Positions 1-64,000 of a DNA stretch of 64,000 nucleotides are shown piece after piece. The DNA is from Solitalea lacus (GTDB lineage: Bacteria; Bacteroidota; Bacteroidia; Sphingobacteriales; Sphingobacteriaceae). The position numbers were made by a program, and so were the translations under genes. The stretch is from assembly GCF_022014595.1 (NCBI RefSeq), contig NZ_CP091740.1:4204200-4268199 (forward strand), in the 5' to 3' direction. How positions within the stretch are numbered: position 1 is the first letter of the stretch; each line of letters begins with the position of its first letter. The notes beneath the pieces were generated by a model that was not told where the DNA came from, searched no databases, and was given only the letters and a program-made list of their open reading frames with translations.

Positions 1-1297
1 CCAAGTCACGATGGAACCATTGGTTAAATGATCCAGAACTTTGGTTAGAATAATCATCCACAATCTCACCATTTAAACCTCTGTTTACATAAGTGATATT
101 AGCAGAGATATCTAAATCCTTAGAAATTTTATATGAAGAAATTAAATTGATTGAATTTTTCTTTAATCCTGAGGAAGGCAATAAACCATTTGTATTCTGG
201 TTACCATAAGTAAATTTAAAATTAAGGTTTTCAGTTGCCTTGCTAAAGCTTATTGAACTGTTATATCCAACACCGGTATTAAAAAATTCTCTGGCATTGT
301 TAGGCTGAGCCGTCAATTTTGCTGTTTGAAATGATCTGCTATGACCGCCGTACCAAGCGTACCATGGAATATATTCTTGTCCAACCATGCGAGGTCCCCA
401 GCTGGCGTCATCACTATAGTCATGATAATATTTACCATCCAAGGCTTTCCACTCAGCTGGATCACCATCTTTCCAAGTATATTTCATCAAATCACTTGAA
501 GAACCACCTGCATAAGAGTTTTGGTAGTTAGGCATTCTGTTTACGTTTTCAATCATAACTCCGGTGTTTAAAGTAACACCAAAGCCATCCGTAGTCTTAC
601 CTTTTTTCATGGTAATTACAATAGCTCCATTGGCTCCTTGAGAACCAAATAAAGCTGAAGCAGCAGGACCTTGCAAAACTGAAACGTTATCAACATCGTC
701 CATGTTAATATCGTCTACTGTAGGAAGAATTGTTCCATCAACAACATATAAGGCTCCGTTTCCGGTGCCAAAACCTGTAGCACCGCGTAAACGAATATCA
801 GTTTGTCTACCAAGTGCTGCGGCTGACTGGCTACGTACCTGTAAACCAGCAACTTTACCTGCTAAGGCATTGTCCATACTAGGAGTACGAATGGTGTTCA
901 GCTGTTTCGAAGTAACTACTTGAGCATTACTTGCACTGGTACGAGATGAACTTTGAATTCCGTAAGCCCCAGTCACCACAACTTCACCCAATTGTTTTGT
1001 GTCAGAGTCAAGGCTGATGTTAATAGTTACCGATGAACCTACAGCAACCTCCTTTGTTTTAAAACCAATGTAGTTAAAAATCAAGGTTGCTTTTTCAGGA
1101 ACTGCTATGGAATACTTTCCATCAACATTTGTTTGTGTTCCTAATGACGAACCTTTTACCACAACACTTACACCGGGCAGCGGCAATCCGTCATCTTTTG
1201 ATAATACAGTACCCGTAATCTTTTTTTGCTGGGCATACGTGGTGAGCGTAAGCAGCGAAAAAAGGAGCACTAAAAATTTTGTAAACTTCTTCTTCAT
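1..1297 (-). CDS. SusC/RagA-type TonB-linked outer-membrane receptor, N-terminal part (runs off the left edge)
   Basis: About 432 residues are readable on the minus strand from an ATG at 1297 to the window edge without a stop. The start MKKKFTKFLVLLFSLLTLTT is a signal peptide ending near the AQQ at residue 24. A carboxypeptidase-regulatory-like domain follows (about 25-110, from KKITGTVLSKDDGLPLPGV), then a TonB-box-like stretch (GEVVVTGAYG) and the plug domain (SVLQGPAASALFGSQGANGA, then IVITMKKGK), and the start of the barrel. In the family these proteins import glycans, peptides or other large nutrients across the outer membrane, powered by TonB, usually with a SusD lipoprotein encoded directly downstream; that position lies outside the window. 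The substrate cannot be told. A box one base off the promoter consensus (TTACTTTG at 1327-1334) lies upstream. Family call is secure; the gene is incomplete here. Confidence 0.93.
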   Translation of the reverse strand, partial: MKKKFTKFLVLLFSLLTLTTYAQQKKITGTVLSKDDGLPLPGVSVVVKGSSLGTQTNVDGKYSIAVPEKATLIFNYIGFKTKEVAVGSSVTINISLDSDTKQLGEVVVTGAYGIQSSSRTSASNAQVVTSKQLNTIRTPSMDNALAGKVAGLQVRSQSAAALGRQTDIRLRGATGFGTGNGALYVVDGTILPTVDDINMDDVDNVSVLQGPAASALFGSQGANGAIVITMKKGKTTDGFGVTLNTGVMIENVNRMPNYQNSYAGGSSSDLMKYTWKDGDPAEWKALDGKYYHDYSDDASWGPRMVGQEYIPWYAWYGGHSRSFQTAKLTAQPNNAREFFNTGVGYNSSISFSKATENLNFKFTYGNQNTNGLLPSSGLKKNSINLISSYKISKDLDISANITYVNRGLNGEIVDDYSNQSSGSFNQWFHRDL

Positions 1298-1714
1298 AGT
1301 CTTTACAATTTTATGATTTAAGTCGGCAAAGTAACAGTTTAGTTATACAGAAGAAATAGTTTGTATTTTTTTAGTTGCATTTCATTTATAGCGTAGCACA
1401 ATTGAAATTTTATCAATCATTCCAGCAGAAATACATATTATTTTAACAATAAGTTATTATTTATTAAAAGACCACCAAACTGACAAAATCAAAAAATCCC
1501 CAATTAAAATCTTAACAAAACCACATTGTCGGAATTTTATTCTGAAAACTAAAGAAAATATCGTCTTTAAATCAATCCCCACACGTAAAAACCAAACCAA
1601 ATATTTGTTAATTACTATCAAAAAATTGGTCTTTTTTGGTGCTAAAAAATTGCATTTTCGTTCCCAATTTGGCTCAAATTGTTATTGTTTTTGAAGTATT
1701 TTCTATCTTCACTC
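1298..1714. other. Divergent intergenic region (417 bp)
   Basis: AT-rich region between the minus-strand SusC-type gene and the plus-strand barrel gene. It must contain both promoters. The only promoter-like match I see is TTACTTTG (minus strand, 1327-1334), one base from TAnnTTTG. No clear inverted repeat, RNA gene or coding segment was seen. A minus-strand reading frame across 1642-1842 overlaps the next gene and has no recognisable product. Confidence 0.5.
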
Positions 1715-2881
1715 ATGCATTCATTATTAGCCAGAAAAAAAAGCTTTTTCATTATCTTATTATCCCTTTTTGTTACAAAAACTTCATTTTCCCAATCATT
1801 AAGTAACAAAACAGATACGATAAATAACTTTAAAAACAGCATTCTTCCGGTTCCAGTAATTGGTTCTTCACAAGAAAAAGGATTTGAATTTGGCTTAGCT
1901 GCAGTTTATTCCTTTTATCTTAGCAAAGCAGCAATTGATCAGAGAAATTCTACAATAGGAATATTAGGCACATTAACCACTAAGAACCAGTCGAAATTCA
2001 ACATAAATGGAAACCTATGGACCAGAAATAATGACTGGCACATAGTAGGAGACCTTAAACCCCACAACTTTCCTAATTATTTTTACGGCTTGGGGAGCGA
2101 CACGAAAGAAGCTGACAAAGATTTAATCAACGACAATAAGTTTAGAATTAACTTAGATGCAGAAAAACAGGTAACCAACAGCTTCTACTTGGGTGCTGGC
2201 TTGTGGTTTTTACACGAACAAATTAGTGACAAAGAGGATGCTGGAATCTATGCATCATCAGACCTTGAAAGCAAATCCGGAGGTAATACCACTTATCTGG
2301 CATTTTCTGCAACGTACGACAATCGAGATGTGGTGAACTACCCTCACAGAGGCGCACACTTAAGATTTTACATCCAAAACTCTTTTAAAGCTCTCGCCAG
2401 TGACTTCAATTTTATATTACTTACTGCCGATGCGCGCAAATACTGGAAAATTAATCCAACAATGGTACTTGCAGTACAAGGGTATATGCAATCATTGCAA
2501 GGAAGCGACAAACCTTTTTTCCTGCTTCCTCAAATGGGAGGCGATCAGCTTATGAGAGGGTATTATACCGGACGATACCGTGACCAGAATTATATTGCAG
2601 CACAAGGCGAAATTCGCTTTAGACCATTTGCCAAACGACCAGATGCTGGCCTATTTTCTTTATCAAGAGGAGTAATTGCTGCATTTGCAGGAGGTGGAGG
2701 TGTATTTAGCAATGGAGGCTTTAGTGGAAGTACATTAAAACCAACTTATGGCTTAGGAGGGCGCTATATTTTTGATACGCGTAATCGCCTTACTTTACGA
2801 ATTGATTACGGTATTGGCGATAAAAATCCAGGAGAAAAACGCAGTAGCGGCTTTTATATATCTCTAAACGAAGCGTTTTAA
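1715..2881 (+). CDS. Omp85/BamA-like outer-membrane beta-barrel protein without POTRA domains
   Basis: A 388-residue protein. The frame is open from a TTG at 1679, but the ATG at 1715 gives a normal signal peptide (MHSLLARKKSFFIILLSLFV, cleaved near FSQ), so that start is chosen. The rest is rich in alternating aromatic and polar residues, contains a conserved late stretch (LMRGYYTGRYRD, QGEIRFRP) typical of the surface-antigen/Omp85 barrel domain, and ends in a terminal phenylalanine, the usual signal for barrel insertion by Bam. There is no room for POTRA repeats, so this is a barrel-only member; its partner and cargo are unknown. The gene stands alone, convergent with a methyltransferase gene and separated from it by a hairpin at 2906-2938. 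Confidence 0.75.
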   Translation: MHSLLARKKSFFIILLSLFVTKTSFSQSLSNKTDTINNFKNSILPVPVIGSSQEKGFEFGLAAVYSFYLSKAAIDQRNSTIGILGTLTTKNQSKFNINGNLWTRNNDWHIVGDLKPHNFPNYFYGLGSDTKEADKDLINDNKFRINLDAEKQVTNSFYLGAGLWFLHEQISDKEDAGIYASSDLESKSGGNTTYLAFSATYDNRDVVNYPHRGAHLRFYIQNSFKALASDFNFILLTADARKYWKINPTMVLAVQGYMQSLQGSDKPFFLLPQMGGDQLMRGYYTGRYRDQNYIAAQGEIRFRPFAKRPDAGLFSLSRGVIAAFAGGGGVFSNGGFSGSTLKPTYGLGGRYIFDTRNRLTLRIDYGIGDKNPGEKRSSGFYISLNEAF

Positions 2882-2905
2882 CTAATTTGATAAATTGACA
2901 AAAAA

Positions 2906-2938
2906 TAGCCTTGAATACTTAATATTGTATCAAGGCTA
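2906..2938. terminator. Hairpin between convergent genes
   Basis: TAGCCTTGA at 2906-2914 is the exact reverse complement of TCAAGGCTA at 2930-2938. It lies between two converging genes and is probably a terminator usable from both sides; A/T-rich tracts lie on either side. Confidence 0.6.
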
Positions 2939-2969
2939 ATATTTGTAACCAGCCCTTCTTTGGCTTTAA

Positions 2970-3755
2970 TTAGTATTTAATCTTAAAATGTTCTTTAACC
3001 CGCCCTGTTTTAAAGAAAACTAAACCAATTGCAAACAAATCAATAGTTACTGTCACTCGCGGATGATTCTTAATTTCTTCCCAAGCCTCTTCCATCCCTT
3101 CAGACCAGTGGATATCATCAAAAATAAACAAACTGTTTTCGGTTGCTTTTTCCAGGCATTGATGAAAGTAATTCAAGGTAGCCTCTTTGCGATGATTACC
3201 ATCAAAATAAACAAAATCTAACTTTTCAGCTTTATCAACAATGTAAGGCAATAAATCATCAAAATTTCCAACCTCTATATTTACGTTACTGATACCTTGA
3301 GATTTTAGCACCCCTTTTGCGGCATCGGCTATTTGAGGACACCCTTCAATTGAAACAACAGACACTTCAGGATTAGCCTTAGCTAAATAAGATGTAGTAA
3401 TTCCAAGGCAGGTTCCTAACTCTACTATCGATTGAGGTTTATGCCACAAGGCTAAACGATAAATCAATTGCGCCCACTTTGGAGACTTAAGCGCCTTTGC
3501 AGCAATAGTTTTTATCTTTTTTTTCTTATTATTGCTATAATGCGAACCAGCACCTAAGTCAGTAATTGTAATTATGCGCTCATCCACCAACAATGACTTT
3601 CGCTGATTTTCAATATCATAGTAAACCTCTTTGATCGATTGATCGTATACAACATTATCAACCAAGCTATACACAAACGGAGAGTGGGTTCCGTGTCGTG
3701 TTTTGGCTGTTAGTTGGTGTTTTATATAAGAAGTGAATAAGGTTTGATTAAACAT
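2970..3755 (-). CDS. Class I SAM-dependent methyltransferase
   Basis: A 261-residue protein. The open frame extends to 3779, but a perfect -7 box (TATTTTTG, 3759-3766 on the minus strand) lies inside that extension, so the ATG at 3755 is the true start and the mRNA has almost no leader. The SAM-binding glycine motif is at about 110-120 (IVELGTCLGIT), followed by SIEGCP (acidic ribose-binding residue) and DFVYFDGNH, the pattern of O-methyltransferase-like Rossmann enzymes. The N-terminal 100 residues (TRHGTHSPFVY, DLGAGS) resemble a Bacteroidota-specific branch. The substrate is unknown. The gene is monocistronic and converges on the barrel gene. Confidence 0.8.
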   Translation of the reverse strand: MFNQTLFTSYIKHQLTAKTRHGTHSPFVYSLVDNVVYDQSIKEVYYDIENQRKSLLVDERIITITDLGAGSHYSNNKKKKIKTIAAKALKSPKWAQLIYRLALWHKPQSIVELGTCLGITTSYLAKANPEVSVVSIEGCPQIADAAKGVLKSQGISNVNIEVGNFDDLLPYIVDKAEKLDFVYFDGNHRKEATLNYFHQCLEKATENSLFIFDDIHWSEGMEEAWEEIKNHPRVTVTIDLFAIGLVFFKTGRVKEHFKIKY

Positions 3756-3758
3756 GCG

Positions 3759-3766
3759 CAAAAATA
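3759..3766 (-). promoter_or_regulatory. -7 promoter box of the methyltransferase gene
   Basis: TATTTTTG on the minus strand, an exact TAnnTTTG match four bases upstream of the ATG at 3755. It rules out the upstream start. Confidence 0.7.
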
Positions 3767-3847
3767 CAATTATAAACAAAATTGACTTAATTGCGTTGAA
3801 TAGCGTAATGGATTATTCCATTATGGATATAGAGGGGAGATGATTAT

Positions 3848-4729
3848 ATGATTGACAGAAATGAATTAATTTCTTTAGTAAAACTATTAGATGATCCTGA
3901 CAAAGAAGTATTTGAACATATTAAAAACAAATTAGTTTCTTTTGGCCCTGAGATTATTGTTTACTTGGAGGAGGTTTGGCAACAATCGTTAGATGTCATG
4001 TTGCAAGAAAGAATCGAAGATATTGTACATAAAATTCAGTTTGATGAGGTAAAAAAAGAGCTTAACCTATGGATATTAGGAGGAGCCTTTGATCTGCTTA
4101 CCGGAGTTCTAGTAATAAACAAATACCAATACCCTGACTTAGACGATCAAAAGATCCTTAATCAACTTGATGATATTAAACGGGATGCATGGCTACAGTT
4201 GGGCTACGACATGAGTCCTTTGGAAAAAGTAAAAGCACTTAACCACGTTTTTTTTCATGTCCACGGATTTAGTGGCAACACTGTTAGCCACCAGGATCCA
4301 CAAAACTCATACATTAATCTGGTACTTGAGAGCAAGAAAGGCAATCAGATTTCTCTTGCTATAATTTATTCACTGGTAGCCCAAAAATTAGATATCCCGA
4401 TTTATGGTGTAAATCTACCTCAACACTTTATTTTGGCTTATGTTGATGAAAAAGAAAAAGTATTACCTGGTTTTGAAATAATAGATGGAGTTATTTTTTA
4501 CATTAACCCTTTTAATAAAGGATTTATTTTTGGCAGAAAGGATGTTGACTTCTTTCTCAAGCAATTAAAACTCAACCAGAGAGTTGAATACTATCAGCCT
4601 TGCAGCAATATTGATATTGTTAAGCGAATTTTGCGCAACCTGATAAGCTCTTACAACAAACTTGGTTATTTAGATAAGGTAGAAGAATTAGAAGAGTTGC
4701 TTCAAATTACAGAAAGTCACTCCGAATAG
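3848..4729 (+). CDS. SirB1-like transglutaminase-core protein
   Basis: A 293-residue cytosolic protein with no signal peptide. The middle part (about 135-205) carries the conserved block of the SirB1/transglutaminase-core-2 family: LNHVFFHVHGFSGN, then NQISLAIIYSLVAQKLDIP and GVNLPQHFIL. In the family this fold is usually followed by TPR-like helices; the C-terminal 60 residues here are helical. The biochemical role of the family is unclear. The start is the ATG at 3848 after GGGGAGATGATT, a plausible ribosome site. It converges on prfB; a 12-bp hairpin separates the two. Confidence 0.75.
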   Translation: MIDRNELISLVKLLDDPDKEVFEHIKNKLVSFGPEIIVYLEEVWQQSLDVMLQERIEDIVHKIQFDEVKKELNLWILGGAFDLLTGVLVINKYQYPDLDDQKILNQLDDIKRDAWLQLGYDMSPLEKVKALNHVFFHVHGFSGNTVSHQDPQNSYINLVLESKKGNQISLAIIYSLVAQKLDIPIYGVNLPQHFILAYVDEKEKVLPGFEIIDGVIFYINPFNKGFIFGRKDVDFFLKQLKLNQRVEYYQPCSNIDIVKRILRNLISSYNKLGYLDKVEELEELLQITESHSE

Positions 4730-4736
4730 ATAATTT

Positions 4737-4774
4737 ACGAGTTACGGATAACCTATTTAAGGTCCGTAACTCGT
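4737..4774. terminator. Strong hairpin between convergent genes (SirB1-like and prfB)
   Basis: ACGAGTTACGGA (4737-4748) is perfectly repeated in inverse at 4763-4774 (TCCGTAACTCGT). It lies just past the stop codons of two converging genes and probably terminates both. Confidence 0.75.
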
Positions 4775-4785
4775 TATAAGTTTAA

Positions 4786-5863
4786 TTAAAACTCCATTAA
4801 GTAGGCCTTAATGAATTCATCCAACTCCCCATCCATCACTGCCTGAACATTGGACGTTTCCGTACCTGTTCTCAAATCTTTCACAAGCTTGTAGGGATGA
4901 AATACATAGTTACGAATCTGTGAGCCCCATTCAATTTTCTTTTTCGAACCTTCAACTGCAGCCTTTGCCTCATTACGCTTCCGCAATTCGAGTTCATACA
5001 GTTGTGACTTCAGCATTTTTAATGCCTTTTCTTTATTCTGCAATTGCGAACGTTCTTGCTGACATTCAATAATGATTCCAGAAGGAGCATGTTTCAAGCG
5101 AACAGCAGTTTCTACCTTGTTTACGTTCTGTCCACCTTTACCCCCAGCCCTAAACGTATCCCAAGAAACATCAGCCGGATTTATTTCAATATTAATCGAG
5201 TCGTCAACCAATGGGTAAACATAAACCGATGCAAAGGAAGTATGACGCTTGGCATTAGCATCAAATGGAGAAATGCGCACTAAACGATGTACACCGTTTT
5301 CTCCCTTTAAATAACCGTATGTAAACTCACCTTCAAACTCTAATGTACAAGAAGTTATACCAGCAACATCACCGGGCTGATAATCAATTTCACGAATTTT
5401 ATAACCATGCTTCTCCCCCCACATAATGTACATACGCATCAACATTTCTGCCCAGTCACAGCTTTCAGTTCCTCCGGCGCCGGCATTGATCTTCAATACT
5501 GCGTTCATCTGGTCTTCTTCACCACTCAGCATATTCTTGAACTCAAGCTCCTCAACAACCTTGACACTGCCTTCAAACTGCTGCTCCATTTCCTTTTCAG
5601 AAACATCTCCTTCCTTGTAAAAATCAAAAAGCACATAAGTATCTTCCGCTGAAGTATTAACTTCAGCAAAGGCATCAGTCCATATTTTTTTGCTTTTTAT
5701 GTTGTGAAGTATTTTTTCTGCATCCTTGGCATTATCCCAGAAATCGGGTTTGAGCGTTAGCTCCTGTTCATTGGCAATTTCTGCTAGTTTGTTGTCGATG
5801 TCAAAGATGCCTCCTCAGGGAAGCAATTCTATCCCTTAAATCTTTAATCTGATCTGTAGTCAT
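4786..5863 (-). CDS. prfB: Peptide chain release factor 2 (with programmed +1 frameshift)
   Basis: RF2 recognises UAA and UGA stop codons. The gene begins at the ATG at 5863: 20 codons ([20 protein letters not shown]) end at CTT TGA (5806-5801), preceded by a Shine-Dalgarno-like GAGGAGG. A +1 shift at CTT skips the U (5803) and continues as GAC ATC GAC (DIDNKLAE), giving 358 residues in total. Seen in the product: the RF2 anticodon-mimic tripeptide SPF in [12 protein letters not shown] and the catalytic GGQ in [14 protein letters not shown]. In the family, UGA in the shift site lets RF2 regulate its own synthesis: low RF2 favours shifting. A perfect -7 box lies five bases before the ATG, so the message is nearly leaderless. 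A prediction that starts at 5634 would lose the first 77 residues. Confidence 0.97.
5800..5817 (-). promoter_or_regulatory. prfB: prfB programmed +1 frameshift site
   Basis: On the minus strand GAGGAGGCATCTTTGAC: an SD-like GAGGAGG, then CTT, the in-frame stop TGA (5803-5801), then C. This is the classical RF2 recoding signal; the shifted frame GAC continues as RF2. Confidence 0.95.
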
Positions 5864-5867
5864 GGTG

Positions 5868-5875
5868 CAAAGATA
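5868..5875 (-). promoter_or_regulatory. -7 promoter box of prfB
   Basis: TATCTTTG on the minus strand, exact TAnnTTTG, ending five bases before the ATG at 5863. It supports that start and predicts a leader of only a few bases. Confidence 0.7.
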
Positions 5876-5925
5876 ATTTTTGAGAACCTTAAAATATTAG
5901 AATGGGAAGATTTCCTGTCAAAATG

Positions 5926-7404
5926 TTACCTCCCTATACGTTTCAACCCAGCTTTGGCTTTTGCATCTATACCGCTTTTATACTCATGGCCTTTCATATC
6001 CAAACATAACTGATAATACAGCCTTGCCTTACCATAATTTTTTAGATTTTCATAAATCTTACCTAAACTTAGCGATGAATTAGCTGCAAAATACCACTGC
6101 TTACCCTTGCCAGCATTTATGGTTTGATTATAACATTGGATAGCTTTTTCATCTTCATCAAGTGCATCATAAATACGTCCAAAACGATAGTTACATTCAA
6201 GCTTTTCATACTCCGGAGTTCCTTCTGTGATCTTTTTGGATTTCAATACACTTAATGCCTTTTCGTAATAGCCCCCATCATATAATAAACGTGCACCTAA
6301 CAGGTATAAATCAGGGGTTCCGGCTTCAACTTCTTTTAGTGCATGCTTATCTTTTTCGTTTAACTCATATCCTTTGGCTTTTACAAGTGCAACGTATTCA
6401 TTATAGCGTTTTAAATCTCCTTTTAATAAAAAGCTCCAAGCTATGCGCAAATACGAATCCTTAATATTAAATACACCTTTATAATTACCCAGGTATTTAA
6501 AAAAGAACGTGGCAGCATCATCATCCAAACGATTCAATTTGGCAACTGCCAGCAAGTAATCAATATGCTTAAAAGACGAGTATGTGCTCCCAACTGGACG
6601 ATTATTAAAAACGGCAATAGCCTCACTGTTATGCGCTGTTTTCATACTTACATACCCTTGCACAAATGATTTAAGCAAACTACTGTCGCTCACAGGTTTC
6701 AAATATCGAGTAGCCTTAACATAAGCATTTTCATCACCCACTACATCGTGCAACACATAACTTAAACACATCGCAGTTTCGTCATAAAAAAAGGAATATT
6801 CAGATTTAGGAAGCTGCACTAGAGCCTGTTCCATTAATGATACTCCGATTTTAATATCTGCATTTACACCAAAAGTGTTCAAAATCGTTTTTAAACTCGC
6901 TGGAACATTCCCCAAGACGATATTTAAAATCCCTAAATCTTTATAATTGGGCCAAAACTGTGCAAAATTGTTCTTATTCTCTTTCAAATAACTAAACGCC
7001 CGATTGATTTCCAAAGCTGCAGTATAATATTCTCCAAACCTTGCACGAGTAATTGCCCATTGCATATTTACTTCAGCCTGGCAAAACAAATAATACGGAG
7101 AATTTTCACTTTCCTTTTCTAAACGACGCAACCGTGCAGATTTATTTCCTTTTAGCCTATTAAAATCTGCCTGACTTTCAGAAGTGAAAATGGTGTAAAA
7201 GTCATGATAATTCTCAAGTAATACCACAATCGCATTGTCAGGGTGAGTGCGTTTTTCCTTTTCAATAAGTGATTTGCCAAGATCAAGCTTCAGCGCCAAA
7301 ATTGCCTTATAAGCTTCAATACAGTTTGAATTAAAATCAAAATTTGCTTTAGCAGAAAAACTAACGAACAGAAAGAAACCTAAAACAAGAACTATTTTCT
7401 TCAT
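5926..7404 (-). CDS. Secreted TPR-repeat protein
   Basis: A 492-residue protein starting MKKIVLVLGFFLFVSFSAKA (signal peptide, cleavage after AKA). The rest is helical with TPR signatures, clearest at the C-terminus (about 395-480): YRFGRIYDALDEDEKAIQCY and SLGKIYENLKNYGKARLYYQ. The N-terminal half (AEVNMQWAITRARFGEYYTA) resembles other Bacteroidota periplasmic TPR proteins of unknown function. It has its own promoter box (TACCTTTG, 7412-7419), giving a nearly leaderless message. Likely a periplasmic scaffold; no enzyme motif is visible. Confidence 0.75.
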   Translation of the reverse strand: MKKIVLVLGFFLFVSFSAKANFDFNSNCIEAYKAILALKLDLGKSLIEKEKRTHPDNAIVVLLENYHDFYTIFTSESQADFNRLKGNKSARLRRLEKESENSPYYLFCQAEVNMQWAITRARFGEYYTAALEINRAFSYLKENKNNFAQFWPNYKDLGILNIVLGNVPASLKTILNTFGVNADIKIGVSLMEQALVQLPKSEYSFFYDETAMCLSYVLHDVVGDENAYVKATRYLKPVSDSSLLKSFVQGYVSMKTAHNSEAIAVFNNRPVGSTYSSFKHIDYLLAVAKLNRLDDDAATFFFKYLGNYKGVFNIKDSYLRIAWSFLLKGDLKRYNEYVALVKAKGYELNEKDKHALKEVEAGTPDLYLLGARLLYDGGYYEKALSVLKSKKITEGTPEYEKLECNYRFGRIYDALDEDEKAIQCYNQTINAGKGKQWYFAANSSLSLGKIYENLKNYGKARLYYQLCLDMKGHEYKSGIDAKAKAGLKRIGR

Positions 7405-7411
7405 TAGGGAA

Positions 7412-7419
7412 CAAAGGTA
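7412..7419 (-). promoter_or_regulatory. -7 promoter box of the TPR gene
   Basis: TACCTTTG on the minus strand, exact TAnnTTTG, eight bases from the ATG at 7404. Confidence 0.65.
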
Positions 7420-7461
7420 GAATTTATTTTAATGACAGGTTTAATAGTTGCCAAAATGAAA

Positions 7462-7490
7462 AAATGCCTTCGGTTTAACCGGAGGCATTT
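7462..7490 (-). terminator. Rho-independent terminator of the Nif3/zinc-ribbon operon
   Basis: AAATGCCTTCGG pairs with CCGGAGGCATTT; read on the minus strand the stem is followed by TTTTTTCATTTT. It lies just after the stop codon at 7512. Confidence 0.75.
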
Positions 7491-7511
7491 TATTTTATTC
7501 AAAAACGATAC

Positions 7512-8255
7512 TTAAATCGTTACTTCTTCTAAAGTGAAGCCTTCATCAACAATGATTCTACCACAGTGTTCGCAAACGATAATTTTCTTACGTTGACGGA
7601 TATCCGCCTGGCGTTGAGGAGGAATTTTATTGAAACAGCCTGAGCAAGAGTCACGTGAAATGGTTACCACCGCTAAACCGTTCTTTGCATTTGACCTTAA
7701 TTTTTTATATGCTGTTAATAAACGGTCTTCAATTTTAGTTTCTTGCTGAGAAGCTTTATCTAACAAAACATCTTCTTCTTTCTGCGTTTCACCTGTAATA
7801 CTTTGAAGCTCTTCTCTTTTAAGCGATAGATCTTTATTACGCTCATCCAAAACAATAGAAGCATTATCAAGAGCTACTTTTTTGTTTTGAATTTCAGCCT
7901 GATGCTCACGAATTCGTTTTTCGTTTACTTGAATATCTAAAGATTGCAGCTCAACCTCTTTACTCAATGCTTCAAACTCACGGTTATTCTTAACATTATT
8001 CTGCTGGCCTTCGTATTTCTTAATAAGTGCCTGCGACTCTTTAATATTGTTTTTGCGATTAACGATTGTATCCTCTAAATCGTCTAACTCGTGTTTTAAT
8101 TTATTGATACGGGTTTCTAAACCGGCCACCTCATCTTCCAAGTCGTTAACCTCCATTGGAAGTTCGCCACGTAACGTACGAATTTTATCAATTTTAGAAT
8201 GGATGGTTTGTAAATCCCAAAGGGCCTGAAGTTTTTGTTCTACTGTTGCTTCCAT
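7512..8255 (-). CDS. Coiled-coil protein with C4 zinc ribbon (CT398-like)
   Basis: A 247-residue protein. Residues 1-190 form an almost unbroken charged coiled coil (ELPMEVNDLEDEVAGLETRI). Near the C-terminus CSGC and CEHC form a C4 zinc ribbon. This is the architecture of the CT398 family (zf-RING_7); Chlamydia CT398 binds sigma-54, but the role in Bacteroidota is unknown. It lies 25 bp after the Nif3 gene on the same strand and is probably cotranscribed with it. A terminator follows at 7462-7490. Confidence 0.85.
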   Translation of the reverse strand: MEATVEQKLQALWDLQTIHSKIDKIRTLRGELPMEVNDLEDEVAGLETRINKLKHELDDLEDTIVNRKNNIKESQALIKKYEGQQNNVKNNREFEALSKEVELQSLDIQVNEKRIREHQAEIQNKKVALDNASIVLDERNKDLSLKREELQSITGETQKEEDVLLDKASQQETKIEDRLLTAYKKLRSNAKNGLAVVTISRDSCSGCFNKIPPQRQADIRQRKKIIVCEHCGRIIVDEGFTLEEVTI

Positions 8256-8280
8256 GTATGCGAAACAAAATTTGGATTTG

Positions 8281-9381
8281 TTACAGATAGTTAACCGGGT
8301 TTGTTTTTACCCCGCTTAACAGAACCGCAAAGGTAGGGAATTTTTCCGACAATTTTTCAAGTATTAATTCTGATGTAAATTGCTCACTTTCAAAATGCCC
8401 GATATCTGCAATTACAATTTTACCTTCAGCGTCAAAAAACTCATGATATTTATAGTCCGAAGTTACAAACACATCTGCTCCTTCTCGAATTGCATCTTTC
8501 AACAAAAAGCCTCCTGCACCACCACAAACGGCAATTTTCTTCACCTTTGGCTTCACTTCATCAGTATATTTAACTACTCCGGCCAACATGGTTTGCTTGA
8601 GCATCTTTAAGAAATCAATCGTATTCATTTCCTCTTCCAATTCACCTATCATTCCTGAACCAACTGTCATAAAAGAATTGGATAGAGCATAAATATCATA
8701 GGCTACTTCTTCATATGGATGAGATTTCAATAAAGCCGATACCACCTTTCCTTCCAAAAAAGCAGGAAAAACGGTTTCAATACGCACCTCTGGTTCCAAT
8801 TGCATTACACCTTTTTCCCCGACAAATGGATTGGTTTGTTCATTTCCTTTAAATGTACCTGTACCGGCAACATTAAAACTACAATCACTATAATTTCCTA
8901 TATCTCCCGCTCCTGCTAAAAACAAGGCTTGCCGAACTTCATCGGCTTGTTCAACTGGGCAAAACGTTACAAGTTTTTTCAATTTATTTAGCTTAGGAGC
9001 TAAAATTGAACGGTTTACCAAGCCTAGTTTATTACAAATCTTAGCATTCACCCCTCCTAAAACACTATCTAAATTAGTATGAATGGCATACAAGGCTATG
9101 TCGTGTTTAATCGCTTTCATCACCACACGTTCAACATATGAGCTCCCGTTAAAGCGTTTCATCCCTTTAAAGACTATAGGATGGTGAGAAATGATAAGAT
9201 TCGCGCCCTTTTCAATTGCTTCATCAACAACCGCTTCTGTACAGTCCAAGCTGATTAAGGCTTTTTTTATTTCCTGATTTTGACTCCCAACAATTAAGCC
9301 TGAATTATCATAATCCTCCTGATAAGCCAACGGAGCCAGATTTTCTAAATATGAAGTAATTTGATGAAGCTGCATGAACAT
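8281..9381 (-). CDS. Nif3-like dinuclear metal-centre protein (YqfO/YbgI family)
   Basis: A 366-residue protein. The metal-binding residues are visible: LIISHHPIVFKG near 65, HTNLDS near 100, and GHFESE near 330. The long middle insert (about 125-240) is the PII-like domain of the YqfO branch, which explains the length (E. coli YbgI is about 247). The family is often mislabelled GTP cyclohydrolase type 2; its true reaction is uncertain. A perfect -7 box at 9392-9399 puts transcription start at or just before the ATG at 9381; an alternative ATG lies at 9375. First gene of a two-gene operon with the zinc-ribbon protein. Confidence 0.9.
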   Translation of the reverse strand: MFMQLHQITSYLENLAPLAYQEDYDNSGLIVGSQNQEIKKALISLDCTEAVVDEAIEKGANLIISHHPIVFKGMKRFNGSSYVERVVMKAIKHDIALYAIHTNLDSVLGGVNAKICNKLGLVNRSILAPKLNKLKKLVTFCPVEQADEVRQALFLAGAGDIGNYSDCSFNVAGTGTFKGNEQTNPFVGEKGVMQLEPEVRIETVFPAFLEGKVVSALLKSHPYEEVAYDIYALSNSFMTVGSGMIGELEEEMNTIDFLKMLKQTMLAGVVKYTDEVKPKVKKIAVCGGAGGFLLKDAIREGADVFVTSDYKYHEFFDAEGKIVIADIGHFESEQFTSELILEKLSEKFPTFAVLLSGVKTNPVNYL

Positions 9382-9391
9382 TTTTTTAACG

Positions 9392-9399
9392 CAAAAATA
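9392..9399 (-). promoter_or_regulatory. -7 promoter box of the Nif3 operon
   Basis: TATTTTTG on the minus strand, exact TAnnTTTG, eleven bases from the ATG at 9381. Confidence 0.65.
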
Positions 9400-9485
9400 A
9401 TCTCTAGTTATATAATTAAAAAAAATACCTCCTTCTATTGATTATAAGATAATTTTCATCAAATTAGCCTAACAGCTACATTTTT

Positions 9486-10165
9486 ATGGAAACCATTACT
9501 TTCATAGATAAATGGGGACTTCATTTAATTCCCTGTTTTCTAATTGTCATTTTAAAATACAGAAAATGTACTGCCGAGTACAAGCCAATGCTATGGTTTG
9601 TATTATACCTTGTTTTCTTTAAACTAATCGAAAATGGCTTAAGAATCGGCATCCATAATAATAATTTAGCTTACAATTTAAGACCCATCTGTGGGTTTAT
9701 TATCTTGATGATCGTATTCAAACAATGGGGATTATTTAAATCAAAAGTTTCAATTTTTAAAATTATCCTCGGAATACAGTTATTATTTTTCTTGCTTGAA
9801 ATTATTTACAATAAAAACCTTTGGGCTTTTGCACTAAACTATTCCAAAGCATCAGCCAACCTTTTAATTGCTGTTTTCAGTTTAAACGTCATTAACAAAT
9901 CAATGTTTAGTGACAATGCTCTTCAAAACAATTCCAAACTATACTTCTCTGTAGCATTGATAATTGAATCAGCATTTTTGATCTATATTTCAATCTTTTT
10001 AAATGAACGGTTTAATTTTCATGCCAATTTCCTTTCTTCAATTTACTTCTTCTACCAAATAATCAATATTTTTTTGTAACAGCCTTAATCACCATTGCGT
10101 GTTATAAGGTGCCTAATAAAAACAAATTCCATTTCATTAATCATATATTTTTAGCAAACCTTTAA
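9486..10165 (+). pseudogene. Polytopic membrane protein of unknown function, apparently frameshifted near its end
   Basis: The uninterrupted frame from ATG 9486 gives 197 residues with about six hydrophobic helices and stops at 10079 in the middle of a helix (YQIINIFL). The stop follows a run of seven T (10069-10075). Adding one base there would join a second open frame reading FVTALITIACYKVPNKNKFH and so on, which finishes the helix, adds a positively charged tail and ends at 10165, 13 bp before the next gene. So either a one-base deletion has shortened the protein, the run is phase variable, or it is a sequencing error. No family motif recognised. Possibly cotranscribed with the cysteine-tail gene at 10179. 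Confidence 0.55.
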
Positions 10166-10178
10166 ATTTTAAAACGTT

Positions 10179-10487
10179 ATGAGCGATAACACAAAAGCCG
10201 CAATTGAAAAGTATCGTAAACAATTTGGACCAAGCAGCCGAAAACTTAATGAATTTGAGCTCCCAAACTCAGTAAAGATTAGTCGAGCTGATTTAGAAAA
10301 ACTACTAAGTGAAACCACTGGGCCAGATATCTTCTTCTCGTTCAGCATTGGAGTATTGGATGATAATAGAGAGTTTTTGAATATCATTGCCAGTGGTGAA
10401 GGTATTAATCCAGATGTTAGTATAATGACTGAACCTCCAACTCAACCGGGCACTTGTCCTTGCCCTCAGATTCCTAGGTGCTGTTAA
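10179..10487 (+). CDS. Small protein with cysteine-rich C-terminal tail
   Basis: A 102-residue protein not recognised. Residues 1-60 are charged and polar (AAIEKYRKQF, ADLEKLLSE); the middle has a short hydrophobic strand pattern; the last twelve residues are GTCPCPQIPRCC, four cysteines separated by prolines. No signal peptide. It follows the frameshifted membrane protein closely and is followed by a hairpin at 10495-10523. A leader plus short cysteine core resembles ribosomally made peptide precursors, but no modification enzyme or exporter lies nearby, so that remains a guess; a metal-binding tail is equally possible. Confidence 0.6.
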   Translation: MSDNTKAAIEKYRKQFGPSSRKLNEFELPNSVKISRADLEKLLSETTGPDIFFSFSIGVLDDNREFLNIIASGEGINPDVSIMTEPPTQPGTCPCPQIPRCC

Positions 10488-10494
10488 GTTTTTT

Positions 10495-10523
10495 AGGAGG
10501 AGGAAATTTATTTTCTTCCTCCT
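10495..10523 (+). terminator. Hairpin after the cysteine-tail gene
   Basis: AGGAGGAGGAAA pairs imperfectly with TTTTCTTCCTCCT (10511-10523) about ten bases after the stop codon. The U tract is weak. Confidence 0.5.
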
Positions 10524-10651
10524 GTGTTTATTCCTTCTACCCCTTACCTCCAATCCTCCATTACATTTTTAAAACTAGGCATGCCTATAAACTGTTTATT
10601 AAATAGACGGAATTAAGATTTAAGTTTAAGGGAAAAGAAAAATAGAAATCC

Positions 10652-10659
10652 TATCTTTC
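10652..10659 (+). promoter_or_regulatory. -7 promoter box of the serine dehydratase gene
   Basis: TATCTTTC, one base from TAnnTTTG, 33 bp before the ATG at 10693. Confidence 0.5.
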
Positions 10660-10692
10660 GCCCTCCAATTCTAAATCAACATTATTATCCTG

Positions 10693-12114
10693 ATGGAGTC
10701 GATAAGTGCATTCGAAATCATTAAAGTGGGCATAGGCCCATCCAGCTCGCATACAATGGGCCCGTGGAAAGCGGCCGAATTGTTTTTGAACGAAATTCAA
10801 GAGCTTCAACCCTTAAAAAATATCAGCCAAGTAATTGTACGCTTGTATGGTTCATTAGCCAAAACCGGTCATGGCCACGGTACTGACGTTGCCGTTTTAA
10901 TGGGTTTAGCAGGCGAAGACTATACTCAAATCAATACTGATACCATTCCAGAGAAGGTTACTGCAATAAAAACATCAAAAACCATTTTGTTGGGCGGTCA
11001 GCAGCTTATTGCTTTTGATTATGACAAAGACCTGATTTTTGAATATGATAAAAGCTTACCATTCCATGCAAATGGAATGGAGTTTATTGCTGTATTTAAC
11101 AACGGGCAGTTGATGAGCAGGAAATATTATTCAGTTGGAGGTGGGTTTGTTGCAACAGAGCATGACAACACCATCAACCAGAATGCTATTGTTACCCCCT
11201 ATCCTTGCCATCATGCTGTTACTATTGCTGAAAATTGCGCCAAACTAAATTTGCGTATTTCTGACTTGGTAATGCTGAACGAGCAAGCCTGGCGAACCGA
11301 AGAGGAGATCAAAAATCACGCTTTGTACATCTGGGATGAAATTAAAGATTGCATTTTCAGAGGAGTAAATAAATCCGGCATTTTGCCAGGAGGCTTGAAT
11401 GTTAAACGTCGTGCTGCCGAATTAAATGAAAAACTATTGGCAGGTCGCCATTGTAACGATGTAAATGAATGGATCCGGGCGGTAAAAGCATCGGACAAGA
11501 GCTTTACTTCTATTAACAAATGGATTAGTTGCTTTGCTCTGGCTGTTAATGAAGAAAATGCTTCCTTTGGCCGGATTATTACAGCGCCAACCAATGGTGC
11601 TTCTGGTGTAATTCCAGCAGTATTAATGTACGCTTGGTGCTTCGTTGATGGGTTCGACGAAGATAAAGTGGTCCGCTTTATCTTAACTGCCGGAGAAATT
11701 GGCACTATCTTTAAAAAGAATGCAACTATTTCGGCTGCCATGGGAGGTTGTCAGGCAGAAATTGGTGTTTCTTCTGCAATGGCAGCTGCTGGTTTAGCCG
11801 AATGTTTGGGAGGCACTCCTGAACAGGTATTAATGGCAGCAGAAATTGCTATGGAGCATCATTTAGGGCTAACCTGTGACCCAATTGGAGGTTTAGTACA
11901 AATTCCTTGTATTGAACGTAACTCAATGGGTGCAATAAAAGCTATTACAGCCTCAAACATTGCCATGGAAAGCGATCCTAAATCAGCTAAGGTGAGCTTA
12001 GATGCTGTAATTAAGTCGATGTGGGATACAGCAAAAGACATGAGTGAAAAATACAAAGAAACTGCAGAAGGTGGGCTTGCACTTAATATTCCGGTGAATT
12101 TACCGGAGTGTTAA
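10693..12114 (+). CDS. sdaA: L-serine ammonia-lyase (iron-sulfur, single chain)
   Basis: A 473-residue enzyme that deaminates L-serine to pyruvate and ammonia in the cytosol. The N-terminal beta domain begins with SISAFEIIKVGIGPSSSHTM, the family hallmark. The alpha domain has APTNGASGVIPAVL, MGGCQAEIGVSSAMAAAG and LTCDPIGGLVQIPCIERN; the cysteines in these segments fit the 4Fe-4S ligands. The length matches the fused E. coli-type enzyme (about 454). It stands alone; a long hairpin at 12136-12190 follows. Confidence 0.95.
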   Translation: MESISAFEIIKVGIGPSSSHTMGPWKAAELFLNEIQELQPLKNISQVIVRLYGSLAKTGHGHGTDVAVLMGLAGEDYTQINTDTIPEKVTAIKTSKTILLGGQQLIAFDYDKDLIFEYDKSLPFHANGMEFIAVFNNGQLMSRKYYSVGGGFVATEHDNTINQNAIVTPYPCHHAVTIAENCAKLNLRISDLVMLNEQAWRTEEEIKNHALYIWDEIKDCIFRGVNKSGILPGGLNVKRRAAELNEKLLAGRHCNDVNEWIRAVKASDKSFTSINKWISCFALAVNEENASFGRIITAPTNGASGVIPAVLMYAWCFVDGFDEDKVVRFILTAGEIGTIFKKNATISAAMGGCQAEIGVSSAMAAAGLAECLGGTPEQVLMAAEIAMEHHLGLTCDPIGGLVQIPCIERNSMGAIKAITASNIAMESDPKSAKVSLDAVIKSMWDTAKDMSEKYKETAEGGLALNIPVNLPEC

Positions 12115-12135
12115 TTATCCTGTTCTGAAGATTTA

Positions 12136-12190
12136 AAAGCAAATTGCACGAATTGAGATAACTTATCTCTTTATTCGTGCAATTTGCTTT
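12136..12190. repeat. Long nested inverted repeat between sdaA and parA
   Basis: An 18-bp perfect inverted repeat (12136-12153 and 12173-12190; arm AAAGCAAATTGCACGAAT) encloses a second small hairpin, GAGATA (12155-12160) and TATCTC (12164-12169). A partial third copy of the arm, TTATTCGTG, lies at 12199-12207. It could act as terminator of sdaA, as an operator for parA, or be a dispersed intergenic repeat. Confidence 0.75.
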
Positions 12191-12215
12191 AATTAGCATT
12201 ATTCGTGTCATTCCC

Positions 12216-12959
12216 ATGAAAACAATTGCTATCTATAACTTAAAAGGAGGAGTTGGTAAAACTGCTACTGCCGTGAACCTTGCTTACCTTGCTTCAACAC
12301 AAGGTTACAAAACACTATTATGGGATCTTGACCCACAAGCCTCCACTACATTTTATTATCAGATTAAAGCGAAAGTAAAGGGTGGAATTAAAAAATTGAT
12401 GGGCAATAAATCTGAAATTGAAGAAGCTATAAAATCAACCCATTACAATCACCTTGATTTGCTACCCGCTGATATCACTACGCGAAATCTCGATATCATT
12501 CTAGATGACATGAAATCCTCCAAAAAGCGGCTGAAAAACATCTTACATGAGCTTAACGGAGAATATGATTACGTGTTTATCGATGCTCCTCCCGGGTTTT
12601 CCATCTTATCCGAAAACATTTTCCATGCGGTTAATTATTTGCTATTGCCCATGATTCCCACTACACTTTCCATTAGGGCTTTTGAAACCGTCTCTGAATA
12701 CTTTAAGGATAATGAAATAGAGACTAAAAAGATCATCCCGTTTTTTTCGATGGTCGATCTGCGAAAAAACATGCACAAAGACATTATCGATGAATTTCAG
12801 AACAATAAGCAAATACTGAATACCAGTATCAACTACTCATCTGAAGTAGAAAAAATGGGGATCTTTCGAGCTCCTTTACCAGCATTCGCCCCCAAATCAA
12901 AAGCAGCTAAAGCTTATGCATCATTGTGGAAAGAATTTCAAACTAAAACTGAAAAATAA
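12216..12959 (+). CDS. Orphan ParA/MinD-family ATPase
   Basis: A 247-residue P-loop ATPase. The frame opens at 12177, but the sequence before the ATG at 12216 is part of the inverted-repeat region, and the family start is MKTIAIYNLKGG. The deviant Walker A KGGVGKT is at 10-16, DLDPQAS at about 40, and the Walker B region is YVFIDAPPG. ParA proteins form nucleotide-dependent patterns that position DNA or protein cargo. No parB, plasmid gene or partition-site array is visible, so this is a chromosomal orphan whose cargo is unknown. It is followed 75 bp later by mfd with its own promoter. Confidence 0.88.
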   Translation: MKTIAIYNLKGGVGKTATAVNLAYLASTQGYKTLLWDLDPQASTTFYYQIKAKVKGGIKKLMGNKSEIEEAIKSTHYNHLDLLPADITTRNLDIILDDMKSSKKRLKNILHELNGEYDYVFIDAPPGFSILSENIFHAVNYLLLPMIPTTLSIRAFETVSEYFKDNEIETKKIIPFFSMVDLRKNMHKDIIDEFQNNKQILNTSINYSSEVEKMGIFRAPLPAFAPKSKAAKAYASLWKEFQTKTEK

Positions 12960-13015
12960 TATAATGATGAAATTGTCATAGTAAAAGGTGACACCTAAAA
13001 CAAAATTCAATCTAT

Positions 13016-13023
13016 TATCTTTG
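13016..13023 (+). promoter_or_regulatory. -7 promoter box of mfd
   Basis: TATCTTTG, exact TAnnTTTG, twelve bases before the ATG at 13035. It predicts a very short leader. Confidence 0.7.
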
Positions 13024-13034
13024 CATTCATTGTG

Positions 13035-16000
13035 ATGCAAACTATCCAGGAAATAATTTCTTTATACCAGAACGACCAACGTCTTCAACAGTTGGTTTCT
13101 AGCCTACAGTTAAGTAACCAACGGCTACATATCAAGGGGCTTGTTGGTTCGGCTGATGCAATGATCGCTATTGCAGCAAGGGCCTTAACTGAGCAGCCTT
13201 TTGTTTTTGTATTGCCAACCTACGAAGAGGCTGTTTACTTTTTAAACGATCTAGAGAATTTAAGTGAGCACAAGGGTTTGCTATTTCCTGCATCGTATCG
13301 CAAAGCATTTGAATTCATACAAGCTGATTCTGGCAATGTATTATTGCGGGCAGAAGTTTTAAACGAAATCAAGTCCAAAACACGAGCATCAAAACTGATT
13401 GTCACCTATCCGGAAGCTCTAGCGGAAAAGGTTATCAGTAGAGAAACACTTGAAAAAAACACACTTGATATTGTTAAAGGCGATAAGCTTAGCATCGATT
13501 TCATCAATGAATTTTTACATGAATATGCCTTTGAAAGGGTTGATTTTGTGTACGAAGCAGGTCAATATTCTATAAGGGGAGGTATTGTTGACATCTTCTC
13601 TTTTTCTCACGACCTGCCTTATCGTGTAGAATTCTTCGGAGATGAAATAGAGTCGATCAGAACCTTTAGTCCTGAAGATCAGCTTTCAGTTTCCAAGATG
13701 GAACGTATCACCATCGTTCCAAATGTTCAGTCAAAGCTATTAACAGATAATAACACTTCATTCCTTGATTATATTGAGGAAAATTCGGTTTTATGGTTTA
13801 AGGATGTAACTTTTACCTACGAAATCATTGAAAAAGGGGTAAAAAAAGCTAAGGATTTGTACAAAGCCCTTCCTGATGAGGAAAAGGCTATACATACCGA
13901 GTGGATGGACCCGAAATATCTGTTTGAAGAAAGCAAAGACACAAAACGTAATGTGGATCGCCATTCTGTAATTGAATTTGGCAAACAATTCAGTTATCAA
14001 TCCACTGAAACATTCCATTTCGATCTTCGTCCCCAGCCGTCATTCAATAAAGATTTTACGCTACTTCAGCACAATTTAAATGAGAATCTTGCTGATAACA
14101 TACGGAATTTCATTTTTGCCGATAGTTCCAAACAAATAGAACGCCTTTATGCCATCTTTGCTGATATTCCTAAAGAAAAAACAGCAAAACCGGTAAATGA
14201 TGAAACGCCTTTTACTCCAATTCACCTTTCAATTCATGAAGGATTTATCGATCGCGAATTGAAAGTTGCCTGCTATACTGATCATCAGATTTTTGACCGG
14301 TATTATAAATACAAGGCTCGCAAAACCTACACGCAATCACAGTCAATTACGCTAAAGGAACTGCGCGAACTTAAACCAGGTGATTTTGTAACTCATATTG
14401 ATCATGGAATCGGTAAGTATGCAGGATTACAGAAAATTGAGGTAAATGGTCAAGTTCAGGAATCGATCCGGTTGGTTTATGCTGACAATGATTTGTTATA
14501 TGTAAACATCAACTCGTTAAACCGTATTTCAAAATACACCGGCAAAGACGGAACAATTCCCAAACTTAACAAGTTGGGTACCGATGCCTGGGACAAACTA
14601 AAAAAAAACACTAAAAAAAAAGTTAAAGACATAGCCCGTGATCTTATTAAGCTTTATGCTCAACGTAAAGCAAAAGAGGGATATGCCTTTATGCCGGACA
14701 CTTATTTGCAAAACGAACTGGAGGCCTCATTTATTTATGAAGACACCCCGGATCAGGAAAAGGCAACTGCCGACCTGAAAAAGGACATGGAAGCACCTCA
14801 TCCCATGGACCGCTTAATTTGTGGAGATGTTGGGTTTGGTAAAACCGAAGTTGCCATACGCGCTGCATTTAAAGCCGTTACCGATAGCAAGCAAGTTGCA
14901 GTATTAGTGCCAACCACCATTTTAGCCTCGCAGCACTTCCGAACATTCCGCGAACGGTTAAAAGATTTTCCATGTACTATCGATTATATTAATCGATTTA
15001 AATCAAGTAAACAGATTAAAGAAACTCTTAAAAAACTTGAAGAAGGCACAGTTGATATCATTATCGGAACTCATCGTTTGGTAAGCAAAGATGTTAAGTT
15101 TAAAGACTTAGGACTGCTTATCATTGATGAAGAACAAAAATTTGGGGTTACAGTAAAGGAAAAACTAAAATCATTTCGTGTAAATGTTGACACACTAACG
15201 CTAACAGCAACACCAATTCCGCGCACGTTGCATTTCTCCTTAATGGGAGCACGAGATTTGTCAATTATCAGCACCCCCCCTCCAAACCGCCAACCGGTAA
15301 TAACTGAACTGCATGTATTCAACGAAAAAATCATTAAAGATGCAGTTGAATTTGAAGTTGACAGAGGTGGTCAAATTTTCTTTGTACATAATCGCGTAAG
15401 TGATATACATGATGTTGCAGGTTTAATCAAAAGGCTTTGTCCTGGGGTAAAAGTCTGTGTGGGTCATGGCCAAATGGAAGGAGATGAACTGGAAGATGTT
15501 ATGTCGGATTTTATTGAAGGCAAGTTTGATGTTTTGGTTGCTACGACCATTATAGAAGCCGGCTTAGATATTTCTAACGCTAACACCATTTTTATTAACC
15601 AGGCTCATAATTTCGGACTAAGCGATTTGCACCAAATGCGGGGGCGGGTAGGTCGTTCTAACAAAAAAGCATTTTGTTATTTATTAAGTCCTCCATTATC
15701 AGTTTTAACGGCTGAGGCACGCAAGCGGCTAAGTGCCATTGAAGAATTTTCAGATTTGGGTAGTGGTTTCAATGTAGCCATGCGAGATTTGGATATCCGT
15801 GGCGCAGGTAATCTTCTAGGTTCTGAACAAAGCGGTTTCATTGCCGAAATTGGGTACGAAATGTATCATAAAATTCTCGATGAAGCCATTCAGGAATTAA
15901 AAGAAGAAGAATTCAGCGACTTGTTTAAGGATGAAAAGCCTCGCCCTTTTGTAAATTTCACCACTATTGATACAGACCTTGAATTACTAATCCCTGATGA

Positions 16001-16418
16001 ATATGTGAGCAGTGTTCAAGAGCGTTATAACCTCTATAATGAGTTAAGCAGGGTTGAAGATGAGTCACAACTTAAAACTTTTGCAACTCAACTTCACGAT
16101 CGGTTTGGGGCACTTCCTCGTCAGGTAAAAGAACTACTTAACACAATGCGCTTGCAATGGCTGGCTAAAGAAATTGGATTCGAAAAACTAATGATAAAGA
16201 ATAAATCGCTTAGAGGTTTCTTTATCTCCAACCAGCAATCTCCTTATTTTGAGTCGGATCGTTTCACTATGGTTCTCAATTATGTTCAAGCGAATCAACG
16301 CAATAGTAGATTGAAAGAGGGTAAAAACACCTTATCGTTAACCGTCGATAATGTTCTCAACATTGAACAAGCGATTGAAATATTAAATAGGTTGGCTGGT
16401 ATCGAAATAACCTCGTAG
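13035..16418 (+). CDS. mfd: Transcription-repair coupling factor
   Basis: About 1127 residues. Mfd removes stalled RNA polymerase at DNA lesions and recruits UvrA. Domains in order: UvrB-like N-terminal module (about 1-350), the CarD-like RNA polymerase interaction domain (about 450-510, ELKPGDFVTHIDHGIGKYAG), a RecG-like SF2 motor with Walker A GDVGFGKTEVA and the DEEQ box (IIDEEQKFG), TATPIPRTL, QMRGRVGRS, and the C-terminal D7 domain. The length is normal (E. coli 1148). A GTG three bases upstream is also in frame; the ATG at 13035 is preferred. Confidence 0.97.
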   Translation: MQTIQEIISLYQNDQRLQQLVSSLQLSNQRLHIKGLVGSADAMIAIAARALTEQPFVFVLPTYEEAVYFLNDLENLSEHKGLLFPASYRKAFEFIQADSGNVLLRAEVLNEIKSKTRASKLIVTYPEALAEKVISRETLEKNTLDIVKGDKLSIDFINEFLHEYAFERVDFVYEAGQYSIRGGIVDIFSFSHDLPYRVEFFGDEIESIRTFSPEDQLSVSKMERITIVPNVQSKLLTDNNTSFLDYIEENSVLWFKDVTFTYEIIEKGVKKAKDLYKALPDEEKAIHTEWMDPKYLFEESKDTKRNVDRHSVIEFGKQFSYQSTETFHFDLRPQPSFNKDFTLLQHNLNENLADNIRNFIFADSSKQIERLYAIFADIPKEKTAKPVNDETPFTPIHLSIHEGFIDRELKVACYTDHQIFDRYYKYKARKTYTQSQSITLKELRELKPGDFVTHIDHGIGKYAGLQKIEVNGQVQESIRLVYADNDLLYVNINSLNRISKYTGKDGTIPKLNKLGTDAWDKLKKNTKKKVKDIARDLIKLYAQRKAKEGYAFMPDTYLQNELEASFIYEDTPDQEKATADLKKDMEAPHPMDRLICGDVGFGKTEVAIRAAFKAVTDSKQVAVLVPTTILASQHFRTFRERLKDFPCTIDYINRFKSSKQIKETLKKLEEGTVDIIIGTHRLVSKDVKFKDLGLLIIDEEQKFGVTVKEKLKSFRVNVDTLTLTATPIPRTLHFSLMGARDLSIISTPPPNRQPVITELHVFNEKIIKDAVEFEVDRGGQIFFVHNRVSDIHDVAGLIKRLCPGVKVCVGHGQMEGDELEDVMSDFIEGKFDVLVATTIIEAGLDISNANTIFINQAHNFGLSDLHQMRGRVGRSNKKAFCYLLSPPLSVLTAEARKRLSAIEEFSDLGSGFNVAMRDLDIRGAGNLLGSEQSGFIAEIGYEMYHKILDEAIQELKEEEFSDLFKDEKPRPFVNFTTIDTDLELLIPDEYVSSVQERYNLYNELSRVEDESQLKTFATQLHDRFGALPRQVKELLNTMRLQWLAKEIGFEKLMIKNKSLRGFFISNQQSPYFESDRFTMVLNYVQANQRNSRLKEGKNTLSLTVDNVLNIEQAIEILNRLAGIEITS

Positions 16419-16607
16419 ACCAATTGGAGATACAATCTTTTTACACAAGTCTCGTTTTATTGCTACAAAAAGACTGCGCTTTATTCAACCTAAAACTTTA
16501 TTCTTGCATCTTATTGCATGATCTCCTGCATTAAGGGTAACTTATTTGTTCCTTTATTTAACTAGATTATAATTATTCGTATTTTAAAAAGATATTTCTT
16601 CGCTATT

Positions 16608-18224
16608 ATGAACAAGAAACTTTCATATTCATTATTGTTGTTGCTGAGTTCTTCGGCAGCATTTGCACAAACACTTCCCCAAGCACCTGAAAACTGGTTC
16701 AACCTTGATCCTAAAAAGGATAAAGTACAAGGAGTAAGTACAGAAAAAACTTACAAAGAATTATTAAAAGGAAAAAAATACCAAACAACCTTAGTTGCAG
16801 TAATTGATGGAGGGGTTGACACTACTCACGAAGACTTAAAGTCCGTACTTTGGAAGAACAAAAAGGAAATTGCCGGCAATGGTGTTGATGATGATAAAAA
16901 CGGATATGTAGATGATGTTTACGGCTGGAATTTTATTGGAGGAAAAGATGGCCGAAATATTAATCACGAAACGATGGAGCTTACACGCCTATATGCTCCG
17001 CTAGAGACCAAATACAAAGATGCTGTGCCTACTTCTGATGTAGCTAAAAACGCAGAATATGAGAAATATTTGAAGTTGAAAAAGGCTTACGATAAAGAGT
17101 TCAACGAAACCAAACAACGTTACGACACCTATACTGGATTTTTAAGCCAACTAAAAAAAATAAACGAAGTTCTTAAAACCCAGTTAAAAGTTACTAAAGT
17201 TGATGTTCCAACACTTGAAAAAGTTAATACAAGTGATGAAAATATTAATAAGCTTGCAGGCAATATCAAAATCATGTTGGTTGCAAACGGAAGTACTGAT
17301 TTAGATGACCAAATAGTAAAGCTGGGAGAAGCAGTGGAAGACCTGAAAGGCAGACTGGATTACGGCTTAAACACCAATATTAATGAACGTACTATTGTAG
17401 GCGATGATCCGACAAACTCTTCTGAACGTTATTATGGCAACAATGACGTAACAGGACCAGATGCAGGTCATGGTTCGCATGTTGCCGGAATTATTGCGGC
17501 AGCAAGAAATAACAACATCGGTATTAACGGTGTTGCTGATCATGTTCAAATTATGGCTGTCAGAGCTGTTCCAAATGGAGACGAGCGAGACAAAGATGTG
17601 GCCAACGCTATCCGATATGCAGTTGATAATGGCGCAAAAGTTATTAATATGAGTTTTGGTAAATCATATGATTATGACAAGAAAGCTGTTGATGAAGCTG
17701 TAAAATATGCAGCTGAAAAGGATGTATTGCTTATCCATGCTGCAGGCAATGATGCAAAAAACAATGATACAACAGAAAACTTCCCTACCCGTAAATTTTT
17801 AAATGAAGGAAGTGCTCCAAACTGGATTGAGGTGGGAGCCTTATCTTGGAAAGGTGGCGAAGAGTCAGTTGCTGATTTTTCAAATTATGGCAAAAACACG
17901 GTTGATGTATTTGCACCGGGAGTAGATATCAACTCAACTGTCCCTTTTTCTAAATATAAAGTAAACAGTGGCACCAGCATGGCGGCTCCAGTAGTAGCAG
18001 GTATTGCTGCTGTGTTGCGTTCATACTTCCCTAAGTTAAGTGCTGTTCAGGTTAAGAATATAATTATTAATTCAACAGAGAAATTCCCTAAGTTAGCAGT
18101 AATCCCTCCGGGCGCTGAACCGGACGATAAGAAAACAGTGAGTTTTGGAGACCTTTCAATTACCGGTGGTGTAGTTAATTTATATAACGCCGTTTTGGAA
18201 GCTCAAAAAATAGCTAAGAAATAA
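16608..18224 (+). CDS. Secreted subtilisin-like serine protease (S8) with a large internal insert
   Basis: A 538-residue protein. Signal peptide MNKKLSYSLLLLLSSSAAFA. The catalytic triad is visible as Asp67 (VAVIDGGVD), His288 (AGHGSHVAG) and Ser457 (SGTSMAAPVVAG), with the oxyanion Asn381 in AAGND. Between Asp and His lie about 220 residues instead of the usual 30-40; roughly 120-260 is a charged, mostly helical insert with no recognised domain. There is no Por-type sorting domain at the C-terminus, so it is likely periplasmic or membrane-attached. Substrate unknown. A clear terminator follows. Confidence 0.92.
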   Translation: MNKKLSYSLLLLLSSSAAFAQTLPQAPENWFNLDPKKDKVQGVSTEKTYKELLKGKKYQTTLVAVIDGGVDTTHEDLKSVLWKNKKEIAGNGVDDDKNGYVDDVYGWNFIGGKDGRNINHETMELTRLYAPLETKYKDAVPTSDVAKNAEYEKYLKLKKAYDKEFNETKQRYDTYTGFLSQLKKINEVLKTQLKVTKVDVPTLEKVNTSDENINKLAGNIKIMLVANGSTDLDDQIVKLGEAVEDLKGRLDYGLNTNINERTIVGDDPTNSSERYYGNNDVTGPDAGHGSHVAGIIAAARNNNIGINGVADHVQIMAVRAVPNGDERDKDVANAIRYAVDNGAKVINMSFGKSYDYDKKAVDEAVKYAAEKDVLLIHAAGNDAKNNDTTENFPTRKFLNEGSAPNWIEVGALSWKGGEESVADFSNYGKNTVDVFAPGVDINSTVPFSKYKVNSGTSMAAPVVAGIAAVLRSYFPKLSAVQVKNIIINSTEKFPKLAVIPPGAEPDDKKTVSFGDLSITGGVVNLYNAVLEAQKIAKK

Positions 18225-18244
18225 GCTCAAAAGGTTATTCTGAT

Positions 18245-18278
18245 AAAAGGAGATTTTCATTAAGAAGATCTCCTTTTT
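18245..18278 (+). terminator. Rho-independent terminator of the subtilase gene
   Basis: AAAAGGAGAT pairs with ATCTCCTTTT and is followed by a T run, about 20 bp after the stop codon. Confidence 0.85.
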
Positions 18279-18409
18279 TAATTCTGTTAATTATTAACTT
18301 TTTAAAACCACAAATTAAGGCAGCATAAGAAACTGTAAAATTTTTCACAAAAGATTAATATTCAGCGTTTTTTTGATTAACTTATAGTAAATATTAAACG
18401 CTCTCTACT

Positions 18410-18877
18410 ATGGTTACTCACGCTACTACATTAAAGTCAGTACGTATACTGCTTTTTATTCTTATTTCTACCCCCACTCTACTTCTTAACTCCTGTTCTA
18501 AAAACGACGAAGACACTGTGCCACAAACAGGGAAAGACTTACTCGCTAAGCTCAATGGAAAATGGTCAGTTGAAACTGTTGAATACAAGTACTATGTTGA
18601 CAATGTATTAGATCCGGATAATAGTGGAACCCAAGCCTATGATGAAAATTTTTTAGTTATTGAATTTACCGAAAAAGCTTTAATTTTCACTTCGCAAGGT
18701 GAGTCGGATGATTACATAGTTAGTTATGACAGTTCAAATTCATTTAGGTACGGTTTTGGCACTGATATGAGTGAGGTGCAAGTTGAATTTGAAAATGGCA
18801 AGTTAAAATGGAAAGAAGCGGTCAAAGATGCCAACATAAAAATTGAGGTTACGGTTGTTTTACACAAAACACCTTAA
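18410..18877 (+). CDS. Lipoprotein with lipocalin-like domain
   Basis: A 155-residue protein with a lipoprotein signal: hydrophobic ILLFILISTPTLLL then the lipobox LNSC (cysteine near residue 29). The mature part begins with LLAKLNGKWSVETVEY, a pattern of Bacteroidota lipocalin-like small lipoproteins (about 120-residue beta-barrel). No ligand or role can be told. It stands alone between a terminator and a strong bidirectional hairpin. Confidence 0.7.
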   Translation: MVTHATTLKSVRILLFILISTPTLLLNSCSKNDEDTVPQTGKDLLAKLNGKWSVETVEYKYYVDNVLDPDNSGTQAYDENFLVIEFTEKALIFTSQGESDDYIVSYDSSNSFRYGFGTDMSEVQVEFENGKLKWKEAVKDANIKIEVTVVLHKTP

Positions 18878-18925
18878 AACTATTTACCTTTTGGATTGTT
18901 CTTGGATGGACTTGTTAATATGGGG

Positions 18926-18969
18926 AGTTCCGACAGTTTTTCAGCTTAACTGTCGGAACTATTTTTTTT
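18926..18969. terminator. Strong terminator between lipoprotein gene and hpt
   Basis: AGTTCCGACAGTT (18926-18938) pairs perfectly with AACTGTCGGAACT (18948-18960) and is followed by nine T. It lies between converging genes. Confidence 0.9.
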
Positions 18970-19005
18970 TGTAACGATGTAAAAAATTCGTTTGGGGAAC
19001 TTTAC

Positions 19006-19542
19006 TTATTCAGGTTTTATTACATAGATGTCATTCAAGTTTCGACCTAAACCATTGTAATCCAATCCATATCCTACAATAAAATCATTAGGAATTTCAA
19101 ACCCAAGATAATCAGGCTTTATTGGATATTTTACAGCCGAAGGCTTAAATAATAATGTAACAATCTTTACTGAAGCTGGCCTTTGCTTTTCAATCAGCTC
19201 CAAAAACACATGCAACGTTTTGCCGGTGTCTATGATATCCTCCACAATAATAATATCCCTGCCATTCAGGTCAACATCAAGCCCGATATGCTGAGCAACC
19301 TCACCACTGCTTTGAAGCCCATGATAGGATTTAAATTTCACAAAGCTTATTTCACAGGTACCAGTATAACTCTTTAAAAGATCGGCAGTAAACCAAAATG
19401 CACCATTGAGCATTGATATAAAAACAGGCAATCTTCCTTTGTAATCATCACTCAATTGCTCAGCAAGGGTAGTTATTCGATTTTGGATTGCACCCTCCTT
19501 AATATAGGGCTCAAAAACTTTATCATGTAGAGTAATCTGCAT
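19006..19542 (-). CDS. hpt: Hypoxanthine phosphoribosyltransferase
   Basis: A 178-residue purine-salvage enzyme joining hypoxanthine (or guanine) to PRPP. The PRPP-binding motif DIIIVEDIIDTGKTL is at about 94-108, the flexible loop SFVKFKSYHG near 65-74, and the base-binding end YGLDYNG near 158. Length is typical. Monocistronic on the minus strand. Confidence 0.93.
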   Translation of the reverse strand: MQITLHDKVFEPYIKEGAIQNRITTLAEQLSDDYKGRLPVFISMLNGAFWFTADLLKSYTGTCEISFVKFKSYHGLQSSGEVAQHIGLDVDLNGRDIIIVEDIIDTGKTLHVFLELIEKQRPASVKIVTLLFKPSAVKYPIKPDYLGFEIPNDFIVGYGLDYNGLGRNLNDIYVIKPE

Positions 19543-19683
19543 AGTTGATAAGATGATTTATTAAGATAAACAATATATTACAAAAAACTGCACGAGTACC
19601 ACTCTCAAATAATAAAGTTCAACTTAAAAAAACTCCAAGAACGCAAGCTGGAGCCCTTTTACAGTTAAAACCAACTAAATCAG

Positions 19684-19691
19684 TATCTTTG
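19684..19691 (+). promoter_or_regulatory. -7 promoter box of the M16 peptidase gene
   Basis: TATCTTTG, exact TAnnTTTG. It overlaps the TTG (19689) that would give a longer frame, so translation must start at the ATG at 19701, about ten bases after the box. Confidence 0.75.
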
Positions 19692-19700
19692 CGGGTTCAA

Positions 19701-20933
19701 ATGGAATACAACTTATTAACTCTAAAAAACGGAATTCGTATTTTACATAAACCGGCTCAAGAATCAGGTATTACTCATATGTGCTTGATAATAAATACCG
19801 GCTCTCGTGACGAAACAAACAGCACCGTTGGTCTAGCCCATTTTATCGAACATTTACTGTTTAAGGGAACTCAAAAACGCAATACTTATCAAATTTTAAA
19901 TAGATTAGAGGTTGTTGGCGGTGATCTGAATGCCTATACCACTAAAGAACAAACTTGCATACATGCGTCGTTTTTAAATGAACACTTAGAACGTGCACTT
20001 GACTTGCTTACAGATATTACCTTTCATTCTATATTTCCTCAAAATGAACTTGAAAAGGAAAAAGGCGTTGTTTTAGATGAACTTGACTCATATAAAGACA
20101 CCCCGGAAGAGCATATTCAGGATGAATTTGATGAGCTGATTTTTACAGATCACCTATTGGGAAATAACATTTTAGGTACTCCTGAGTCTATCAAGGCCTT
20201 CACTCAGCAGAATATCTTTGATTTCATCCAAAAAAACTACAACACTCACGAAATAGCTTTGGGTGTTTATGGTAATATTTCGGAAAAGAAACTTCAAAAA
20301 CTGGCTGATAAATATTTAAGTCCAATACTTGAAAACAATCAGTCTAAAGAAAGGACTGCCGCCAATGGGTATACCGCAAAAACTGTACAGAAAGAAAAAA
20401 GCTGTAACCAAACGCATTGCATAATTGGGGGACGTTCCTATAATTTAACCAATGATAAAAAACACGGAATGCTGCTATTAAACAATTTACTAGGTGGCCC
20501 GGGCATGAGCTCCCGTCTCAACCTTGAGATTCGTGAACGCATTGGAGCTTGTTACACCATTGAATCGAGTTTTGTGCCTATGACCGACACAGGTATGTTT
20601 TCAATTTATTTCGGCACAGATGAAGAAAAGGCAGAACGTTGTGTGAAGCTGATACATAAAGAATTAAAGAAGCTACGAGATCATGCTCTAACTCCACTTC
20701 TGTTACAACAAGCTAAACAACGTTTTAAAGGACAAATTGCTTTGGCAGAAGAATCTCGGATCTCAGTAATTATAGCCATGACCAAAAGTTTGTTGGATTA
20801 TGGCCGTGTAGATAGCCTGCCTGAGCTATTTGCCAAGATAGATAATGTTTCCGCTGCAGACTTGCTAGAAATTGCAAATGAGAATTTTTCTCCCCAGCAG
20901 TTGAGTATGCTGACTTTTGTTCCTACTGAATAG
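19701..20933 (+). CDS. M16-family zinc metallopeptidase
   Basis: A 410-residue single-chain member of the pitrilysin/processing-peptidase family. The inverted zinc motif HFIEH is at 47-51, with a downstream glutamate in the GVVLDELDSYKDTPEEH region. The second half is the inactive M16C domain with the conserved GPGMSSRLNLEIRE. No signal peptide, so probably cytosolic. The start is fixed by the overlapping promoter box. The next gene, an O-methyltransferase, begins 41 bp later and is probably cotranscribed. Confidence 0.92.
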   Translation: MEYNLLTLKNGIRILHKPAQESGITHMCLIINTGSRDETNSTVGLAHFIEHLLFKGTQKRNTYQILNRLEVVGGDLNAYTTKEQTCIHASFLNEHLERALDLLTDITFHSIFPQNELEKEKGVVLDELDSYKDTPEEHIQDEFDELIFTDHLLGNNILGTPESIKAFTQQNIFDFIQKNYNTHEIALGVYGNISEKKLQKLADKYLSPILENNQSKERTAANGYTAKTVQKEKSCNQTHCIIGGRSYNLTNDKKHGMLLLNNLLGGPGMSSRLNLEIRERIGACYTIESSFVPMTDTGMFSIYFGTDEEKAERCVKLIHKELKKLRDHALTPLLLQQAKQRFKGQIALAEESRISVIIAMTKSLLDYGRVDSLPELFAKIDNVSAADLLEIANENFSPQQLSMLTFVPTE

Positions 20934-20974
20934 TTTCTAACGATTCCAAGTTTAAGTTTGAAGGAAATTAAGAT

Positions 20975-21610
20975 ATGGATATCATAAATAAAAAAATAAA
21001 CGCTTACATAGAAGCACATACCGACATAGAACCTGAAATTTTAGCACTATTAAATAGAGAAACGCACTTAAAGGTTTTATTACCCCGTATGCTTTCGGGG
21101 AATTTTCAGGGCAGAACGCTTAGCATGTTGAGCAAAATGATCCAACCTAAGCGCATCCTTGAGTTAGGCACCTATACGGGCTATTCCGCAATTTGTCTTG
21201 CTGAAGGACTTGAACCTGATGGCAAACTTACCACTATCGATATTAACGAGGAATTAGAACCGTTTGTACGCTCATTCTTTGACAAAGCAGGAGTAACCGA
21301 TAAAATTGAGTACTTAATCGGCAATGGGACTGAAATTATTCCAACTTTAACCGACGAATTTGATCTGGTATTCATTGATGCTGATAAGAAGAACAATGGA
21401 ACATATTATGATCTAATATTCGACAAAGTAAAACCTGGAGGTTTCATTTTGGTTGATAACGTGCTTTGGAGTGGCAAAGTTATTGATGAAAATCCTGATA
21501 AGGATACAAAGGTAATTTTAGCCTTTAACGAAAAGGTTCAACAAGATTCTCGGGTAGAAAATGTATTACTACCAATCAGAGATGGGGTTTTGTTAATAAG
21601 AAAAAAATAA
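20975..21610 (+). CDS. O-methyltransferase (CCoAMT/family 3)
   Basis: A 211-residue enzyme. SAM motif ILELGTYTGYSAICLAEGL at about 66-84, TIDINEE as the acidic ribose contact, and LVFIDADKKNN, which carries the metal-binding aspartate of this family; VDNVLWSGKV follows. This pattern fits cation-dependent catechol-type O-methyltransferases (YrrM-like). In bacteria the substrates are mostly unknown; YrrM-type enzymes act on tRNA hydroxyuridine. Probably in one transcript with the M16 peptidase. Confidence 0.88.
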   Translation: MDIINKKINAYIEAHTDIEPEILALLNRETHLKVLLPRMLSGNFQGRTLSMLSKMIQPKRILELGTYTGYSAICLAEGLEPDGKLTTIDINEELEPFVRSFFDKAGVTDKIEYLIGNGTEIIPTLTDEFDLVFIDADKKNNGTYYDLIFDKVKPGGFILVDNVLWSGKVIDENPDKDTKVILAFNEKVQQDSRVENVLLPIRDGVLLIRKK

Positions 21611-21805
21611 AGGATGACTTTGTTCAAATCTAATAATCAATCAATTAACAATGGTAAAAGATAAGATTAAGTCAATTTATTCGTTATATCTGTTTAATAT
21701 TTGGTTTAAATGTAACGATTTAAAATAGAGTTGTTTTTTATAAGTAAAAAATAGTTCTTTATAATTAATTAAATCGAATTAAAACCAAACAAATTAACCA
21801 AACTG

Positions 21806-22528
21806 ATGCGTAAATTATTCATATTACAGCTTTTGCTGTTATTAAACTATTGTGCCATAGCACAAAGTAATACAGCAAGGACCTATGCTGAAAAATATGG
21901 CGACCTGGCTGTGGCAGAAATGAGAAGGACCGGAATTCCAGCAAGTATAACTTTAGCTCAAGCCATAATTGAATCGGGCGCAGGATCTACCAAACTTGCC
22001 CGCAAAGCCAACAATCATTTTGGCGTAAAAGCCGGGAGAACCTGGAAAGGTGAGCGTCATGGCAGTTTTCGCAAGTACGAAAACGTAGAAGAAGCTTATA
22101 ATGACAGGTCCAACTTCCTGACAAGCAAAAAAAACTATGCTTTTTTATTTAAGTTAGAACAATGCGATTATAAGGCATGGGCCAGAGGATTGCAACGCTC
22201 TGGATATGCCACCAGTAAGCATTACGCTTCCGATCTGATTCGTTGCATTGAACGCAATGATTTAAACAAATGGGACCAAGAAGTTTGTGCCAATAAAACC
22301 ATAGATTCAAGCTTTAAGGCCCAGGCAGAGCCATCAAATGAAAATTGGATTACTGAAGTAACAGAACCTGTAGTTGCAGTTAAAAATCCTGTTTATTATC
22401 GGGTAAAGAAAGGCGACTCATTATCGGGCATTGCTAAAAAGCATAAAACTAGTGTAAGTAAACTGAAATCATTAAATTCGTTGCATTCACATAAAATAAA
22501 ACCCGGACAAAGTTTACGTATTAAATAA
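21806..22528 (+). CDS. Secreted glucosaminidase with C-terminal LysM
   Basis: A 240-residue peptidoglycan hydrolase. Signal peptide MRKLFILQLLLLLNYCAIAQ. A glucosaminidase (FlgJ-like) domain spans about 25-155 with GIPASITLAQAIIESGAGST, where the Glu of IIES is the catalytic acid, and NNHFGVK. A LysM domain ends the protein (about 197-240, YRVKKGDSLSGIAKKH). It probably trims septal or lateral peptidoglycan. A paralogue follows with a TAATG stop-start overlap. The 195 bp upstream are AT-rich with no feature seen. Confidence 0.92.
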   Translation: MRKLFILQLLLLLNYCAIAQSNTARTYAEKYGDLAVAEMRRTGIPASITLAQAIIESGAGSTKLARKANNHFGVKAGRTWKGERHGSFRKYENVEEAYNDRSNFLTSKKNYAFLFKLEQCDYKAWARGLQRSGYATSKHYASDLIRCIERNDLNKWDQEVCANKTIDSSFKAQAEPSNENWITEVTEPVVAVKNPVYYRVKKGDSLSGIAKKHKTSVSKLKSLNSLHSHKIKPGQSLRIK

Positions 22529-23388
22529 TGAATAGTTGGAAAACCTTTACTCTTTGCTTTTTTACTTTATTTTTTACCGCCTGCTCTGTTAATAAAAAGA
22601 CGAGTACTACCAAATCTTTGGGGGGCACTAGCCCTGAAACAACTAAAGGAAATACTAGGCCTACAGGTGATAAAAATTATCCAAAGTCAAACAGCACTCA
22701 ACAATACATCAATAAGTATAAAGACATTGCTGTTAAAGAGATGCGAAGGACAGGCATTCCAGCCAGTATTACACTAGCACAAGGCATTTTTGAGTCATCA
22801 AGCGGCAATAGCGACTTGGCAATAAATGCTAATAACCATTTTGGCATAAAATGTACCAGTGATTGGCAAGGCGAGGGATATCAAAAAGACGATGATAAAC
22901 CCAATGAATGTTTTCGGAAGTACCCTCATGCCGAAGGCTCTTTTCACGACCATTCTGAGTTTTTAAAACGTCCTCGTTATGCTGCTTTATTTAAACTCGA
23001 GCCAACGGATTACACCTCATGGGCTAATGGATTAAAAACTGCCGGCTATGCAACCAATCCTCAATATGGCCCCAAACTTATTGAACTGATTGAACGATAT
23101 GAACTTTATCGTTTCGATAAGCATGGAGCTAAAGATGCAATTGCAACAACCGGGAACCGTGGAAGCTTATATTTTGAACAGAAGCAAACGAATGAAGGAG
23201 ATAAACAGCAAACAGTGTTTGCTTCAGCGGAAGAAATATTACCGGCTGGCCAGTATAGGGTAAAAGCCGGAGATACTCTTTATGGTATTGCAAAAAAATT
23301 TAACACCAAGGTTGAAAATATTGTAACCTGGAATAACCTGGAATCGTATTCAATTGAAGTTGGCCAAGTATTAAAGGTTTCGAAATAA
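22528..23388 (+). CDS. Glucosaminidase-LysM lipoprotein (tandem paralogue)
   Basis: A 286-residue paralogue of the preceding protein, translationally coupled to it. The N-terminus is a lipoprotein signal (FFTLFFTACS, cysteine near residue 19), then a threonine- and serine-rich linker, the glucosaminidase domain (about 65-195, GIPASITLAQGIFESSSGNS with the catalytic Glu, NNHFGIKC), and a C-terminal LysM (about 240-286). The first copy appears soluble and this one anchored, so the pair may act at different depths of the envelope. Confidence 0.92.
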   Translation: MNSWKTFTLCFFTLFFTACSVNKKTSTTKSLGGTSPETTKGNTRPTGDKNYPKSNSTQQYINKYKDIAVKEMRRTGIPASITLAQGIFESSSGNSDLAINANNHFGIKCTSDWQGEGYQKDDDKPNECFRKYPHAEGSFHDHSEFLKRPRYAALFKLEPTDYTSWANGLKTAGYATNPQYGPKLIELIERYELYRFDKHGAKDAIATTGNRGSLYFEQKQTNEGDKQQTVFASAEEILPAGQYRVKAGDTLYGIAKKFNTKVENIVTWNNLESYSIEVGQVLKVSK

Positions 23389-23427
23389 ACAACCTAAAAA
23401 CAAGACCGACATTAAAGCTATCCAACT

Positions 23428-24261
23428 ATGATTCTTCATGTTCTTAACGGCGACGCATTGCTTCCTAACTTTAAACGTTGTAGTTTCATCGGCGACGTAA
23501 TGATTTGGAGAGAATGTCTTATTGAAGGGCCGCTTATGGCACAAACTGAAGTCGAGTTTTGGCAGCAACGTTGTGCATATATCAGCAATACCTACCAGGT
23601 ACCGCGTGCGGAATATCAACATCAGGTAGTTGAAAAACTATATAAAATTGAAAACCCTGCAAAATATGCTGAAATAAACCTTTGGTTTGAATTTGACTTA
23701 TTTTGCCAGGCTAATATGTTCTATATCCTTCATCGTTTAGCAAAGTCGAACCTTTCAAATACAACTGTTTATTGGGTACAGCCTGAGCAAAATTCTGTGA
23801 AAGAATTCTTTGGAGGATTCGGAAACATCAATAATCAACAGCTTAAAGATTTTTATGCTCAAAAAGTGCCGTTAAAAGTTTCTGACTTAATGTTTGCAGT
23901 GCAAGTATGGGAAGCATACTCAGCTAACGACGATCAAACCCTGTCACAACTTATCGATAAAGCACCCTCTGTTTTCAGATTCTTTAAAGAAGTCTTTGAA
24001 GCCCATCTTCAACGTAATACGGATGATTTTACAGCCAATAGAATTGAAAAAAGATTACTGGAAGCAATACAAAACGGAGTTAGTTCAGAGATAGATCTCT
24101 TACATCGTTTCTGGGAAAATGAAAGCATTTATGGGCTTGGCGACCTGCAGATCATCAATTATTTAAACAACTTACAGCAAAAGGGATGGATTTTTGAGCT
24201 TTCACTAACTGATGCAGGAGTCGCTGCCCTGTATAACTCCACAAATTCATTTAGCTTTTAG
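23428..24261 (+). CDS. DUF1835-domain protein
   Basis: A 277-residue cytosolic protein starting MILHVLNGDALLPNFKR, the DUF1835 signature (also GDVMIWRECLIEGP). The function of the family is unknown. It starts 40 bp after the glucosaminidase lipoprotein and may share its transcript; its stop lies 3 bp from the end of the converging nadD gene. Confidence 0.8.
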   Translation: MILHVLNGDALLPNFKRCSFIGDVMIWRECLIEGPLMAQTEVEFWQQRCAYISNTYQVPRAEYQHQVVEKLYKIENPAKYAEINLWFEFDLFCQANMFYILHRLAKSNLSNTTVYWVQPEQNSVKEFFGGFGNINNQQLKDFYAQKVPLKVSDLMFAVQVWEAYSANDDQTLSQLIDKAPSVFRFFKEVFEAHLQRNTDDFTANRIEKRLLEAIQNGVSSEIDLLHRFWENESIYGLGDLQIINYLNNLQQKGWIFELSLTDAGVAALYNSTNSFSF

Positions 24262-24264
24262 TTG

Positions 24265-24846
24265 TTAATTTGACTTTCTATACAAGCCTTTTTTCTCAAT
24301 AAAATCAATTACCTTTTCAGGCACAAAGTATTGAATACTTTTTTGCTCAGAAATTGATTTACGCACAAATGTTGCCGAAATCTCCATTTGAGGAGTGTTA
24401 GTTATAAAAACAGATGGATGCTCTATCCACTCACTCAAATCCACTCCGGGACGGGGGTAAACAAAAATTTTATAATATTTCAGCAACGTTTCGTAATTCT
24501 TCCACTTTTTGATTGACTTTAAATTATCGGCCCCCATTATCAAGCAAAATTCGTGATGAGGATATTTCTCTGATAAATAAGTCAATGTATCAATAGTGTA
24601 TGAAGGTTTAGGCAGCTTTAGCTCAACATCTGAAACTTCAATTTTTTCAGAGTCTTCTGTAGCCAATTTGGCCATTTCTAATCTATCATGAGCATGAATT
24701 AAATCAGCCTGTTCTTTTAATGGATTATGTGGTGACACAACAATCCACACCTTGTCTAATTCGGTATAATTTGCCATGTAACTGGCTATTACCAAATGAC
24801 CAATATGCATTGGATTAAAAGATCCGAAAAATAAACCGATTTTCAT
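24265..24846 (-). CDS. nadD: Nicotinate-nucleotide adenylyltransferase
   Basis: A 193-residue NAD-biosynthesis enzyme adding AMP to nicotinate mononucleotide. The nucleotidyltransferase motif GSFNPMHIGH is at 8-17; the family end motif is ISATFVRKSI near 160. Last gene of yicC-gmk-nadD, a common Bacteroidota arrangement, with 24 bp separating it from gmk. Confidence 0.95.
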   Translation of the reverse strand: MKIGLFFGSFNPMHIGHLVIASYMANYTELDKVWIVVSPHNPLKEQADLIHAHDRLEMAKLATEDSEKIEVSDVELKLPKPSYTIDTLTYLSEKYPHHEFCLIMGADNLKSIKKWKNYETLLKYYKIFVYPRPGVDLSEWIEHPSVFITNTPQMEISATFVRKSISEQKSIQYFVPEKVIDFIEKKGLYRKSN

Positions 24847-24870
24847 TTTTTTTACAAGATCAGGGACCGG

Positions 24871-25467
24871 CTATTTAGCCTCCCTTTTCCCAAATTTCAT
24901 TTTATCCTTCAGAAAGTATTTAACAAATACCTCTGCTTCGTCACAAGCTGTTTCAAGCTCATAGTTCTCAAGGATAACATCAAACTGAGAAGCATAGGAT
25001 AACTCTTTTTCAGCCTTAGCAAAGCGTTCTGCCAGCTTTTCAGCACCATCTGTCCCACGCCCTGCCAAGCGCTCTTTAAGAATTTCTAAAGAAGGAGGCT
25101 GTACAAAAATGGCCATTGCCTGATCAGGATACTTTCTCTTCAAACGCAACCCACCGACTACATCAACATCAAAAATCACATGCTTGCCTTCGGCCCAAAT
25201 ACGTTCAATTTCTGAGCGCAGTGTTCCGTATATAGTCCCATTATAAACTTCTTCAAATTCAACAAACTCGTGTTTAGCCACTCGATGCAAAAAATCATCT
25301 TTAGAAATAAAGTAATAATCTTTACCATCTTTTTCTTCTCCACGAGGTGCTCGGGTTGTTGCCGAGATAGAAAACTGTAAATCGGGATATTTAGTAAGTA
25401 AATGCTTTACAATAGTTGTTTTGCCTGCCCCTGAGGGAGCAGAAAATATGATAAGTTTACCTGACAT
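24871..25467 (-). CDS. gmk: Guanylate kinase
   Basis: A 198-residue enzyme that phosphorylates GMP to GDP. P-loop SAPSGAGKTTIVK at 9-21, GMP-binding SATTRAPRGEEKDGKDYYF, EFVEFEEVYNGTIYGT, and the DVDVVGGLRLK region. Middle gene of the yicC-gmk-nadD operon. Confidence 0.97.
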   Translation of the reverse strand: MSGKLIIFSAPSGAGKTTIVKHLLTKYPDLQFSISATTRAPRGEEKDGKDYYFISKDDFLHRVAKHEFVEFEEVYNGTIYGTLRSEIERIWAEGKHVIFDVDVVGGLRLKRKYPDQAMAIFVQPPSLEILKERLAGRGTDGAEKLAERFAKAEKELSYASQFDVILENYELETACDEAEVFVKYFLKDKMKFGKREAK

Positions 25468-25524
25468 TTTTATTTATAAAAAATTACTAAGGAAGATTAC
25501 TACCTGTATTCTATTCAGAAATTA

Positions 25525-26403
25525 TTACAGCACATTTAGAAGCTGTTCTTTTATTTTTTCCAGCTCATCTTTCATCTCCACCACAATCTTCTGAATATTG
25601 GCATCATTGGCCTTAGAACCCATTGTATTAATTTCACGACCAATTTCCTGACTAATAAACCCTAGTTTTTTACCTCCGGCATCTTTATCAGCAAGTGTGG
25701 TGATAAAATAGTCACAATGGCTGCGTAAGCGAACCTTTTCTTCAGTTATATCAAATTTCTCGATATAATAAACAAGCTCTTGTTCCAACCTATTTTGATC
25801 AATGTTCTCAACCCCAACCGCATCTTCTAAATATTTATTGATGCGATCACGCACTACCGGCATTCTATTGGGCTCAATAGCTTCAACCTTCGACAAACAA
25901 TCAAGAATATTTTTAATGCGTTGAACAAGGTCTTTTTCCAGCTCATTGCCTTCCGTAACCCTGAAATCATTAAATCCTTTTACAGCAGAGGCAAAAGTTG
26001 TATACACTGCTTTCCATTCCTCTTCATCCGCCCCTTGCTCATCTTGTTTAATCACCTCAGGCATTTGCAATGCAAGTGCAAACAGGTCGTTAGTTTGAGC
26101 ATCTAACATTGTTGCACCTTCTGCCAATTGCTCATAATAAGCTCTCAGTAATTGTTGATTAATAGTAACAGGTTTGCGCTCAGCACCTGCATTGTATTCA
26201 ATAGCGATAGCTAAATTCACTTTCCCCCGCTCGATTAACTTATTACAATCGTTCCTGATCAACAATTCTTTATCCGAATGTGATTTAGGAAGTTTGAGGG
26301 TAAGCTCTAAAAATTTACTATTTAATGATTTTATTTCAACGGTAATTTTTGCCTTGTCAGTCTCTTGGCTGGCAATACCAAAACCGGTCATGGATTTCAA
26401 CAT
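25525..26403 (-). CDS. yicC: YicC-family endoribonuclease-like protein
   Basis: A 292-residue protein with the family start MLKSMTGFGIAS and the family end SKANDANIQKIVVEMKDELE. E. coli YicC has been reported to act as an endoribonuclease; whether this one does is inferred. First gene of the operon with gmk and nadD. Confidence 0.92.
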   Translation of the reverse strand: MLKSMTGFGIASQETDKAKITVEIKSLNSKFLELTLKLPKSHSDKELLIRNDCNKLIERGKVNLAIAIEYNAGAERKPVTINQQLLRAYYEQLAEGATMLDAQTNDLFALALQMPEVIKQDEQGADEEEWKAVYTTFASAVKGFNDFRVTEGNELEKDLVQRIKNILDCLSKVEAIEPNRMPVVRDRINKYLEDAVGVENIDQNRLEQELVYYIEKFDITEEKVRLRSHCDYFITTLADKDAGGKKLGFISQEIGREINTMGSKANDANIQKIVVEMKDELEKIKEQLLNVL

Positions 26404-26524
26404 AATTAATGTTTATAATAGGCAATTTCAAATGCCTTAAACTGAATTTACAAAATGATGCGTAAAGATAGAAAAACGAGCATCAACTCCCTTATGAAAA
26501 TAAATAAGGTTGTCGGTCAATTTA

Positions 26525-27418
26525 CTAAGAAATTGCTTTGGGCTTGTAACTAACCAGGTAAACCCCTGCAAATATCATTGCGGTAAAAATAAGTTTCTGA
26601 AAAGTAAGTGTGTCTTTCCCTAAACTCACAGCAATTACCGAAGCTAATACAGGTTGCAAATAAATATACGCTCCTACCACAGACGAATTTACAAATTTCA
26701 AAGCCCAGCCATTTAGTAAATAAGTAAGAAACGTTGTACACACTACAATAAAAACGATGGCACCCCAAATCATAACCGGAATATGAACCCAATCAACACG
26801 CACAAGGTCTTTAAATCCAAAAGGGAACACTAATATGGCCCCTATGATGAACGTCCATTTTACGATTGTGATAGCCTGGTATTTTTGAATCAGTGGCTTG
26901 GCAATAATGAGATAATAGGCATAGATAATGGCATTCAAGATCACGCAAATATCACCCAAAACCGTTCCTCCGATTAATGAAAAGCCGGGCCACAAAATCA
27001 TTAAAACAGCACCCGAAAGTCCAAGAATTAAACCAACTATTTTTAAAACTGTAGCTTTTTCCTTTAGCACCCAAAACGCTAACAAGGCCACAAACAATGG
27101 AGTGCAAACCATTTCAACAGCCGCTTTAATGGGTGTTGTAAGCGATAGTCCCTGAAAGAACAACAGCATATTGGCCCCTGTACCAGTTAGAGCCGATAGA
27201 AATAGCAGTCGGTAATCTTTTTTTTCGATGGGAGTAGCTGAGCCTGCGGAAATTTTACCCATCAACACAAACAGCAAGGCAGCTCCCCAAACCCTCAGTA
27301 CGATTAAACCGTAAGGAGCAATGTACACGGGCATTACTTCTTTAGCAATGGTAAACGTTGCCCCATAAATCAGGGAAACCAGAAAAAGCGCTGAATGAAC
27401 TTGTATGTTTTTGCTCAT
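26525..27418 (-). CDS. DMT-superfamily (EamA) transporter
   Basis: A 297-residue membrane protein with about ten hydrophobic helices in two EamA repeats (from LVSLIYGATFTIAKEVMPVY and from GDICVILNAIIYAYYLIIAK). The family exports amino acids or other metabolites; the substrate cannot be inferred. It stands alone between the yicC operon and the LacI gene. Confidence 0.88.
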   Translation of the reverse strand: MSKNIQVHSALFLVSLIYGATFTIAKEVMPVYIAPYGLIVLRVWGAALLFVLMGKISAGSATPIEKKDYRLLFLSALTGTGANMLLFFQGLSLTTPIKAAVEMVCTPLFVALLAFWVLKEKATVLKIVGLILGLSGAVLMILWPGFSLIGGTVLGDICVILNAIIYAYYLIIAKPLIQKYQAITIVKWTFIIGAILVFPFGFKDLVRVDWVHIPVMIWGAIVFIVVCTTFLTYLLNGWALKFVNSSVVGAYIYLQPVLASVIAVSLGKDTLTFQKLIFTAMIFAGVYLVSYKPKAIS

Positions 27419-27586
27419 AAGGATACTGCCGGTTTGGGGCCCGAATATCCGAATTTATGAGAGAAAACTGAAGCGTTGATTTTTTGGGTTTCAATAAAAA
27501 GATTAAGCCCAACTAATCATTATCTTCCGGTTATGAGACGAATTATATAATAGCTTTTTATGAACACTTTCAGGTTGGTAGTTTTC

Positions 27587-28612
27587 TTATAAATGAGACG
27601 AATCTCTGATCATTAAAGAAATAGGCGTAATAATAGGCTCTGTAACATACTCTACCGTTTCTCCTTTTTTAGTCATTAGCTGTAAAATTACCTCAACTAT
27701 TTTTTCACCTACCAAATCGGGATGTTGTTCAACTGTAGTTATTGCAGGAGATACGATACCTGACCTCGGGTCATTTGAATACCCCACAATTTTAAAATCA
27801 TTTGGAACACTAATACCAAATTCTCTGGCAACCTGCAAAGCGGCGATAGCCGATGTATCATTAGCAGTAAACAACCCATCAGGTATTGATTCCATCTTGA
27901 AGAGTTTATGCACAGATTCAACAGCGTTTTCTAACGTTAACTCATGAAAAAAGACCCACTCCTGCTTATAAGGAATTTTATATTTACGCAGCGCATCAAT
28001 GTAGCCCGCATAACGATCTTTATAGAGATTGCAGGTTAACGGGCCTGAAATATGCGCAATTGATTTACAACCGGAATTTATAAGATGCTCAGTTGCTTCA
28101 AAACCTCCCCGGTAATCATCTCCTTTTATAATTTGGGCAGGATAATAATCAACCGGAACACGGTCGTAAAACACCAGTGGGATTTGTTTACGAGTTAGAA
28201 CATCAAAGTGAGAGAAATCAGTAGATTGCAAGGTCGAGGCTACAATTACGCCATCTACCCTTGAGGCATACAGCGTATTTACCAATTCTTTTTCTAGTTC
28301 AGGAGAATCATTCGATTGGCAGATAATAAGGTTATATCCCTCTTTATGCAGCAAGTTTTGCACGACCGTTAATACCGCCGCATGAAAGTACATCGAAATC
28401 CGGGGAACAATGATCCCCACGGTTTGGCTTCGATTGCTTCTGAGATTAGAAGCCATCGGATTAAGCGTAAAATCAAGCTCAAGAGCCAGTTTCCTCACCT
28501 TCTCCTTCGTTTTATTGCTAATGCGAGGGTTGTCATTTAACGCCCTCGAAACAGTAGAGGGGGAAATTCCCAGTGAAGTGGCTATATCAATTATGGTTCT
28601 GTTTCTACTCAT
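27587..28612 (-). CDS. LacI-family transcriptional regulator of the uronate locus
   Basis: A 341-residue regulator. The DNA-binding domain is at 1-60 (TIIDIATSLGISPSTVSRAL, then the hinge MASNLRSNRS), followed by a periplasmic-binding-protein-like sensor (TVGIIVPRI, DGLFTANDTSAIAAL). It lies at the end of the susC-susD block and divergently from the catabolic genes. The palindromes TGCAAATGTTTGCA at 33497 and 33581 have the form expected for its operators. A uronate catabolite such as 2-keto-3-deoxygluconate is a likely inducer, by analogy with other uronate regulators; nothing in the sequence proves this. Confidence 0.92.
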   Translation of the reverse strand: MSRNRTIIDIATSLGISPSTVSRALNDNPRISNKTKEKVRKLALELDFTLNPMASNLRSNRSQTVGIIVPRISMYFHAAVLTVVQNLLHKEGYNLIICQSNDSPELEKELVNTLYASRVDGVIVASTLQSTDFSHFDVLTRKQIPLVFYDRVPVDYYPAQIIKGDDYRGGFEATEHLINSGCKSIAHISGPLTCNLYKDRYAGYIDALRKYKIPYKQEWVFFHELTLENAVESVHKLFKMESIPDGLFTANDTSAIAALQVAREFGISVPNDFKIVGYSNDPRSGIVSPAITTVEQHPDLVGEKIVEVILQLMTKKGETVEYVTEPIITPISLMIRDSSHL

Positions 28613-28747
28613 TGTATCTATTATTTATTATATATCTTTAAAAGAACCCCTGCCGAACTAACAAATTGCCTGTACGGCAGGGAAGCTTACTTTAAAGTCA
28701 AGTATGATCGAAAGTAATGTTTTCTAATAATTTTTATTAGTTATATC

Positions 28748-30322
28748 CTAGTTATATCCCGGATTCTGAACTAGCTTAGGATTTTTATCCCTTTCGCCTT
28801 GTGGAATTGGCAACAAGTAATATTGATTCAAAAAAACACGATTAGGCTGGGCGGCTACCCTGTCCAAAAAGTTGTCATCCTTCGGACGATAAACAGCCCA
28901 CTGCGCAGTTTCTGCAATACGCCAACGCTTAATATCAAAATAATAATGCCCTTCTAGAGCCATTTCAATCATTCTTTCATGGCGAATAATGGCTCTCATT
29001 TCTGCTTGAGTTTTACCTTGAAGTATCGGAGGCATTGCAACACTTGGTCGCTGACGAACGGCATTAACGGCATCATATACTGTTTGATCAGCCCCCACAA
29101 CTTCATTTTGGGCTTCTGCATACATCAATAAAACATCTCCATAACGCATAAGAATAAGGTTGGTTGGAGTGTCATATGCAAGTCCAACATTCTCATCTGT
29201 AACAGCTTTTCTTACCAAATAGCCCGTGCGGATATTATTGGTTTTGAAATCGTACCTAATATCTTTAAAAAGAATATTCCTGTAACTTGCACCCGGCCGG
29301 ATGATTGTAAAATCCATGCGCGGATCTCGGTTATCATACGGCTTTGCAGCATTAAATAAAGGTGATTGCGCTGCTGGAAGGCCATCTTTCATTTCATAAT
29401 TATCTACCAGATAAACGGTAGGTTGAATATTCGTCCAACCATTGCTCGAACTTTCCCTATTACCCAAGTATTTCTCAAATCTATTACCCTCACCGGTTCC
29501 TACTACATTATTGAACTGGATATCAAATATTACTTCCGAGTTATTCTCATACTTATAATCAAAAAGGTTAAAATAGTGGTCGTATAACTTGTAGTTTTTT
29601 GAATCGATAACCTCTTTGAAAGTTGCGGCAGCAGCAGCGAAATTACCCTCATATAACTGAACCTTTCCTTTAAGAGTACGAGCAGCATACTTGGTAGCGC
29701 GACCAAGATCGCTTTTTGTATAGGAAACCGGCAAATCGGCATAAGCTTCATCGAGGTCTTTGTATATCTGTGCTCGAACATCTGCAACAGGAGTTCGTTC
29801 TACCGTTGGAGTAGTTGCTTCTTCCAGTCCCAATGTTTTAGTGATCAACGGAACATCACCAAAGAAATTTATCAGATAAAAATAATTGAATGCCCTAAGG
29901 AATTTGGCTTCAGCCAGTAAGCGCTTTTTCGAGACTTCATCCATATTAATACCCGGAATTTTTTCAAGACACAAGTTGGCGCGATATACCCCTCGATACA
30001 ATCCTCTCCAACGCATAGCCGCAAAGCCAGAGGTAGCATTCGTTCCCGGGATACAAAACTCTGCCATCCCCCCCGGATTGTCACAAGGAGCCGCTATTGG
30101 AGAGATGATATCTGTCATGTTATAAAGTCCAAATGAATCTTCTCCTTGTAAAGCATCATAAACCGCATTTACCCCGGCTGTAGCATCCGCCCCATTTTTC
30201 CAGAAATTGCTTTCCTGCACCTGCGAATAGGACGTGGTATCTAAGAAATCCTTATTACAGGCGCTCAGTCCGAGTACTGAAGAAATGAATATATATGTCG
30301 ATATTTTATTGAATAATCTCAT
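28748..30322 (-). CDS. SusD/RagB-family surface glycan-binding lipoprotein
   Basis: A 524-residue lipoprotein: signal with lipobox LSAC (cysteine near residue 22), N-terminal TPR-like SusD domain (TSYSQVQESNFWKN), and the C-terminal RagB/SusD domain (RYGDVLLMYAEAQNEV, then RRIAETAQW-like end region). A TTG two codons upstream also lies in frame; the ATG at 30322 is preferred. SusD caps the SusC channel and binds the glycan. It follows susC by 20 bp. Confidence 0.95.
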   Translation of the reverse strand: MRLFNKISTYIFISSVLGLSACNKDFLDTTSYSQVQESNFWKNGADATAGVNAVYDALQGEDSFGLYNMTDIISPIAAPCDNPGGMAEFCIPGTNATSGFAAMRWRGLYRGVYRANLCLEKIPGINMDEVSKKRLLAEAKFLRAFNYFYLINFFGDVPLITKTLGLEEATTPTVERTPVADVRAQIYKDLDEAYADLPVSYTKSDLGRATKYAARTLKGKVQLYEGNFAAAAATFKEVIDSKNYKLYDHYFNLFDYKYENNSEVIFDIQFNNVVGTGEGNRFEKYLGNRESSSNGWTNIQPTVYLVDNYEMKDGLPAAQSPLFNAAKPYDNRDPRMDFTIIRPGASYRNILFKDIRYDFKTNNIRTGYLVRKAVTDENVGLAYDTPTNLILMRYGDVLLMYAEAQNEVVGADQTVYDAVNAVRQRPSVAMPPILQGKTQAEMRAIIRHERMIEMALEGHYYFDIKRWRIAETAQWAVYRPKDDNFLDRVAAQPNRVFLNQYYLLPIPQGERDKNPKLVQNPGYN

Positions 30323-30342
30323 AATCAAAAAATTCGTTTGCG

Positions 30343-33300
30343 TTAAAAACTGGTATTAATTCCCATGCTAAACACTTTAACATTCGGATGTTCGATATTG
30401 GTATTAGTAGAAGTACGTTCAGGGTCAAATCCATCAAAATTGGTAATGGTAAACAGATTTTGTGCATTTATATATACTTTTAAATCGCTCAGTTTTATTT
30501 TTTGAACGAATTTAGAAGGTATATTATAAGTCAACTGTACATTCTTTAATCGCAGGAAGGATGCATCTTGGACCCAAAAACTTGAATTCATGTTATTATC
30601 AGTGAATTTACTGGTCGTAAGTCGAGGTAATTCAGCGTTGGCATTATCCGGAGTCCAACGATCCATCCATTTTGCATTTATACGACGGGCAGTAGATCCT
30701 TCGGCCTGCCAGGTGTAGAAGTTAGAATTCAGGTAAGCATCCTGCTTATATACTCCGTTAAAGATTGTAGAAAGTTCAAAACCGTATGCTTTTACACTTA
30801 AATTTAACCCAAAGGTATATTTAGGAAGAACGTTTCCAATTACCTTTCTGTCATCACTTGTAATTTTATTATCCCCATTCACATCCGTATAGCGAATATC
30901 TCCGGGAGAAGTACTTACTTTAGAGTTACCACTGATCACCTTTTGCACAGGGGCAGCCATCACTTCATCAGCTGATCTGAAAATACCTGCCGCCTGATAC
31001 CCAAAAATAGAGCTGATTGGGTATCCTTCCTGAATGATAAATAAACTACCTGCGCGGATATTCTCGCCACGGAACTTAGAAACCTCATTATCAACATGAG
31101 TAATATTACCACCAATCGAAAGCTCCACCTTGCCAATCTTATCCGAATATTGCGTTGACAATTCCCATCCTTTGTTGGTAACTTCAGCCAGGTTTACTAC
31201 CGGCCCGCCTAAGCCACCTATGTAATCCGGAACATCTAAAGTATAAAGGATACCATTTGTTATTTTGTTAAAATAGTTTGCTTCAACATGTAGTTTAGAT
31301 TTAAAGAAGTCCATATCCATTCCTACGTTTTTAATGGTTGTGGATTCCCAACTGATACCCTGATTTACAAGGGCCGTAGGAGCAATACCGCCAGCTACTG
31401 AACCTCCAAAATTGTAGTTAACCCCTGAAGCATTGTATAATGACTGATAAGCATAATCATTACCGTTTGTATAATTATTTGGGTTGGTATTATTATTCCC
31501 CAGCTTACCCCATGATCCTCTGAGTTTTATATTATCCACATAATTGCGTAAACCCGCAGCAAATTTTTCTTCTGTAATTCTCCAAGCGGCAGAAAAAGAA
31601 GGGAAATATCCCCAACGATTACCAGGTGCAAAGCGGGAAGAGCCATCGGCCCGAAGGTTAGCTTCTAACAGGTATCTTCCTTTATAATCGTAGTTTAATC
31701 TTCCAAAAAATGATTTCATCGCCCATTCTGTAGCAGCTCCCTCAGTTTTAATATTATCCAGAGCAGTAGCTAATACCGGTGTTTCAGGGCTAAAAATCTT
31801 ACTCCCTGAACCTCCAAAATAATCTCTTTTATAAAACTCCTGACTATATCCCGCTAACGCACTCAAAGCATGTGCGTTTTTCAGAGTAACACTGTAATTA
31901 AGCGTTGGAAATAAGGTTAATGTGTAGTTTTTATCAAAACTGTTGAATAATGAATTTCCAGGGGTAGTAACAGGTTGTATATTTTTACCGGTTCTGAAAT
32001 TCCATAAATCGGCTTGCATTTGAAAGGTTGAGCTATTGTTTTGTCCATACCGAATACCTGCATTACCTTTCAAGAAGAGGTCTTTTAACAATTCAACTTG
32101 AACATACCCGATACCTGTTAAATCGAGTTTCTGATTCTGACTTTTTTCCAGTTCCAAGCGAGCAAGCGCATTATTGGTTTGTGCGTTAGCCCCATCCTGA
32201 ACCGCTCCGTAGCGACCATCCGGATGTTTAGGATAAATGTCCGGACTACTCATAAAAGTAAATAAGCTACTGATATCAGCAGGTCCTTTCTGTAAGCCTG
32301 TATTTATTGCAAAGTTGGTACCTGTTTTAATCCGATCGCTTATTTTTCCATCTATGTTCATGCGCAGCCCGTACCTTTTGTATGAAGTACTACTTATCAT
32401 CCCCTGGTTTTGCAGGTAATTGAGGGAAACATTATAAGTAATATTCTCTGTACCCCCGTTTACTGAAAGATTATGTTCTTGCATAGAACCATTCTTGAAA
32501 AGAAAACTAAACCAATCAGTATTAGGCCATCGAATAGGATCAATTGCTGAGCTATCTCTCCAACTTTGGATGAATTCAGGTTTATACACAATAGCATCTC
32601 CCATATTAATTCGTGACTCATTAATCAACCCCATTACTGTAGGAAAATCAGTAATCATGTTTAATGAATTGGGCATTTTCTGAATCCCGCTGTAAACACT
32701 ATAGCTCAGACGTGGTTTTCCGGTTTTCCCTTTCTTAGTAGTAACCAAAATAACCCCATTGGCCGCCCTTGAACCATATATGGAAGCTGCCGCTGCGTCT
32801 TTTAAAACACTTATGTTTTCCACATCGTTAGGATTGATATTATTAATCGGCGCTTCAATTCCGTCCACCAACACTAAAGGAGAGGCACTATTGAGGGTAC
32901 CCGTTCCCATAATCCGTATGGATACACTTTCATTGCCCGGCTGACCAGAAGACTGGTTTACATACACGCCAGATGCAGTTCCTGAAAGTGCCGAAGCCAG
33001 GTTAGTCAATGGTCTGTTTTGAATTTGTTTTGCGGAAACAGTTGCTACGGATCCGGTAAGATTAACTTTCTTTTGGGCGCCATAACCCACTACTATTACC
33101 TCCTCAAGTGCTTTCGCACTTTCAGTAAGTATTACATTGATCATTACGGCTTGGCCAACAGTTACTTCCTTGTTATTAAAACCTAACATGCTAAACTCAA
33201 GTAGATCTCCTACTTGGGCCTCTAACTGATAAGCTCCTGAACCATCAGTAGCCGTAGCTTTTGTCTGGTTTTTAATACTTACCGTTACACCCGCCAGTGG

Positions 33301-33417
33301 CAGACCTGATGGGTCACTAACCGTGCCCTTGATTTTTTTGAGTTGTGCCCAACTATGATGAGGGGCGAAGAGCAGCAGGCATAAAAGCCCTAATAGTGTA
33401 AACTTTTTTACTTTCAT
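30343..33417 (-). CDS. SusC/RagA TonB-linked outer-membrane receptor
   Basis: A full-length protein of 1024 residues. Signal peptide ending SWAQ (residue 25), regulatory-like domain at about 28-105 (IKGTVSDPSGLPLAGVTVSI), TonB-box-like EEVIVVGYG, plug (about 115-225, SVLKDAAAASIYGSRAANGV), and a barrel ending in phenylalanine. It imports oligosaccharides with SusD. Its start is 80 bp from a palindromic operator candidate that overlaps the -33 element of a plausible promoter. The substrate, by its partners, is a uronic-acid glycan. Confidence 0.97.
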   Translation of the reverse strand: MKVKKFTLLGLLCLLLFAPHHSWAQLKKIKGTVSDPSGLPLAGVTVSIKNQTKATATDGSGAYQLEAQVGDLLEFSMLGFNNKEVTVGQAVMINVILTESAKALEEVIVVGYGAQKKVNLTGSVATVSAKQIQNRPLTNLASALSGTASGVYVNQSSGQPGNESVSIRIMGTGTLNSASPLVLVDGIEAPINNINPNDVENISVLKDAAAASIYGSRAANGVILVTTKKGKTGKPRLSYSVYSGIQKMPNSLNMITDFPTVMGLINESRINMGDAIVYKPEFIQSWRDSSAIDPIRWPNTDWFSFLFKNGSMQEHNLSVNGGTENITYNVSLNYLQNQGMISSTSYKRYGLRMNIDGKISDRIKTGTNFAINTGLQKGPADISSLFTFMSSPDIYPKHPDGRYGAVQDGANAQTNNALARLELEKSQNQKLDLTGIGYVQVELLKDLFLKGNAGIRYGQNNSSTFQMQADLWNFRTGKNIQPVTTPGNSLFNSFDKNYTLTLFPTLNYSVTLKNAHALSALAGYSQEFYKRDYFGGSGSKIFSPETPVLATALDNIKTEGAATEWAMKSFFGRLNYDYKGRYLLEANLRADGSSRFAPGNRWGYFPSFSAAWRITEEKFAAGLRNYVDNIKLRGSWGKLGNNNTNPNNYTNGNDYAYQSLYNASGVNYNFGGSVAGGIAPTALVNQGISWESTTIKNVGMDMDFFKSKLHVEANYFNKITNGILYTLDVPDYIGGLGGPVVNLAEVTNKGWELSTQYSDKIGKVELSIGGNITHVDNEVSKFRGENIRAGSLFIIQEGYPISSIFGYQAAGIFRSADEVMAAPVQKVISGNSKVSTSPGDIRYTDVNGDNKITSDDRKVIGNVLPKYTFGLNLSVKAYGFELSTIFNGVYKQDAYLNSNFYTWQAEGSTARRINAKWMDRWTPDNANAELPRLTTSKFTDNNMNSSFWVQDASFLRLKNVQLTYNIPSKFVQKIKLSDLKVYINAQNLFTITNFDGFDPERTSTNTNIEHPNVKVFSMGINTSF

Positions 33418-33470
33418 AGAATTGGAAGGATAATTTCGATTGATTACATATTAACAGGTCTATTGGAACA

Positions 33471-33502
33471 CAATAATATAGGGCAGAAATCAAAAATGCA
33501 AA
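33471..33502 (-). promoter_or_regulatory. Candidate susC promoter
   Basis: On the minus strand TTTG (33502-33499) is followed after 20 bp by TATTATTG (33478-33471), one base from TAnnTTTG. The TTTG lies inside the palindrome at 33497-33510, so a bound repressor would block the promoter. Confidence 0.5.
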
Positions 33503-33510
33503 TGTTTGCA
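33497..33510. promoter_or_regulatory. Palindromic LacI-type operator candidate 1
   Basis: TGCAAATGTTTGCA, a perfect inverted repeat around a central TG, with flanks A and CAAA identical to those of copy 2. It is 80 bp upstream of susC. Confidence 0.7.
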
Positions 33511-33580
33511 CAAATAAATTAAATCAAAATCTTTATTTTTTAGATTTTTAACTAAATACAAACTTTTTTAAAATTTTTTA

Positions 33581-33594
33581 TGCAAATGTTTGCA
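33581..33594. promoter_or_regulatory. Palindromic LacI-type operator candidate 2
   Basis: TGCAAATGTTTGCA, identical to copy 1 including flanking bases, exactly 84 bp away (eight turns of B-DNA), and 110 bp upstream of kdgK. Confidence 0.7.
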
Positions 33595-33703
33595 CAAAAA
33601 TTTAGATTAGCCCCATGAAGCGACAGGAGTGCTTCACGTTATCGAACGCTCCTGCTCGTAAATAATTGAATGACTATTTAGACTTGAGTTACAATAAGAA
33701 AAT

Positions 33704-34717
33704 ATGATTACAACTTTTGGTGAACCTTTGCTCAGACTGTCTCCTCATATCTCAAAAGGTGAGGCAGGAATATATGTTGGAGGTAGCGAGGCAAATGTTT
33801 GCATTGCCTTGGGAACTTGGGGAAATCAGGTGGGGTACATCAGCAAACTACCCAGTAATGAATTAGGACATTCAATACATGATTATTTAATTCATAACAA
33901 TGTAAATACTGATCATGTTTATCAGGAAGGTGAAAGGGTTGGCATTTACTTCTTGATGCAAGGGGCCGATTTACAACATTCTTCGGTTATTTATGATCGA
34001 AACCATTCGGCCTTTAGTCAATGGAAGCCTGGAGAAACCGATTGGTTGACAATATTGAAAGGGAGTACGTGGTTTCATTGGAGTGCAATTACACCGGCAT
34101 TAAATCCAGAATTGGCTCAGGTATGCCATGAAGCATTAAAAGCAGCAAAAGAATTAGGTTTATTTATTTCAGTAGATCTTAATTATCGATCAAAATTATG
34201 GCAATATGGCAAAAAGCCTATCGACGTAATGCCCCAACTCGTTCAGTTTTGCGACTTAATCATGGGAAATATTTGGGCCGCTAATACCATGCTAGGAACT
34301 CCGTTGATAAATGAAGAGTTTAATAACGCTAACAAGATGGAGTACAATAAGGCTGCTGTTGAAGCAGCAGATAAGGTGTTCAAATGTTTTCCAAATTGTA
34401 CCCAAACGGCCTTTACGTTCCGCTTCTCTGATGCTGCTGAGCATACAAGTTTGTTTGCAACGTTGAATACAAAAACGAATCATTATTTATCCAACACCTA
34501 TATAAGTCACAACGTTATCGATCGGGTTGGTAGTGGAGATGCTTTTATGGCTGGACTAATTTACGGCTTCTCAAATAAGTGGGAGGAACAACAAATCTTG
34601 GAATTCGCAGTGGCTTCAGCTTATTGCAAATGGCATATTTTGGGCGACCATACCACTGCAAGCGTAAAGCAGATTATGGATACTTCAGCTAAATTTCATG
34701 AAACATACTCAAGATAA
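33704..34717 (+). CDS. kdgK: 2-keto-3-deoxygluconate kinase (PfkB family)
   Basis: A 337-residue sugar kinase. N-terminal ITTFGEPLLRLSP, the substrate-pocket motif GGSEANVCIALGTWG near 26-40, and the C-terminal catalytic signature DRVGSGDAFMAGLIYG (catalytic Asp near 285). In this locus it phosphorylates KDG to KDPG. First gene of the plus-strand catabolic operon; it overlaps eda by 20 bp. The codons for EANVC contain a 13/14 match to the operator palindrome. Confidence 0.92.
   Translation: MITTFGEPLLRLSPHISKGEAGIYVGGSEANVCIALGTWGNQVGYISKLPSNELGHSIHDYLIHNNVNTDHVYQEGERVGIYFLMQGADLQHSSVIYDRNHSAFSQWKPGETDWLTILKGSTWFHWSAITPALNPELAQVCHEALKAAKELGLFISVDLNYRSKLWQYGKKPIDVMPQLVQFCDLIMGNIWAANTMLGTPLINEEFNNANKMEYNKAAVEAADKVFKCFPNCTQTAFTFRFSDAAEHTSLFATLNTKTNHYLSNTYISHNVIDRVGSGDAFMAGLIYGFSNKWEEQQILEFAVASAYCKWHILGDHTTASVKQIMDTSAKFHETYSR
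33790..33803. promoter_or_regulatory. Operator-like palindrome inside kdgK
   Basis: GGCAAATGTTTGCA matches 13 of 14 bases of the two intergenic palindromes. It lies within codons for Glu-Ala-Asn-Val-Cys. Its centre is 209 bp (about 20 helical turns) from copy 2. Confidence 0.4.
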
Positions 34718-35354
34718 AATTCTTCGTTTACTGGTTGAAGATGGCATGCTTCCTCTGTTTTATCATGATGATTTAGAGGTGTGCAAATCAGTAATTAAAG
34801 CCTGTTATGAGGGTGGAGCACGGTTGTTTGAGTTCACACATAGAGGTGTAAATGCTAAAGAACATTTTGCTGCTTTGCGTTTATGGACTCGAGAGGTAAT
34901 GCCGGAACTATTATTAGGAGTTGGAACAGTGAAAAACGCGGATACGGCCAGATTTTACGCAAATGCAGACGCCGATTTTATCGTTTGTCCAATCGTTGAT
35001 GAGGATACTTCATCCGTTTGTTCGGAACATGAGCTCCTTTGGATTCCGGGCTGTATGACGCCAACAGAAATTGCCAGAGCCGAAAAGTTGGGCGCAAAGG
35101 TTGTAAAACTTTTCCCTGGAGAGCTTTTGGGTAATCAGTTTATAATATCGATTCGTCCATTATTTCCTGACCTTTCTTTTATAGTTACTGGCGGAGTAAC
35201 TACAGAAAAAGAGAATTTACGTGGATGGATAAATGCCGGAGCGAAAGCTGTTGGAATGGGTTCAAAATTAATGGCAACAGAATGGGTTGATAATAAGCAA
35301 TTCATTAACATAACCAATTCTGTAAAAGAAGCACTGGAAATATTGAAACAATAA
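34698..35354 (+). CDS. eda: KDPG aldolase
   Basis: A 218-residue class I aldolase splitting KDPG to pyruvate and glyceraldehyde-3-phosphate. The family motifs are GVGTVKNADTARFYANADAD and AKVVKLFPGE, where the lysine forms the Schiff base, and the phosphate-binding VTGGVTTEKENLRGWINAGA. Translationally linked to kdgK by a 20-bp overlap. The enzyme closes the uronate pathway. Confidence 0.95.
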   Translation: MKHTQDKILRLLVEDGMLPLFYHDDLEVCKSVIKACYEGGARLFEFTHRGVNAKEHFAALRLWTREVMPELLLGVGTVKNADTARFYANADADFIVCPIVDEDTSSVCSEHELLWIPGCMTPTEIARAEKLGAKVVKLFPGELLGNQFIISIRPLFPDLSFIVTGGVTTEKENLRGWINAGAKAVGMGSKLMATEWVDNKQFINITNSVKEALEILKQ

Positions 35355-35403
35355 CCGAATAGATGATAATGTTATAAAGTCAACCACCTAACCCAAATAG
35401 CTA

Positions 35404-36732
35404 ATGAATCAATCAATTGTTAATCAATATCGTTGGCGAATTGCAGGTTTACTGTTTTTTGCAACAACTATAAATTATCTGGATAGGCAGGTAATTGGCC
35501 TATTGAAACCTGTATTGGAAAAGGAGTTCCAGTGGACAGAAACCAATTATGCAAATATTGTAATGGCATTTACTGCTATGTATGCTATTGGCTTGCTTGG
35601 ATTTGGTAGGCTTGTTGATAAAATCGGCAGTAAGCTGGGTTACTTCATTTCAGTTGCTGCTTGGAGCATAGCCGCTATTGGGCATGCATTTGTAAAGACA
35701 ACGTTTGGTTTCGGTTTTTTCAGAGCTGCATTGGGTTTGGCCGAGGCCGGTAATTTTCCAGCCGCCATTAAATCCGTTACCGAATGGTTCCCGAAAAAGG
35801 AACGGGCACTTGCAACTGGTATTTTCAATTCAGGAGCTAATATTGGCGTAATCGTGGCTCAAGCATTTGTTCCTCTGATAACTTTCCATTACGGTTGGCA
35901 GCAAGCCTTCGTCTGGACAGGAGCAACTGGTATTATTTGGTTGATTCTTTGGTGGAAATATTACGAAATTCCTACTCGACATAAAAAGATCTCTCAAACA
36001 GAATATGATTACATCCATTGCGATGCAGATCTTGTCTCTGAAACTAAACATGATTCATCCGCCTCGATATCTTGGTTTCAATTGCTTAAAGTAAGACAAA
36101 CCTGGGCGTTTGTGACCGGTAAATTTTTAACAGATCCAATTTGGTGGTTTTTCCTTTTCTGGCTTCCATCTTTCTTTGTTAGCAAATTCAGCCTTAATTT
36201 AAAAAGTCTCGGATTACCAGGCATTGCGGTCTACACAGCTGCATGCATAGGGAGTATTGGAGGAGGTTGGTTATCGGGACACCTTATTAAAAAAGGGTGG
36301 CCTGTTTTTAAAGCCAGGAAAACAGCAATGTTAAGCTTTGCTTTTATGGTTGTGCCAATTTTCTTTATTCAATACGTAAACAATCTTTGGATTGCAGTTG
36401 GATTAATCAGCCTTGCTGCGGCAGCACACCAGGCTTGGTCGGCAAATATTTTTACCACAGCATCCGATATGTTCCCTAAACAGGCTATAAGCTCTGTAGT
36501 AGGTATTGGCGGGATGGCAGGTGCAGTAGGAGGCATCCTCTTTCCTTTATTTATCGGTTTTCTTTTAGATCATTATAAAGCAATCGGGAATGTAATGGCA
36601 GGATACAACATAATCTTCTCAATTTGCGGTAGCGCCTACTTGCTGGCTTGGATTATTATGCACTTTCTTGTAGCAAAGCTACAACCTGTAAGATTTAATG
36701 AGGACTTAACCCCTACAGAAATAGTTAAATAA
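35404..36732 (+). CDS. MFS transporter, ExuT-like hexuronate family
   Basis: A 442-residue protein with twelve predicted helices. N-terminal TTINYLDRQVIGLLKPVLEK and GLAEAGNFPAAIKSVTEWFP are signatures of the anion:cation symporter family that includes ExuT and GudP. Its position between eda and the lyase suggests inner-membrane uptake of the monomeric (possibly unsaturated or 4-deoxy) uronate made in the periplasm. The stop codon abuts the ATG of the next gene. Confidence 0.92.
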   Translation: MNQSIVNQYRWRIAGLLFFATTINYLDRQVIGLLKPVLEKEFQWTETNYANIVMAFTAMYAIGLLGFGRLVDKIGSKLGYFISVAAWSIAAIGHAFVKTTFGFGFFRAALGLAEAGNFPAAIKSVTEWFPKKERALATGIFNSGANIGVIVAQAFVPLITFHYGWQQAFVWTGATGIIWLILWWKYYEIPTRHKKISQTEYDYIHCDADLVSETKHDSSASISWFQLLKVRQTWAFVTGKFLTDPIWWFFLFWLPSFFVSKFSLNLKSLGLPGIAVYTAACIGSIGGGWLSGHLIKKGWPVFKARKTAMLSFAFMVVPIFFIQYVNNLWIAVGLISLAAAAHQAWSANIFTTASDMFPKQAISSVVGIGGMAGAVGGILFPLFIGFLLDHYKAIGNVMAGYNIIFSICGSAYLLAWIIMHFLVAKLQPVRFNEDLTPTEIVK

Positions 36733-38706
36733 ATGAAAAAGCTAATCAACTCATTTTATTTGGGTATTTGTAGCTGTATTGCTGTTACCTGCACTACGCA
36801 ACCTGTCATAGGGCAAGAAATACCGCAAAGGAATTACCTGGCAAATGCTCTGCGAGGGCAACCGGCAGTATATTATTTTCAGGATTTGGGAAAATGGCGT
36901 TCCCAAAAGAAACAGGAAGTTATTGCAGCTTTCCAATCATTATCAAACTCTGAAAAGCAGCAGATTATTTCTGCTGCGGATAAATTGATGGAATATAACT
37001 GGCCTTCTCTTAAAGCGATTCAGTTTTTGGAATATAAAACAATCGGTAATCGATCAAACTATGAGGCCTCTCTTTCTGAACGTAGAAATAAACTAAGCAC
37101 GTTAATAGCTGCTGAATTGGTAGAAGGGAAAGGAAAATATTTACCACAAATAACGAATGGCTTATGGCTGTTACTGGAAGAAAGCACCTGGGTGCTTCCG
37201 GCGCATATGAGTCTGCAAAAGGCAGGTGTTGGCTTGGCCGATCCGCAAGAACCCATTGTAGATCTTACAGCTGGTGAAACATCTGCTTTAGTGAGTTGGG
37301 TCCATTTGCTCTTGCAGCCACAACTTAATCAAATTTCCCCTGAACTGTGCAAACGTATTCGCTTTGAGTTGGATCGACGGATCGTTCAACCTTATTTACA
37401 ACATAATGATTTCTGGTGGATGGGGTTTGGTAAACGCATGGTAAACAACTGGAACATTTGGATCAACAGGAATCTCTTGCTTACAACTTTGCTTATGGTG
37501 GATGATAGTTCAGACCGTAGTAAAATGCTTGAAAAATTATTGCTAAGCGCCGATAAATTCATCAATGGTTATCCTAATGATGGCGGTTGCGATGAAGGAC
37601 CTACTTATTGGGGACACGCTGGAGGGAAACTCATTGAGTTTATCACCTTACTTTCCGATGCTTCTTATGGAAAAATAAATTTTTCAGATAAGTCATTGAT
37701 CCATAACATTGGATCTTACATTTATAAAATGCATATCGATAGTAACCGGATGGTGAATTTTGCTGATGCAAAAGCCTACAATATTCCTCATCCAGACAAT
37801 GTATATGCTTATGGGAAATTATTTAACGACTCAACATTGATGCAGTTTGGAGCCTGGCTATATCGACTACAAAATGCGGATGGAGAAAGACACACACACG
37901 AATTTTTCAGTGAATTTGTGAATGAATTGGAATACAGGCAGGAACTCTTATCCACTACTCCAAAAGCTCCTTTTCCGCAAGAAAGCTGGCTGCCAAACCT
38001 TCAGGTACTTGCCCTGCGTAGTAAAAAGGGGGCTTCCAAAGGATTATTTTTTGCTGCTCAAGGAGGACACAATAATGAGAGCCATAACCACAACGACGTT
38101 GGAAACTTCGTTTTATACGTTGATGGAAAGCCCGCTATTGTAGATGCCGGGGTTGGAACCTATACCGCCAAAACCTTCAGCGACGAACGGTATACACTTT
38201 GGAACATGCAGTCACAATGGCATAACTGCCCAACTATAAATGGTGTAATGCAGAAAGAAGGAAAAATGTTCAAAGCCACGGAAGTTCATTTTCAATCAAC
38301 CTCCTTCCAAAAAACATTGAGCATGGACATCGCTTCAGCATATCCTTCGGATGCGGAGGTGAATAAATATCAACGCAGTTTTATTTTCGAACCTTCTAAA
38401 CACAAACTGGAGTTAAAAGAAGTTTATTCAATGAAAACGGTTAAAGCTCCGTTGCAACTGCATTTCATGACCTGTTTAGCAACTTCTTCATCAAAAAATG
38501 GAGAGCTGATATTAGTTGATAGTAATGGAAAAGCCAAATTAAAATTGAAATATAATCCAGGAGTGTTCAATCTGAAAGAAGATTCAAAAGAGCTCGACGA
38601 TCCGCGCTTGAGCAAAGTTTGGGGTTCACAATTGAAACGAATTACACTCGAAGTTAAACATCAAAATAGATCAGGTAACCATAGTATAATTTTCACGCAG
38701 CTTTAA
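36733..38706 (+). CDS. Heparinase II/III-like polysaccharide lyase
   Basis: A 657-residue protein. Signal peptide ending near VIGQ. An alpha/alpha toroid fold (about 40-400; WWMGFGKRMVNNWNIWINRN, GCDEGPTYWGHAG) is followed by the heparinase II/III beta-sheet domain (about 430-657; HNNESHNHNDVGNFVLYVDG, RYTLWNMQSQWHNCP). The His/Asn/Tyr-rich segments form the active site in relatives. It breaks uronic-acid glycans by beta-elimination, producing 4,5-unsaturated ends, which the GH88 enzyme next door removes. Exact lyase family and glycan are not assignable by eye; heparinoid, hyaluronan-like or bacterial exopolysaccharide are possible. No sulfatase is nearby, which argues for an unsulfated substrate. 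Confidence 0.88.
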   Translation: MKKLINSFYLGICSCIAVTCTTQPVIGQEIPQRNYLANALRGQPAVYYFQDLGKWRSQKKQEVIAAFQSLSNSEKQQIISAADKLMEYNWPSLKAIQFLEYKTIGNRSNYEASLSERRNKLSTLIAAELVEGKGKYLPQITNGLWLLLEESTWVLPAHMSLQKAGVGLADPQEPIVDLTAGETSALVSWVHLLLQPQLNQISPELCKRIRFELDRRIVQPYLQHNDFWWMGFGKRMVNNWNIWINRNLLLTTLLMVDDSSDRSKMLEKLLLSADKFINGYPNDGGCDEGPTYWGHAGGKLIEFITLLSDASYGKINFSDKSLIHNIGSYIYKMHIDSNRMVNFADAKAYNIPHPDNVYAYGKLFNDSTLMQFGAWLYRLQNADGERHTHEFFSEFVNELEYRQELLSTTPKAPFPQESWLPNLQVLALRSKKGASKGLFFAAQGGHNNESHNHNDVGNFVLYVDGKPAIVDAGVGTYTAKTFSDERYTLWNMQSQWHNCPTINGVMQKEGKMFKATEVHFQSTSFQKTLSMDIASAYPSDAEVNKYQRSFIFEPSKHKLELKEVYSMKTVKAPLQLHFMTCLATSSSKNGELILVDSNGKAKLKLKYNPGVFNLKEDSKELDDPRLSKVWGSQLKRITLEVKHQNRSGNHSIIFTQL

Positions 38707-38723
38707 TGACACTATTATAACTC

Positions 38724-39953
38724 ATGAAACTATCCAAACAACTATTCAAAGGCTTAGTGTGTGCAGGCTTAATTTTAAGTGGCACAGCGAACGCACAAAA
38801 TGCTCCAAAAGAGCAAATGAAGAAATTAATTGATGCGAACTTAACCTTTGCAGCTCAGCAATATAAAGTCTTGGCACAAAACGTTCCGGCAAGTGTGATG
38901 CCTAAAACGTATAATGCGAAAGATAATAAAGTGATTACTAGTGATACTCAATGGTGGTGCAGTGGTTTTTACCCTGGAACACTTCTTTATATTTATGAAT
39001 ACACAAAAGATCCTTCTATTCTGCAGGAAGCTAAACAACGTTTAGCAATTCTGGAAAAAGAAAAGCATTTTACGGGCAATCATGACCTGGGTTTTATGAT
39101 GTTTTGCAGTTTCGGCAATGCTTATCGATTGTTTGGTGTTCCGGAATATAAAACTATTCTTGATACTTCAGCTGCTTCACTCTCTACACGTTTCCGTCCT
39201 TCTATTTCAGCCATTCAATCATGGGATAAAAGCAAAAACTTTAACTGTCCGGTTATCATTGACAATATGATGAACCTCGAATTATTGTGCTGGGTAAGTG
39301 ATAACGGCGGAGATCCGAAGTATAAAAATATAGCCATAACACATGCCAATACCACGCTGAAGAATCACTTTAGACCTGATTACAGTTCTTACCATGTGTT
39401 GGATTATGATTTAAATACCGGCAAAGTGCTAAAGAAAGTGACCTGGCAAGGCGCTGCAGATTCATCTCCATGGAGCCGCGGACAAGGATGGGGATTATAC
39501 GGATATACCTTGATGTATCGCTTCACCAAAGATCAAGCTTATCTTAATCAGGCAAGACGCATTGCACAATTTATCCTGAAGCATCCAAATCTTCCGGCCG
39601 ATATGATTCCTTACTGGGATTTTAATGCACCTGGTATACCTAATACCTACAGAGATGCCTCAGCAGGTGCACTTATAGCTTCTGCCTTATTAGAATTAGG
39701 TCAATATGTAAGTAATAAAGAAAGAAAACAGTTTGTTGGCGCTGCTGAGAAAATGCTGCTATCCCTTTCTAGTGATACTTACAGAGCAAAACCTGGTACA
39801 AATGGTGGATTCATATTAATGCACAGCACTGGGGCTCTTCCATTTAAAAGTGAAGTGGATGTTCCTTTAACCTATGCAGACTATTATTTCATTGAAGCGC
39901 TGCTTCGTTATAAAAAATGGTATCTGGCAGATACATTAACTACTAAAAATTAA
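38724..39953 (+). CDS. GH88 unsaturated glucuronyl hydrolase
   Basis: A 409-residue periplasmic enzyme (signal MKLSKQLFKGLVCAGLILSG, cleaved near ANA). The two key aspartates of unsaturated glucuronyl hydrolases are in NHDLGFMMF and IIDNMMNLELLCW; SRGQGWGLYGYTL and YRDASAGALIASAL are family stretches. It frees the 4,5-unsaturated uronate from lyase products, which opens to 5-keto-4-deoxyuronate, the KduI substrate. Seventeen bp follow the lyase gene. Confidence 0.95.
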   Translation: MKLSKQLFKGLVCAGLILSGTANAQNAPKEQMKKLIDANLTFAAQQYKVLAQNVPASVMPKTYNAKDNKVITSDTQWWCSGFYPGTLLYIYEYTKDPSILQEAKQRLAILEKEKHFTGNHDLGFMMFCSFGNAYRLFGVPEYKTILDTSAASLSTRFRPSISAIQSWDKSKNFNCPVIIDNMMNLELLCWVSDNGGDPKYKNIAITHANTTLKNHFRPDYSSYHVLDYDLNTGKVLKKVTWQGAADSSPWSRGQGWGLYGYTLMYRFTKDQAYLNQARRIAQFILKHPNLPADMIPYWDFNAPGIPNTYRDASAGALIASALLELGQYVSNKERKQFVGAAEKMLLSLSSDTYRAKPGTNGGFILMHSTGALPFKSEVDVPLTYADYYFIEALLRYKKWYLADTLTTKN

Positions 39954-39954
39954 A

Positions 39955-40097
39955 ATGAAAAGATCATCCATAAAAGTTTTCTGACGCTGGGCTTACCCGC
40001 AGACAACACCTTTTGGTCTGCACAACCAGAAGATTGGACAAGTAAAAAGGTCTGGAGTGGACAAAATTTGAAGAAAGATTATAAAGTAGAATATTAA
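39955..40097 (+). pseudogene. Remnant of a DUF2264-family gene
   Basis: Two bases after the GH88 stop an ATG begins MKRSSIKVF and hits a TGA. In the neighbouring frame (39954-40097) lies HKSFLTLGLPADNTFWSAQ, continuing through PEDWTSKKVWSGQNLKKDY to a stop. This closely resembles the C-terminal end of DUF2264 proteins (LGLPxxxxFW, WTSKKxWSG). A start codon and a tail without the body suggests a large internal deletion. DUF2264 genes are frequent in uronate and glycan loci. From memory of the family; a profile search would settle it. Confidence 0.65.
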
Positions 40098-40110
40098 CTA
40101 AAAAGAAAAG

Positions 40111-40953
40111 ATGCAGAATTATTTTGAAAGTCGCTATGCGCTGGGGCCGGAAGAAGTAAAAGAAATGAACACAACGCAGTTGCGCGATAAGTTTTTGATT
40201 GAAAATATTTTTGAAATTGACAGCATACGAATGACGCTCTCACATTACGATCGTTACATTGCCGGTGGCGTAATGCCAGTTAATCAATCGGTAACTCTAT
40301 CTAATCCGGATAGTTTAAAAGCAGGGTATTTTCTTGAAAGGAGAGAGTTGGGAATTATTAACGTTGGAGGAAAAGGTACTGTTGTGGCTGATGGTGTAGC
40401 CTATGAATTAGAATATAAAGAGGCTTTGTACATCGGACAAGGCACTAAAGAAGTTATTTTCTCGTCGTCCAACCCTCAACAACCTGCAAAGTTTTATATC
40501 AATTCAGCTCCGGCGCACCAAACCTTTCCAACTAAAAAAGTTTCGCGAAAGGATGCAGAAGTAGTTGAATTAGGAAGTACGGCAACTTCTAATCATCGTG
40601 TTATTAACAAGCTGATTGTTAACAGTGTATTACCTACCTGTCAGTTGCAAATGGGCATGACGGAGTTAAAATCGGGTAGCGTGTGGAACACCATGCCTGC
40701 ACATGTACACGATCGTCGTATGGAGGTGTATTTTTATTTTGAAGTTCCTGAAAATCAGTCCGTATGTCACTTTATGGGACAGACTGATGAAACCAGACAC
40801 ATTTGGATGCAAAATGAACAAGCTGTAATTTCTCCGAATTGGTCAATTCATTCAGGCGCAGGCACTTCTAATTATACTTTCATTTGGGGTATGGCCGGCG
40901 AAAATTTAGATTATGGGGATATGGATCACTGTTCAATCACTGATTTAAGATAA
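40111..40953 (+). CDS. kduI: 5-keto-4-deoxyuronate isomerase
   Basis: A 280-residue cupin enzyme that converts 5-keto-4-deoxyuronate to 2,5-diketo-3-deoxygluconate. The metal-binding residues appear in PAHVHDRRMEVYFYFEVPE (two His and one Glu), and the C-terminal signature is SIHSGAGTSNYTFIWGMAGE with the final DMDH. Cytosolic. It starts 13 bp after the DUF2264 remnant and runs into DUF4861 after 3 bp. Confidence 0.97.
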   Translation: MQNYFESRYALGPEEVKEMNTTQLRDKFLIENIFEIDSIRMTLSHYDRYIAGGVMPVNQSVTLSNPDSLKAGYFLERRELGIINVGGKGTVVADGVAYELEYKEALYIGQGTKEVIFSSSNPQQPAKFYINSAPAHQTFPTKKVSRKDAEVVELGSTATSNHRVINKLIVNSVLPTCQLQMGMTELKSGSVWNTMPAHVHDRRMEVYFYFEVPENQSVCHFMGQTDETRHIWMQNEQAVISPNWSIHSGAGTSNYTFIWGMAGENLDYGDMDHCSITDLR

Positions 40954-40956
40954 GCT

Positions 40957-42126
40957 ATGATAAAATTAGTTAAACCATTACTGTTGATAGTCGGCCTGTT
41001 GACAATACAAAAAGTGAATGCTCAGGTTAACACATTAAATGAAATAAAGATCAGCAACAAAAGTAATCTTGCTTTTGAGGAAGCTATTGTTGAAATCCCT
41101 TGGGGATTGATAGTACAAAAATGGCCCAAAATAGATACTTCAAATTTTAAAGTTATTGCCGTTAATCAGAAGAAAGAACTTCCGTTTCAACTTGAGCATA
41201 GAGGGGAAAAACAAATCAAAAAATTATTGGTCAGGGTCAGTATTCCTGCCAATAGCAATCTTCTTATCTCTTTGCAAAAAGGAAAGGCTGAAAAGATTAA
41301 TTATCTCACTTATGCGAGGTATGTTCCCGAAAGAAAAGATGATTTTGCTTGGGAAAACGATCGTGGGGCATTCCGAATGTATGGGAAAGCACTGGAGGAC
41401 ACCAAGGAAAATGCCTATGGTTTAGACGTTTGGACCAAGAGCACTGACCGACTTGTACTTAATGAGCGTTATAAAAACGGAACCTATCACACTGACCATG
41501 GCGACGGTTTGGATTATTATCATGTTGGTTTTTCTTTAGGCGCCGGCAATATTGTTCCTTTTGTGAACGACACACTATGGTATTCAAAAAATTACCGTCG
41601 TTTTGAAATATTGGATAATGGTCCGTTGCGTAGTACATTTCGTTTGTATTACGATGAATGGTCTGTAGCAGGAAAACCTGTAAAAGTTATTAAAACCATC
41701 AGTCTTGATGCGGGCTCGCAATTAAACCGAATGGAAATCAGCTATGATTTTAATGGTGATAATTTGCCTGTGGCTGTTGGCATCATTAAACGCCCGGAAC
41801 CAGGAACTATCTTACTTGATGAAAAGAAGGCCATTATGGGCTACTGGGAGCCACAGCATGGAAACGATGGTATAATAGGCGTTGGAAGTGTGATCCCTGC
41901 CTCTGTTCAGGTTATGAAGGTAGATAAGCAGCAATTACTTTCCATTGGTAAAGCAAGTGCCAATCAACCTTATATCTACTATACAGGTGCGGCTTGGAAT
42001 AAAGCGGGAAAAATTACCACCAGCAATGACTGGTTTCAATATTTGCAAGATTTTGCCACCAAGCTGGAGCACCCTTTAGAAATAAGCAGTGTTGCTTTAA
42101 CCAAAAACACCCAAAAACTAAAATGA
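40957..42126 (+). CDS. DUF4861 secreted protein
   Basis: A 389-residue protein with a signal peptide (MIKLVKPLLLIVGLLTIQKV, cleaved near NAQ). It has DUF4861 features: DFAWENDRGAFRMYG, YHTDHGDGLDYYHVGFSLGA and YRRFEILDNGPLRSTFRLYY, a beta-rich fold reminiscent of sugar-binding or epimerase-like sandwiches. Function unproven. Its place between kduI and kduD and its ATGA overlap with kduD indicate a role in periplasmic processing of the uronate glycan. Confidence 0.8.
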   Translation: MIKLVKPLLLIVGLLTIQKVNAQVNTLNEIKISNKSNLAFEEAIVEIPWGLIVQKWPKIDTSNFKVIAVNQKKELPFQLEHRGEKQIKKLLVRVSIPANSNLLISLQKGKAEKINYLTYARYVPERKDDFAWENDRGAFRMYGKALEDTKENAYGLDVWTKSTDRLVLNERYKNGTYHTDHGDGLDYYHVGFSLGAGNIVPFVNDTLWYSKNYRRFEILDNGPLRSTFRLYYDEWSVAGKPVKVIKTISLDAGSQLNRMEISYDFNGDNLPVAVGIIKRPEPGTILLDEKKAIMGYWEPQHGNDGIIGVGSVIPASVQVMKVDKQQLLSIGKASANQPYIYYTGAAWNKAGKITTSNDWFQYLQDFATKLEHPLEISSVALTKNTQKLK

Positions 42127-42890
42127 ACGTATTTAATCAATTTAGCCTTAAGGGAAAAATAGCGCTTGTAACAGGCTGTAAACGAGGGATAGGAAAAGCT
42201 ATGGCAGAAGGCCTGGCCGAAGCAGGAGCTGATATAATTGGCGTGTCAGCTTCTCTTGAGCCAAACAGTGAAGTGCAAAGATCAGTAGAGGCTTTGGGAA
42301 GAAAGTTCTATACTTACCAATGTGATTTTTCTAATCGTGATCAATTATATGCATTTATCGCTCAGGTGAAAAATGATTTTCCTTCAATCGATATTTTGAT
42401 AAATAATGCAGGAAATATTCTGCGCAAACCGATAGCCGAACATCCGGATGAGTATTGGGATGAGATTGTTGCCATCAACCAAACGGCTCAGTTTATATTA
42501 ACTCGTGAGATCGGGAAAGAAATGATTGCAAAAGGGAGTGGAAAAATCATCTTTACAGCTTCCCTTTTAACCTTTCAGGGAGGAATCAATGTGCCGGGAT
42601 ATGCGGCGAGTAAAGGCGCAGTTGGCTCGTTGGTGAAAGCTTTTGCCAACGAATGGGCAAGCAAAGGAGTAAATGTAAATGCAATTGCGCCAGGCTACAT
42701 TTCAACCGATAACACTACAGCTTTGCGTGCCGACGAGAAGCGCAGTCGCTCAATTCTTGAGCGTATTCCTGCTAATCGATGGGGTGAACCAGAAGATTTT
42801 AAAGGACCTGTCGTGTTTTTATGTTCAGGTGCTGCCAATTATATTCACGGAACCATTTTAACAGTGGATGGAGGCTGGATGGGAAGGTAA
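42123..42890 (+). CDS. kduD: 2-dehydro-3-deoxy-D-gluconate 5-dehydrogenase
   Basis: A 255-residue short-chain dehydrogenase reducing 2,5-diketo-3-deoxygluconate to KDG. The nucleotide-binding motif TGCKRGIG is near 19-26, NNAGN near 88, the catalytic YAASK near 158-162, and the family end VDGGWMGR. Overlaps the previous gene by ATGA. Its product feeds KdgK. Last gene of the operon; an inverted repeat follows. Confidence 0.96.
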   Translation: MNVFNQFSLKGKIALVTGCKRGIGKAMAEGLAEAGADIIGVSASLEPNSEVQRSVEALGRKFYTYQCDFSNRDQLYAFIAQVKNDFPSIDILINNAGNILRKPIAEHPDEYWDEIVAINQTAQFILTREIGKEMIAKGSGKIIFTASLLTFQGGINVPGYAASKGAVGSLVKAFANEWASKGVNVNAIAPGYISTDNTTALRADEKRSRSILERIPANRWGEPEDFKGPVVFLCSGAANYIHGTILTVDGGWMGR

Positions 42891-42900
42891 ACCTTTCAGA

Positions 42901-42952
42901 AACTTTCCAGGTGTACGTTAAAGGAGTCTTGCGGACAAACCTGGAAAGTTTA
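42901..42952. terminator. Inverted repeat between kduD and plsC
   Basis: AAACTTTCCAGGT (42901-42913) is perfectly inverted at 42940-42952, with a 26-nt spacer. It lies between converging genes and may serve as terminator or be a dispersed intergenic repeat. Confidence 0.5.
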
Positions 42953-43001
42953 ATGCAAAAACTTAAGTATAGTTTTATAGTTTATAAACTCAAAAAACGG
43001 A

Positions 43002-43775
43002 TTAACAAAAGTTACCCGATGCCTTTCTTTCAAAATACCGGCGTTCATCCATAATCAGACGTTCCATCGATTGATAAGCCCGTTCTTTAAGCTGGGGAAG
43101 ATCATCTATAGTCATTCCGGCAGTTTCAATCACATCAGCATATACGACTTTAACAAGTCCTGGTTTAATTGCCAATGGGTTGGTGCGGGGTAATAACTCT
43201 TTAGAATTAAGCAGTACAATTGGGGCTATAGGCGTTTGTGTTTCAATAGCAATACGAAAGGCTCCGTCATAAAAATCAGAAAGTGGTTTTTCAGTCTTAT
43301 TCATAGTTCCTTCCGGAAAGATCAGCACAGACATTCCTTTGGCAAGTTCCACCTTCAAATCTTCCACACATTTCCTTCGACTTTCATGACTGCTTCTGTC
43401 TATCAATACTACCAAGCGTTTATAAATTATTCCAAAAATTGGAATCTTAGTCATTTCCACCTTCCCTAGCGGTTTAAACGATTGATGAATTCCTAAAACC
43501 ACAGCTATTGAGTCGAGATATGACCCATGGTTTACAACATAAACATAGGAACGGCCAGTTGGAGCCTTCTCTTTATGATATGATTTATAAAATATTAAGG
43601 TGAAGATGGATATAATTGTGGACCAGATACGCAAAAAAATAAAAGAAATATCACTTCCAGTTTTGCCAGGGAAAAGTAAAAATGCGACTATAATGAAAGG
43701 TAAAACAAGCAGCATTGCAGCAATAAATGCTATCAAACCTACCACCAACTGGACAACAGCAAAAACCTTACGCAT
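43002..43775 (-). CDS. plsC: 1-acyl-glycerol-3-phosphate acyltransferase-like enzyme
   Basis: A 257-residue membrane-associated enzyme. Two N-terminal hydrophobic segments (about 5-35 and 45-65), the catalytic NHGSYLD (NHxxxxD), the substrate motif LIFPEGTMN, and APIVLLNS. The family places the second acyl chain on glycerolipids. Related acyltransferases of ornithine lipid or other lipids are alternatives. Confidence 0.85.
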   Translation of the reverse strand: MRKVFAVVQLVVGLIAFIAAMLLVLPFIIVAFLLFPGKTGSDISFIFLRIWSTIISIFTLIFYKSYHKEKAPTGRSYVYVVNHGSYLDSIAVVLGIHQSFKPLGKVEMTKIPIFGIIYKRLVVLIDRSSHESRRKCVEDLKVELAKGMSVLIFPEGTMNKTEKPLSDFYDGAFRIAIETQTPIAPIVLLNSKELLPRTNPLAIKPGLVKVVYADVIETAGMTIDDLPQLKERAYQSMERLIMDERRYFERKASGNFC

Positions 43776-43917
43776 ACAATCTAAAATAGTTCTAACACAG
43801 CAGAGCGCAGAGTTGCAAGAATATAAATTGATTTTAGATTTACAAAGACATTTGTAAAATAGAGTTATATCAGGAATGATTTTAATCGATTTATAACTTA
43901 AAACCGAATCGTAAGAA

Positions 43918-44646
43918 TTAAATGCCTAATAAACCACAAGCGCGTTCAGCGGCTACCTTTTCAGCATTTTTCTTGGTAAAATCCTGCCCAATGCCACATT
44001 CTTCGTTATCCACAAATACTTTTACAGTAAATAACTTTGATTTTGCACCTTCTTCGTTAGGCATTAACTCAAACAGCACTTCTTTTCCGTGGCGCTGACA
44101 CCATTCAATCAGTTTACTTTTGAAGTTGGTTTCTGTTTGCTCTAGTGCATCAACATCAACATGTGCTTTTAGAATGCGATTTAAAATGAAGGCCTTGGTA
44201 AATGTGTAACCCTTATCTAAATAAATGGCCCCGATAAGCGCTTCAAAGGCATCACCCATTAAAGAGCCCTGTTTTGCAGGGTTGTTAATCATACGGGTAT
44301 CGTAATCCATCATATCACCTATTCCAATTTTTTTTGCCAATTGATTTAAGTGATTTCGGTTTACAATTTTCGAACGCATTTCGGTCAGAAAGCCTTCATC
44401 CCTGAAAGGGTATTTTTTGAAGAGCATTTCACCTACAACAGCGCCAAGGACAGCATCACCTAAAAACTCTAACCGCTCATTGCTGTTCTTCAACCCTTCT
44501 TTTAATTGCGGAGCAACAGACTTGTGGCGGAAGGCCAGTTTGTACACGGTTAAATTTCGCGGAACAAACCCAAGCATATTATTTAAAGCTTTTACATAAT
44601 TTTTTTCACGCGAAAAATAAAGCCTGTATAAACGCAATGCGGGCAT
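43918..44646 (-). CDS. rnc: Ribonuclease III
   Basis: A 242-residue double-strand RNA endonuclease. The signature NERLEFLGDAVLGAVV lies at about 56-71, DAFEALIGAIYLDKG carries the second acidic cluster, and the C-terminal dsRNA-binding domain begins near 170 (FKSKLIEWCQRHGK). It lies downstream of acpP and fabF; a long inverted repeat between fabF and rnc may partly separate their expression. Confidence 0.96.
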   Translation of the reverse strand: MPALRLYRLYFSREKNYVKALNNMLGFVPRNLTVYKLAFRHKSVAPQLKEGLKNSNERLEFLGDAVLGAVVGEMLFKKYPFRDEGFLTEMRSKIVNRNHLNQLAKKIGIGDMMDYDTRMINNPAKQGSLMGDAFEALIGAIYLDKGYTFTKAFILNRILKAHVDVDALEQTETNFKSKLIEWCQRHGKEVLFELMPNEEGAKSKLFTVKVFVDNEECGIGQDFTKKNAEKVAAERACGLLGI

Positions 44647-44686
44647 TCCTTGTACTAATTGTTAAATGAATATAAGGGAAAAAAGA

Positions 44687-44741
44687 AATAAGTTACAGGA
44701 GCAAGCAAAGTAATTTCTTGCAGATGAACCTGTAACTTATT
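44687..44741. terminator. Inverted repeat between fabF and rnc
   Basis: AATAAGTTACAGG (44687-44699) pairs perfectly with CCTGTAACTTATT (44729-44741); inside, GCAAG and CTTGC can pair. It follows the fabF stop codon on the minus strand. Confidence 0.6.
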
Positions 44742-44748
44742 ATGGGTA

Positions 44749-46002
44749 TTATTCTTCAAATTTTTTGAAAATTACCGAGGTGTTGTGTCCGCCAAATCCG
44801 AAGGTATTCGACAAGGCAGCACGAATAACCCGCTTTTGAGGCTTGTTAAACGTAAGATTTAACTTAGAGTCAATTGCCGGATCATCGGTAAAGTGATTAA
44901 TAGTTGGAGGAACAGTATCATTAACAACTGCTAAGATAGAAGCAATAGCTTCAATAGCTCCAGCAGCTCCCAATAAGTGACCGGTCATTGACTTAGTTGA
45001 ACTGATGTTCAATTTATAAGCATTCTCTCCAAATAAATTTACAATAGCCGTGGTTTCACTGATATCACCTAGTGGAGTTGAAGTTCCGTGAACGTTGATA
45101 TAATCAATATCATCAACAGTCATTCCAGCATCTTCCAGTGCAGCAATCATTACGTTACGCGCGCCCAAACCTTCTGGGTGTGGAGCTGTAATGTGATTGG
45201 CATCAGCACTCATTCCGCCTCCTACAATTTCAGCATAAATTTTAGCACCGCGTTTCTTTGCATGCTCTAATTCTTCCAGAATAATTGTCCCTGCTCCTTC
45301 ACCAGCAACGAAACCATCGCGGTCAAGGTCAAACGGACGAGATGCCGTTTCAGGCGAATCATTCCTGGTTGAAAGTGCATGCATAGCGTTAAATCCACCT
45401 ATACCGGCTTCATTAATAATCGCTTCAGAACCACCAGTGATGAACATATTTGCTTTGCCTAAACGAATATAGTTAAAGGCATCAATAATAGCATTGTTTG
45501 ATGAAGCACAAGCCGAAACAGTTGCGAAGTTTGGACCTCTTAAGCCATACTTAATTGAAATATGACCCGCAGCGATATCCACAATCATTTTAGGGATGAA
45601 GAATGGATTGTAACGCGGAGTTCCATCACCTTTTGCAAAAGCTGAAATTTCATCAAGGAAGGTTTTTAAACCACCGATACCAGCACCCCAAATAACCCCG
45701 ATACGGTTAGTATCAAGCTCTTCAAAGTTAACACCAGCATCAATTACTGCCTCATGAGTAGAAGCAATGGCGTATTGAACAAAAGGATCCACTTTACGGG
45801 CTTCCTTTTTATCCATAAAATCTTCCGGGTTGAAATTCTTTACCTCGCAGGCGAACTTCGTCTTAAACTTTTCGGTATCGAATTTAGTAATCATGGCTGC
45901 GCCACTCACACCATTGATCAATCCGTTCCAATATTCTGGAACTGTATTACCCAATGGTGTAAGTGCCCCGAGCCCTGTTACAACAACACGTTTAAGTTGC
46001 AT
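44749..46002 (-). CDS. fabF: 3-oxoacyl-ACP synthase II
   Basis: A 417-residue chain-elongation enzyme of fatty acid synthesis. Thiolase-fold triad: Cys in VSACASSNNAI (near 164), His in NVHGTSTPLGD (near 303) and His in MTGHLLGAAG (near 341). It starts 24 bp after acpP, whose product is its substrate carrier. Confidence 0.97.
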   Translation of the reverse strand: MQLKRVVVTGLGALTPLGNTVPEYWNGLINGVSGAAMITKFDTEKFKTKFACEVKNFNPEDFMDKKEARKVDPFVQYAIASTHEAVIDAGVNFEELDTNRIGVIWGAGIGGLKTFLDEISAFAKGDGTPRYNPFFIPKMIVDIAAGHISIKYGLRGPNFATVSACASSNNAIIDAFNYIRLGKANMFITGGSEAIINEAGIGGFNAMHALSTRNDSPETASRPFDLDRDGFVAGEGAGTIILEELEHAKKRGAKIYAEIVGGGMSADANHITAPHPEGLGARNVMIAALEDAGMTVDDIDYINVHGTSTPLGDISETTAIVNLFGENAYKLNISSTKSMTGHLLGAAGAIEAIASILAVVNDTVPPTINHFTDDPAIDSKLNLTFNKPQKRVIRAALSNTFGFGGHNTSVIFKKFEE

Positions 46003-46026
46003 TAAATACTTTTAAGATGAATTTTC

Positions 46027-46263
46027 TTATTTAACGTTTTTTTCAAGGTAAGCAATCGCCTGACCTACTGTAGCAATTTGCTCAGCTTGCTCGTCAGGAA
46101 TAGCCACGTTAAATTCTTTCTCGAATTCCATGATAAGCTCAACTGTATCAAGCGAATCGGCACCTAAATCGTTAGTAAAGCTAGCTTCAGGTGTTACTTC
46201 GTTCTCGTCAACACCTAATTTCTCAACGATAATCGCTTTTACTCTTGATGCAATATCTGACAT
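46027..46263 (-). CDS. acpP: Acyl carrier protein
   Basis: A 78-residue acidic carrier. The phosphopantetheine attachment site is Ser37 in [11 protein letters not shown]. First gene of the acpP-fabF-rnc cluster. Upstream, TTTATTTG on the minus strand (46305-46312) is one base from the promoter consensus. Confidence 0.98.
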
Positions 46264-46372
46264 AGTTTTTTGTGTTTAAAAGGTTATTTTTTTAAAATTT
46301 TCTGCAAATAAAAGTAAATTACAGGAACTATTCAAACTTTTTTTCGTTGTGGCATGTAACCAGTCATTTGTA

Positions 46373-46380
46373 TAGTTTTG
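46373..46380 (+). promoter_or_regulatory. -7 promoter box of the IPExxxVDY-type gene
   Basis: TAGTTTTG, exact TAnnTTTG, 18 bp before a TTG start codon at 46399; no in-frame ATG exists before the body of the protein. Confidence 0.6.
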
Positions 46381-46398
46381 CACCAAGTTTAGCTCCTC

Positions 46399-46815
46399 TT
46401 GAATAAAAAAGTATTAAAGATATCATTTGACTATGATTTTACGCTGATTGGTATTTCGGCACCAACCCGCGATTATCGTTTTTGCTGGTTTCTCAATAAG
46501 GAACTGTCGTTTAATTTAATAAAAACTGATGACATTATACTATTGAACAAAGCAAATGAAGAAATTTATTTTTCAAGGTATCATCAGTTTTTTGAAGAAA
46601 GCGAACAAGATTACTTTTTAATTGGCAATAAAGGAATAAGTGGCTACCTCATACCCGAGCGCAAAGAAATCGATTTTTTCCTATTGATACATAACCTTAA
46701 CTACCAATCGGAAAGGGATGCTTTGCTTCAGCAGATCAACAAAATGAGCATTACCCAAACGGCTTTTTTTATTGATGCCAATAAACTAAAATCTAAAGAG
46801 AACTTCTTGTTCTGA
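46399..46815 (+). CDS. IPExxxVDY-type small protein
   Basis: A 138-residue protein of unknown function found next to pyk in many Bacteroidota. The naming motif appears as LIPERKEIDFFL near 93. The start is a TTG (codons TTG AAT AAA AAA GTA), supported by a promoter box 18 bp upstream and by the absence of another start. No signal peptide or catalytic motif. Transcribed toward pyk, which has its own promoter. Confidence 0.75.
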   Translation: MNKKVLKISFDYDFTLIGISAPTRDYRFCWFLNKELSFNLIKTDDIILLNKANEEIYFSRYHQFFEESEQDYFLIGNKGISGYLIPERKEIDFFLLIHNLNYQSERDALLQQINKMSITQTAFFIDANKLKSKENFLF

Positions 46816-46893
46816 TCATTTTCAGTTATTTGGCTACCAATTGGCATGTTAGCGCTACTTAACGCAAAGACGTGCAGTATTGGAAACAAATTG

Positions 46894-46901
46894 TATTTTT
46901 G
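46894..46901 (+). promoter_or_regulatory. -7 promoter box of pyk
   Basis: TATTTTTG, exact TAnnTTTG. It lies inside the longest open frame (from ATG 46846) and so rejects that start in favour of ATG 46924. Confidence 0.7.
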
Positions 46902-46923
46902 CCACCGCAAACTCGAAACGTAT

Positions 46924-48351
46924 ATGAACGAATTACACAACAGAACAAAGATTGTGGCTACACTTGGGCCTGCTTCCTCCCAAAAGGAAGTATTGCTGCA
47001 GATGATTCAAGTAGGCCTCAATGTTTGCCGAATTAACTTCTCTCACGGTAAACACGAAGAACATCAGCAAACCATCAACCTAATCAGAGAAATCAATAAA
47101 GAGTTTAATTATAATGTAGGCATTCTAGCCGATTTGCAGGGTCCAAAAATTCGTATCGGAGATATGGAAAATAACGGCGTTGCATTTGAAACGGGTGATG
47201 TGGTTAATATTGTTACCACACCTAAAACCGGTGACAAAAATTCCATCTATATTACTTATACACCTTTCCCAAAAGATGTTAACCCTGGGGAAGTATTTTT
47301 ATTGGATGATGGAAAAATGCAGATGCGCGTTTTAGAAACCAATAAGATTGACACTGTAAAGGCAGAAGTGTTATATAGTGGTGTTCTTTCATCAAAAAAG
47401 GGAGTAAATCTACCCTATACTAAAACCAGTACCCCAAGCTTAACAGATAAAGATCGCGAAGATTTAGATTTTGCGCTGAAGAACAATATTGAATGGATTG
47501 GTTTATCTTTTGTTCGTGAAGCTCAAGATATTATCGATTTGAAAAAAATTATTGCCAAAAACGGCAGCATTGCAAAAGTAATTGCCAAGATTGAAAAGCC
47601 TGAAGCCATTGACAATATCGACTCTATCATTGATGTAACCGACGGTGTAATGGTTGCTCGTGGTGACTTAGGCGTTGAAATGCCTATGGAAGTTGTTCCT
47701 ATTTTACAAAAACAAATTGTTCAGAAGTGTAATGCATTAGCTAAACCGGTAATTATTGCTACACAGATGATGGATTCAATGGTTACCAGTCCTCGTCCTA
47801 CTCGTGCAGAGGCAAATGACGTAGCCAACTCTGTATTAGATGGAGCCGATGCTGTAATGTTAAGTAACGAAACTTCAGTAGGTGCTTATCCTGTCGTGGT
47901 AATTGAGTCGATGAGCAAAATCATCCGAAATGTAGAGGAAGGCATGTATCCTTACTACAATGATTCTAACATCGAGGAACACCCTGAAACATTCCTAGCT
48001 GAGTCGATTTGCAACTCTGCAGTTTATCTTGCCGAAAAAACCAATGCTAAAGCAATTATTTCGATGACTTGGTCGGGTTATTCAGCTTATCAGATTGCCA
48101 GCCAACGCCCAAAAGCGCATACATATGTTTTTACGGGCAACCGTGACTTGATGAACAGTTTGAGTTTGATTTGGGGTGTTAAAGCTTTCTATTATGATAG
48201 GTTTGAAACCACTGACAACACCATTAAAGAGGTTAACAACATTTTAAAAGCTAACGGATATGTAACTGAGGGTGACGTAATTATCAACACTGCTTCAACC
48301 CCAATTGCTGAAAAAGGCAGAACTAACACTATTAAAGTAAGTGTTGCCTAA
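46924..48351 (+). CDS. pyk: Pyruvate kinase
   Basis: A 475-residue glycolytic enzyme making pyruvate and ATP from phosphoenolpyruvate. Family motifs: TKIVATLGPASS at the start, INFSHG, LADLQGPKIRIG, KIEKPEAIDNID (active-site lysine region), ARGDLGVEMP and MVTSPRPTRAEANDVANSVL. The start is set by the promoter box at 46894. A strong terminator follows. Confidence 0.97.
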   Translation: MNELHNRTKIVATLGPASSQKEVLLQMIQVGLNVCRINFSHGKHEEHQQTINLIREINKEFNYNVGILADLQGPKIRIGDMENNGVAFETGDVVNIVTTPKTGDKNSIYITYTPFPKDVNPGEVFLLDDGKMQMRVLETNKIDTVKAEVLYSGVLSSKKGVNLPYTKTSTPSLTDKDREDLDFALKNNIEWIGLSFVREAQDIIDLKKIIAKNGSIAKVIAKIEKPEAIDNIDSIIDVTDGVMVARGDLGVEMPMEVVPILQKQIVQKCNALAKPVIIATQMMDSMVTSPRPTRAEANDVANSVLDGADAVMLSNETSVGAYPVVVIESMSKIIRNVEEGMYPYYNDSNIEEHPETFLAESICNSAVYLAEKTNAKAIISMTWSGYSAYQIASQRPKAHTYVFTGNRDLMNSLSLIWGVKAFYYDRFETTDNTIKEVNNILKANGYVTEGDVIINTASTPIAEKGRTNTIKVSVA

Positions 48352-48379
48352 ACATCAAAAATATTTAACATATTAAATC

Positions 48380-48410
48380 AAAGCACGACCATTTAAAGTC
48401 GTGCTTTTTT
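48380..48410 (+). terminator. Rho-independent terminator of pyk
   Basis: AAAGCACGAC pairs perfectly with GTCGTGCTTT and runs into six T. Confidence 0.9.
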
Positions 48411-48667
48411 AATTTAAGTAAGTTTTCCACAAGGCTGCACAACATAAAATGCAAAAACAATCAGTTTTCAAGCGAGCAAACAGAGCACTAATCTGATCTT
48501 GTGGAAAACTGTAGCCCCCTAATTTTCTCTTTCTGCCTTAAATTTATTCCAGCTCTTCGATATTAATCATGTTAGCTTATTGATATCGTTACTCCTTATT
48601 TATGATTGCCTGTTATTCAAACAGGATACTGTTTAAACCTACTTTACTAACTTTTTAAATTGCTCTT
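48411..48667 (+). promoter_or_regulatory. Leader of the ribonucleotide reductase gene, with inverted DnaA-box-like sites
   Basis: TTTTCCACA at 48423-48431 and its reverse complement TGTGGAAAA at 48500-48508 both match the DnaA consensus TTWTNCACA. They are the core of a 13-bp perfect inverted repeat (48421-48433 and 48498-48510) 64 nt apart. Further down, CCTGTT/AACAGG (48609-48614, 48620-48625) forms a small palindrome. No cobalamin riboswitch core was recognised and no clear TAnnTTTG box was found. Confidence 0.55.
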
Positions 48668-51600
48668 ATGAAGAAAAACGCCACCCTAACTACAGGGATG
48701 AAGGTAGAACGACACTTCACCCGAGAAGATGTTAATCCGTTTGATATGTTCAAGTATGAAAAACGTGCCTCCGTTATCAGAAATCCGTCAGGAGATGCAG
48801 TTTTTGAGATGAACAATGTTGAAGTGCCAGAAAATTGGTCTCAAGTGGCTACCGATATTTTGGCTCAGAAATATTTTCGACGCGCAGGAGTGCCTCAACC
48901 CGATGGCACTTTGGGGTCAGAAAATTCAATAAAACAAGTAGCACATCGTATGGCCAATTGTTGGATGGATTGGGGCAAACGGTATAACTACTTTGCCTCA
49001 GACACTGACGCACAAGTATTTTATGAAGAATTGGTTTACACCATTACAGCGCAAATGGCTGCCCCCAACTCACCTCAATGGTTTAATACAGGTTTATATT
49101 CTTCCTATGGCATCTCAGGCGGCCCGCAAGGGCACTATTACGTTGATCCCAAAACCGAAGAGCTGACAAAATCAACTTCTGCTTATGAGCGTCCGCAGCC
49201 GCATGCCTGCTTTATTCTCTCAGTTGACGACGACCTTGTTAACGATGGGGGTATAATGGACCTTTGGGTACGCGAAGCGCGCATCTTCAAGTATGGCTCG
49301 GGTGTAGGCACCAATTATTCAAAAATCCGTGGTGAAAATGAAAAATTAGGAGGTGGTGGCACTTCATCCGGACTAATGTCATTTCTTAAAGTCGGAGATC
49401 GTGCTGCAGGAGCGATAAAATCGGGCGGTACCACACGCCGTGCGGCGAAAATGGTTTGCTTAGATTTAGACCATCCTGAAATTGTCCAATTTATTGATTG
49501 GAAAGTTGAGGAAGAAAAAAAGGTTGCGGCGTTAATTGCTGCCGGTTACGCCTCTGATTACGAAGGGGAAGCATATCGAACCGTTTCGGGACAAAATTCT
49601 AATAACTCAGTTCGCATCCCTAACTCCTTTTTTAAGGATTTAAAAGAAGGCAAAGATTGGGAAATGAAAGCCAGAACGACGGGAAAAACCGTTGGCACTA
49701 TTTCAGCAGAGAAACTCTGGAACAAAATAGGTTTTGCAGCATGGGCATGCGCAGATCCTGGAGTACAATATGACTCAACTATTAACGAATGGCATACCTG
49801 CCCTGAAGGAGGACGAATCAACGCTTCCAACCCATGTTCAGAATATATGTTCTTGGACAACACTGCTTGTAATCTGGCCTCTATCAACCTGCAGCATTTC
49901 TTCAATCCAGATACCTTAACTTTTGATGTGAAAGGCTTTGAACATATTTGTCGTTTATGGACAATTGTGTTGGAGATTTCAGTCTTAATGGCCCAATTTC
50001 CATCAAAAGAAGTAGCTAAATTATCCTATGACTATCGCACATTGGGACTAGGATATGCTAACCTGGGCTCAATGCTCATGGTAGCAGGCATTCCTTACGA
50101 CAGTGAGAAAGCACGAGCTATTGGAGGAGCAATAACGGCTATTATGACGGGCACTGCCTATGCTACTTCAGCAGAAATGGCTCAACATTTGGGCCCGTTC
50201 AAAGAGTACACTAAAAATAAAGAGCACATGATGCGTGTTATACGTAATCATCGCTATGCTGCATACAACGCCGCTGACGCCTACGAAGGTTTGCAAATTC
50301 ACCCTTCAGGTATCGACCCCAAATTCTGCCCTGATTATCTACTTTCTGCCGCATGTAACGCCTGGGATAAGGCTGTCAAGTTAGGAGAAAGCTATGGTTA
50401 TAGAAATGCTCAAACTACTGTTATTGCTCCTACTGGCACAATTGGGTTGGTAATGGATTGCGATACCACTGGTATTGAACCAGATTTTGCTTTGGTAAAA
50501 TTTAAAAAATTATCAGGAGGTGGCTATTTCAAAATAATTAATCAGGCTATCCCTGCCGCCCTAAAAAATCTTGGGTACCATCCGCATCAAATTGATGCAA
50601 TAGTTAATTATGCAAAAGGCTATGGATCTATAAAAGAAGCTCCACATATCAACTTTGAAACATTGGCAGCCAAAGGCTTTACTTCATCCGACTTGGAACG
50701 ACTGGACAAAGCAATTCTATCGGCTTTTGAAATTAGCTTTGCTTTTAATGTTTGGACATTGGGGGAAGAATGTATTCAACGTCTTGGTTTCAAACCTGAA
50801 CAGTATAGTGATCCTTCCTTTAACTTATTAAAATCCCTAGGTTTTAGCAACCAGCAAATTACACTTGCAAATGATCATGTGTGTGGAACAATGACCATTG
50901 AAGGAGCACCATATCTTAAATCTGAGCACTACCCTATTTTTGACTGTGCTAATCGTTGCGGTTCTATTGGTCAACGATATATTCATGCTCATGGTCATAT
51001 TCGCATGATGGCTTCAGCACAGCCTTTCTTATCAGGAGCTATCTCTAAAACCATTAACCTTCCTAATGAGGCTACTGTAGAACAAATTCAAGATTGCTAT
51101 AAGTTAAGCTGGGAATTAGGATTGAAAGCAAATGCCTTGTATCGTGATGGCTGTAAATTATCTCAACCTCTATCAACAAAATCTGATAAAGAGGACGATA
51201 AGATAGAAGCCGTTGAAGAGGCTTTAGGTAAGGCTGCAGAATTAAAAATACAGGAACTATCTCCTGAACAGGTATTGGAAGCAGCTATACATATTCTTAA
51301 CAAATCAGAAGATACAGTTTTCAAACGTCAACTATCTAGTATTGTTGAGCGTAAGCGCTTGCCTCAAAAAAGAAGAGGGTTCACTCAGAAAGCTCATGTT
51401 GGTGGCCAAACTGTATTTGTACGTACAGGAGAATATCAAGATGGAACTGTTGGTGAAATCTTCGTTGATATGCATAAAGAAGGAGCATCCTTCCGTTCGC
51501 TAATGAACTGTTTCGCCATTGCAGTTTCAATTGGTCTTCAATATGGTGTTCCATTGGAAGAATTTGTAGACAAATTCACTTTCACCAGATTTGAGCCTTC

Positions 51601-51967
51601 AGGAATGGTTGGTGGACATGAAAATATCAAAAGTGCAACCTCAATAATTGACTATATTTTCCGTTTACTTGGCTATGAGTATCTCAATCGTACAGATTTA
51701 GTACATGTGGTTACCCAGCAAAATGCACATTTGAGCAACCCTGAAATGCATGATGAGGATGTAAACCCTGACAGTAGCAATATGTTTCCGGAGGCAGTGG
51801 TCACAAACTCAACCCAACAAAATCATGAAGTAAAATTTAAAGCATTTGATATAAGTGGAGGAGTTCAATCTGATGCTCCGGCTTGTAATTTGTGCGGACA
51901 TATTACAGTTCGATCAGGCACGTGCTACAAGTGTTTAAACTGTGGTAATTCACTTGGGTGCAGTTAG
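48668..51967 (+). CDS. nrdJ: Vitamin B12-dependent (class II) ribonucleotide reductase
   Basis: About 1099 residues. It makes deoxyribonucleotides using adenosylcobalamin, independent of oxygen. Catalytic-site stretches are [14 protein letters not shown] near 136 and [11 protein letters not shown] (first redox Cys), [21 protein letters not shown] (radical-site Cys and Asn/Glu) and the nucleotide-binding VIAPTGTIG. The C-terminal tail has a zinc-ribbon-like cluster [22 protein letters not shown] class II enzyme implies a need for cobalamin. It is preceded by a 257-bp leader with DnaA-like boxes and followed by a terminator. Confidence 0.96.
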
Positions 51968-51987
51968 TAAAAAAGGTTAATACAAAA

Positions 51988-52020
51988 ACATCCGGAAGGT
52001 CTAACTCCCGGATGTTTTTA
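51988..52020 (+). terminator. Rho-independent terminator of nrdJ
   Basis: ACATCCGG (51988-51995) pairs with CCGGATGT (52008-52015), followed by TTTTATTT; also lies before a converging gene. Confidence 0.8.
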
Positions 52021-52043
52021 TTTCATAAGATTTATCAATTTAA

Positions 52044-52640
52044 CTAAAACAGCTTATATGCTAATGAAAGTTGGAACATTTGGTTTTTAAACTCAACGTT
52101 ATTGCTTGTTACCTTGCTTAATCCCCATACATAACGCCCTTGAAGTTGAATTTTTGACACTGTAACTCCTGCTCCCAATACTGCACCCCAGTCACCACTC
52201 TTAAAACTCTCTTTATTTAAAACATCAGTGAAAGTAGAGGCTCCTGTGATTTTATCTGAAAGTTTTAGCGACAATTGCGGACCAGCCACAACATGCAAAA
52301 CTGGCAAAAGGTTAAATTTAGCAAGTACCGGTATATCCAGATAATTCAACTTTACCTCTGATCTGGCCCCTTGCGCATCTATTGCCTTAAAACCCTTATG
52401 AAAATATAATAACTCCGGTTGAATAGAAATAACCGGAATACCAATTTCTGTCCAAACACCAAGGTGATAACCTGTTACACCATCAGCAGTTTGCTGATAA
52501 GATTGACTTAAATTCCCCGTAAATTTAATATCACTTACGCTAGTGAAATTCACGCCACCCTTAACTCCAAAGTTAAGTTTTTGCGCTGAAGCAGAAAGAG
52601 TTATAAATACTGCAACAGCAGCCAAAAGCATTTTTTTCAT
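52044..52640 (-). CDS. Small outer-membrane beta-barrel protein (PorT/OMP_b-brl type)
   Basis: A 198-residue protein: signal peptide ending SASAQ (residue 19), then an eight-strand barrel pattern beginning KLNFGVKGGVNFTSV, the hallmark of the Bacteroidota porin-family (PF13568-like) group; it ends with LAYKLF. Role unknown. A paralogue lies directly upstream on the same strand. Confidence 0.85.
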   Translation of the reverse strand: MKKMLLAAVAVFITLSASAQKLNFGVKGGVNFTSVSDIKFTGNLSQSYQQTADGVTGYHLGVWTEIGIPVISIQPELLYFHKGFKAIDAQGARSEVKLNYLDIPVLAKFNLLPVLHVVAGPQLSLKLSDKITGASTFTDVLNKESFKSGDWGAVLGAGVTVSKIQLQGRYVWGLSKVTSNNVEFKNQMFQLSLAYKLF

Positions 52641-52760
52641 ACTGTTATTATATATTATTTTGAAGTGGCTAAACTAACAAAAACGTATTTCAGTTATTTA
52701 ATAGTTTTTGTAAACAATTATTGACAATAACACAAAGATTCAATTTTCTCGCACTTTGCC

Positions 52761-53396
52761 CTAAAAGTTAAACCCAATGGATAATTGGATATTGTTATTA
52801 CGAGCCTTTACACCTGAATCATACTTATCAAGGGTCTGCAAGCCAAAATTATAATTCAATCCTAAGTTAGCTTTACCAAAGTCATACCCTACCCCAATTA
52901 ATCCTCCAATGTCTGCCTTACGGAAGTTATCTTCATCAATAGCATTATTTTCAGACTCAATTATAACATTACTTCCCGAATCTTTGTATCTACTACTGAG
53001 CAGGAAAGACACTGATGGACCAGCATAGAAATTAAGGCCGGTTCCGGTTTTTATTTTAGCAAGCAAAGGCAGATCTAAATAGTTGTAAGAAACCGTTGTG
53101 GTTCTTTCATTGCCCATAACCATATATCTGCTTTTATATCCTTTTTGAGAATACATTAACTCAGGTTGGAAGGAGAAATATCTGCTGAATCCAACATCAA
53201 CAAAAATGCCGGCATGAAACCCCGGCTTATAATCAGTGGCTACCTCTTCCTGGTAAGTTCCATTACTGCCATAATATTTAAACGAACTTACTTTGGCCAT
53301 GTTCAACCCACCTTTAATCCCAAATTTCACATTTTGCGCGTGGGCAGCAATTCCTGCCATTACAATTAAAACGAGTGTTATTATTGATTTCCTCAT
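52761..53396 (-). CDS. Small outer-membrane beta-barrel protein, paralogue
   Basis: A 211-residue protein starting MRKSIITLVLIVMAGIAAHA (signal). VKFGIKGGLNMAKVS and a terminal phenylalanine show the same barrel family as its neighbour at 52044. The open frame extends to 53474, but a perfect promoter box (53400-53407) sits four bases before the ATG at 53396, so the longer start is wrong. Duplicated pair, probably from tandem gene duplication. Confidence 0.85.
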   Translation of the reverse strand: MRKSIITLVLIVMAGIAAHAQNVKFGIKGGLNMAKVSSFKYYGSNGTYQEEVATDYKPGFHAGIFVDVGFSRYFSFQPELMYSQKGYKSRYMVMGNERTTTVSYNYLDLPLLAKIKTGTGLNFYAGPSVSFLLSSRYKDSGSNVIIESENNAIDEDNFRKADIGGLIGVGYDFGKANLGLNYNFGLQTLDKYDSGVKARNNNIQLSIGFNF

Positions 53397-53399
53397 GTT

Positions 53400-53407
53400 C
53401 AAAAATA
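53400..53407 (-). promoter_or_regulatory. -7 promoter box of the barrel paralogue
   Basis: TATTTTTG on the minus strand, exact TAnnTTTG, directly before the ATG at 53396. Confidence 0.65.
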
Positions 53408-53454
53408 CATTTATTAAATTAGCTAAAAGGACAAAAGCATGCCATATTAAGCAG

Positions 53455-53462
53455 TATATTTG
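53455..53462 (+). promoter_or_regulatory. -7 promoter box of the GH3 gene
   Basis: TATATTTG, exact TAnnTTTG, 53 bp before the ATG at 53516; divergent from the barrel promoter 48 bp away. Confidence 0.65.
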
Positions 53463-53515
53463 CCTTTTGAGCAAACAGACCTAACACTATTAGCTCACTT
53501 ACAAATACTTACAAC

Positions 53516-55240
53516 ATGAATTTGAAGATAAAATTGATCGGTTCAATACTTACGCTTATCTCCATTGCTCCATCATTGCAAGCCCAGATAGCAACAAATT
53601 CCACAAAAAGCGATCTAGTTTCCTCGATTCAACACCCTAACGCTTGGGTAGACTCCGTTTTTAAAAAGATGAAGAGAAAAGAACGGATTGCCCAATTGTT
53701 TATGGTTCCTGTTTATTCTAATCATCCTAAAGAAAAAAGAGATTCTGTAACAGCACTTATTAAAAGGTATCAGGCAGGTGGTATAATTACTTTTCAAGGG
53801 GGACCAGTTAGAAATGCTTTATTATTGAATGAGATTCAAAAAAAGCTAAAAGTGCCTGCTTTAGTAGCAACTGACGGAGAATGGGGACTGGCAATGCGCC
53901 TTGACAGTACTGTTTCCTATCCCTTTCAAATGACTTTAGGTGCCATTCAAAACAACGACCTTATTTACAAGGTTGGTCAACAGATGGCAGCGCAGTTTAA
54001 ACGAGCCGGCATACAAATGAATTTTGCTCCGGTAGTTGACGTAAATAACAATATTAATAATCCGGTTATAAATTTCCGTTCTTTTGGCGAAAACAAGTAC
54101 AATGTAGCACAAAAAGGCATCGCTATTATGAAAGGAATGCAGGATGGCGGGTTATTGGCAACTGCAAAGCATTTTCCCGGTCATGGTGATACTGATGTGG
54201 ATTCTCATTATGATTTACCCCAGCTAAAATTCAGCCGTGAACGTCTAGATTCATTGGAAATGTATCCTTTTAAGCAGATTATCAATGCAGGTATTGGTGG
54301 GGTAATGGTCGCTCATATGAATATTCCGACTTTGGATAACACTCCGAACTTACCTTCAACTCTTTCACGACCTATAGTAAGTGATTTATTGCAAAAAGAC
54401 CTTCAGTTTAAAGGTTTAGTTTTTACCGATGCCATGAATATGAAGGGTGTCGTTAAATATCATCCTAAAGGTGAAGCTGCTGTATTAGCAATGACAGCAG
54501 GAAATGATATGTTGGAAATGGTGGAAAACTTGCCAGCATCGATCAAAGCTGTTCGCAAGGCCATCAGGAAAAAGCAAATTAGCAGGAAAGAAGTTGACGC
54601 TCGTTGTAAAAAAATATTGGCAGCCAAATACTGGATAGGTTTAAACAACTATCAACCTGTCTACCTTCCAAACCTAACGCAAGACCTTAACCCGGAGGAT
54701 GCAACACTCTTAAACACTCAACTGGCTGAAGCAGCAGCCACTACCATAATAAAGCCAGGTGACAGTGTACTTAAGCTAAGCGATAAAATATTGATAATAT
54801 CCATTGGCACTGGAGAAACAACACTGTTCCAGAAAACAATAAGTGCTTCTGTATCCGCAGCTACTTTAACTATTCCCAAAGATGCTGATGCGACTAAGCT
54901 TGAATCAGTTCGAAAACAATTAAACAATTACTCTAAAATTATTATTGGCGTACATGACTTCCGCGCTCGTCCACGTGCCACTCTTGATTATAACTCCGGT
55001 GTAATCGATTTTATTTCAGAATTAATTCAAACCAATAAAGCTTATGTTTGCTTAATGGCAAATGCCTACACTATGGCTAGTTTGAAAACTCTTGATAAAG
55101 CTAAAGGCTTGTGGGTGCTGTATGAAAACTCTAAATATACTGAGCAAGCCGCCGCTAAAGTTATCTTAGGCGAACTTAGCACATCCGGAAAACTTCCTGT
55201 TACAGTAAACACAACTTTTAAAGCCGGAATCGGACTATAA
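53516..55240 (+). CDS. GH3 beta-N-acetylhexosaminidase-like enzyme
   Basis: A 574-residue protein. Signal peptide ending near LQAQ. The GH3 N-terminal barrel carries the NagZ-type loop KHFPGHGDTDVDSHYDLP (near 218-235) with the His/Asp acid-base pair, and the nucleophile Asp in LVFTDAMNMKGV (near 307). A C-terminal GH3 domain follows (to GKLPVTVNTTF). Many Bacteroidota relatives have an extra beta-lactamase-like domain; this one ends without it. It probably trims N-acetylglucosamine from peptidoglycan fragments or glycans in the periplasm. Confidence 0.9.
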   Translation: MNLKIKLIGSILTLISIAPSLQAQIATNSTKSDLVSSIQHPNAWVDSVFKKMKRKERIAQLFMVPVYSNHPKEKRDSVTALIKRYQAGGIITFQGGPVRNALLLNEIQKKLKVPALVATDGEWGLAMRLDSTVSYPFQMTLGAIQNNDLIYKVGQQMAAQFKRAGIQMNFAPVVDVNNNINNPVINFRSFGENKYNVAQKGIAIMKGMQDGGLLATAKHFPGHGDTDVDSHYDLPQLKFSRERLDSLEMYPFKQIINAGIGGVMVAHMNIPTLDNTPNLPSTLSRPIVSDLLQKDLQFKGLVFTDAMNMKGVVKYHPKGEAAVLAMTAGNDMLEMVENLPASIKAVRKAIRKKQISRKEVDARCKKILAAKYWIGLNNYQPVYLPNLTQDLNPEDATLLNTQLAEAAATTIIKPGDSVLKLSDKILIISIGTGETTLFQKTISASVSAATLTIPKDADATKLESVRKQLNNYSKIIIGVHDFRARPRATLDYNSGVIDFISELIQTNKAYVCLMANAYTMASLKTLDKAKGLWVLYENSKYTEQAAAKVILGELSTSGKLPVTVNTTFKAGIGL

Positions 55241-55246
55241 AACTAT

Positions 55247-55741
55247 CTATTTCGATTTGTATTGATCAGGGTCAATTGCTTTAGGCCCCCACTGTTTAAA
55301 GAATTCCAACACTTTTTCTTTGTTGTAACCTTTGTCTTGCTCTAAGTAAGCACTATTCTGAGTGTGAATTCGATTTCCTTTAGCATCCAAAACTACAAAA
55401 ACAGGAAATCCAAAACGTTGAGGATAGCCTAACCAAGCTAACACAGCTTCATTTTTATTCTCCTTGCTATAGTTAAGGTGATAAATTACGTAATTGGCAT
55501 TCAAAGCCGAATCCAACTGCTTATCTTCTGTAACCGTTTTATTAAAGCGCAAACACCAACTGCACCAATTTCCACCAATTTGAAGCATTACATGCTTACC
55601 TTCTTTTGCCGCTTTTGCAACTGTTGTTTTAATATCAGCTTTTGCATCTGCGTTAGGATTGTAAACTTTTGGAGTTTCTTGGGCTTTTGTAATTAATGTG
55701 GTGAATAATACAAAACCTATCAATACTAAACTTTTCTTCAT
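55247..55741 (-). CDS. Periplasmic thioredoxin-like protein
   Basis: A 164-residue protein with signal peptide (MKKSLVLIGFVLFTTLITKA) and a thioredoxin-fold domain of the thioredoxin_7/DUF255 type; redox motif CSWC in GGNWCSWCLRF near 59-62, cis-Pro region FGFPVFVVLD. Likely a periplasmic thiol reductase. It converges on the GH3 gene with a 6-bp gap. Confidence 0.87.
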   Translation of the reverse strand: MKKSLVLIGFVLFTTLITKAQETPKVYNPNADAKADIKTTVAKAAKEGKHVMLQIGGNWCSWCLRFNKTVTEDKQLDSALNANYVIYHLNYSKENKNEAVLAWLGYPQRFGFPVFVVLDAKGNRIHTQNSAYLEQDKGYNKEKVLEFFKQWGPKAIDPDQYKSK

Positions 55742-55763
55742 TTTTCTTCTAATTATAACATAA

Positions 55764-55771
55764 CAAAGTTA
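55764..55771 (-). promoter_or_regulatory. -7 promoter box of the thioredoxin-like gene
   Basis: TAACTTTG on the minus strand, exact TAnnTTTG, 22 bp before the ATG at 55741. Confidence 0.6.
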
Positions 55772-55887
55772 AAAAGTGCCAATTGTTTTCCAATTCTTCA
55801 ATTTTAAGTTAACAGTTCACCTAACTGCAAATCATACTTTATCGGTTTAATTATTGATATTTACCGATCAAAAAGTTTGATTCACAA

Positions 55888-58800
55888 ATGTCGTCTCCAT
55901 ATACTTTACAATTTCAAGAAGCCCTTGAAAGACTGAACTCCCAGCAGCGTGAAGCTGTTGAAACCATAGACGGACCAGTTCTGGTTGTTGCAGGGCCGGG
56001 AACTGGTAAAACACAAATTTTGGCTGCCCGAATTGGTAAAATTTTGAAAGATACCGATACAGATGCTAATAATATTTTGTGCTTAACGTTTACCGATGCT
56101 GGCGCCATCAACATGCGTAAGCGTTTGGTCGAATTTATCGGGCCTGATGCTTACCGCGTGAATATTTACACTTTCCACTCGTTTTGTAATGAAGTGATTC
56201 AGGAAAACCTGGAGTATTTTGGCAAAATCAACCTCGATCCGATTTCTGATTTGGAAGAAGCTGAATTATTAAAGGAATTGATCGATGAATTCAGCAATGA
56301 CAATCCATTGAAGCGTTATACAGGCGAGGTTTATTTTGAACGTGATCGCCTGCGTAATCTTTTCAGTCTGATTAAAAAAGAAGACTGGAAGCTCGATTTC
56401 GTTAATAAAGCCATTAACGATTATATTGACGATTTGCCGAACCGTGAAGAGTTTGTGTACAAACGAAAACATAAACATCATAATGCCGGCGATGTAAAAG
56501 AGGAGAAGATTGCCGAGGAGATTGAGAAAATGCACCTTTTCAGAGCAGCAGTTGCAGATTATCCAAAGTATCAGGCTAAAATGCGTGCACGCAATCGGTA
56601 TGATTTTGACGACATGATTGTTTGGGTGCTTAATGCCTTTAAAAATGATCCTAACCTGCTTGCCAGATACCAAGAGCAATTTCAATACTTGCTGGTAGAT
56701 GAATATCAGGATACGAGTGGTGCTCAAAATGAATTGATTCAATTGCTTATTGCCGATCGTGAAAAGCCCGACATTTTTGTTGTTGGAGACGATGACCAGT
56801 CAATTTTCCGTTTTCAGGGAGCCAACATGAGCAATATCCTTGATTTTGCTTTTGCTTATCAAAACGACCTTACAACCATCGTTCTAACGGAAAATTACCG
56901 TTCGACCCAAGCTATTTTAGATGCCTCCAGAGCACTGATCAACAATAACCAGGAGCGACTAACCAAAGCGCTCAAACTTGACAAAAACCTTCAAGCTTCA
57001 AACCAAAAGCTTAATCAACTTACGGTAGTGCCTGAGCTTATTGAATATGCAAATGTAGAGCATGAGGTTGTTGGCATTGCCTCCCAAATAGTTGACTTAT
57101 TAGCTAAAGGTATTGAACCTGAAGAAATTGCAGTTATTTACCGTAACCATAGTCAGGTTGATGAACTAATAAAATATCTTTCAGCAAAGAATATTGCAGT
57201 TAACACTAAACGCAAAATAGATTTACTATCCCTTCCGTTTGTTGAGAATATCATCAATATTTTGCGCTATTTGGCAATGGAAATTAATACACCATACAGT
57301 GGCGATGATTTGTTGTTTGAAATAATGCATTATGATTTCTTCAACATTCCTCCAATTGAAACCGCCAAAATCAGTATTGAAGTTTTCAGAAAGAACTACT
57401 CGGTTAATAACCGCGATAATGATGCTGTTTTTGGCAAAACGTCAATTCGCAGGTGGATCTCGGACATGGCTAATCCAAAAAAACTTACATTATTTGATCA
57501 ATATACATCCGCAGAAATAAAGCAACTCAGTAACGATCTGGAATTCTGGATTAAAGAATCTCAGAACCTTACGCTACAGGAGTTATTTGAAAAAATCATT
57601 CTTCGCGCCGGTATCCTTAAATATATAATGAAATCAAAAGAACGAAATTGGTTCATGGAAGTGCTAACCAGTTTATTTGATTTCCTAAAAGAAGAAAACC
57701 GGAAGAAAACCGATTTAACCCTGCAGCAATTCATCGACCTAATTGATCTGATGAAGCTAAATGGTATTTCCATCGACTTAAACAAAACCCTGTTTGCTGA
57801 AAAGGGAGTTAACTTTATGACGGCTCATGGTTCCAAAGGATTGGAGTTTGAGTATGTGTTTGTGATGGGTTGTACCAAAAAGATTTGGGACGTAACCAAA
57901 AAAGGCGGAGGAACCAAAAATTACAAATATCCTGATACATTAACTACAAAAGTTGGTGAAGGTTCAGAGCTGGAGGAGTCGAGAAGGTTGTTTTATGTTG
58001 CACTTACTCGTGCTAAACACTCCTTATTCGTTTCTTTTGCAGCCGAAAATAAAAAAGGAAAGGAACAAGAGCATTCACAGTTTCTTTATGAAATGCGACA
58101 AGAGAGCAATTTGAAGATTGAACGAAAACAGCTTTCTGACGAAGCAATGTTCGATTTTATTGTTACTCAATTTAATGAAGACGATAAACCTAATATTGAA
58201 CTTATTGATAAGAATTACCTGGATCTGCTTTTACAAAAGTACACGCTCAGCGTTACTCACCTTAGCAGTTACCTGGATTGTCCGCTGCGCTTCTATTTCC
58301 AAAACCTGATTCGTGTTCCGGCAGGCAAAAGTCCTAGTGCCACTTTCGGTTTAGCGATACACTGGGCCCTGAACAAGTTATACCTCAAAATGCGTGAACA
58401 GGATGCTTTCCCTGATGAAAATTACCTATTCGATCAATTTTCATGGTTTATGTTTCGCAACCGAGAATCATTCACTAAAGACCAGTTTAAACTAAGGATG
58501 GAATACGGGCAAAAGATCATTACGCCGTATTATAATAAATATGTAAACTCCTGGAATAAGGTGGCAGTTACCGAACGTAGCATTAAAAATGTAACTATTG
58601 ACAATGTTCCGATTAAGGGTAATCTGGATAAAATTGAATTTAATGGAAAACAGGCCAACGTAGTAGATTACAAAACAGGAAAATACAATAATGCCAAGGA
58701 TAAATTCAAACGCCCGGATGAGAAAAACCCTAATGGCGGAGACTACTGGAGGCAAGCGGTATTTTATAAGATTTTAGTTGACAATGACAAAACAAATGAT

Positions 58801-59043
58801 TGGGAAGTGGTGAGTACAGAGTTTGATTTTGTCGAACCTATTAGCGATAATGAGTACCATAAAGAAAAAGTGGTTATTACTCCTGACGATATTGAAATTG
58901 TACGCGAGCAGATCATTTCAACATATGCTAAAATTATGAACCATGAGTTTTCGCAAGGTTGCGGTAAGGAAGATTGCCATTGGTGTAATTTTGTCCGGAG
59001 TAACTTTGAGCAGCAAGATATTTTAATTGAGGAGGAAATTTAA
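55888..59043 (+). CDS. UvrD/PcrA-like helicase fused to a PD-(D/E)XK nuclease
   Basis: A 1051-residue protein. SF1A helicase: Walker A GPGTGKT at 36-42, LLVDEYQDTSGAQN (Walker B), GDDDQSIFRFQGA, LTENYRST, NFMTAHGSKGLEFEYVFV and EESRRLFYVALTRAK. The C-terminal 260 residues are a RecB-type nuclease: SSYLDCPLRFYFQN, GLAIHWALN, and the catalytic DYKTGKYNNAK with a lysine. Cysteines in LDCPLRF and CGKEDCHWC may hold an Fe-S cluster, as in AddB and Cas4 nucleases. Role likely in DNA repair or end processing; it is not in a recBCD or addAB operon here. Confidence 0.9.
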   Translation: MSSPYTLQFQEALERLNSQQREAVETIDGPVLVVAGPGTGKTQILAARIGKILKDTDTDANNILCLTFTDAGAINMRKRLVEFIGPDAYRVNIYTFHSFCNEVIQENLEYFGKINLDPISDLEEAELLKELIDEFSNDNPLKRYTGEVYFERDRLRNLFSLIKKEDWKLDFVNKAINDYIDDLPNREEFVYKRKHKHHNAGDVKEEKIAEEIEKMHLFRAAVADYPKYQAKMRARNRYDFDDMIVWVLNAFKNDPNLLARYQEQFQYLLVDEYQDTSGAQNELIQLLIADREKPDIFVVGDDDQSIFRFQGANMSNILDFAFAYQNDLTTIVLTENYRSTQAILDASRALINNNQERLTKALKLDKNLQASNQKLNQLTVVPELIEYANVEHEVVGIASQIVDLLAKGIEPEEIAVIYRNHSQVDELIKYLSAKNIAVNTKRKIDLLSLPFVENIINILRYLAMEINTPYSGDDLLFEIMHYDFFNIPPIETAKISIEVFRKNYSVNNRDNDAVFGKTSIRRWISDMANPKKLTLFDQYTSAEIKQLSNDLEFWIKESQNLTLQELFEKIILRAGILKYIMKSKERNWFMEVLTSLFDFLKEENRKKTDLTLQQFIDLIDLMKLNGISIDLNKTLFAEKGVNFMTAHGSKGLEFEYVFVMGCTKKIWDVTKKGGGTKNYKYPDTLTTKVGEGSELEESRRLFYVALTRAKHSLFVSFAAENKKGKEQEHSQFLYEMRQESNLKIERKQLSDEAMFDFIVTQFNEDDKPNIELIDKNYLDLLLQKYTLSVTHLSSYLDCPLRFYFQNLIRVPAGKSPSATFGLAIHWALNKLYLKMREQDAFPDENYLFDQFSWFMFRNRESFTKDQFKLRMEYGQKIITPYYNKYVNSWNKVAVTERSIKNVTIDNVPIKGNLDKIEFNGKQANVVDYKTGKYNNAKDKFKRPDEKNPNGGDYWRQAVFYKILVDNDKTNDWEVVSTEFDFVEPISDNEYHKEKVVITPDDIEIVREQIISTYAKIMNHEFSQGCGKEDCHWCNFVRSNFEQQDILIEEEI

Positions 59044-59070
59044 TTTACCCAAATTGCTGTAGCTACTTGC

Positions 59071-59103
59071 AACTGCATAAAGCTAAAAACACTTTATGCA
59101 GTT
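59071..59103. terminator. Perfect 12-bp hairpin after the helicase gene
   Basis: AACTGCATAAAG (59071-59082) pairs perfectly with CTTTATGCAGTT (59092-59103) across a nine-base loop, 28 bp after the stop codon. No T tract follows directly. Confidence 0.6.
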
Positions 59104-59194
59104 GAATCAATAGTGGTTATTGTCTTTTTATTGTAGAGATTCCTTTCCGATCGCCATTTGGTTTTATGATAACAGGAGGTTCTGGTTCTTTAAA

Positions 59195-59668
59195 TTAATT
59201 TGCGCCTCGTTCTCTTTTTAGATTGAAATACCATTTCCAACTAGGCAAATCCAAAGTGTCAGGAAATGATTTATAATAGAAAAGTCCTTTCCTTAAATCT
59301 GTAACCTTAATTGTATTAACCTTAAACTTTTCATTTTTGTGAATGCTTGCAAAAAGACAATCAAAAATTTCATTGTTTTTTATAATTAATAAAAACTCTT
59401 CGTCTTTTAGAATATTTACTGATGAAACCGGATAAACGGAAGTAAATGGAATCTTTACAATTGGAACATTTTCAGATTTAATAATTTGAGAATCCTCCCA
59501 TTTTATTACCGGCGTCCAGGAACCTGTATTAATTGCTTTTAAAAATCTAAAATCTTTATTTGTATATTTTACATACCAATCTTTAGCCTCACTTATTGAA
59601 AGCGAATCTTGTGCACATACATTAATGCACAAAAATAAAAATGGAATTAATAATAATATTTTTTTCAT
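59195..59668 (-). CDS. Small secreted protein of unknown function
   Basis: A 157-residue protein not recognised. Signal peptide MKKILLLIPFLFLCINVCAQ. The mature part (WYVKYTNKDFRFLKAINTGSWTP, then DEEFLLIIKNNEIFDCLFAS) is beta-rich. The frame continues in the same phase past its TAA for 25 codons (to 59117) with coding-like content (KEPEPPVIIKPNGDRKG), so the stop may be a recent truncation. A single gene with AT-rich surroundings. The product may be a periplasmic or surface protein; no motif points to a function. Confidence 0.6.
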   Translation of the reverse strand: MKKILLLIPFLFLCINVCAQDSLSISEAKDWYVKYTNKDFRFLKAINTGSWTPVIKWEDSQIIKSENVPIVKIPFTSVYPVSSVNILKDEEFLLIIKNNEIFDCLFASIHKNEKFKVNTIKVTDLRKGLFYYKSFPDTLDLPSWKWYFNLKRERGAN

Positions 59669-59767
59669 TTTTTACCTTCCATCCTCTCAAATAACAGCTG
59701 TTTAAAGTGCCTAAATTTAAATATTTTTAATTCTTAATTAAGTATTAATTAAACAACTCCTTTACTA
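59669..59767. other. AT-rich spacer before the glyoxalase remnant
   Basis: No gene, promoter box or repeat recognised. With the remnant at 59768-59955 and the pdhB leader, this makes a 410-bp stretch free of intact genes. Confidence 0.4.
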
Positions 59768-59955
59768 ATGCCATTAGCAGAAAATACTGGTTGCGCTATT
59801 AATGTATCCGGAATTAACAAACTGCATGAAGAGTATAAAGTTCACAACATTATTCATTCCGAAGTCACCCGAGAGATATGCCATGGCAAATGCGGCAATT
59901 CAGCATAATTGACAATAATGGCAACCTGATCCATTTTGGAGAATCAATAAACTGA
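59768..59955 (+). pseudogene. Frameshifted remnant of a VOC/glyoxalase-like gene
   Basis: From ATG 59768 one frame reads MPLAENTGCAINVSGINKLH, then EEYKVHNIIHSEVT; the other frame continues PRDMPWQMRQFSIIDNNGNL, then IHFGESIN and a stop. Together they match the C-terminal half of VOC (glyoxalase/bleomycin-resistance) proteins, whose hallmark is PWGxREFxxxDPDGNxxxFGE. The two pieces join if one C is restored in the run at 59868-59870. The N-terminal half is not visible, so the gene is both truncated and frameshifted. Confidence 0.6.
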
Positions 59956-60021
59956 TTAATAAAACATTAAATAGCTTACGTTAAATTCACCAGCTTATAC
60001 CAAAATTTAGCAATCAATTAA

Positions 60022-60029
60022 TATATTTG
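60022..60029 (+). promoter_or_regulatory. -7 promoter box of pdhB
   Basis: TATATTTG, exact TAnnTTTG, 49 bp before the ATG at 60079. Confidence 0.65.
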
Positions 60030-60078
60030 CCTCGCTTTTACTATAACCTCCGGTTTAGTTTTAACAAACACAAAACAA

Positions 60079-61062
60079 ATGAGAGAAATTCAATTCCGTG
60101 AAGCACTTCGTGAAGCCATGAGCGAAGAAATGCGCAAAGACGAAAACATATTCATCATGGGTGAAGAAGTAGCTGAATACAATGGTGCTTATAAAGTGAG
60201 CCAGGGTATGTTAGCCGAGTTTGGTGCTAAACGCGTTATCGACACCCCAATTGCTGAACTTGGCTTTGCCGGTATTGGTGTAGGTGCTGCAATGAACGGT
60301 CTTAAGCCTATTATTGAGTTCATGACCTTCAACTTCTCATTGGTTGCAATTGACCAGGTAATTAACGCCGCAGCCAAAATGTACTCAATGAGCGGTGGCC
60401 AGTATTCCATCCCAATGGTATTTCGTGGCCCTACCGGTAATGCGGGTCAATTAGGAGCACAACACTCTCAAAATTTCGAAAACTGGTATGCCAACTGTCC
60501 GGGCTTAAAAGTGGTTGTTCCTTCTAACCCGTATGATGCTAAAGGTTTATTAAAATCATCAATTATAGATCCTGACCCAGTAATCTTTATGGAGTCGGAA
60601 GTAATGTATGGCGATAAAGGTGAAGTTCCTGAAGAGGAATATTACTTACCTATCGGCAAAGCACACGTTGTAAAAGAAGGTACAGATGTAACGCTGGTTT
60701 CTTTTGGAAAAATGATGAAAGTGGTTCATGGTGCCGTAGCAGAGCTTGAAAAAGAAGGAATCAATGTTGAAGTTATCGATTTACGAACCGTTCGTCCTAT
60801 TGATTACCCAACCCTAATTAATTCAGTTAAGAAAACCAATCGCATGGTAATTGTTGAAGAAGCATGGCCTTTAGCCTCTATCTCAACTGACATTGCTTTC
60901 AAAATCCAGAAAGATGCCTTTGACTATTTAGATGCTCCTATTTTACGTGTTGTAAGTGCAGATGTACCTCTTCCGTATGCTCCTACTTTAATTGCTGAGG
61001 CATTGCCTAACATAGCAAAAACCATTAAGGCAGTTAAAGACGTGCTATATATCAACAAATAA
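60079..61062 (+). CDS. pdhB: Pyruvate dehydrogenase E1 component, beta subunit
   Basis: A 327-residue thiamine-dependent subunit that, with the alpha subunit, decarboxylates pyruvate. Family stretches: MREIQFREALREAMSEEM, GEEVAEYNGAYKVSQG, TPIAELGFAGIGVGAAM, and the C-terminal transketolase domain VIDLRTVRPIDYPTLINSV with EEAWPLASIST. No pdhA is near. Codons from 60753 on, plus the terminator, are repeated exactly beyond the insertion sequence. The gene is complete. Confidence 0.97.
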   Translation: MREIQFREALREAMSEEMRKDENIFIMGEEVAEYNGAYKVSQGMLAEFGAKRVIDTPIAELGFAGIGVGAAMNGLKPIIEFMTFNFSLVAIDQVINAAAKMYSMSGGQYSIPMVFRGPTGNAGQLGAQHSQNFENWYANCPGLKVVVPSNPYDAKGLLKSSIIDPDPVIFMESEVMYGDKGEVPEEEYYLPIGKAHVVKEGTDVTLVSFGKMMKVVHGAVAELEKEGINVEVIDLRTVRPIDYPTLINSVKKTNRMVIVEEAWPLASISTDIAFKIQKDAFDYLDAPILRVVSADVPLPYAPTLIAEALPNIAKTIKAVKDVLYINK

Positions 61063-61120
61063 GCACCAATTTATCTTTTATCATAAAAAGCCTCCGGAGC
61101 AATTCGGGGGCTTTCTTTTT
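60753..61120 (+). repeat. Left copy of the 368-bp direct repeat flanking the insertion sequence
   Basis: Identical to 62962-63329, base for base as far as I compared. It holds the last 103 codons of pdhB and its terminator. It ends exactly where the left terminal inverted repeat of the element begins. Confidence 0.92.
61087..61120 (+). terminator. Rho-independent terminator of pdhB
   Basis: AAAGCCTCCG pairs with CGGGGGCTTT (one G-U pair) and is followed by CTTTTT; duplicated at 63296-63329. Confidence 0.85.
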
Positions 61121-61136
61121 CTTGAGTTTGACAGCA
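61121..61136 (+). repeat. Left terminal inverted repeat of the insertion sequence
   Basis: CTTGAGTTTGACAGCA, identical to the reverse complement of 62946-62961. Confidence 0.93.
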
Positions 61137-61212
61137 AAATAACATAAAATATTTATAACCAAATAGATACGAAAAATCAGGCACACTACAAGAAATAGCT
61201 AAGTGGTTGATT

Positions 61213-62829
61213 TTAAAGATATTGATTCAAGGAGGCTACATTCAATACTGAAGGGAGCGATTTTAGGCCAAGTTTCTGCTGAAAGTCAGTTTCTTCCTCA
61301 GAGGCTGCAGATCGTAGGAAATAGTTTTTGTCCTGTTGCTCCACTAAACTCACCTGCATTTTATCGAGAAGTTTCCGCAGTTTTCCTTCGGTCGTCTTGA
61401 ACCCGGCTTTTTCCAGTTTTAGCAAGGTGAAGTTCAGTAAGGTATAGGACAGGTAACAAAGGCAGATATGACCTTCTATCCGCTTATCTGTCCAATGAAA
61501 CATTGGACGGGTTTCCAGATGGGATTTAAATGTGCGGAAGGTATGTTCAATTTTGTAAAGGTGTTTATACTGCTCCAGCGTTTCACTTACCGAGAGACTC
61601 TTATTGTTAGTGGCAATAGCCAGAAAGCCGTCAAAACGTTCATCGCGTTTTATTTTTTCCTGGTCCAGCTGATAGGTTTGTGAACCTTGTTTTTTCAAAT
61701 AGAAACGACCCGCCTTTTTACTGAGGAGTTCGGGGCGGGATAATAAAGTTTCGGCTGTCTGCAGCTTTTCTGCCCGGTCGTGGGCATCTTTTTTTGCCCT
61801 TTTAGCCGAATAGGTCCCAATAATCACCCTTCCCTGATATTCGATCGTTGCATAGCGAACCATAACAAGCTGATCTTCATGATCGCTATAGCTCCATTCT
61901 CCATGGTAGTTCTTCAAGTCCAGCAGGAAATCCTGGAGGGAACCGGGAAGCTTCTTTAACCTTTCGCCTACAATAAATTCATACCCGCTTTCGGTGGTAA
62001 CATCAAGATTGTTTTTGGAAAGCATCCCCCGGTCTGCCACTACAATCACCTGATTGATCTGATAGTCTTTCTTCAGGTCTTTTACCGCTTTTTCAAACGT
62101 ATGACCTTCGAACGTGTCGCCTTTGAATACCTGATACCCTATAGGCTGTTTATCCCGGTCAATCAGCAGGCAAAACAAGATCTGGGTAGTACCAATCTTA
62201 CCATCTTTACTAAAGCCCTTTTGTCGTAAAGCCCCCTCTTGTTCTAGTTCACTTTCAAAATAAAGTGTGGTGACATCATAGAAAACAACATCCAGTTGCT
62301 GATTGAATAAATCCCGGCCCGTTTGATAGATCTGCTTTTGGATCGCTTTGTTATAATCGGCCAGCTTATCTAAAGAACGGTAAAGATGTTGCAGCTCTAC
62401 TTTCTCAATGCCCAGGTATTCGTTTTGGTTGAAATAGGAGCTTCGTTTGCTGCAGGGATCCTGCAAGCGCTCAAGAATCATTAACAGCACAGCATTCTGC
62501 AGGTCAAAGCCAAGTTTATGCTTGCTGCCGATCTGCCCGAATAAACGGGGGAGTTTATAATGGGACAGGGCTTTGGAGAAAACCTGAAAGTAACCATAAT
62601 TGAAACGGGCTTTTTCGCCCGTGGTAATTTCCAGAAGATCTTTCAGGTCGCCTCCGCCAAGTTCGTAAAGTTTTGAGCCGATACGTTTTAGCTCTTCTGG
62701 TGTATAGTCTTCCAGTTTACCAAGGGTATATAAAATACGATGACGGCTTATTCCGCTCTCATCGCGATAGCTTTCAACGATGCGTAAATATTTTCCTGAC
62801 TTCTTGTTTTCTACCCTTAGAAAGGCCAT
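61213..62829 (-). CDS. IS1634-family (IS4 superfamily) DDE transposase
   Basis: A 538-residue transposase. The acidic triad fits Asp185 (FYDVTTLYFES), Asp266 (VVADRGMLS) and Glu428 (YKIEHTFRTFKSHL), with the family end HWTDKRIEGHICLCYLSYTLL. It acts on the terminal repeats around it. The reading frame is complete, with no internal stop. The start ATG at 62829 lies 117 bp inside the right end. Confidence 0.93.
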   Translation of the reverse strand: MAFLRVENKKSGKYLRIVESYRDESGISRHRILYTLGKLEDYTPEELKRIGSKLYELGGGDLKDLLEITTGEKARFNYGYFQVFSKALSHYKLPRLFGQIGSKHKLGFDLQNAVLLMILERLQDPCSKRSSYFNQNEYLGIEKVELQHLYRSLDKLADYNKAIQKQIYQTGRDLFNQQLDVVFYDVTTLYFESELEQEGALRQKGFSKDGKIGTTQILFCLLIDRDKQPIGYQVFKGDTFEGHTFEKAVKDLKKDYQINQVIVVADRGMLSKNNLDVTTESGYEFIVGERLKKLPGSLQDFLLDLKNYHGEWSYSDHEDQLVMVRYATIEYQGRVIIGTYSAKRAKKDAHDRAEKLQTAETLLSRPELLSKKAGRFYLKKQGSQTYQLDQEKIKRDERFDGFLAIATNNKSLSVSETLEQYKHLYKIEHTFRTFKSHLETRPMFHWTDKRIEGHICLCYLSYTLLNFTLLKLEKAGFKTTEGKLRKLLDKMQVSLVEQQDKNYFLRSAASEEETDFQQKLGLKSLPSVLNVASLNQYL

Positions 62830-62945
62830 GGGCCAAATCTAAAGTCCCTATAGGGAAAAAACAAAAAGTTGGCACACTACACTTTTTTGAAAAATCAATC
62901 CAAAAATGGGCCCTGCATACCTAAAAATGAGGTTTTAGAAAATAG

Positions 62946-62961
62946 TGCTGTCAAACTCAAG
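62946..62961 (-). repeat. Right terminal inverted repeat of the insertion sequence
   Basis: TGCTGTCAAACTCAAG, the inverse of the left end. It abuts the right copy of the 368-bp repeat. Confidence 0.93.
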
Positions 62962-63271
62962 AGAAGGAATCAATGTTGAAGTTATCGATTTACGAACCGT
63001 TCGTCCTATTGATTACCCAACCCTAATTAATTCAGTTAAGAAAACCAATCGCATGGTAATTGTTGAAGAAGCATGGCCTTTAGCCTCTATCTCAACTGAC
63101 ATTGCTTTCAAAATCCAGAAAGATGCCTTTGACTATTTAGATGCTCCTATTTTACGTGTTGTAAGTGCAGATGTACCTCTTCCGTATGCTCCTACTTTAA
63201 TTGCTGAGGCATTGCCTAACATAGCAAAAACCATTAAGGCAGTTAAAGACGTGCTATATATCAACAAATAA
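62962..63271 (+). pseudogene. Headless duplicate of the pdhB 3' end
   Basis: The coding part of the right-hand 368-bp copy, equal to pdhB from the codon after 60752 to the stop. An open frame enters from a GTG at 62945 inside the insertion-sequence end (MLSNSREGIN) and reads the last 100 or so residues of PdhB, but it lacks the thiamine-binding half and any promoter, so no function is expected. Confidence 0.9.
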
Positions 63272-63329
63272 GCACCAATTTATCTTTTATCATAAAAAGC
63301 CTCCGGAGCAATTCGGGGGCTTTCTTTTT
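62962..63329 (+). repeat. Right copy of the 368-bp direct repeat
   Basis: Identical to 60753-61120; ends with the second copy of the pdhB terminator. Original flanking DNA (ACATCCCTATTACC) resumes at 63330. Confidence 0.92.
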
Positions 63330-63367
63330 ACATCCCTATTACCAGTTTGATTTTTACTGGCAAATTC

Positions 63368-63375
63368 TATCTTTA
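63368..63375 (+). promoter_or_regulatory. Promoter of the CPBP protease gene
   Basis: TATCTTTA, one base from TAnnTTTG, with a TTTG about 19 bp upstream (near 63346); 23 bp before the ATG at 63399. It lies outside the duplicated repeat. Confidence 0.55.
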
Positions 63376-63398
63376 CAATTAAACATCAAACTAAAAAC

Positions 63399-64000
63399 AT
63401 GAATCAAAAACTCCCTCAAAGAATAGCAAGCTTATGGCTGTTTTTTTTGGTGTACATCAGTGCATCCATTATTACAGCAGCTCCCATTATTGCGTTGTCT
63501 TTTATTTTTGACTTCGACAATATAGTTTTGTTGGCCCTTGCCTCTATTCCTGCTAACTTAATTGTTATTTTCTATTACACTCGGAACAGATTCTCAAGTG
63601 CCTTTTCAGGTGCATTTGCCTCAAACAGCATTAATTATTCGGCAGCTAATGTTGGCTTGATACTTTTAGTTACTCTTTGTTGCATTGTTTTACTGGATCC
63701 CGTACAAGCATTTCTACCTCTAAACGACTGGGGACGTGAAGAAACCAAAGAGCTGCTTAGTAAACCTCTATGGGGCTTTCTATTAGCCTGCATAGCTGCT
63801 CCTGTACTTGAAGAGATCATTTTCAGAGGTATAGTTTTAAAAGGATTATTGCAAAGTAACTCTCCTGTGAAAGCAATTGTTATATCAGCTTTATTATTCG
63901 GAATCATTCATTTTAATCCTCCTCAATCTATTCAGGCATTTTTACTAGCCCTACTTATAGGCTGGATTTATTACCGTACCGGCGATTTGAGTCTTTGTAT
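63399..64000 (+). CDS. CPBP-family intramembrane protease, partial (runs off the right edge)
   Basis: About 200 residues are readable from ATG 63399 (MNQKLPQRIASLWLFF) to the edge. Several hydrophobic helices precede the catalytic motif APVLEEIIFRGIVLKG (EExxxR) and FGIIHFNPPQ, where the His is the next conserved residue. CPBP (Abi) proteins are Rce1-like glutamic proteases; bacterial roles include bacteriocin immunity and envelope maturation, none provable here. Confidence 0.9.
   Translation, partial: MNQKLPQRIASLWLFFLVYISASIITAAPIIALSFIFDFDNIVLLALASIPANLIVIFYYTRNRFSSAFSGAFASNSINYSAANVGLILLVTLCCIVLLDPVQAFLPLNDWGREETKELLSKPLWGFLLACIAAPVLEEIIFRGIVLKGLLQSNSPVKAIVISALLFGIIHFNPPQSIQAFLLALLIGWIYYRTGDLSLC

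Follow-up and report, generated by a model that had tools for sequence, protein, structure and literature searches.

Which protein reads a pair of identical palindromes between the divergent gene rows of a uronate locus, and do these palindromes control both rows? The question arises in the window analysed here, i.e. the whole stretch of 64,000 nucleotides from Solitalea lacus. On its minus strand a susC-like TonB-dependent transporter gene (30343–33417; named from its sequence and its place before susD) is followed by susD (28748–30328) and, third in the row, by the gene of a LacI-family regulator of 341 aa (27587–28612). The plus strand carries kdgK (33704–34717), which encodes a PfkB-type kinase, likely a 2-keto-3-deoxygluconate kinase (NCBIfam matches below cut-off), and genes for a KDPG aldolase (34698–35354), an MFS transporter (35404–36732; best NCBIfam match a D-galactonate transporter, below cut-off), a heparinase II/III-like protein (36733–38706), a GH88-type hydrolase (38724–39953), a KduI/IolB family protein that is likely a 5-keto-4-deoxyuronate isomerase (40111–40953), a BT3233-family polysaccharide utilization protein (40957–42126) and a KduD-type short-chain dehydrogenase (42123–42890; named via its pairing with KduI in relatives). 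By this content the locus looks like one for the import and degradation of a polymer that yields unsaturated uronates, i.e. for import and catabolism of polymer-derived uronates. The susC/kdgK layout was absent from all mapped loci of relatives. Other KdgK proteins among the matches listed were at most 48% identical to that of the window, and in the class search made alongside the KdgK comparison only the own genome passed E ≤ 1e-95.

Two identical palindromes in the susC–kdgK gap

The palindrome TGCAAATGTTTGCA, a predicted LacI-type operator, occurs at 33497–33510 before susC (O1) and again, unchanged, at 33581–33594 on the kdgK side (O2). The two starts are 84 bp apart, just as the initial annotation had placed them, and both copies lie within the 286-bp gap between the divergent genes susC (minus strand) and kdgK (plus strand). 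Its further claim of identical flanks holds over a short distance only: the identical block around each copy is the 19-bp ATGCAAATGTTTGCACAAA (33496–33514 and 33580–33598), so that the flanks match for one base on the left and four on the right, and not further out. On both strands of the genome, one contig of 4,402,230 bp, exact TGCAAATGTTTGCA was found as O1 and O2 only; the reversed control pattern had no exact copy in these 4.40 Mb. When up to two mismatches were allowed, the genome gave 81 matches versus 39 for the reversed control. The loose motif is thus enriched only about twofold, and since this enrichment is small, it is the exact pair alone that is striking. Within the window the same tolerance gave five strand-hits at three places against 1.59 expected, a number reached by two of 100 shuffles.

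TGCAAATGTTTGCA is an even palindrome of 14 bp with perfect 6 + 6 arms around a TG centre. Even palindromes in promoter regions are expected of LacI-family operators, and O1 and O2 are such palindromes in a candidate promoter region; the CG centre that is also expected is missing. Among the regulators of this family with even palindromes, 1173 of 1251 have a CG centre, 49 another central pair and 29 a degenerate one (PMC4052901, in extract), so CG is typical and not required. A TG/CA centre is also present in loci L089 and L102, which are near-copies of each other.

We scanned 1,190,996 bases (the window plus 58 loci of more than 10 kb) for 6 + 6 inverted repeats, with at least four G/C in the arms, that recur within 250 bp. 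Only four places were found, namely the window, L089, L102 and L192, in a sample that is biased because most of the 58 loci had been chosen for a nearby lacI. The G/C filter also explains why the pair in locus L196, described below, is absent from this list. In L089, L102 and L192 the repeats occupy the gap between lacI and susC; in the window they occupy the susC/kdgK gap, and lacI is 5 kb off.

The regulator and the palindromes beside related genes

The protein encoded at 27587–28612 has the N-terminal helix-turn-helix and the periplasmic-binding-like sensor domain of the LacI family (PF00356, PF13377 and PF00532, all above cut-off), and its best matches among solved structures are repressors of the LacI/CcpA/PurR type. 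Relatives at E ≤ 1e-90 were detected in 29 of 301 genomes of the family, own included. Linkage to KDG and uronate pathway genes across genomes, which marks KdgR-type regulators of Bacteroidota, was seen here as well: of the 30 non-own loci that this search gave, 17 have KduI and KduD at most about 6 kb from lacI. At class level 11 of 395 genomes besides the own had a match at E ≤ 1e-75, with at most 48% identity.

We then compared 33 related lacI genes, whose products are 47–60% identical to the window protein and one of which is a paralogue in the same genome. The core TGAAAACGTTTKCA was present within about 180 bp upstream of 14 of them, as TGAAAACGTTTTCA in 12 and as TGAAAACGTTTGCA in two, and four had a palindrome of the TGCAA/TGGAA type within 400 bp upstream. 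The other 15 of the 33 have neither type in the 400 bp upstream. Such a palindrome is likewise absent from the 400 bp upstream of the window's own lacI, and the tree group of the window, 29 rows in all, includes 14 with none upstream of lacI; in one of these 14, L099, TGTAAACGTTTGCA stands before KduI instead. In the stretches around the 12 TGAAAACGTTTTCA loci (7 to 21 kb), two other palindromes alone passed the same filter. In genus g13, TGAAAACGTTTTCA at lacI is the sole exact copy in nine of ten genomes, and the tenth (G169) has two further exact copies. The single TGAAAACGTTTTCA in the window's own genome lies inside a coding frame of 390 aa and was taken as a chance match. Taken together, the comparison supports the LacI-type operator reading of TGCAAATGTTTGCA and makes the LacI protein of the locus its likely regulator, as had been predicted.

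In the tree all 12 TGAAAACGTTTTCA rows fall into a single clade (100/99). The group that contains this clade (96/88) has the window row at its base, a placement that is unsure since the row is a long branch, and the TGCAA/TGGAA-type group lies outside (98/97). Named Pedobacter rows cluster with the relatives of the window, which points to Sphingobacteriaceae as its family. The operators thus form a graded series along the regulator tree, from the TGCAA type through TGCAAATGTTTGCA and TGAAAACGTTTGCA to TGAAAACGTTTTCA, which may be used to study how specificity changes in the LacI family. In several rows Ser at window residue 20, in the recognition helix, accompanies TGCAA half-sites and Ala accompanies TGAAAA; this rule fails for L070, L089 and L102 and is a lead only.

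No shared palindrome was found when lacI genes from genera g4 and g15 were searched; lacI lies close behind another frame in the g15 loci and in several g4 loci. A separate operator type was seen in another LacI clade (L082, L084, L085, L090 and L093; 35–38% identical to the window protein), where CGCAAAGGTTTGCG or its reverse complement, with one variant in L090, lies near lacI and susC-like genes.

Promoter geometry

The Bacteroides promoter consensus has TTTG near -33 and TAnnTTTG at -7. In the susC direction (minus strand) a candidate -33 TTTG lies inside O1 at 33499–33502, and the candidate -7 element TATTATTG at 33471–33478 is 18 bp beyond O1. This pair scores 9 of 10; since 91 of 500 Markov-resampled sequences reached at least 9, the promoter scan was rejected as stand-alone evidence. 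In the other direction (plus strand) a weak candidate -7 element of kdgK, TAGATTAG at 33603–33610, lies just beyond O2 and scores 8 of 10, which is not significant.

The initial annotation had noted that O1 overlaps the TTTG before susC, and this overlap gains weight from a spacing that is common to relatives. Of the 14 core sites, 10, among them O1, have a -7-like box (5 or 6 of 6 matches) 17–19 bp past the operator, a distance at which the operator covers the -33 region. The core sites with no -7 box at this spacing are L086, L095, L035 and L034; the near-copies L074, L076 and L102, which were kept outside the core test, score 6, 6 and 6. For the TGAAAA group, the part of the operator arm that falls at -33 is TTTT or TTTC, not TTTG. 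The spacing is absent for O2 in both directions, and among 21 further site-directions, three of them the window's own other directions, only L099 reached at least 5 at 17–19 bp. None of 2000 shuffles reached the observed sum in any offset window. This figure overstates the significance, because the scoring (boxes ending in TTTG or TTGC) was fixed after the loci had been viewed, the shuffles preserve base composition alone, the core loci include several related ones, and offsets 0–2 scored 60 versus 68 at 17–19, owing to the conservation of bases next to the operator. The shared operator to -7 spacing is thus strong comparative evidence for the predicted promoter block, not a formal probability.

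Motif sites away from lacI genes

That one repressor would control both import and catabolic genes was also part of the initial annotation. We examined 12 regions in which the motif occurs at a distance from lacI. Six of these sites fall within predicted frames, the other six do not. The in-frame sites, which were set aside, are those of L170, L171, L172 and L174 and two that lie close to a frame start, L164 in a susC-like frame and L169 in another. In G169 one copy was found 57 bp before a GH88 gene whose product is 70% identical to that of the window (L165). Two others precede susC-like genes, one at 885 bp with no intervening frame called (L163), the other with a frame of 155 aa in between (L167), and a further one precedes a gene whose product has a crystallin-type domain (L166); the L164 copy, also in G169, is 152 bp inside the called start of its frame. 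In G283 the distance from a copy to the susC-like gene behind it is 74 bp (L168). Genome G072 has TGAAAACGTTTGCA 34 bp before an MFS gene (L173 9400–9413) that is 41% identical to the window's and adjoins a glucuronate isomerase gene; its lacI relative has no such site upstream. The susC-like matches in these regions are 24–31% identical. Although half of the 12 sites are in frame, the copies of G169 before GH88 and near susC-like genes fit the predicted joint control of import and catabolism.

Such control had further been set apart from the hybrid two-component type. No hybrid two-component sensor was detected among the 16 window proteins scanned by Pfam, which agrees with the claim for this locus. 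As a general contrast it was overstated, since the sites in L164, L167 and L168 adjoin genes with hybrid two-component architecture and predicted LacI-family uronate regulators of Bacteroides are in print (PMC3878776 and PMC4052901, both in extract). Among the relatives there are cases of a susC gap shared by a LacI-type motif and a hybrid two-component gene.

Paired sites and a third copy

A scan for double sites in the 301 family genomes gave three, the own included. The other two belong to genus g16 (L089 and L102), where TGCAAATGTTTGCA occurs twice, 75 bp apart, between susC and a lacI whose product is 34–35% identical to the window protein. Pairs with other sequences were seen as well. 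In G678, which belongs to another family, two identical copies of TTCAATCGATTGAA lie 158 bp apart between a divergent kdgK-aldolase row and lacI (41%; L196 9339–9510). In G625, TACAAACGTTTGCA and TGCAAACGTTTGCA lie 137 bp apart beside lacI (39%; L189), in G581 the gap between susC and lacI (43%) contains two copies of TGGGAACATTCCCA at a distance of 20 bp, and L101 has a pair 131 bp apart. Two or more sites are present in roughly 20% of the operons under LacI-family control, where spacings peak at 13, 22 and 32 bp, and under 1% of the family's sites lie in coding regions (PMC4052901, in extract).

A third candidate, O3, absent from the initial annotation, is GGCAAATGTTTGCA at 33790–33803, which has one mismatch, lies 209 bp from O2 and covers EANVC codons inside the kdgK frame. 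The Cys was found in only one (L132) of the 33 distinct further KdgK homologues compared, the other 32 carrying Ala, Ser or Gly at this position; the comparison had 34 rows, with one gene entered twice. Given the residues, the probability of the O3 codon choice is about 0.04 (codon use from 21 window genes). O3 may have a regulatory role.

Control of the locus and competing readings

The computed features, i.e. two sites with no further exact copy in the genome, the genes around them and the similar operators with shared -7 spacing beside related lacI genes, point to O1 and O2 as operators bound by the LacI-family repressor whose gene is third in the susC-susD-lacI row, and we consider this reading quite probable. 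The protein would bind both sites and act by repression rather than activation. In the absence of inducer, a repressor dimer on O1 would cover the -33 region of the susC promoter and keep import off, and through the shared susC-susD-lacI row, if co-transcribed, the same block would silence lacI itself. A dimer on O2 would most likely limit the divergent kdgK-aldolase-transporter-lyase-GH88-KduI-KduD row from a putative kdgK promoter at O2. Release is expected from a breakdown intermediate, i.e. KDG, 5-keto-4-deoxyuronate or a near relative.

The pair may instead serve susC only, as main and auxiliary operator, with the kdgK promoter unregulated or separately regulated. The shared -7 spacing, found for O1 in the susC direction and for O2 in neither, favours this, as does the weakness of the kdgK promoter candidate. 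In relatives, however, lacI has the operator in front of it and GH88, KduI and KduD genes behind it, which makes control of catabolic genes look typical, and we regard a pair confined to susC as unlikely while granting it some weight. The binding protein could also be another LacI-family member of the same genome, alone or with the local one, e.g. the 48%-identical paralogue encoded at genome position 3355929–3356858. Palindromes near this paralogue (L070 9031–9067 and 10429–10442) comprise TGCAATCGATTGCA before its own gene and the different palindromes TGCAAACGTTTGCG and TGTAATCGATTACA, 23 bp apart, before a susC-like gene, which suggests a half-site close to TGCAAA. But the local lacI shares its gene row with one predicted target of the two and follows it there, and the relatives of this lacI occur with the same pathway genes, which leaves the paralogue an improbable choice. 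The twofold enrichment of the loose motif is what a chance repeat or mobile-element remnant with no regulatory role could account for; two exact copies in one gap, none in the rest of the genome, and similar sites beside related lacI genes make this hardly credible.

The 84-bp spacing had also been read as the sign of a looped tetramer. The C-terminal tail of full-length LacI carries tetramerisation. When the window protein was aligned to LacI residues 5–314, the alignment ended at residue 314 of 360 in LacI, with 46 residues left, and at residue 321 of 341 in the window protein, with 20 left, so that the tail, and with it the C-terminal helix required of a looping tetramer, is absent. A looped tetramer is therefore not supported, and a distance of 8.0 turns is in itself no proof of a loop. 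Repressor dimers might still cooperate by looping between O1 and O2, with O3 as third operator, on the model of the lac operon. With 10.5 bp to the helical turn, O1–O2 and O2–O3 correspond to 8.0 and 19.9 turns, and the L196 and L189 pairs, the former identical and the latter not, are near whole turns too. The missing tail speaks against such cooperation, as do the L101 pair (12.5 turns) and the L089/L102 pair (7.1 turns); given the varied spacings in other loci, phasing is suggestive at best. O3, moreover, overlaps a conserved coding motif, and L132, from another KdgK clade, also has Cys there. Looping by dimers is thus doubtful, though worth keeping in mind. A bolder version would have the tail-less dimer govern the whole uronate locus through three phased operators (at the susC -33 region, 84 bp off, and in kdgK) by tetramerisation-free looping, with the kdgK copy costing an unusual cysteine and the half-site changing stepwise from TGCAA to TGAAAA among relatives; we hold this to be decidedly improbable.

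Relation to known regulators

Local repression of a uronate polymer locus in Bacteroidota has a parallel in AusR of Zobellia galactanivorans, a local repressor of an alginate locus, which differs in belonging to the GntR family. E. coli LacI uses several palindromic operators, one of them in a gene, and blocks its promoter sterically. The window resembles it in its several palindromes, the possible in-gene copy and the predicted promoter block, and differs in the missing C-terminal tail of its regulator; the in-gene lacZ site is named in PMC4052901 (in extract).

Closer in function are KdgR, UxaR, UxuR and UxmR, LacI-family uronate regulators predicted in Bacteroides thetaiotaomicron (PMC3878776, in extract); LacI-family uronate regulators of Bacteroides also appear as predictions in the extract of PMC4052901. 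They share with the window the family, a palindromic operator, uronate and KDG genes and a local regulon. The window differs in its two copies within a 286-bp gap that divides susCD-lacI from the catabolic row and in the TG centre of its operator TGCAAATGTTTGCA, and it is likened to them by family and gene linkage. ManR and AraR of B. thetaiotaomicron, predicted to control SusC/SusD and catabolic genes, the latter together with a hybrid two-component system, likewise place import and cytoplasmic catabolism under one sugar regulator, but are of the GntR and NrtR families and serve other sugars (PMC3878776, in extract).

The arrangement is real and adds one more case to a known type of gene control, as LacI-type uronate regulators have been predicted before in Bacteroides and paired sites are common in the LacI family. 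For the uronate loci of this Bacteroidota family it puts forward a specific operator and its regulator, both predicted. Judged by title and abstract start, none of the literature matches listed, mostly non-subscription, concerned this regulator in Sphingobacteriaceae; the TGAAAACGTTTTCA string was matched in one paper, on Streptococcus.

Between 27400 and 43000 no Rfam family reached its gathering score. A possible hairpin at 33620–33659 (plus strand), in what may be the kdgK leader, is not significant (z -1.21; 25 of 200 shuffles fold as well). A GC-rich hairpin between susD and lacI at 28648–28682 (minus strand; z -2.10; 6 of 200 shuffles fold as well) is a possible attenuator and, being on the coding strand, possibly reduces read-through into lacI.
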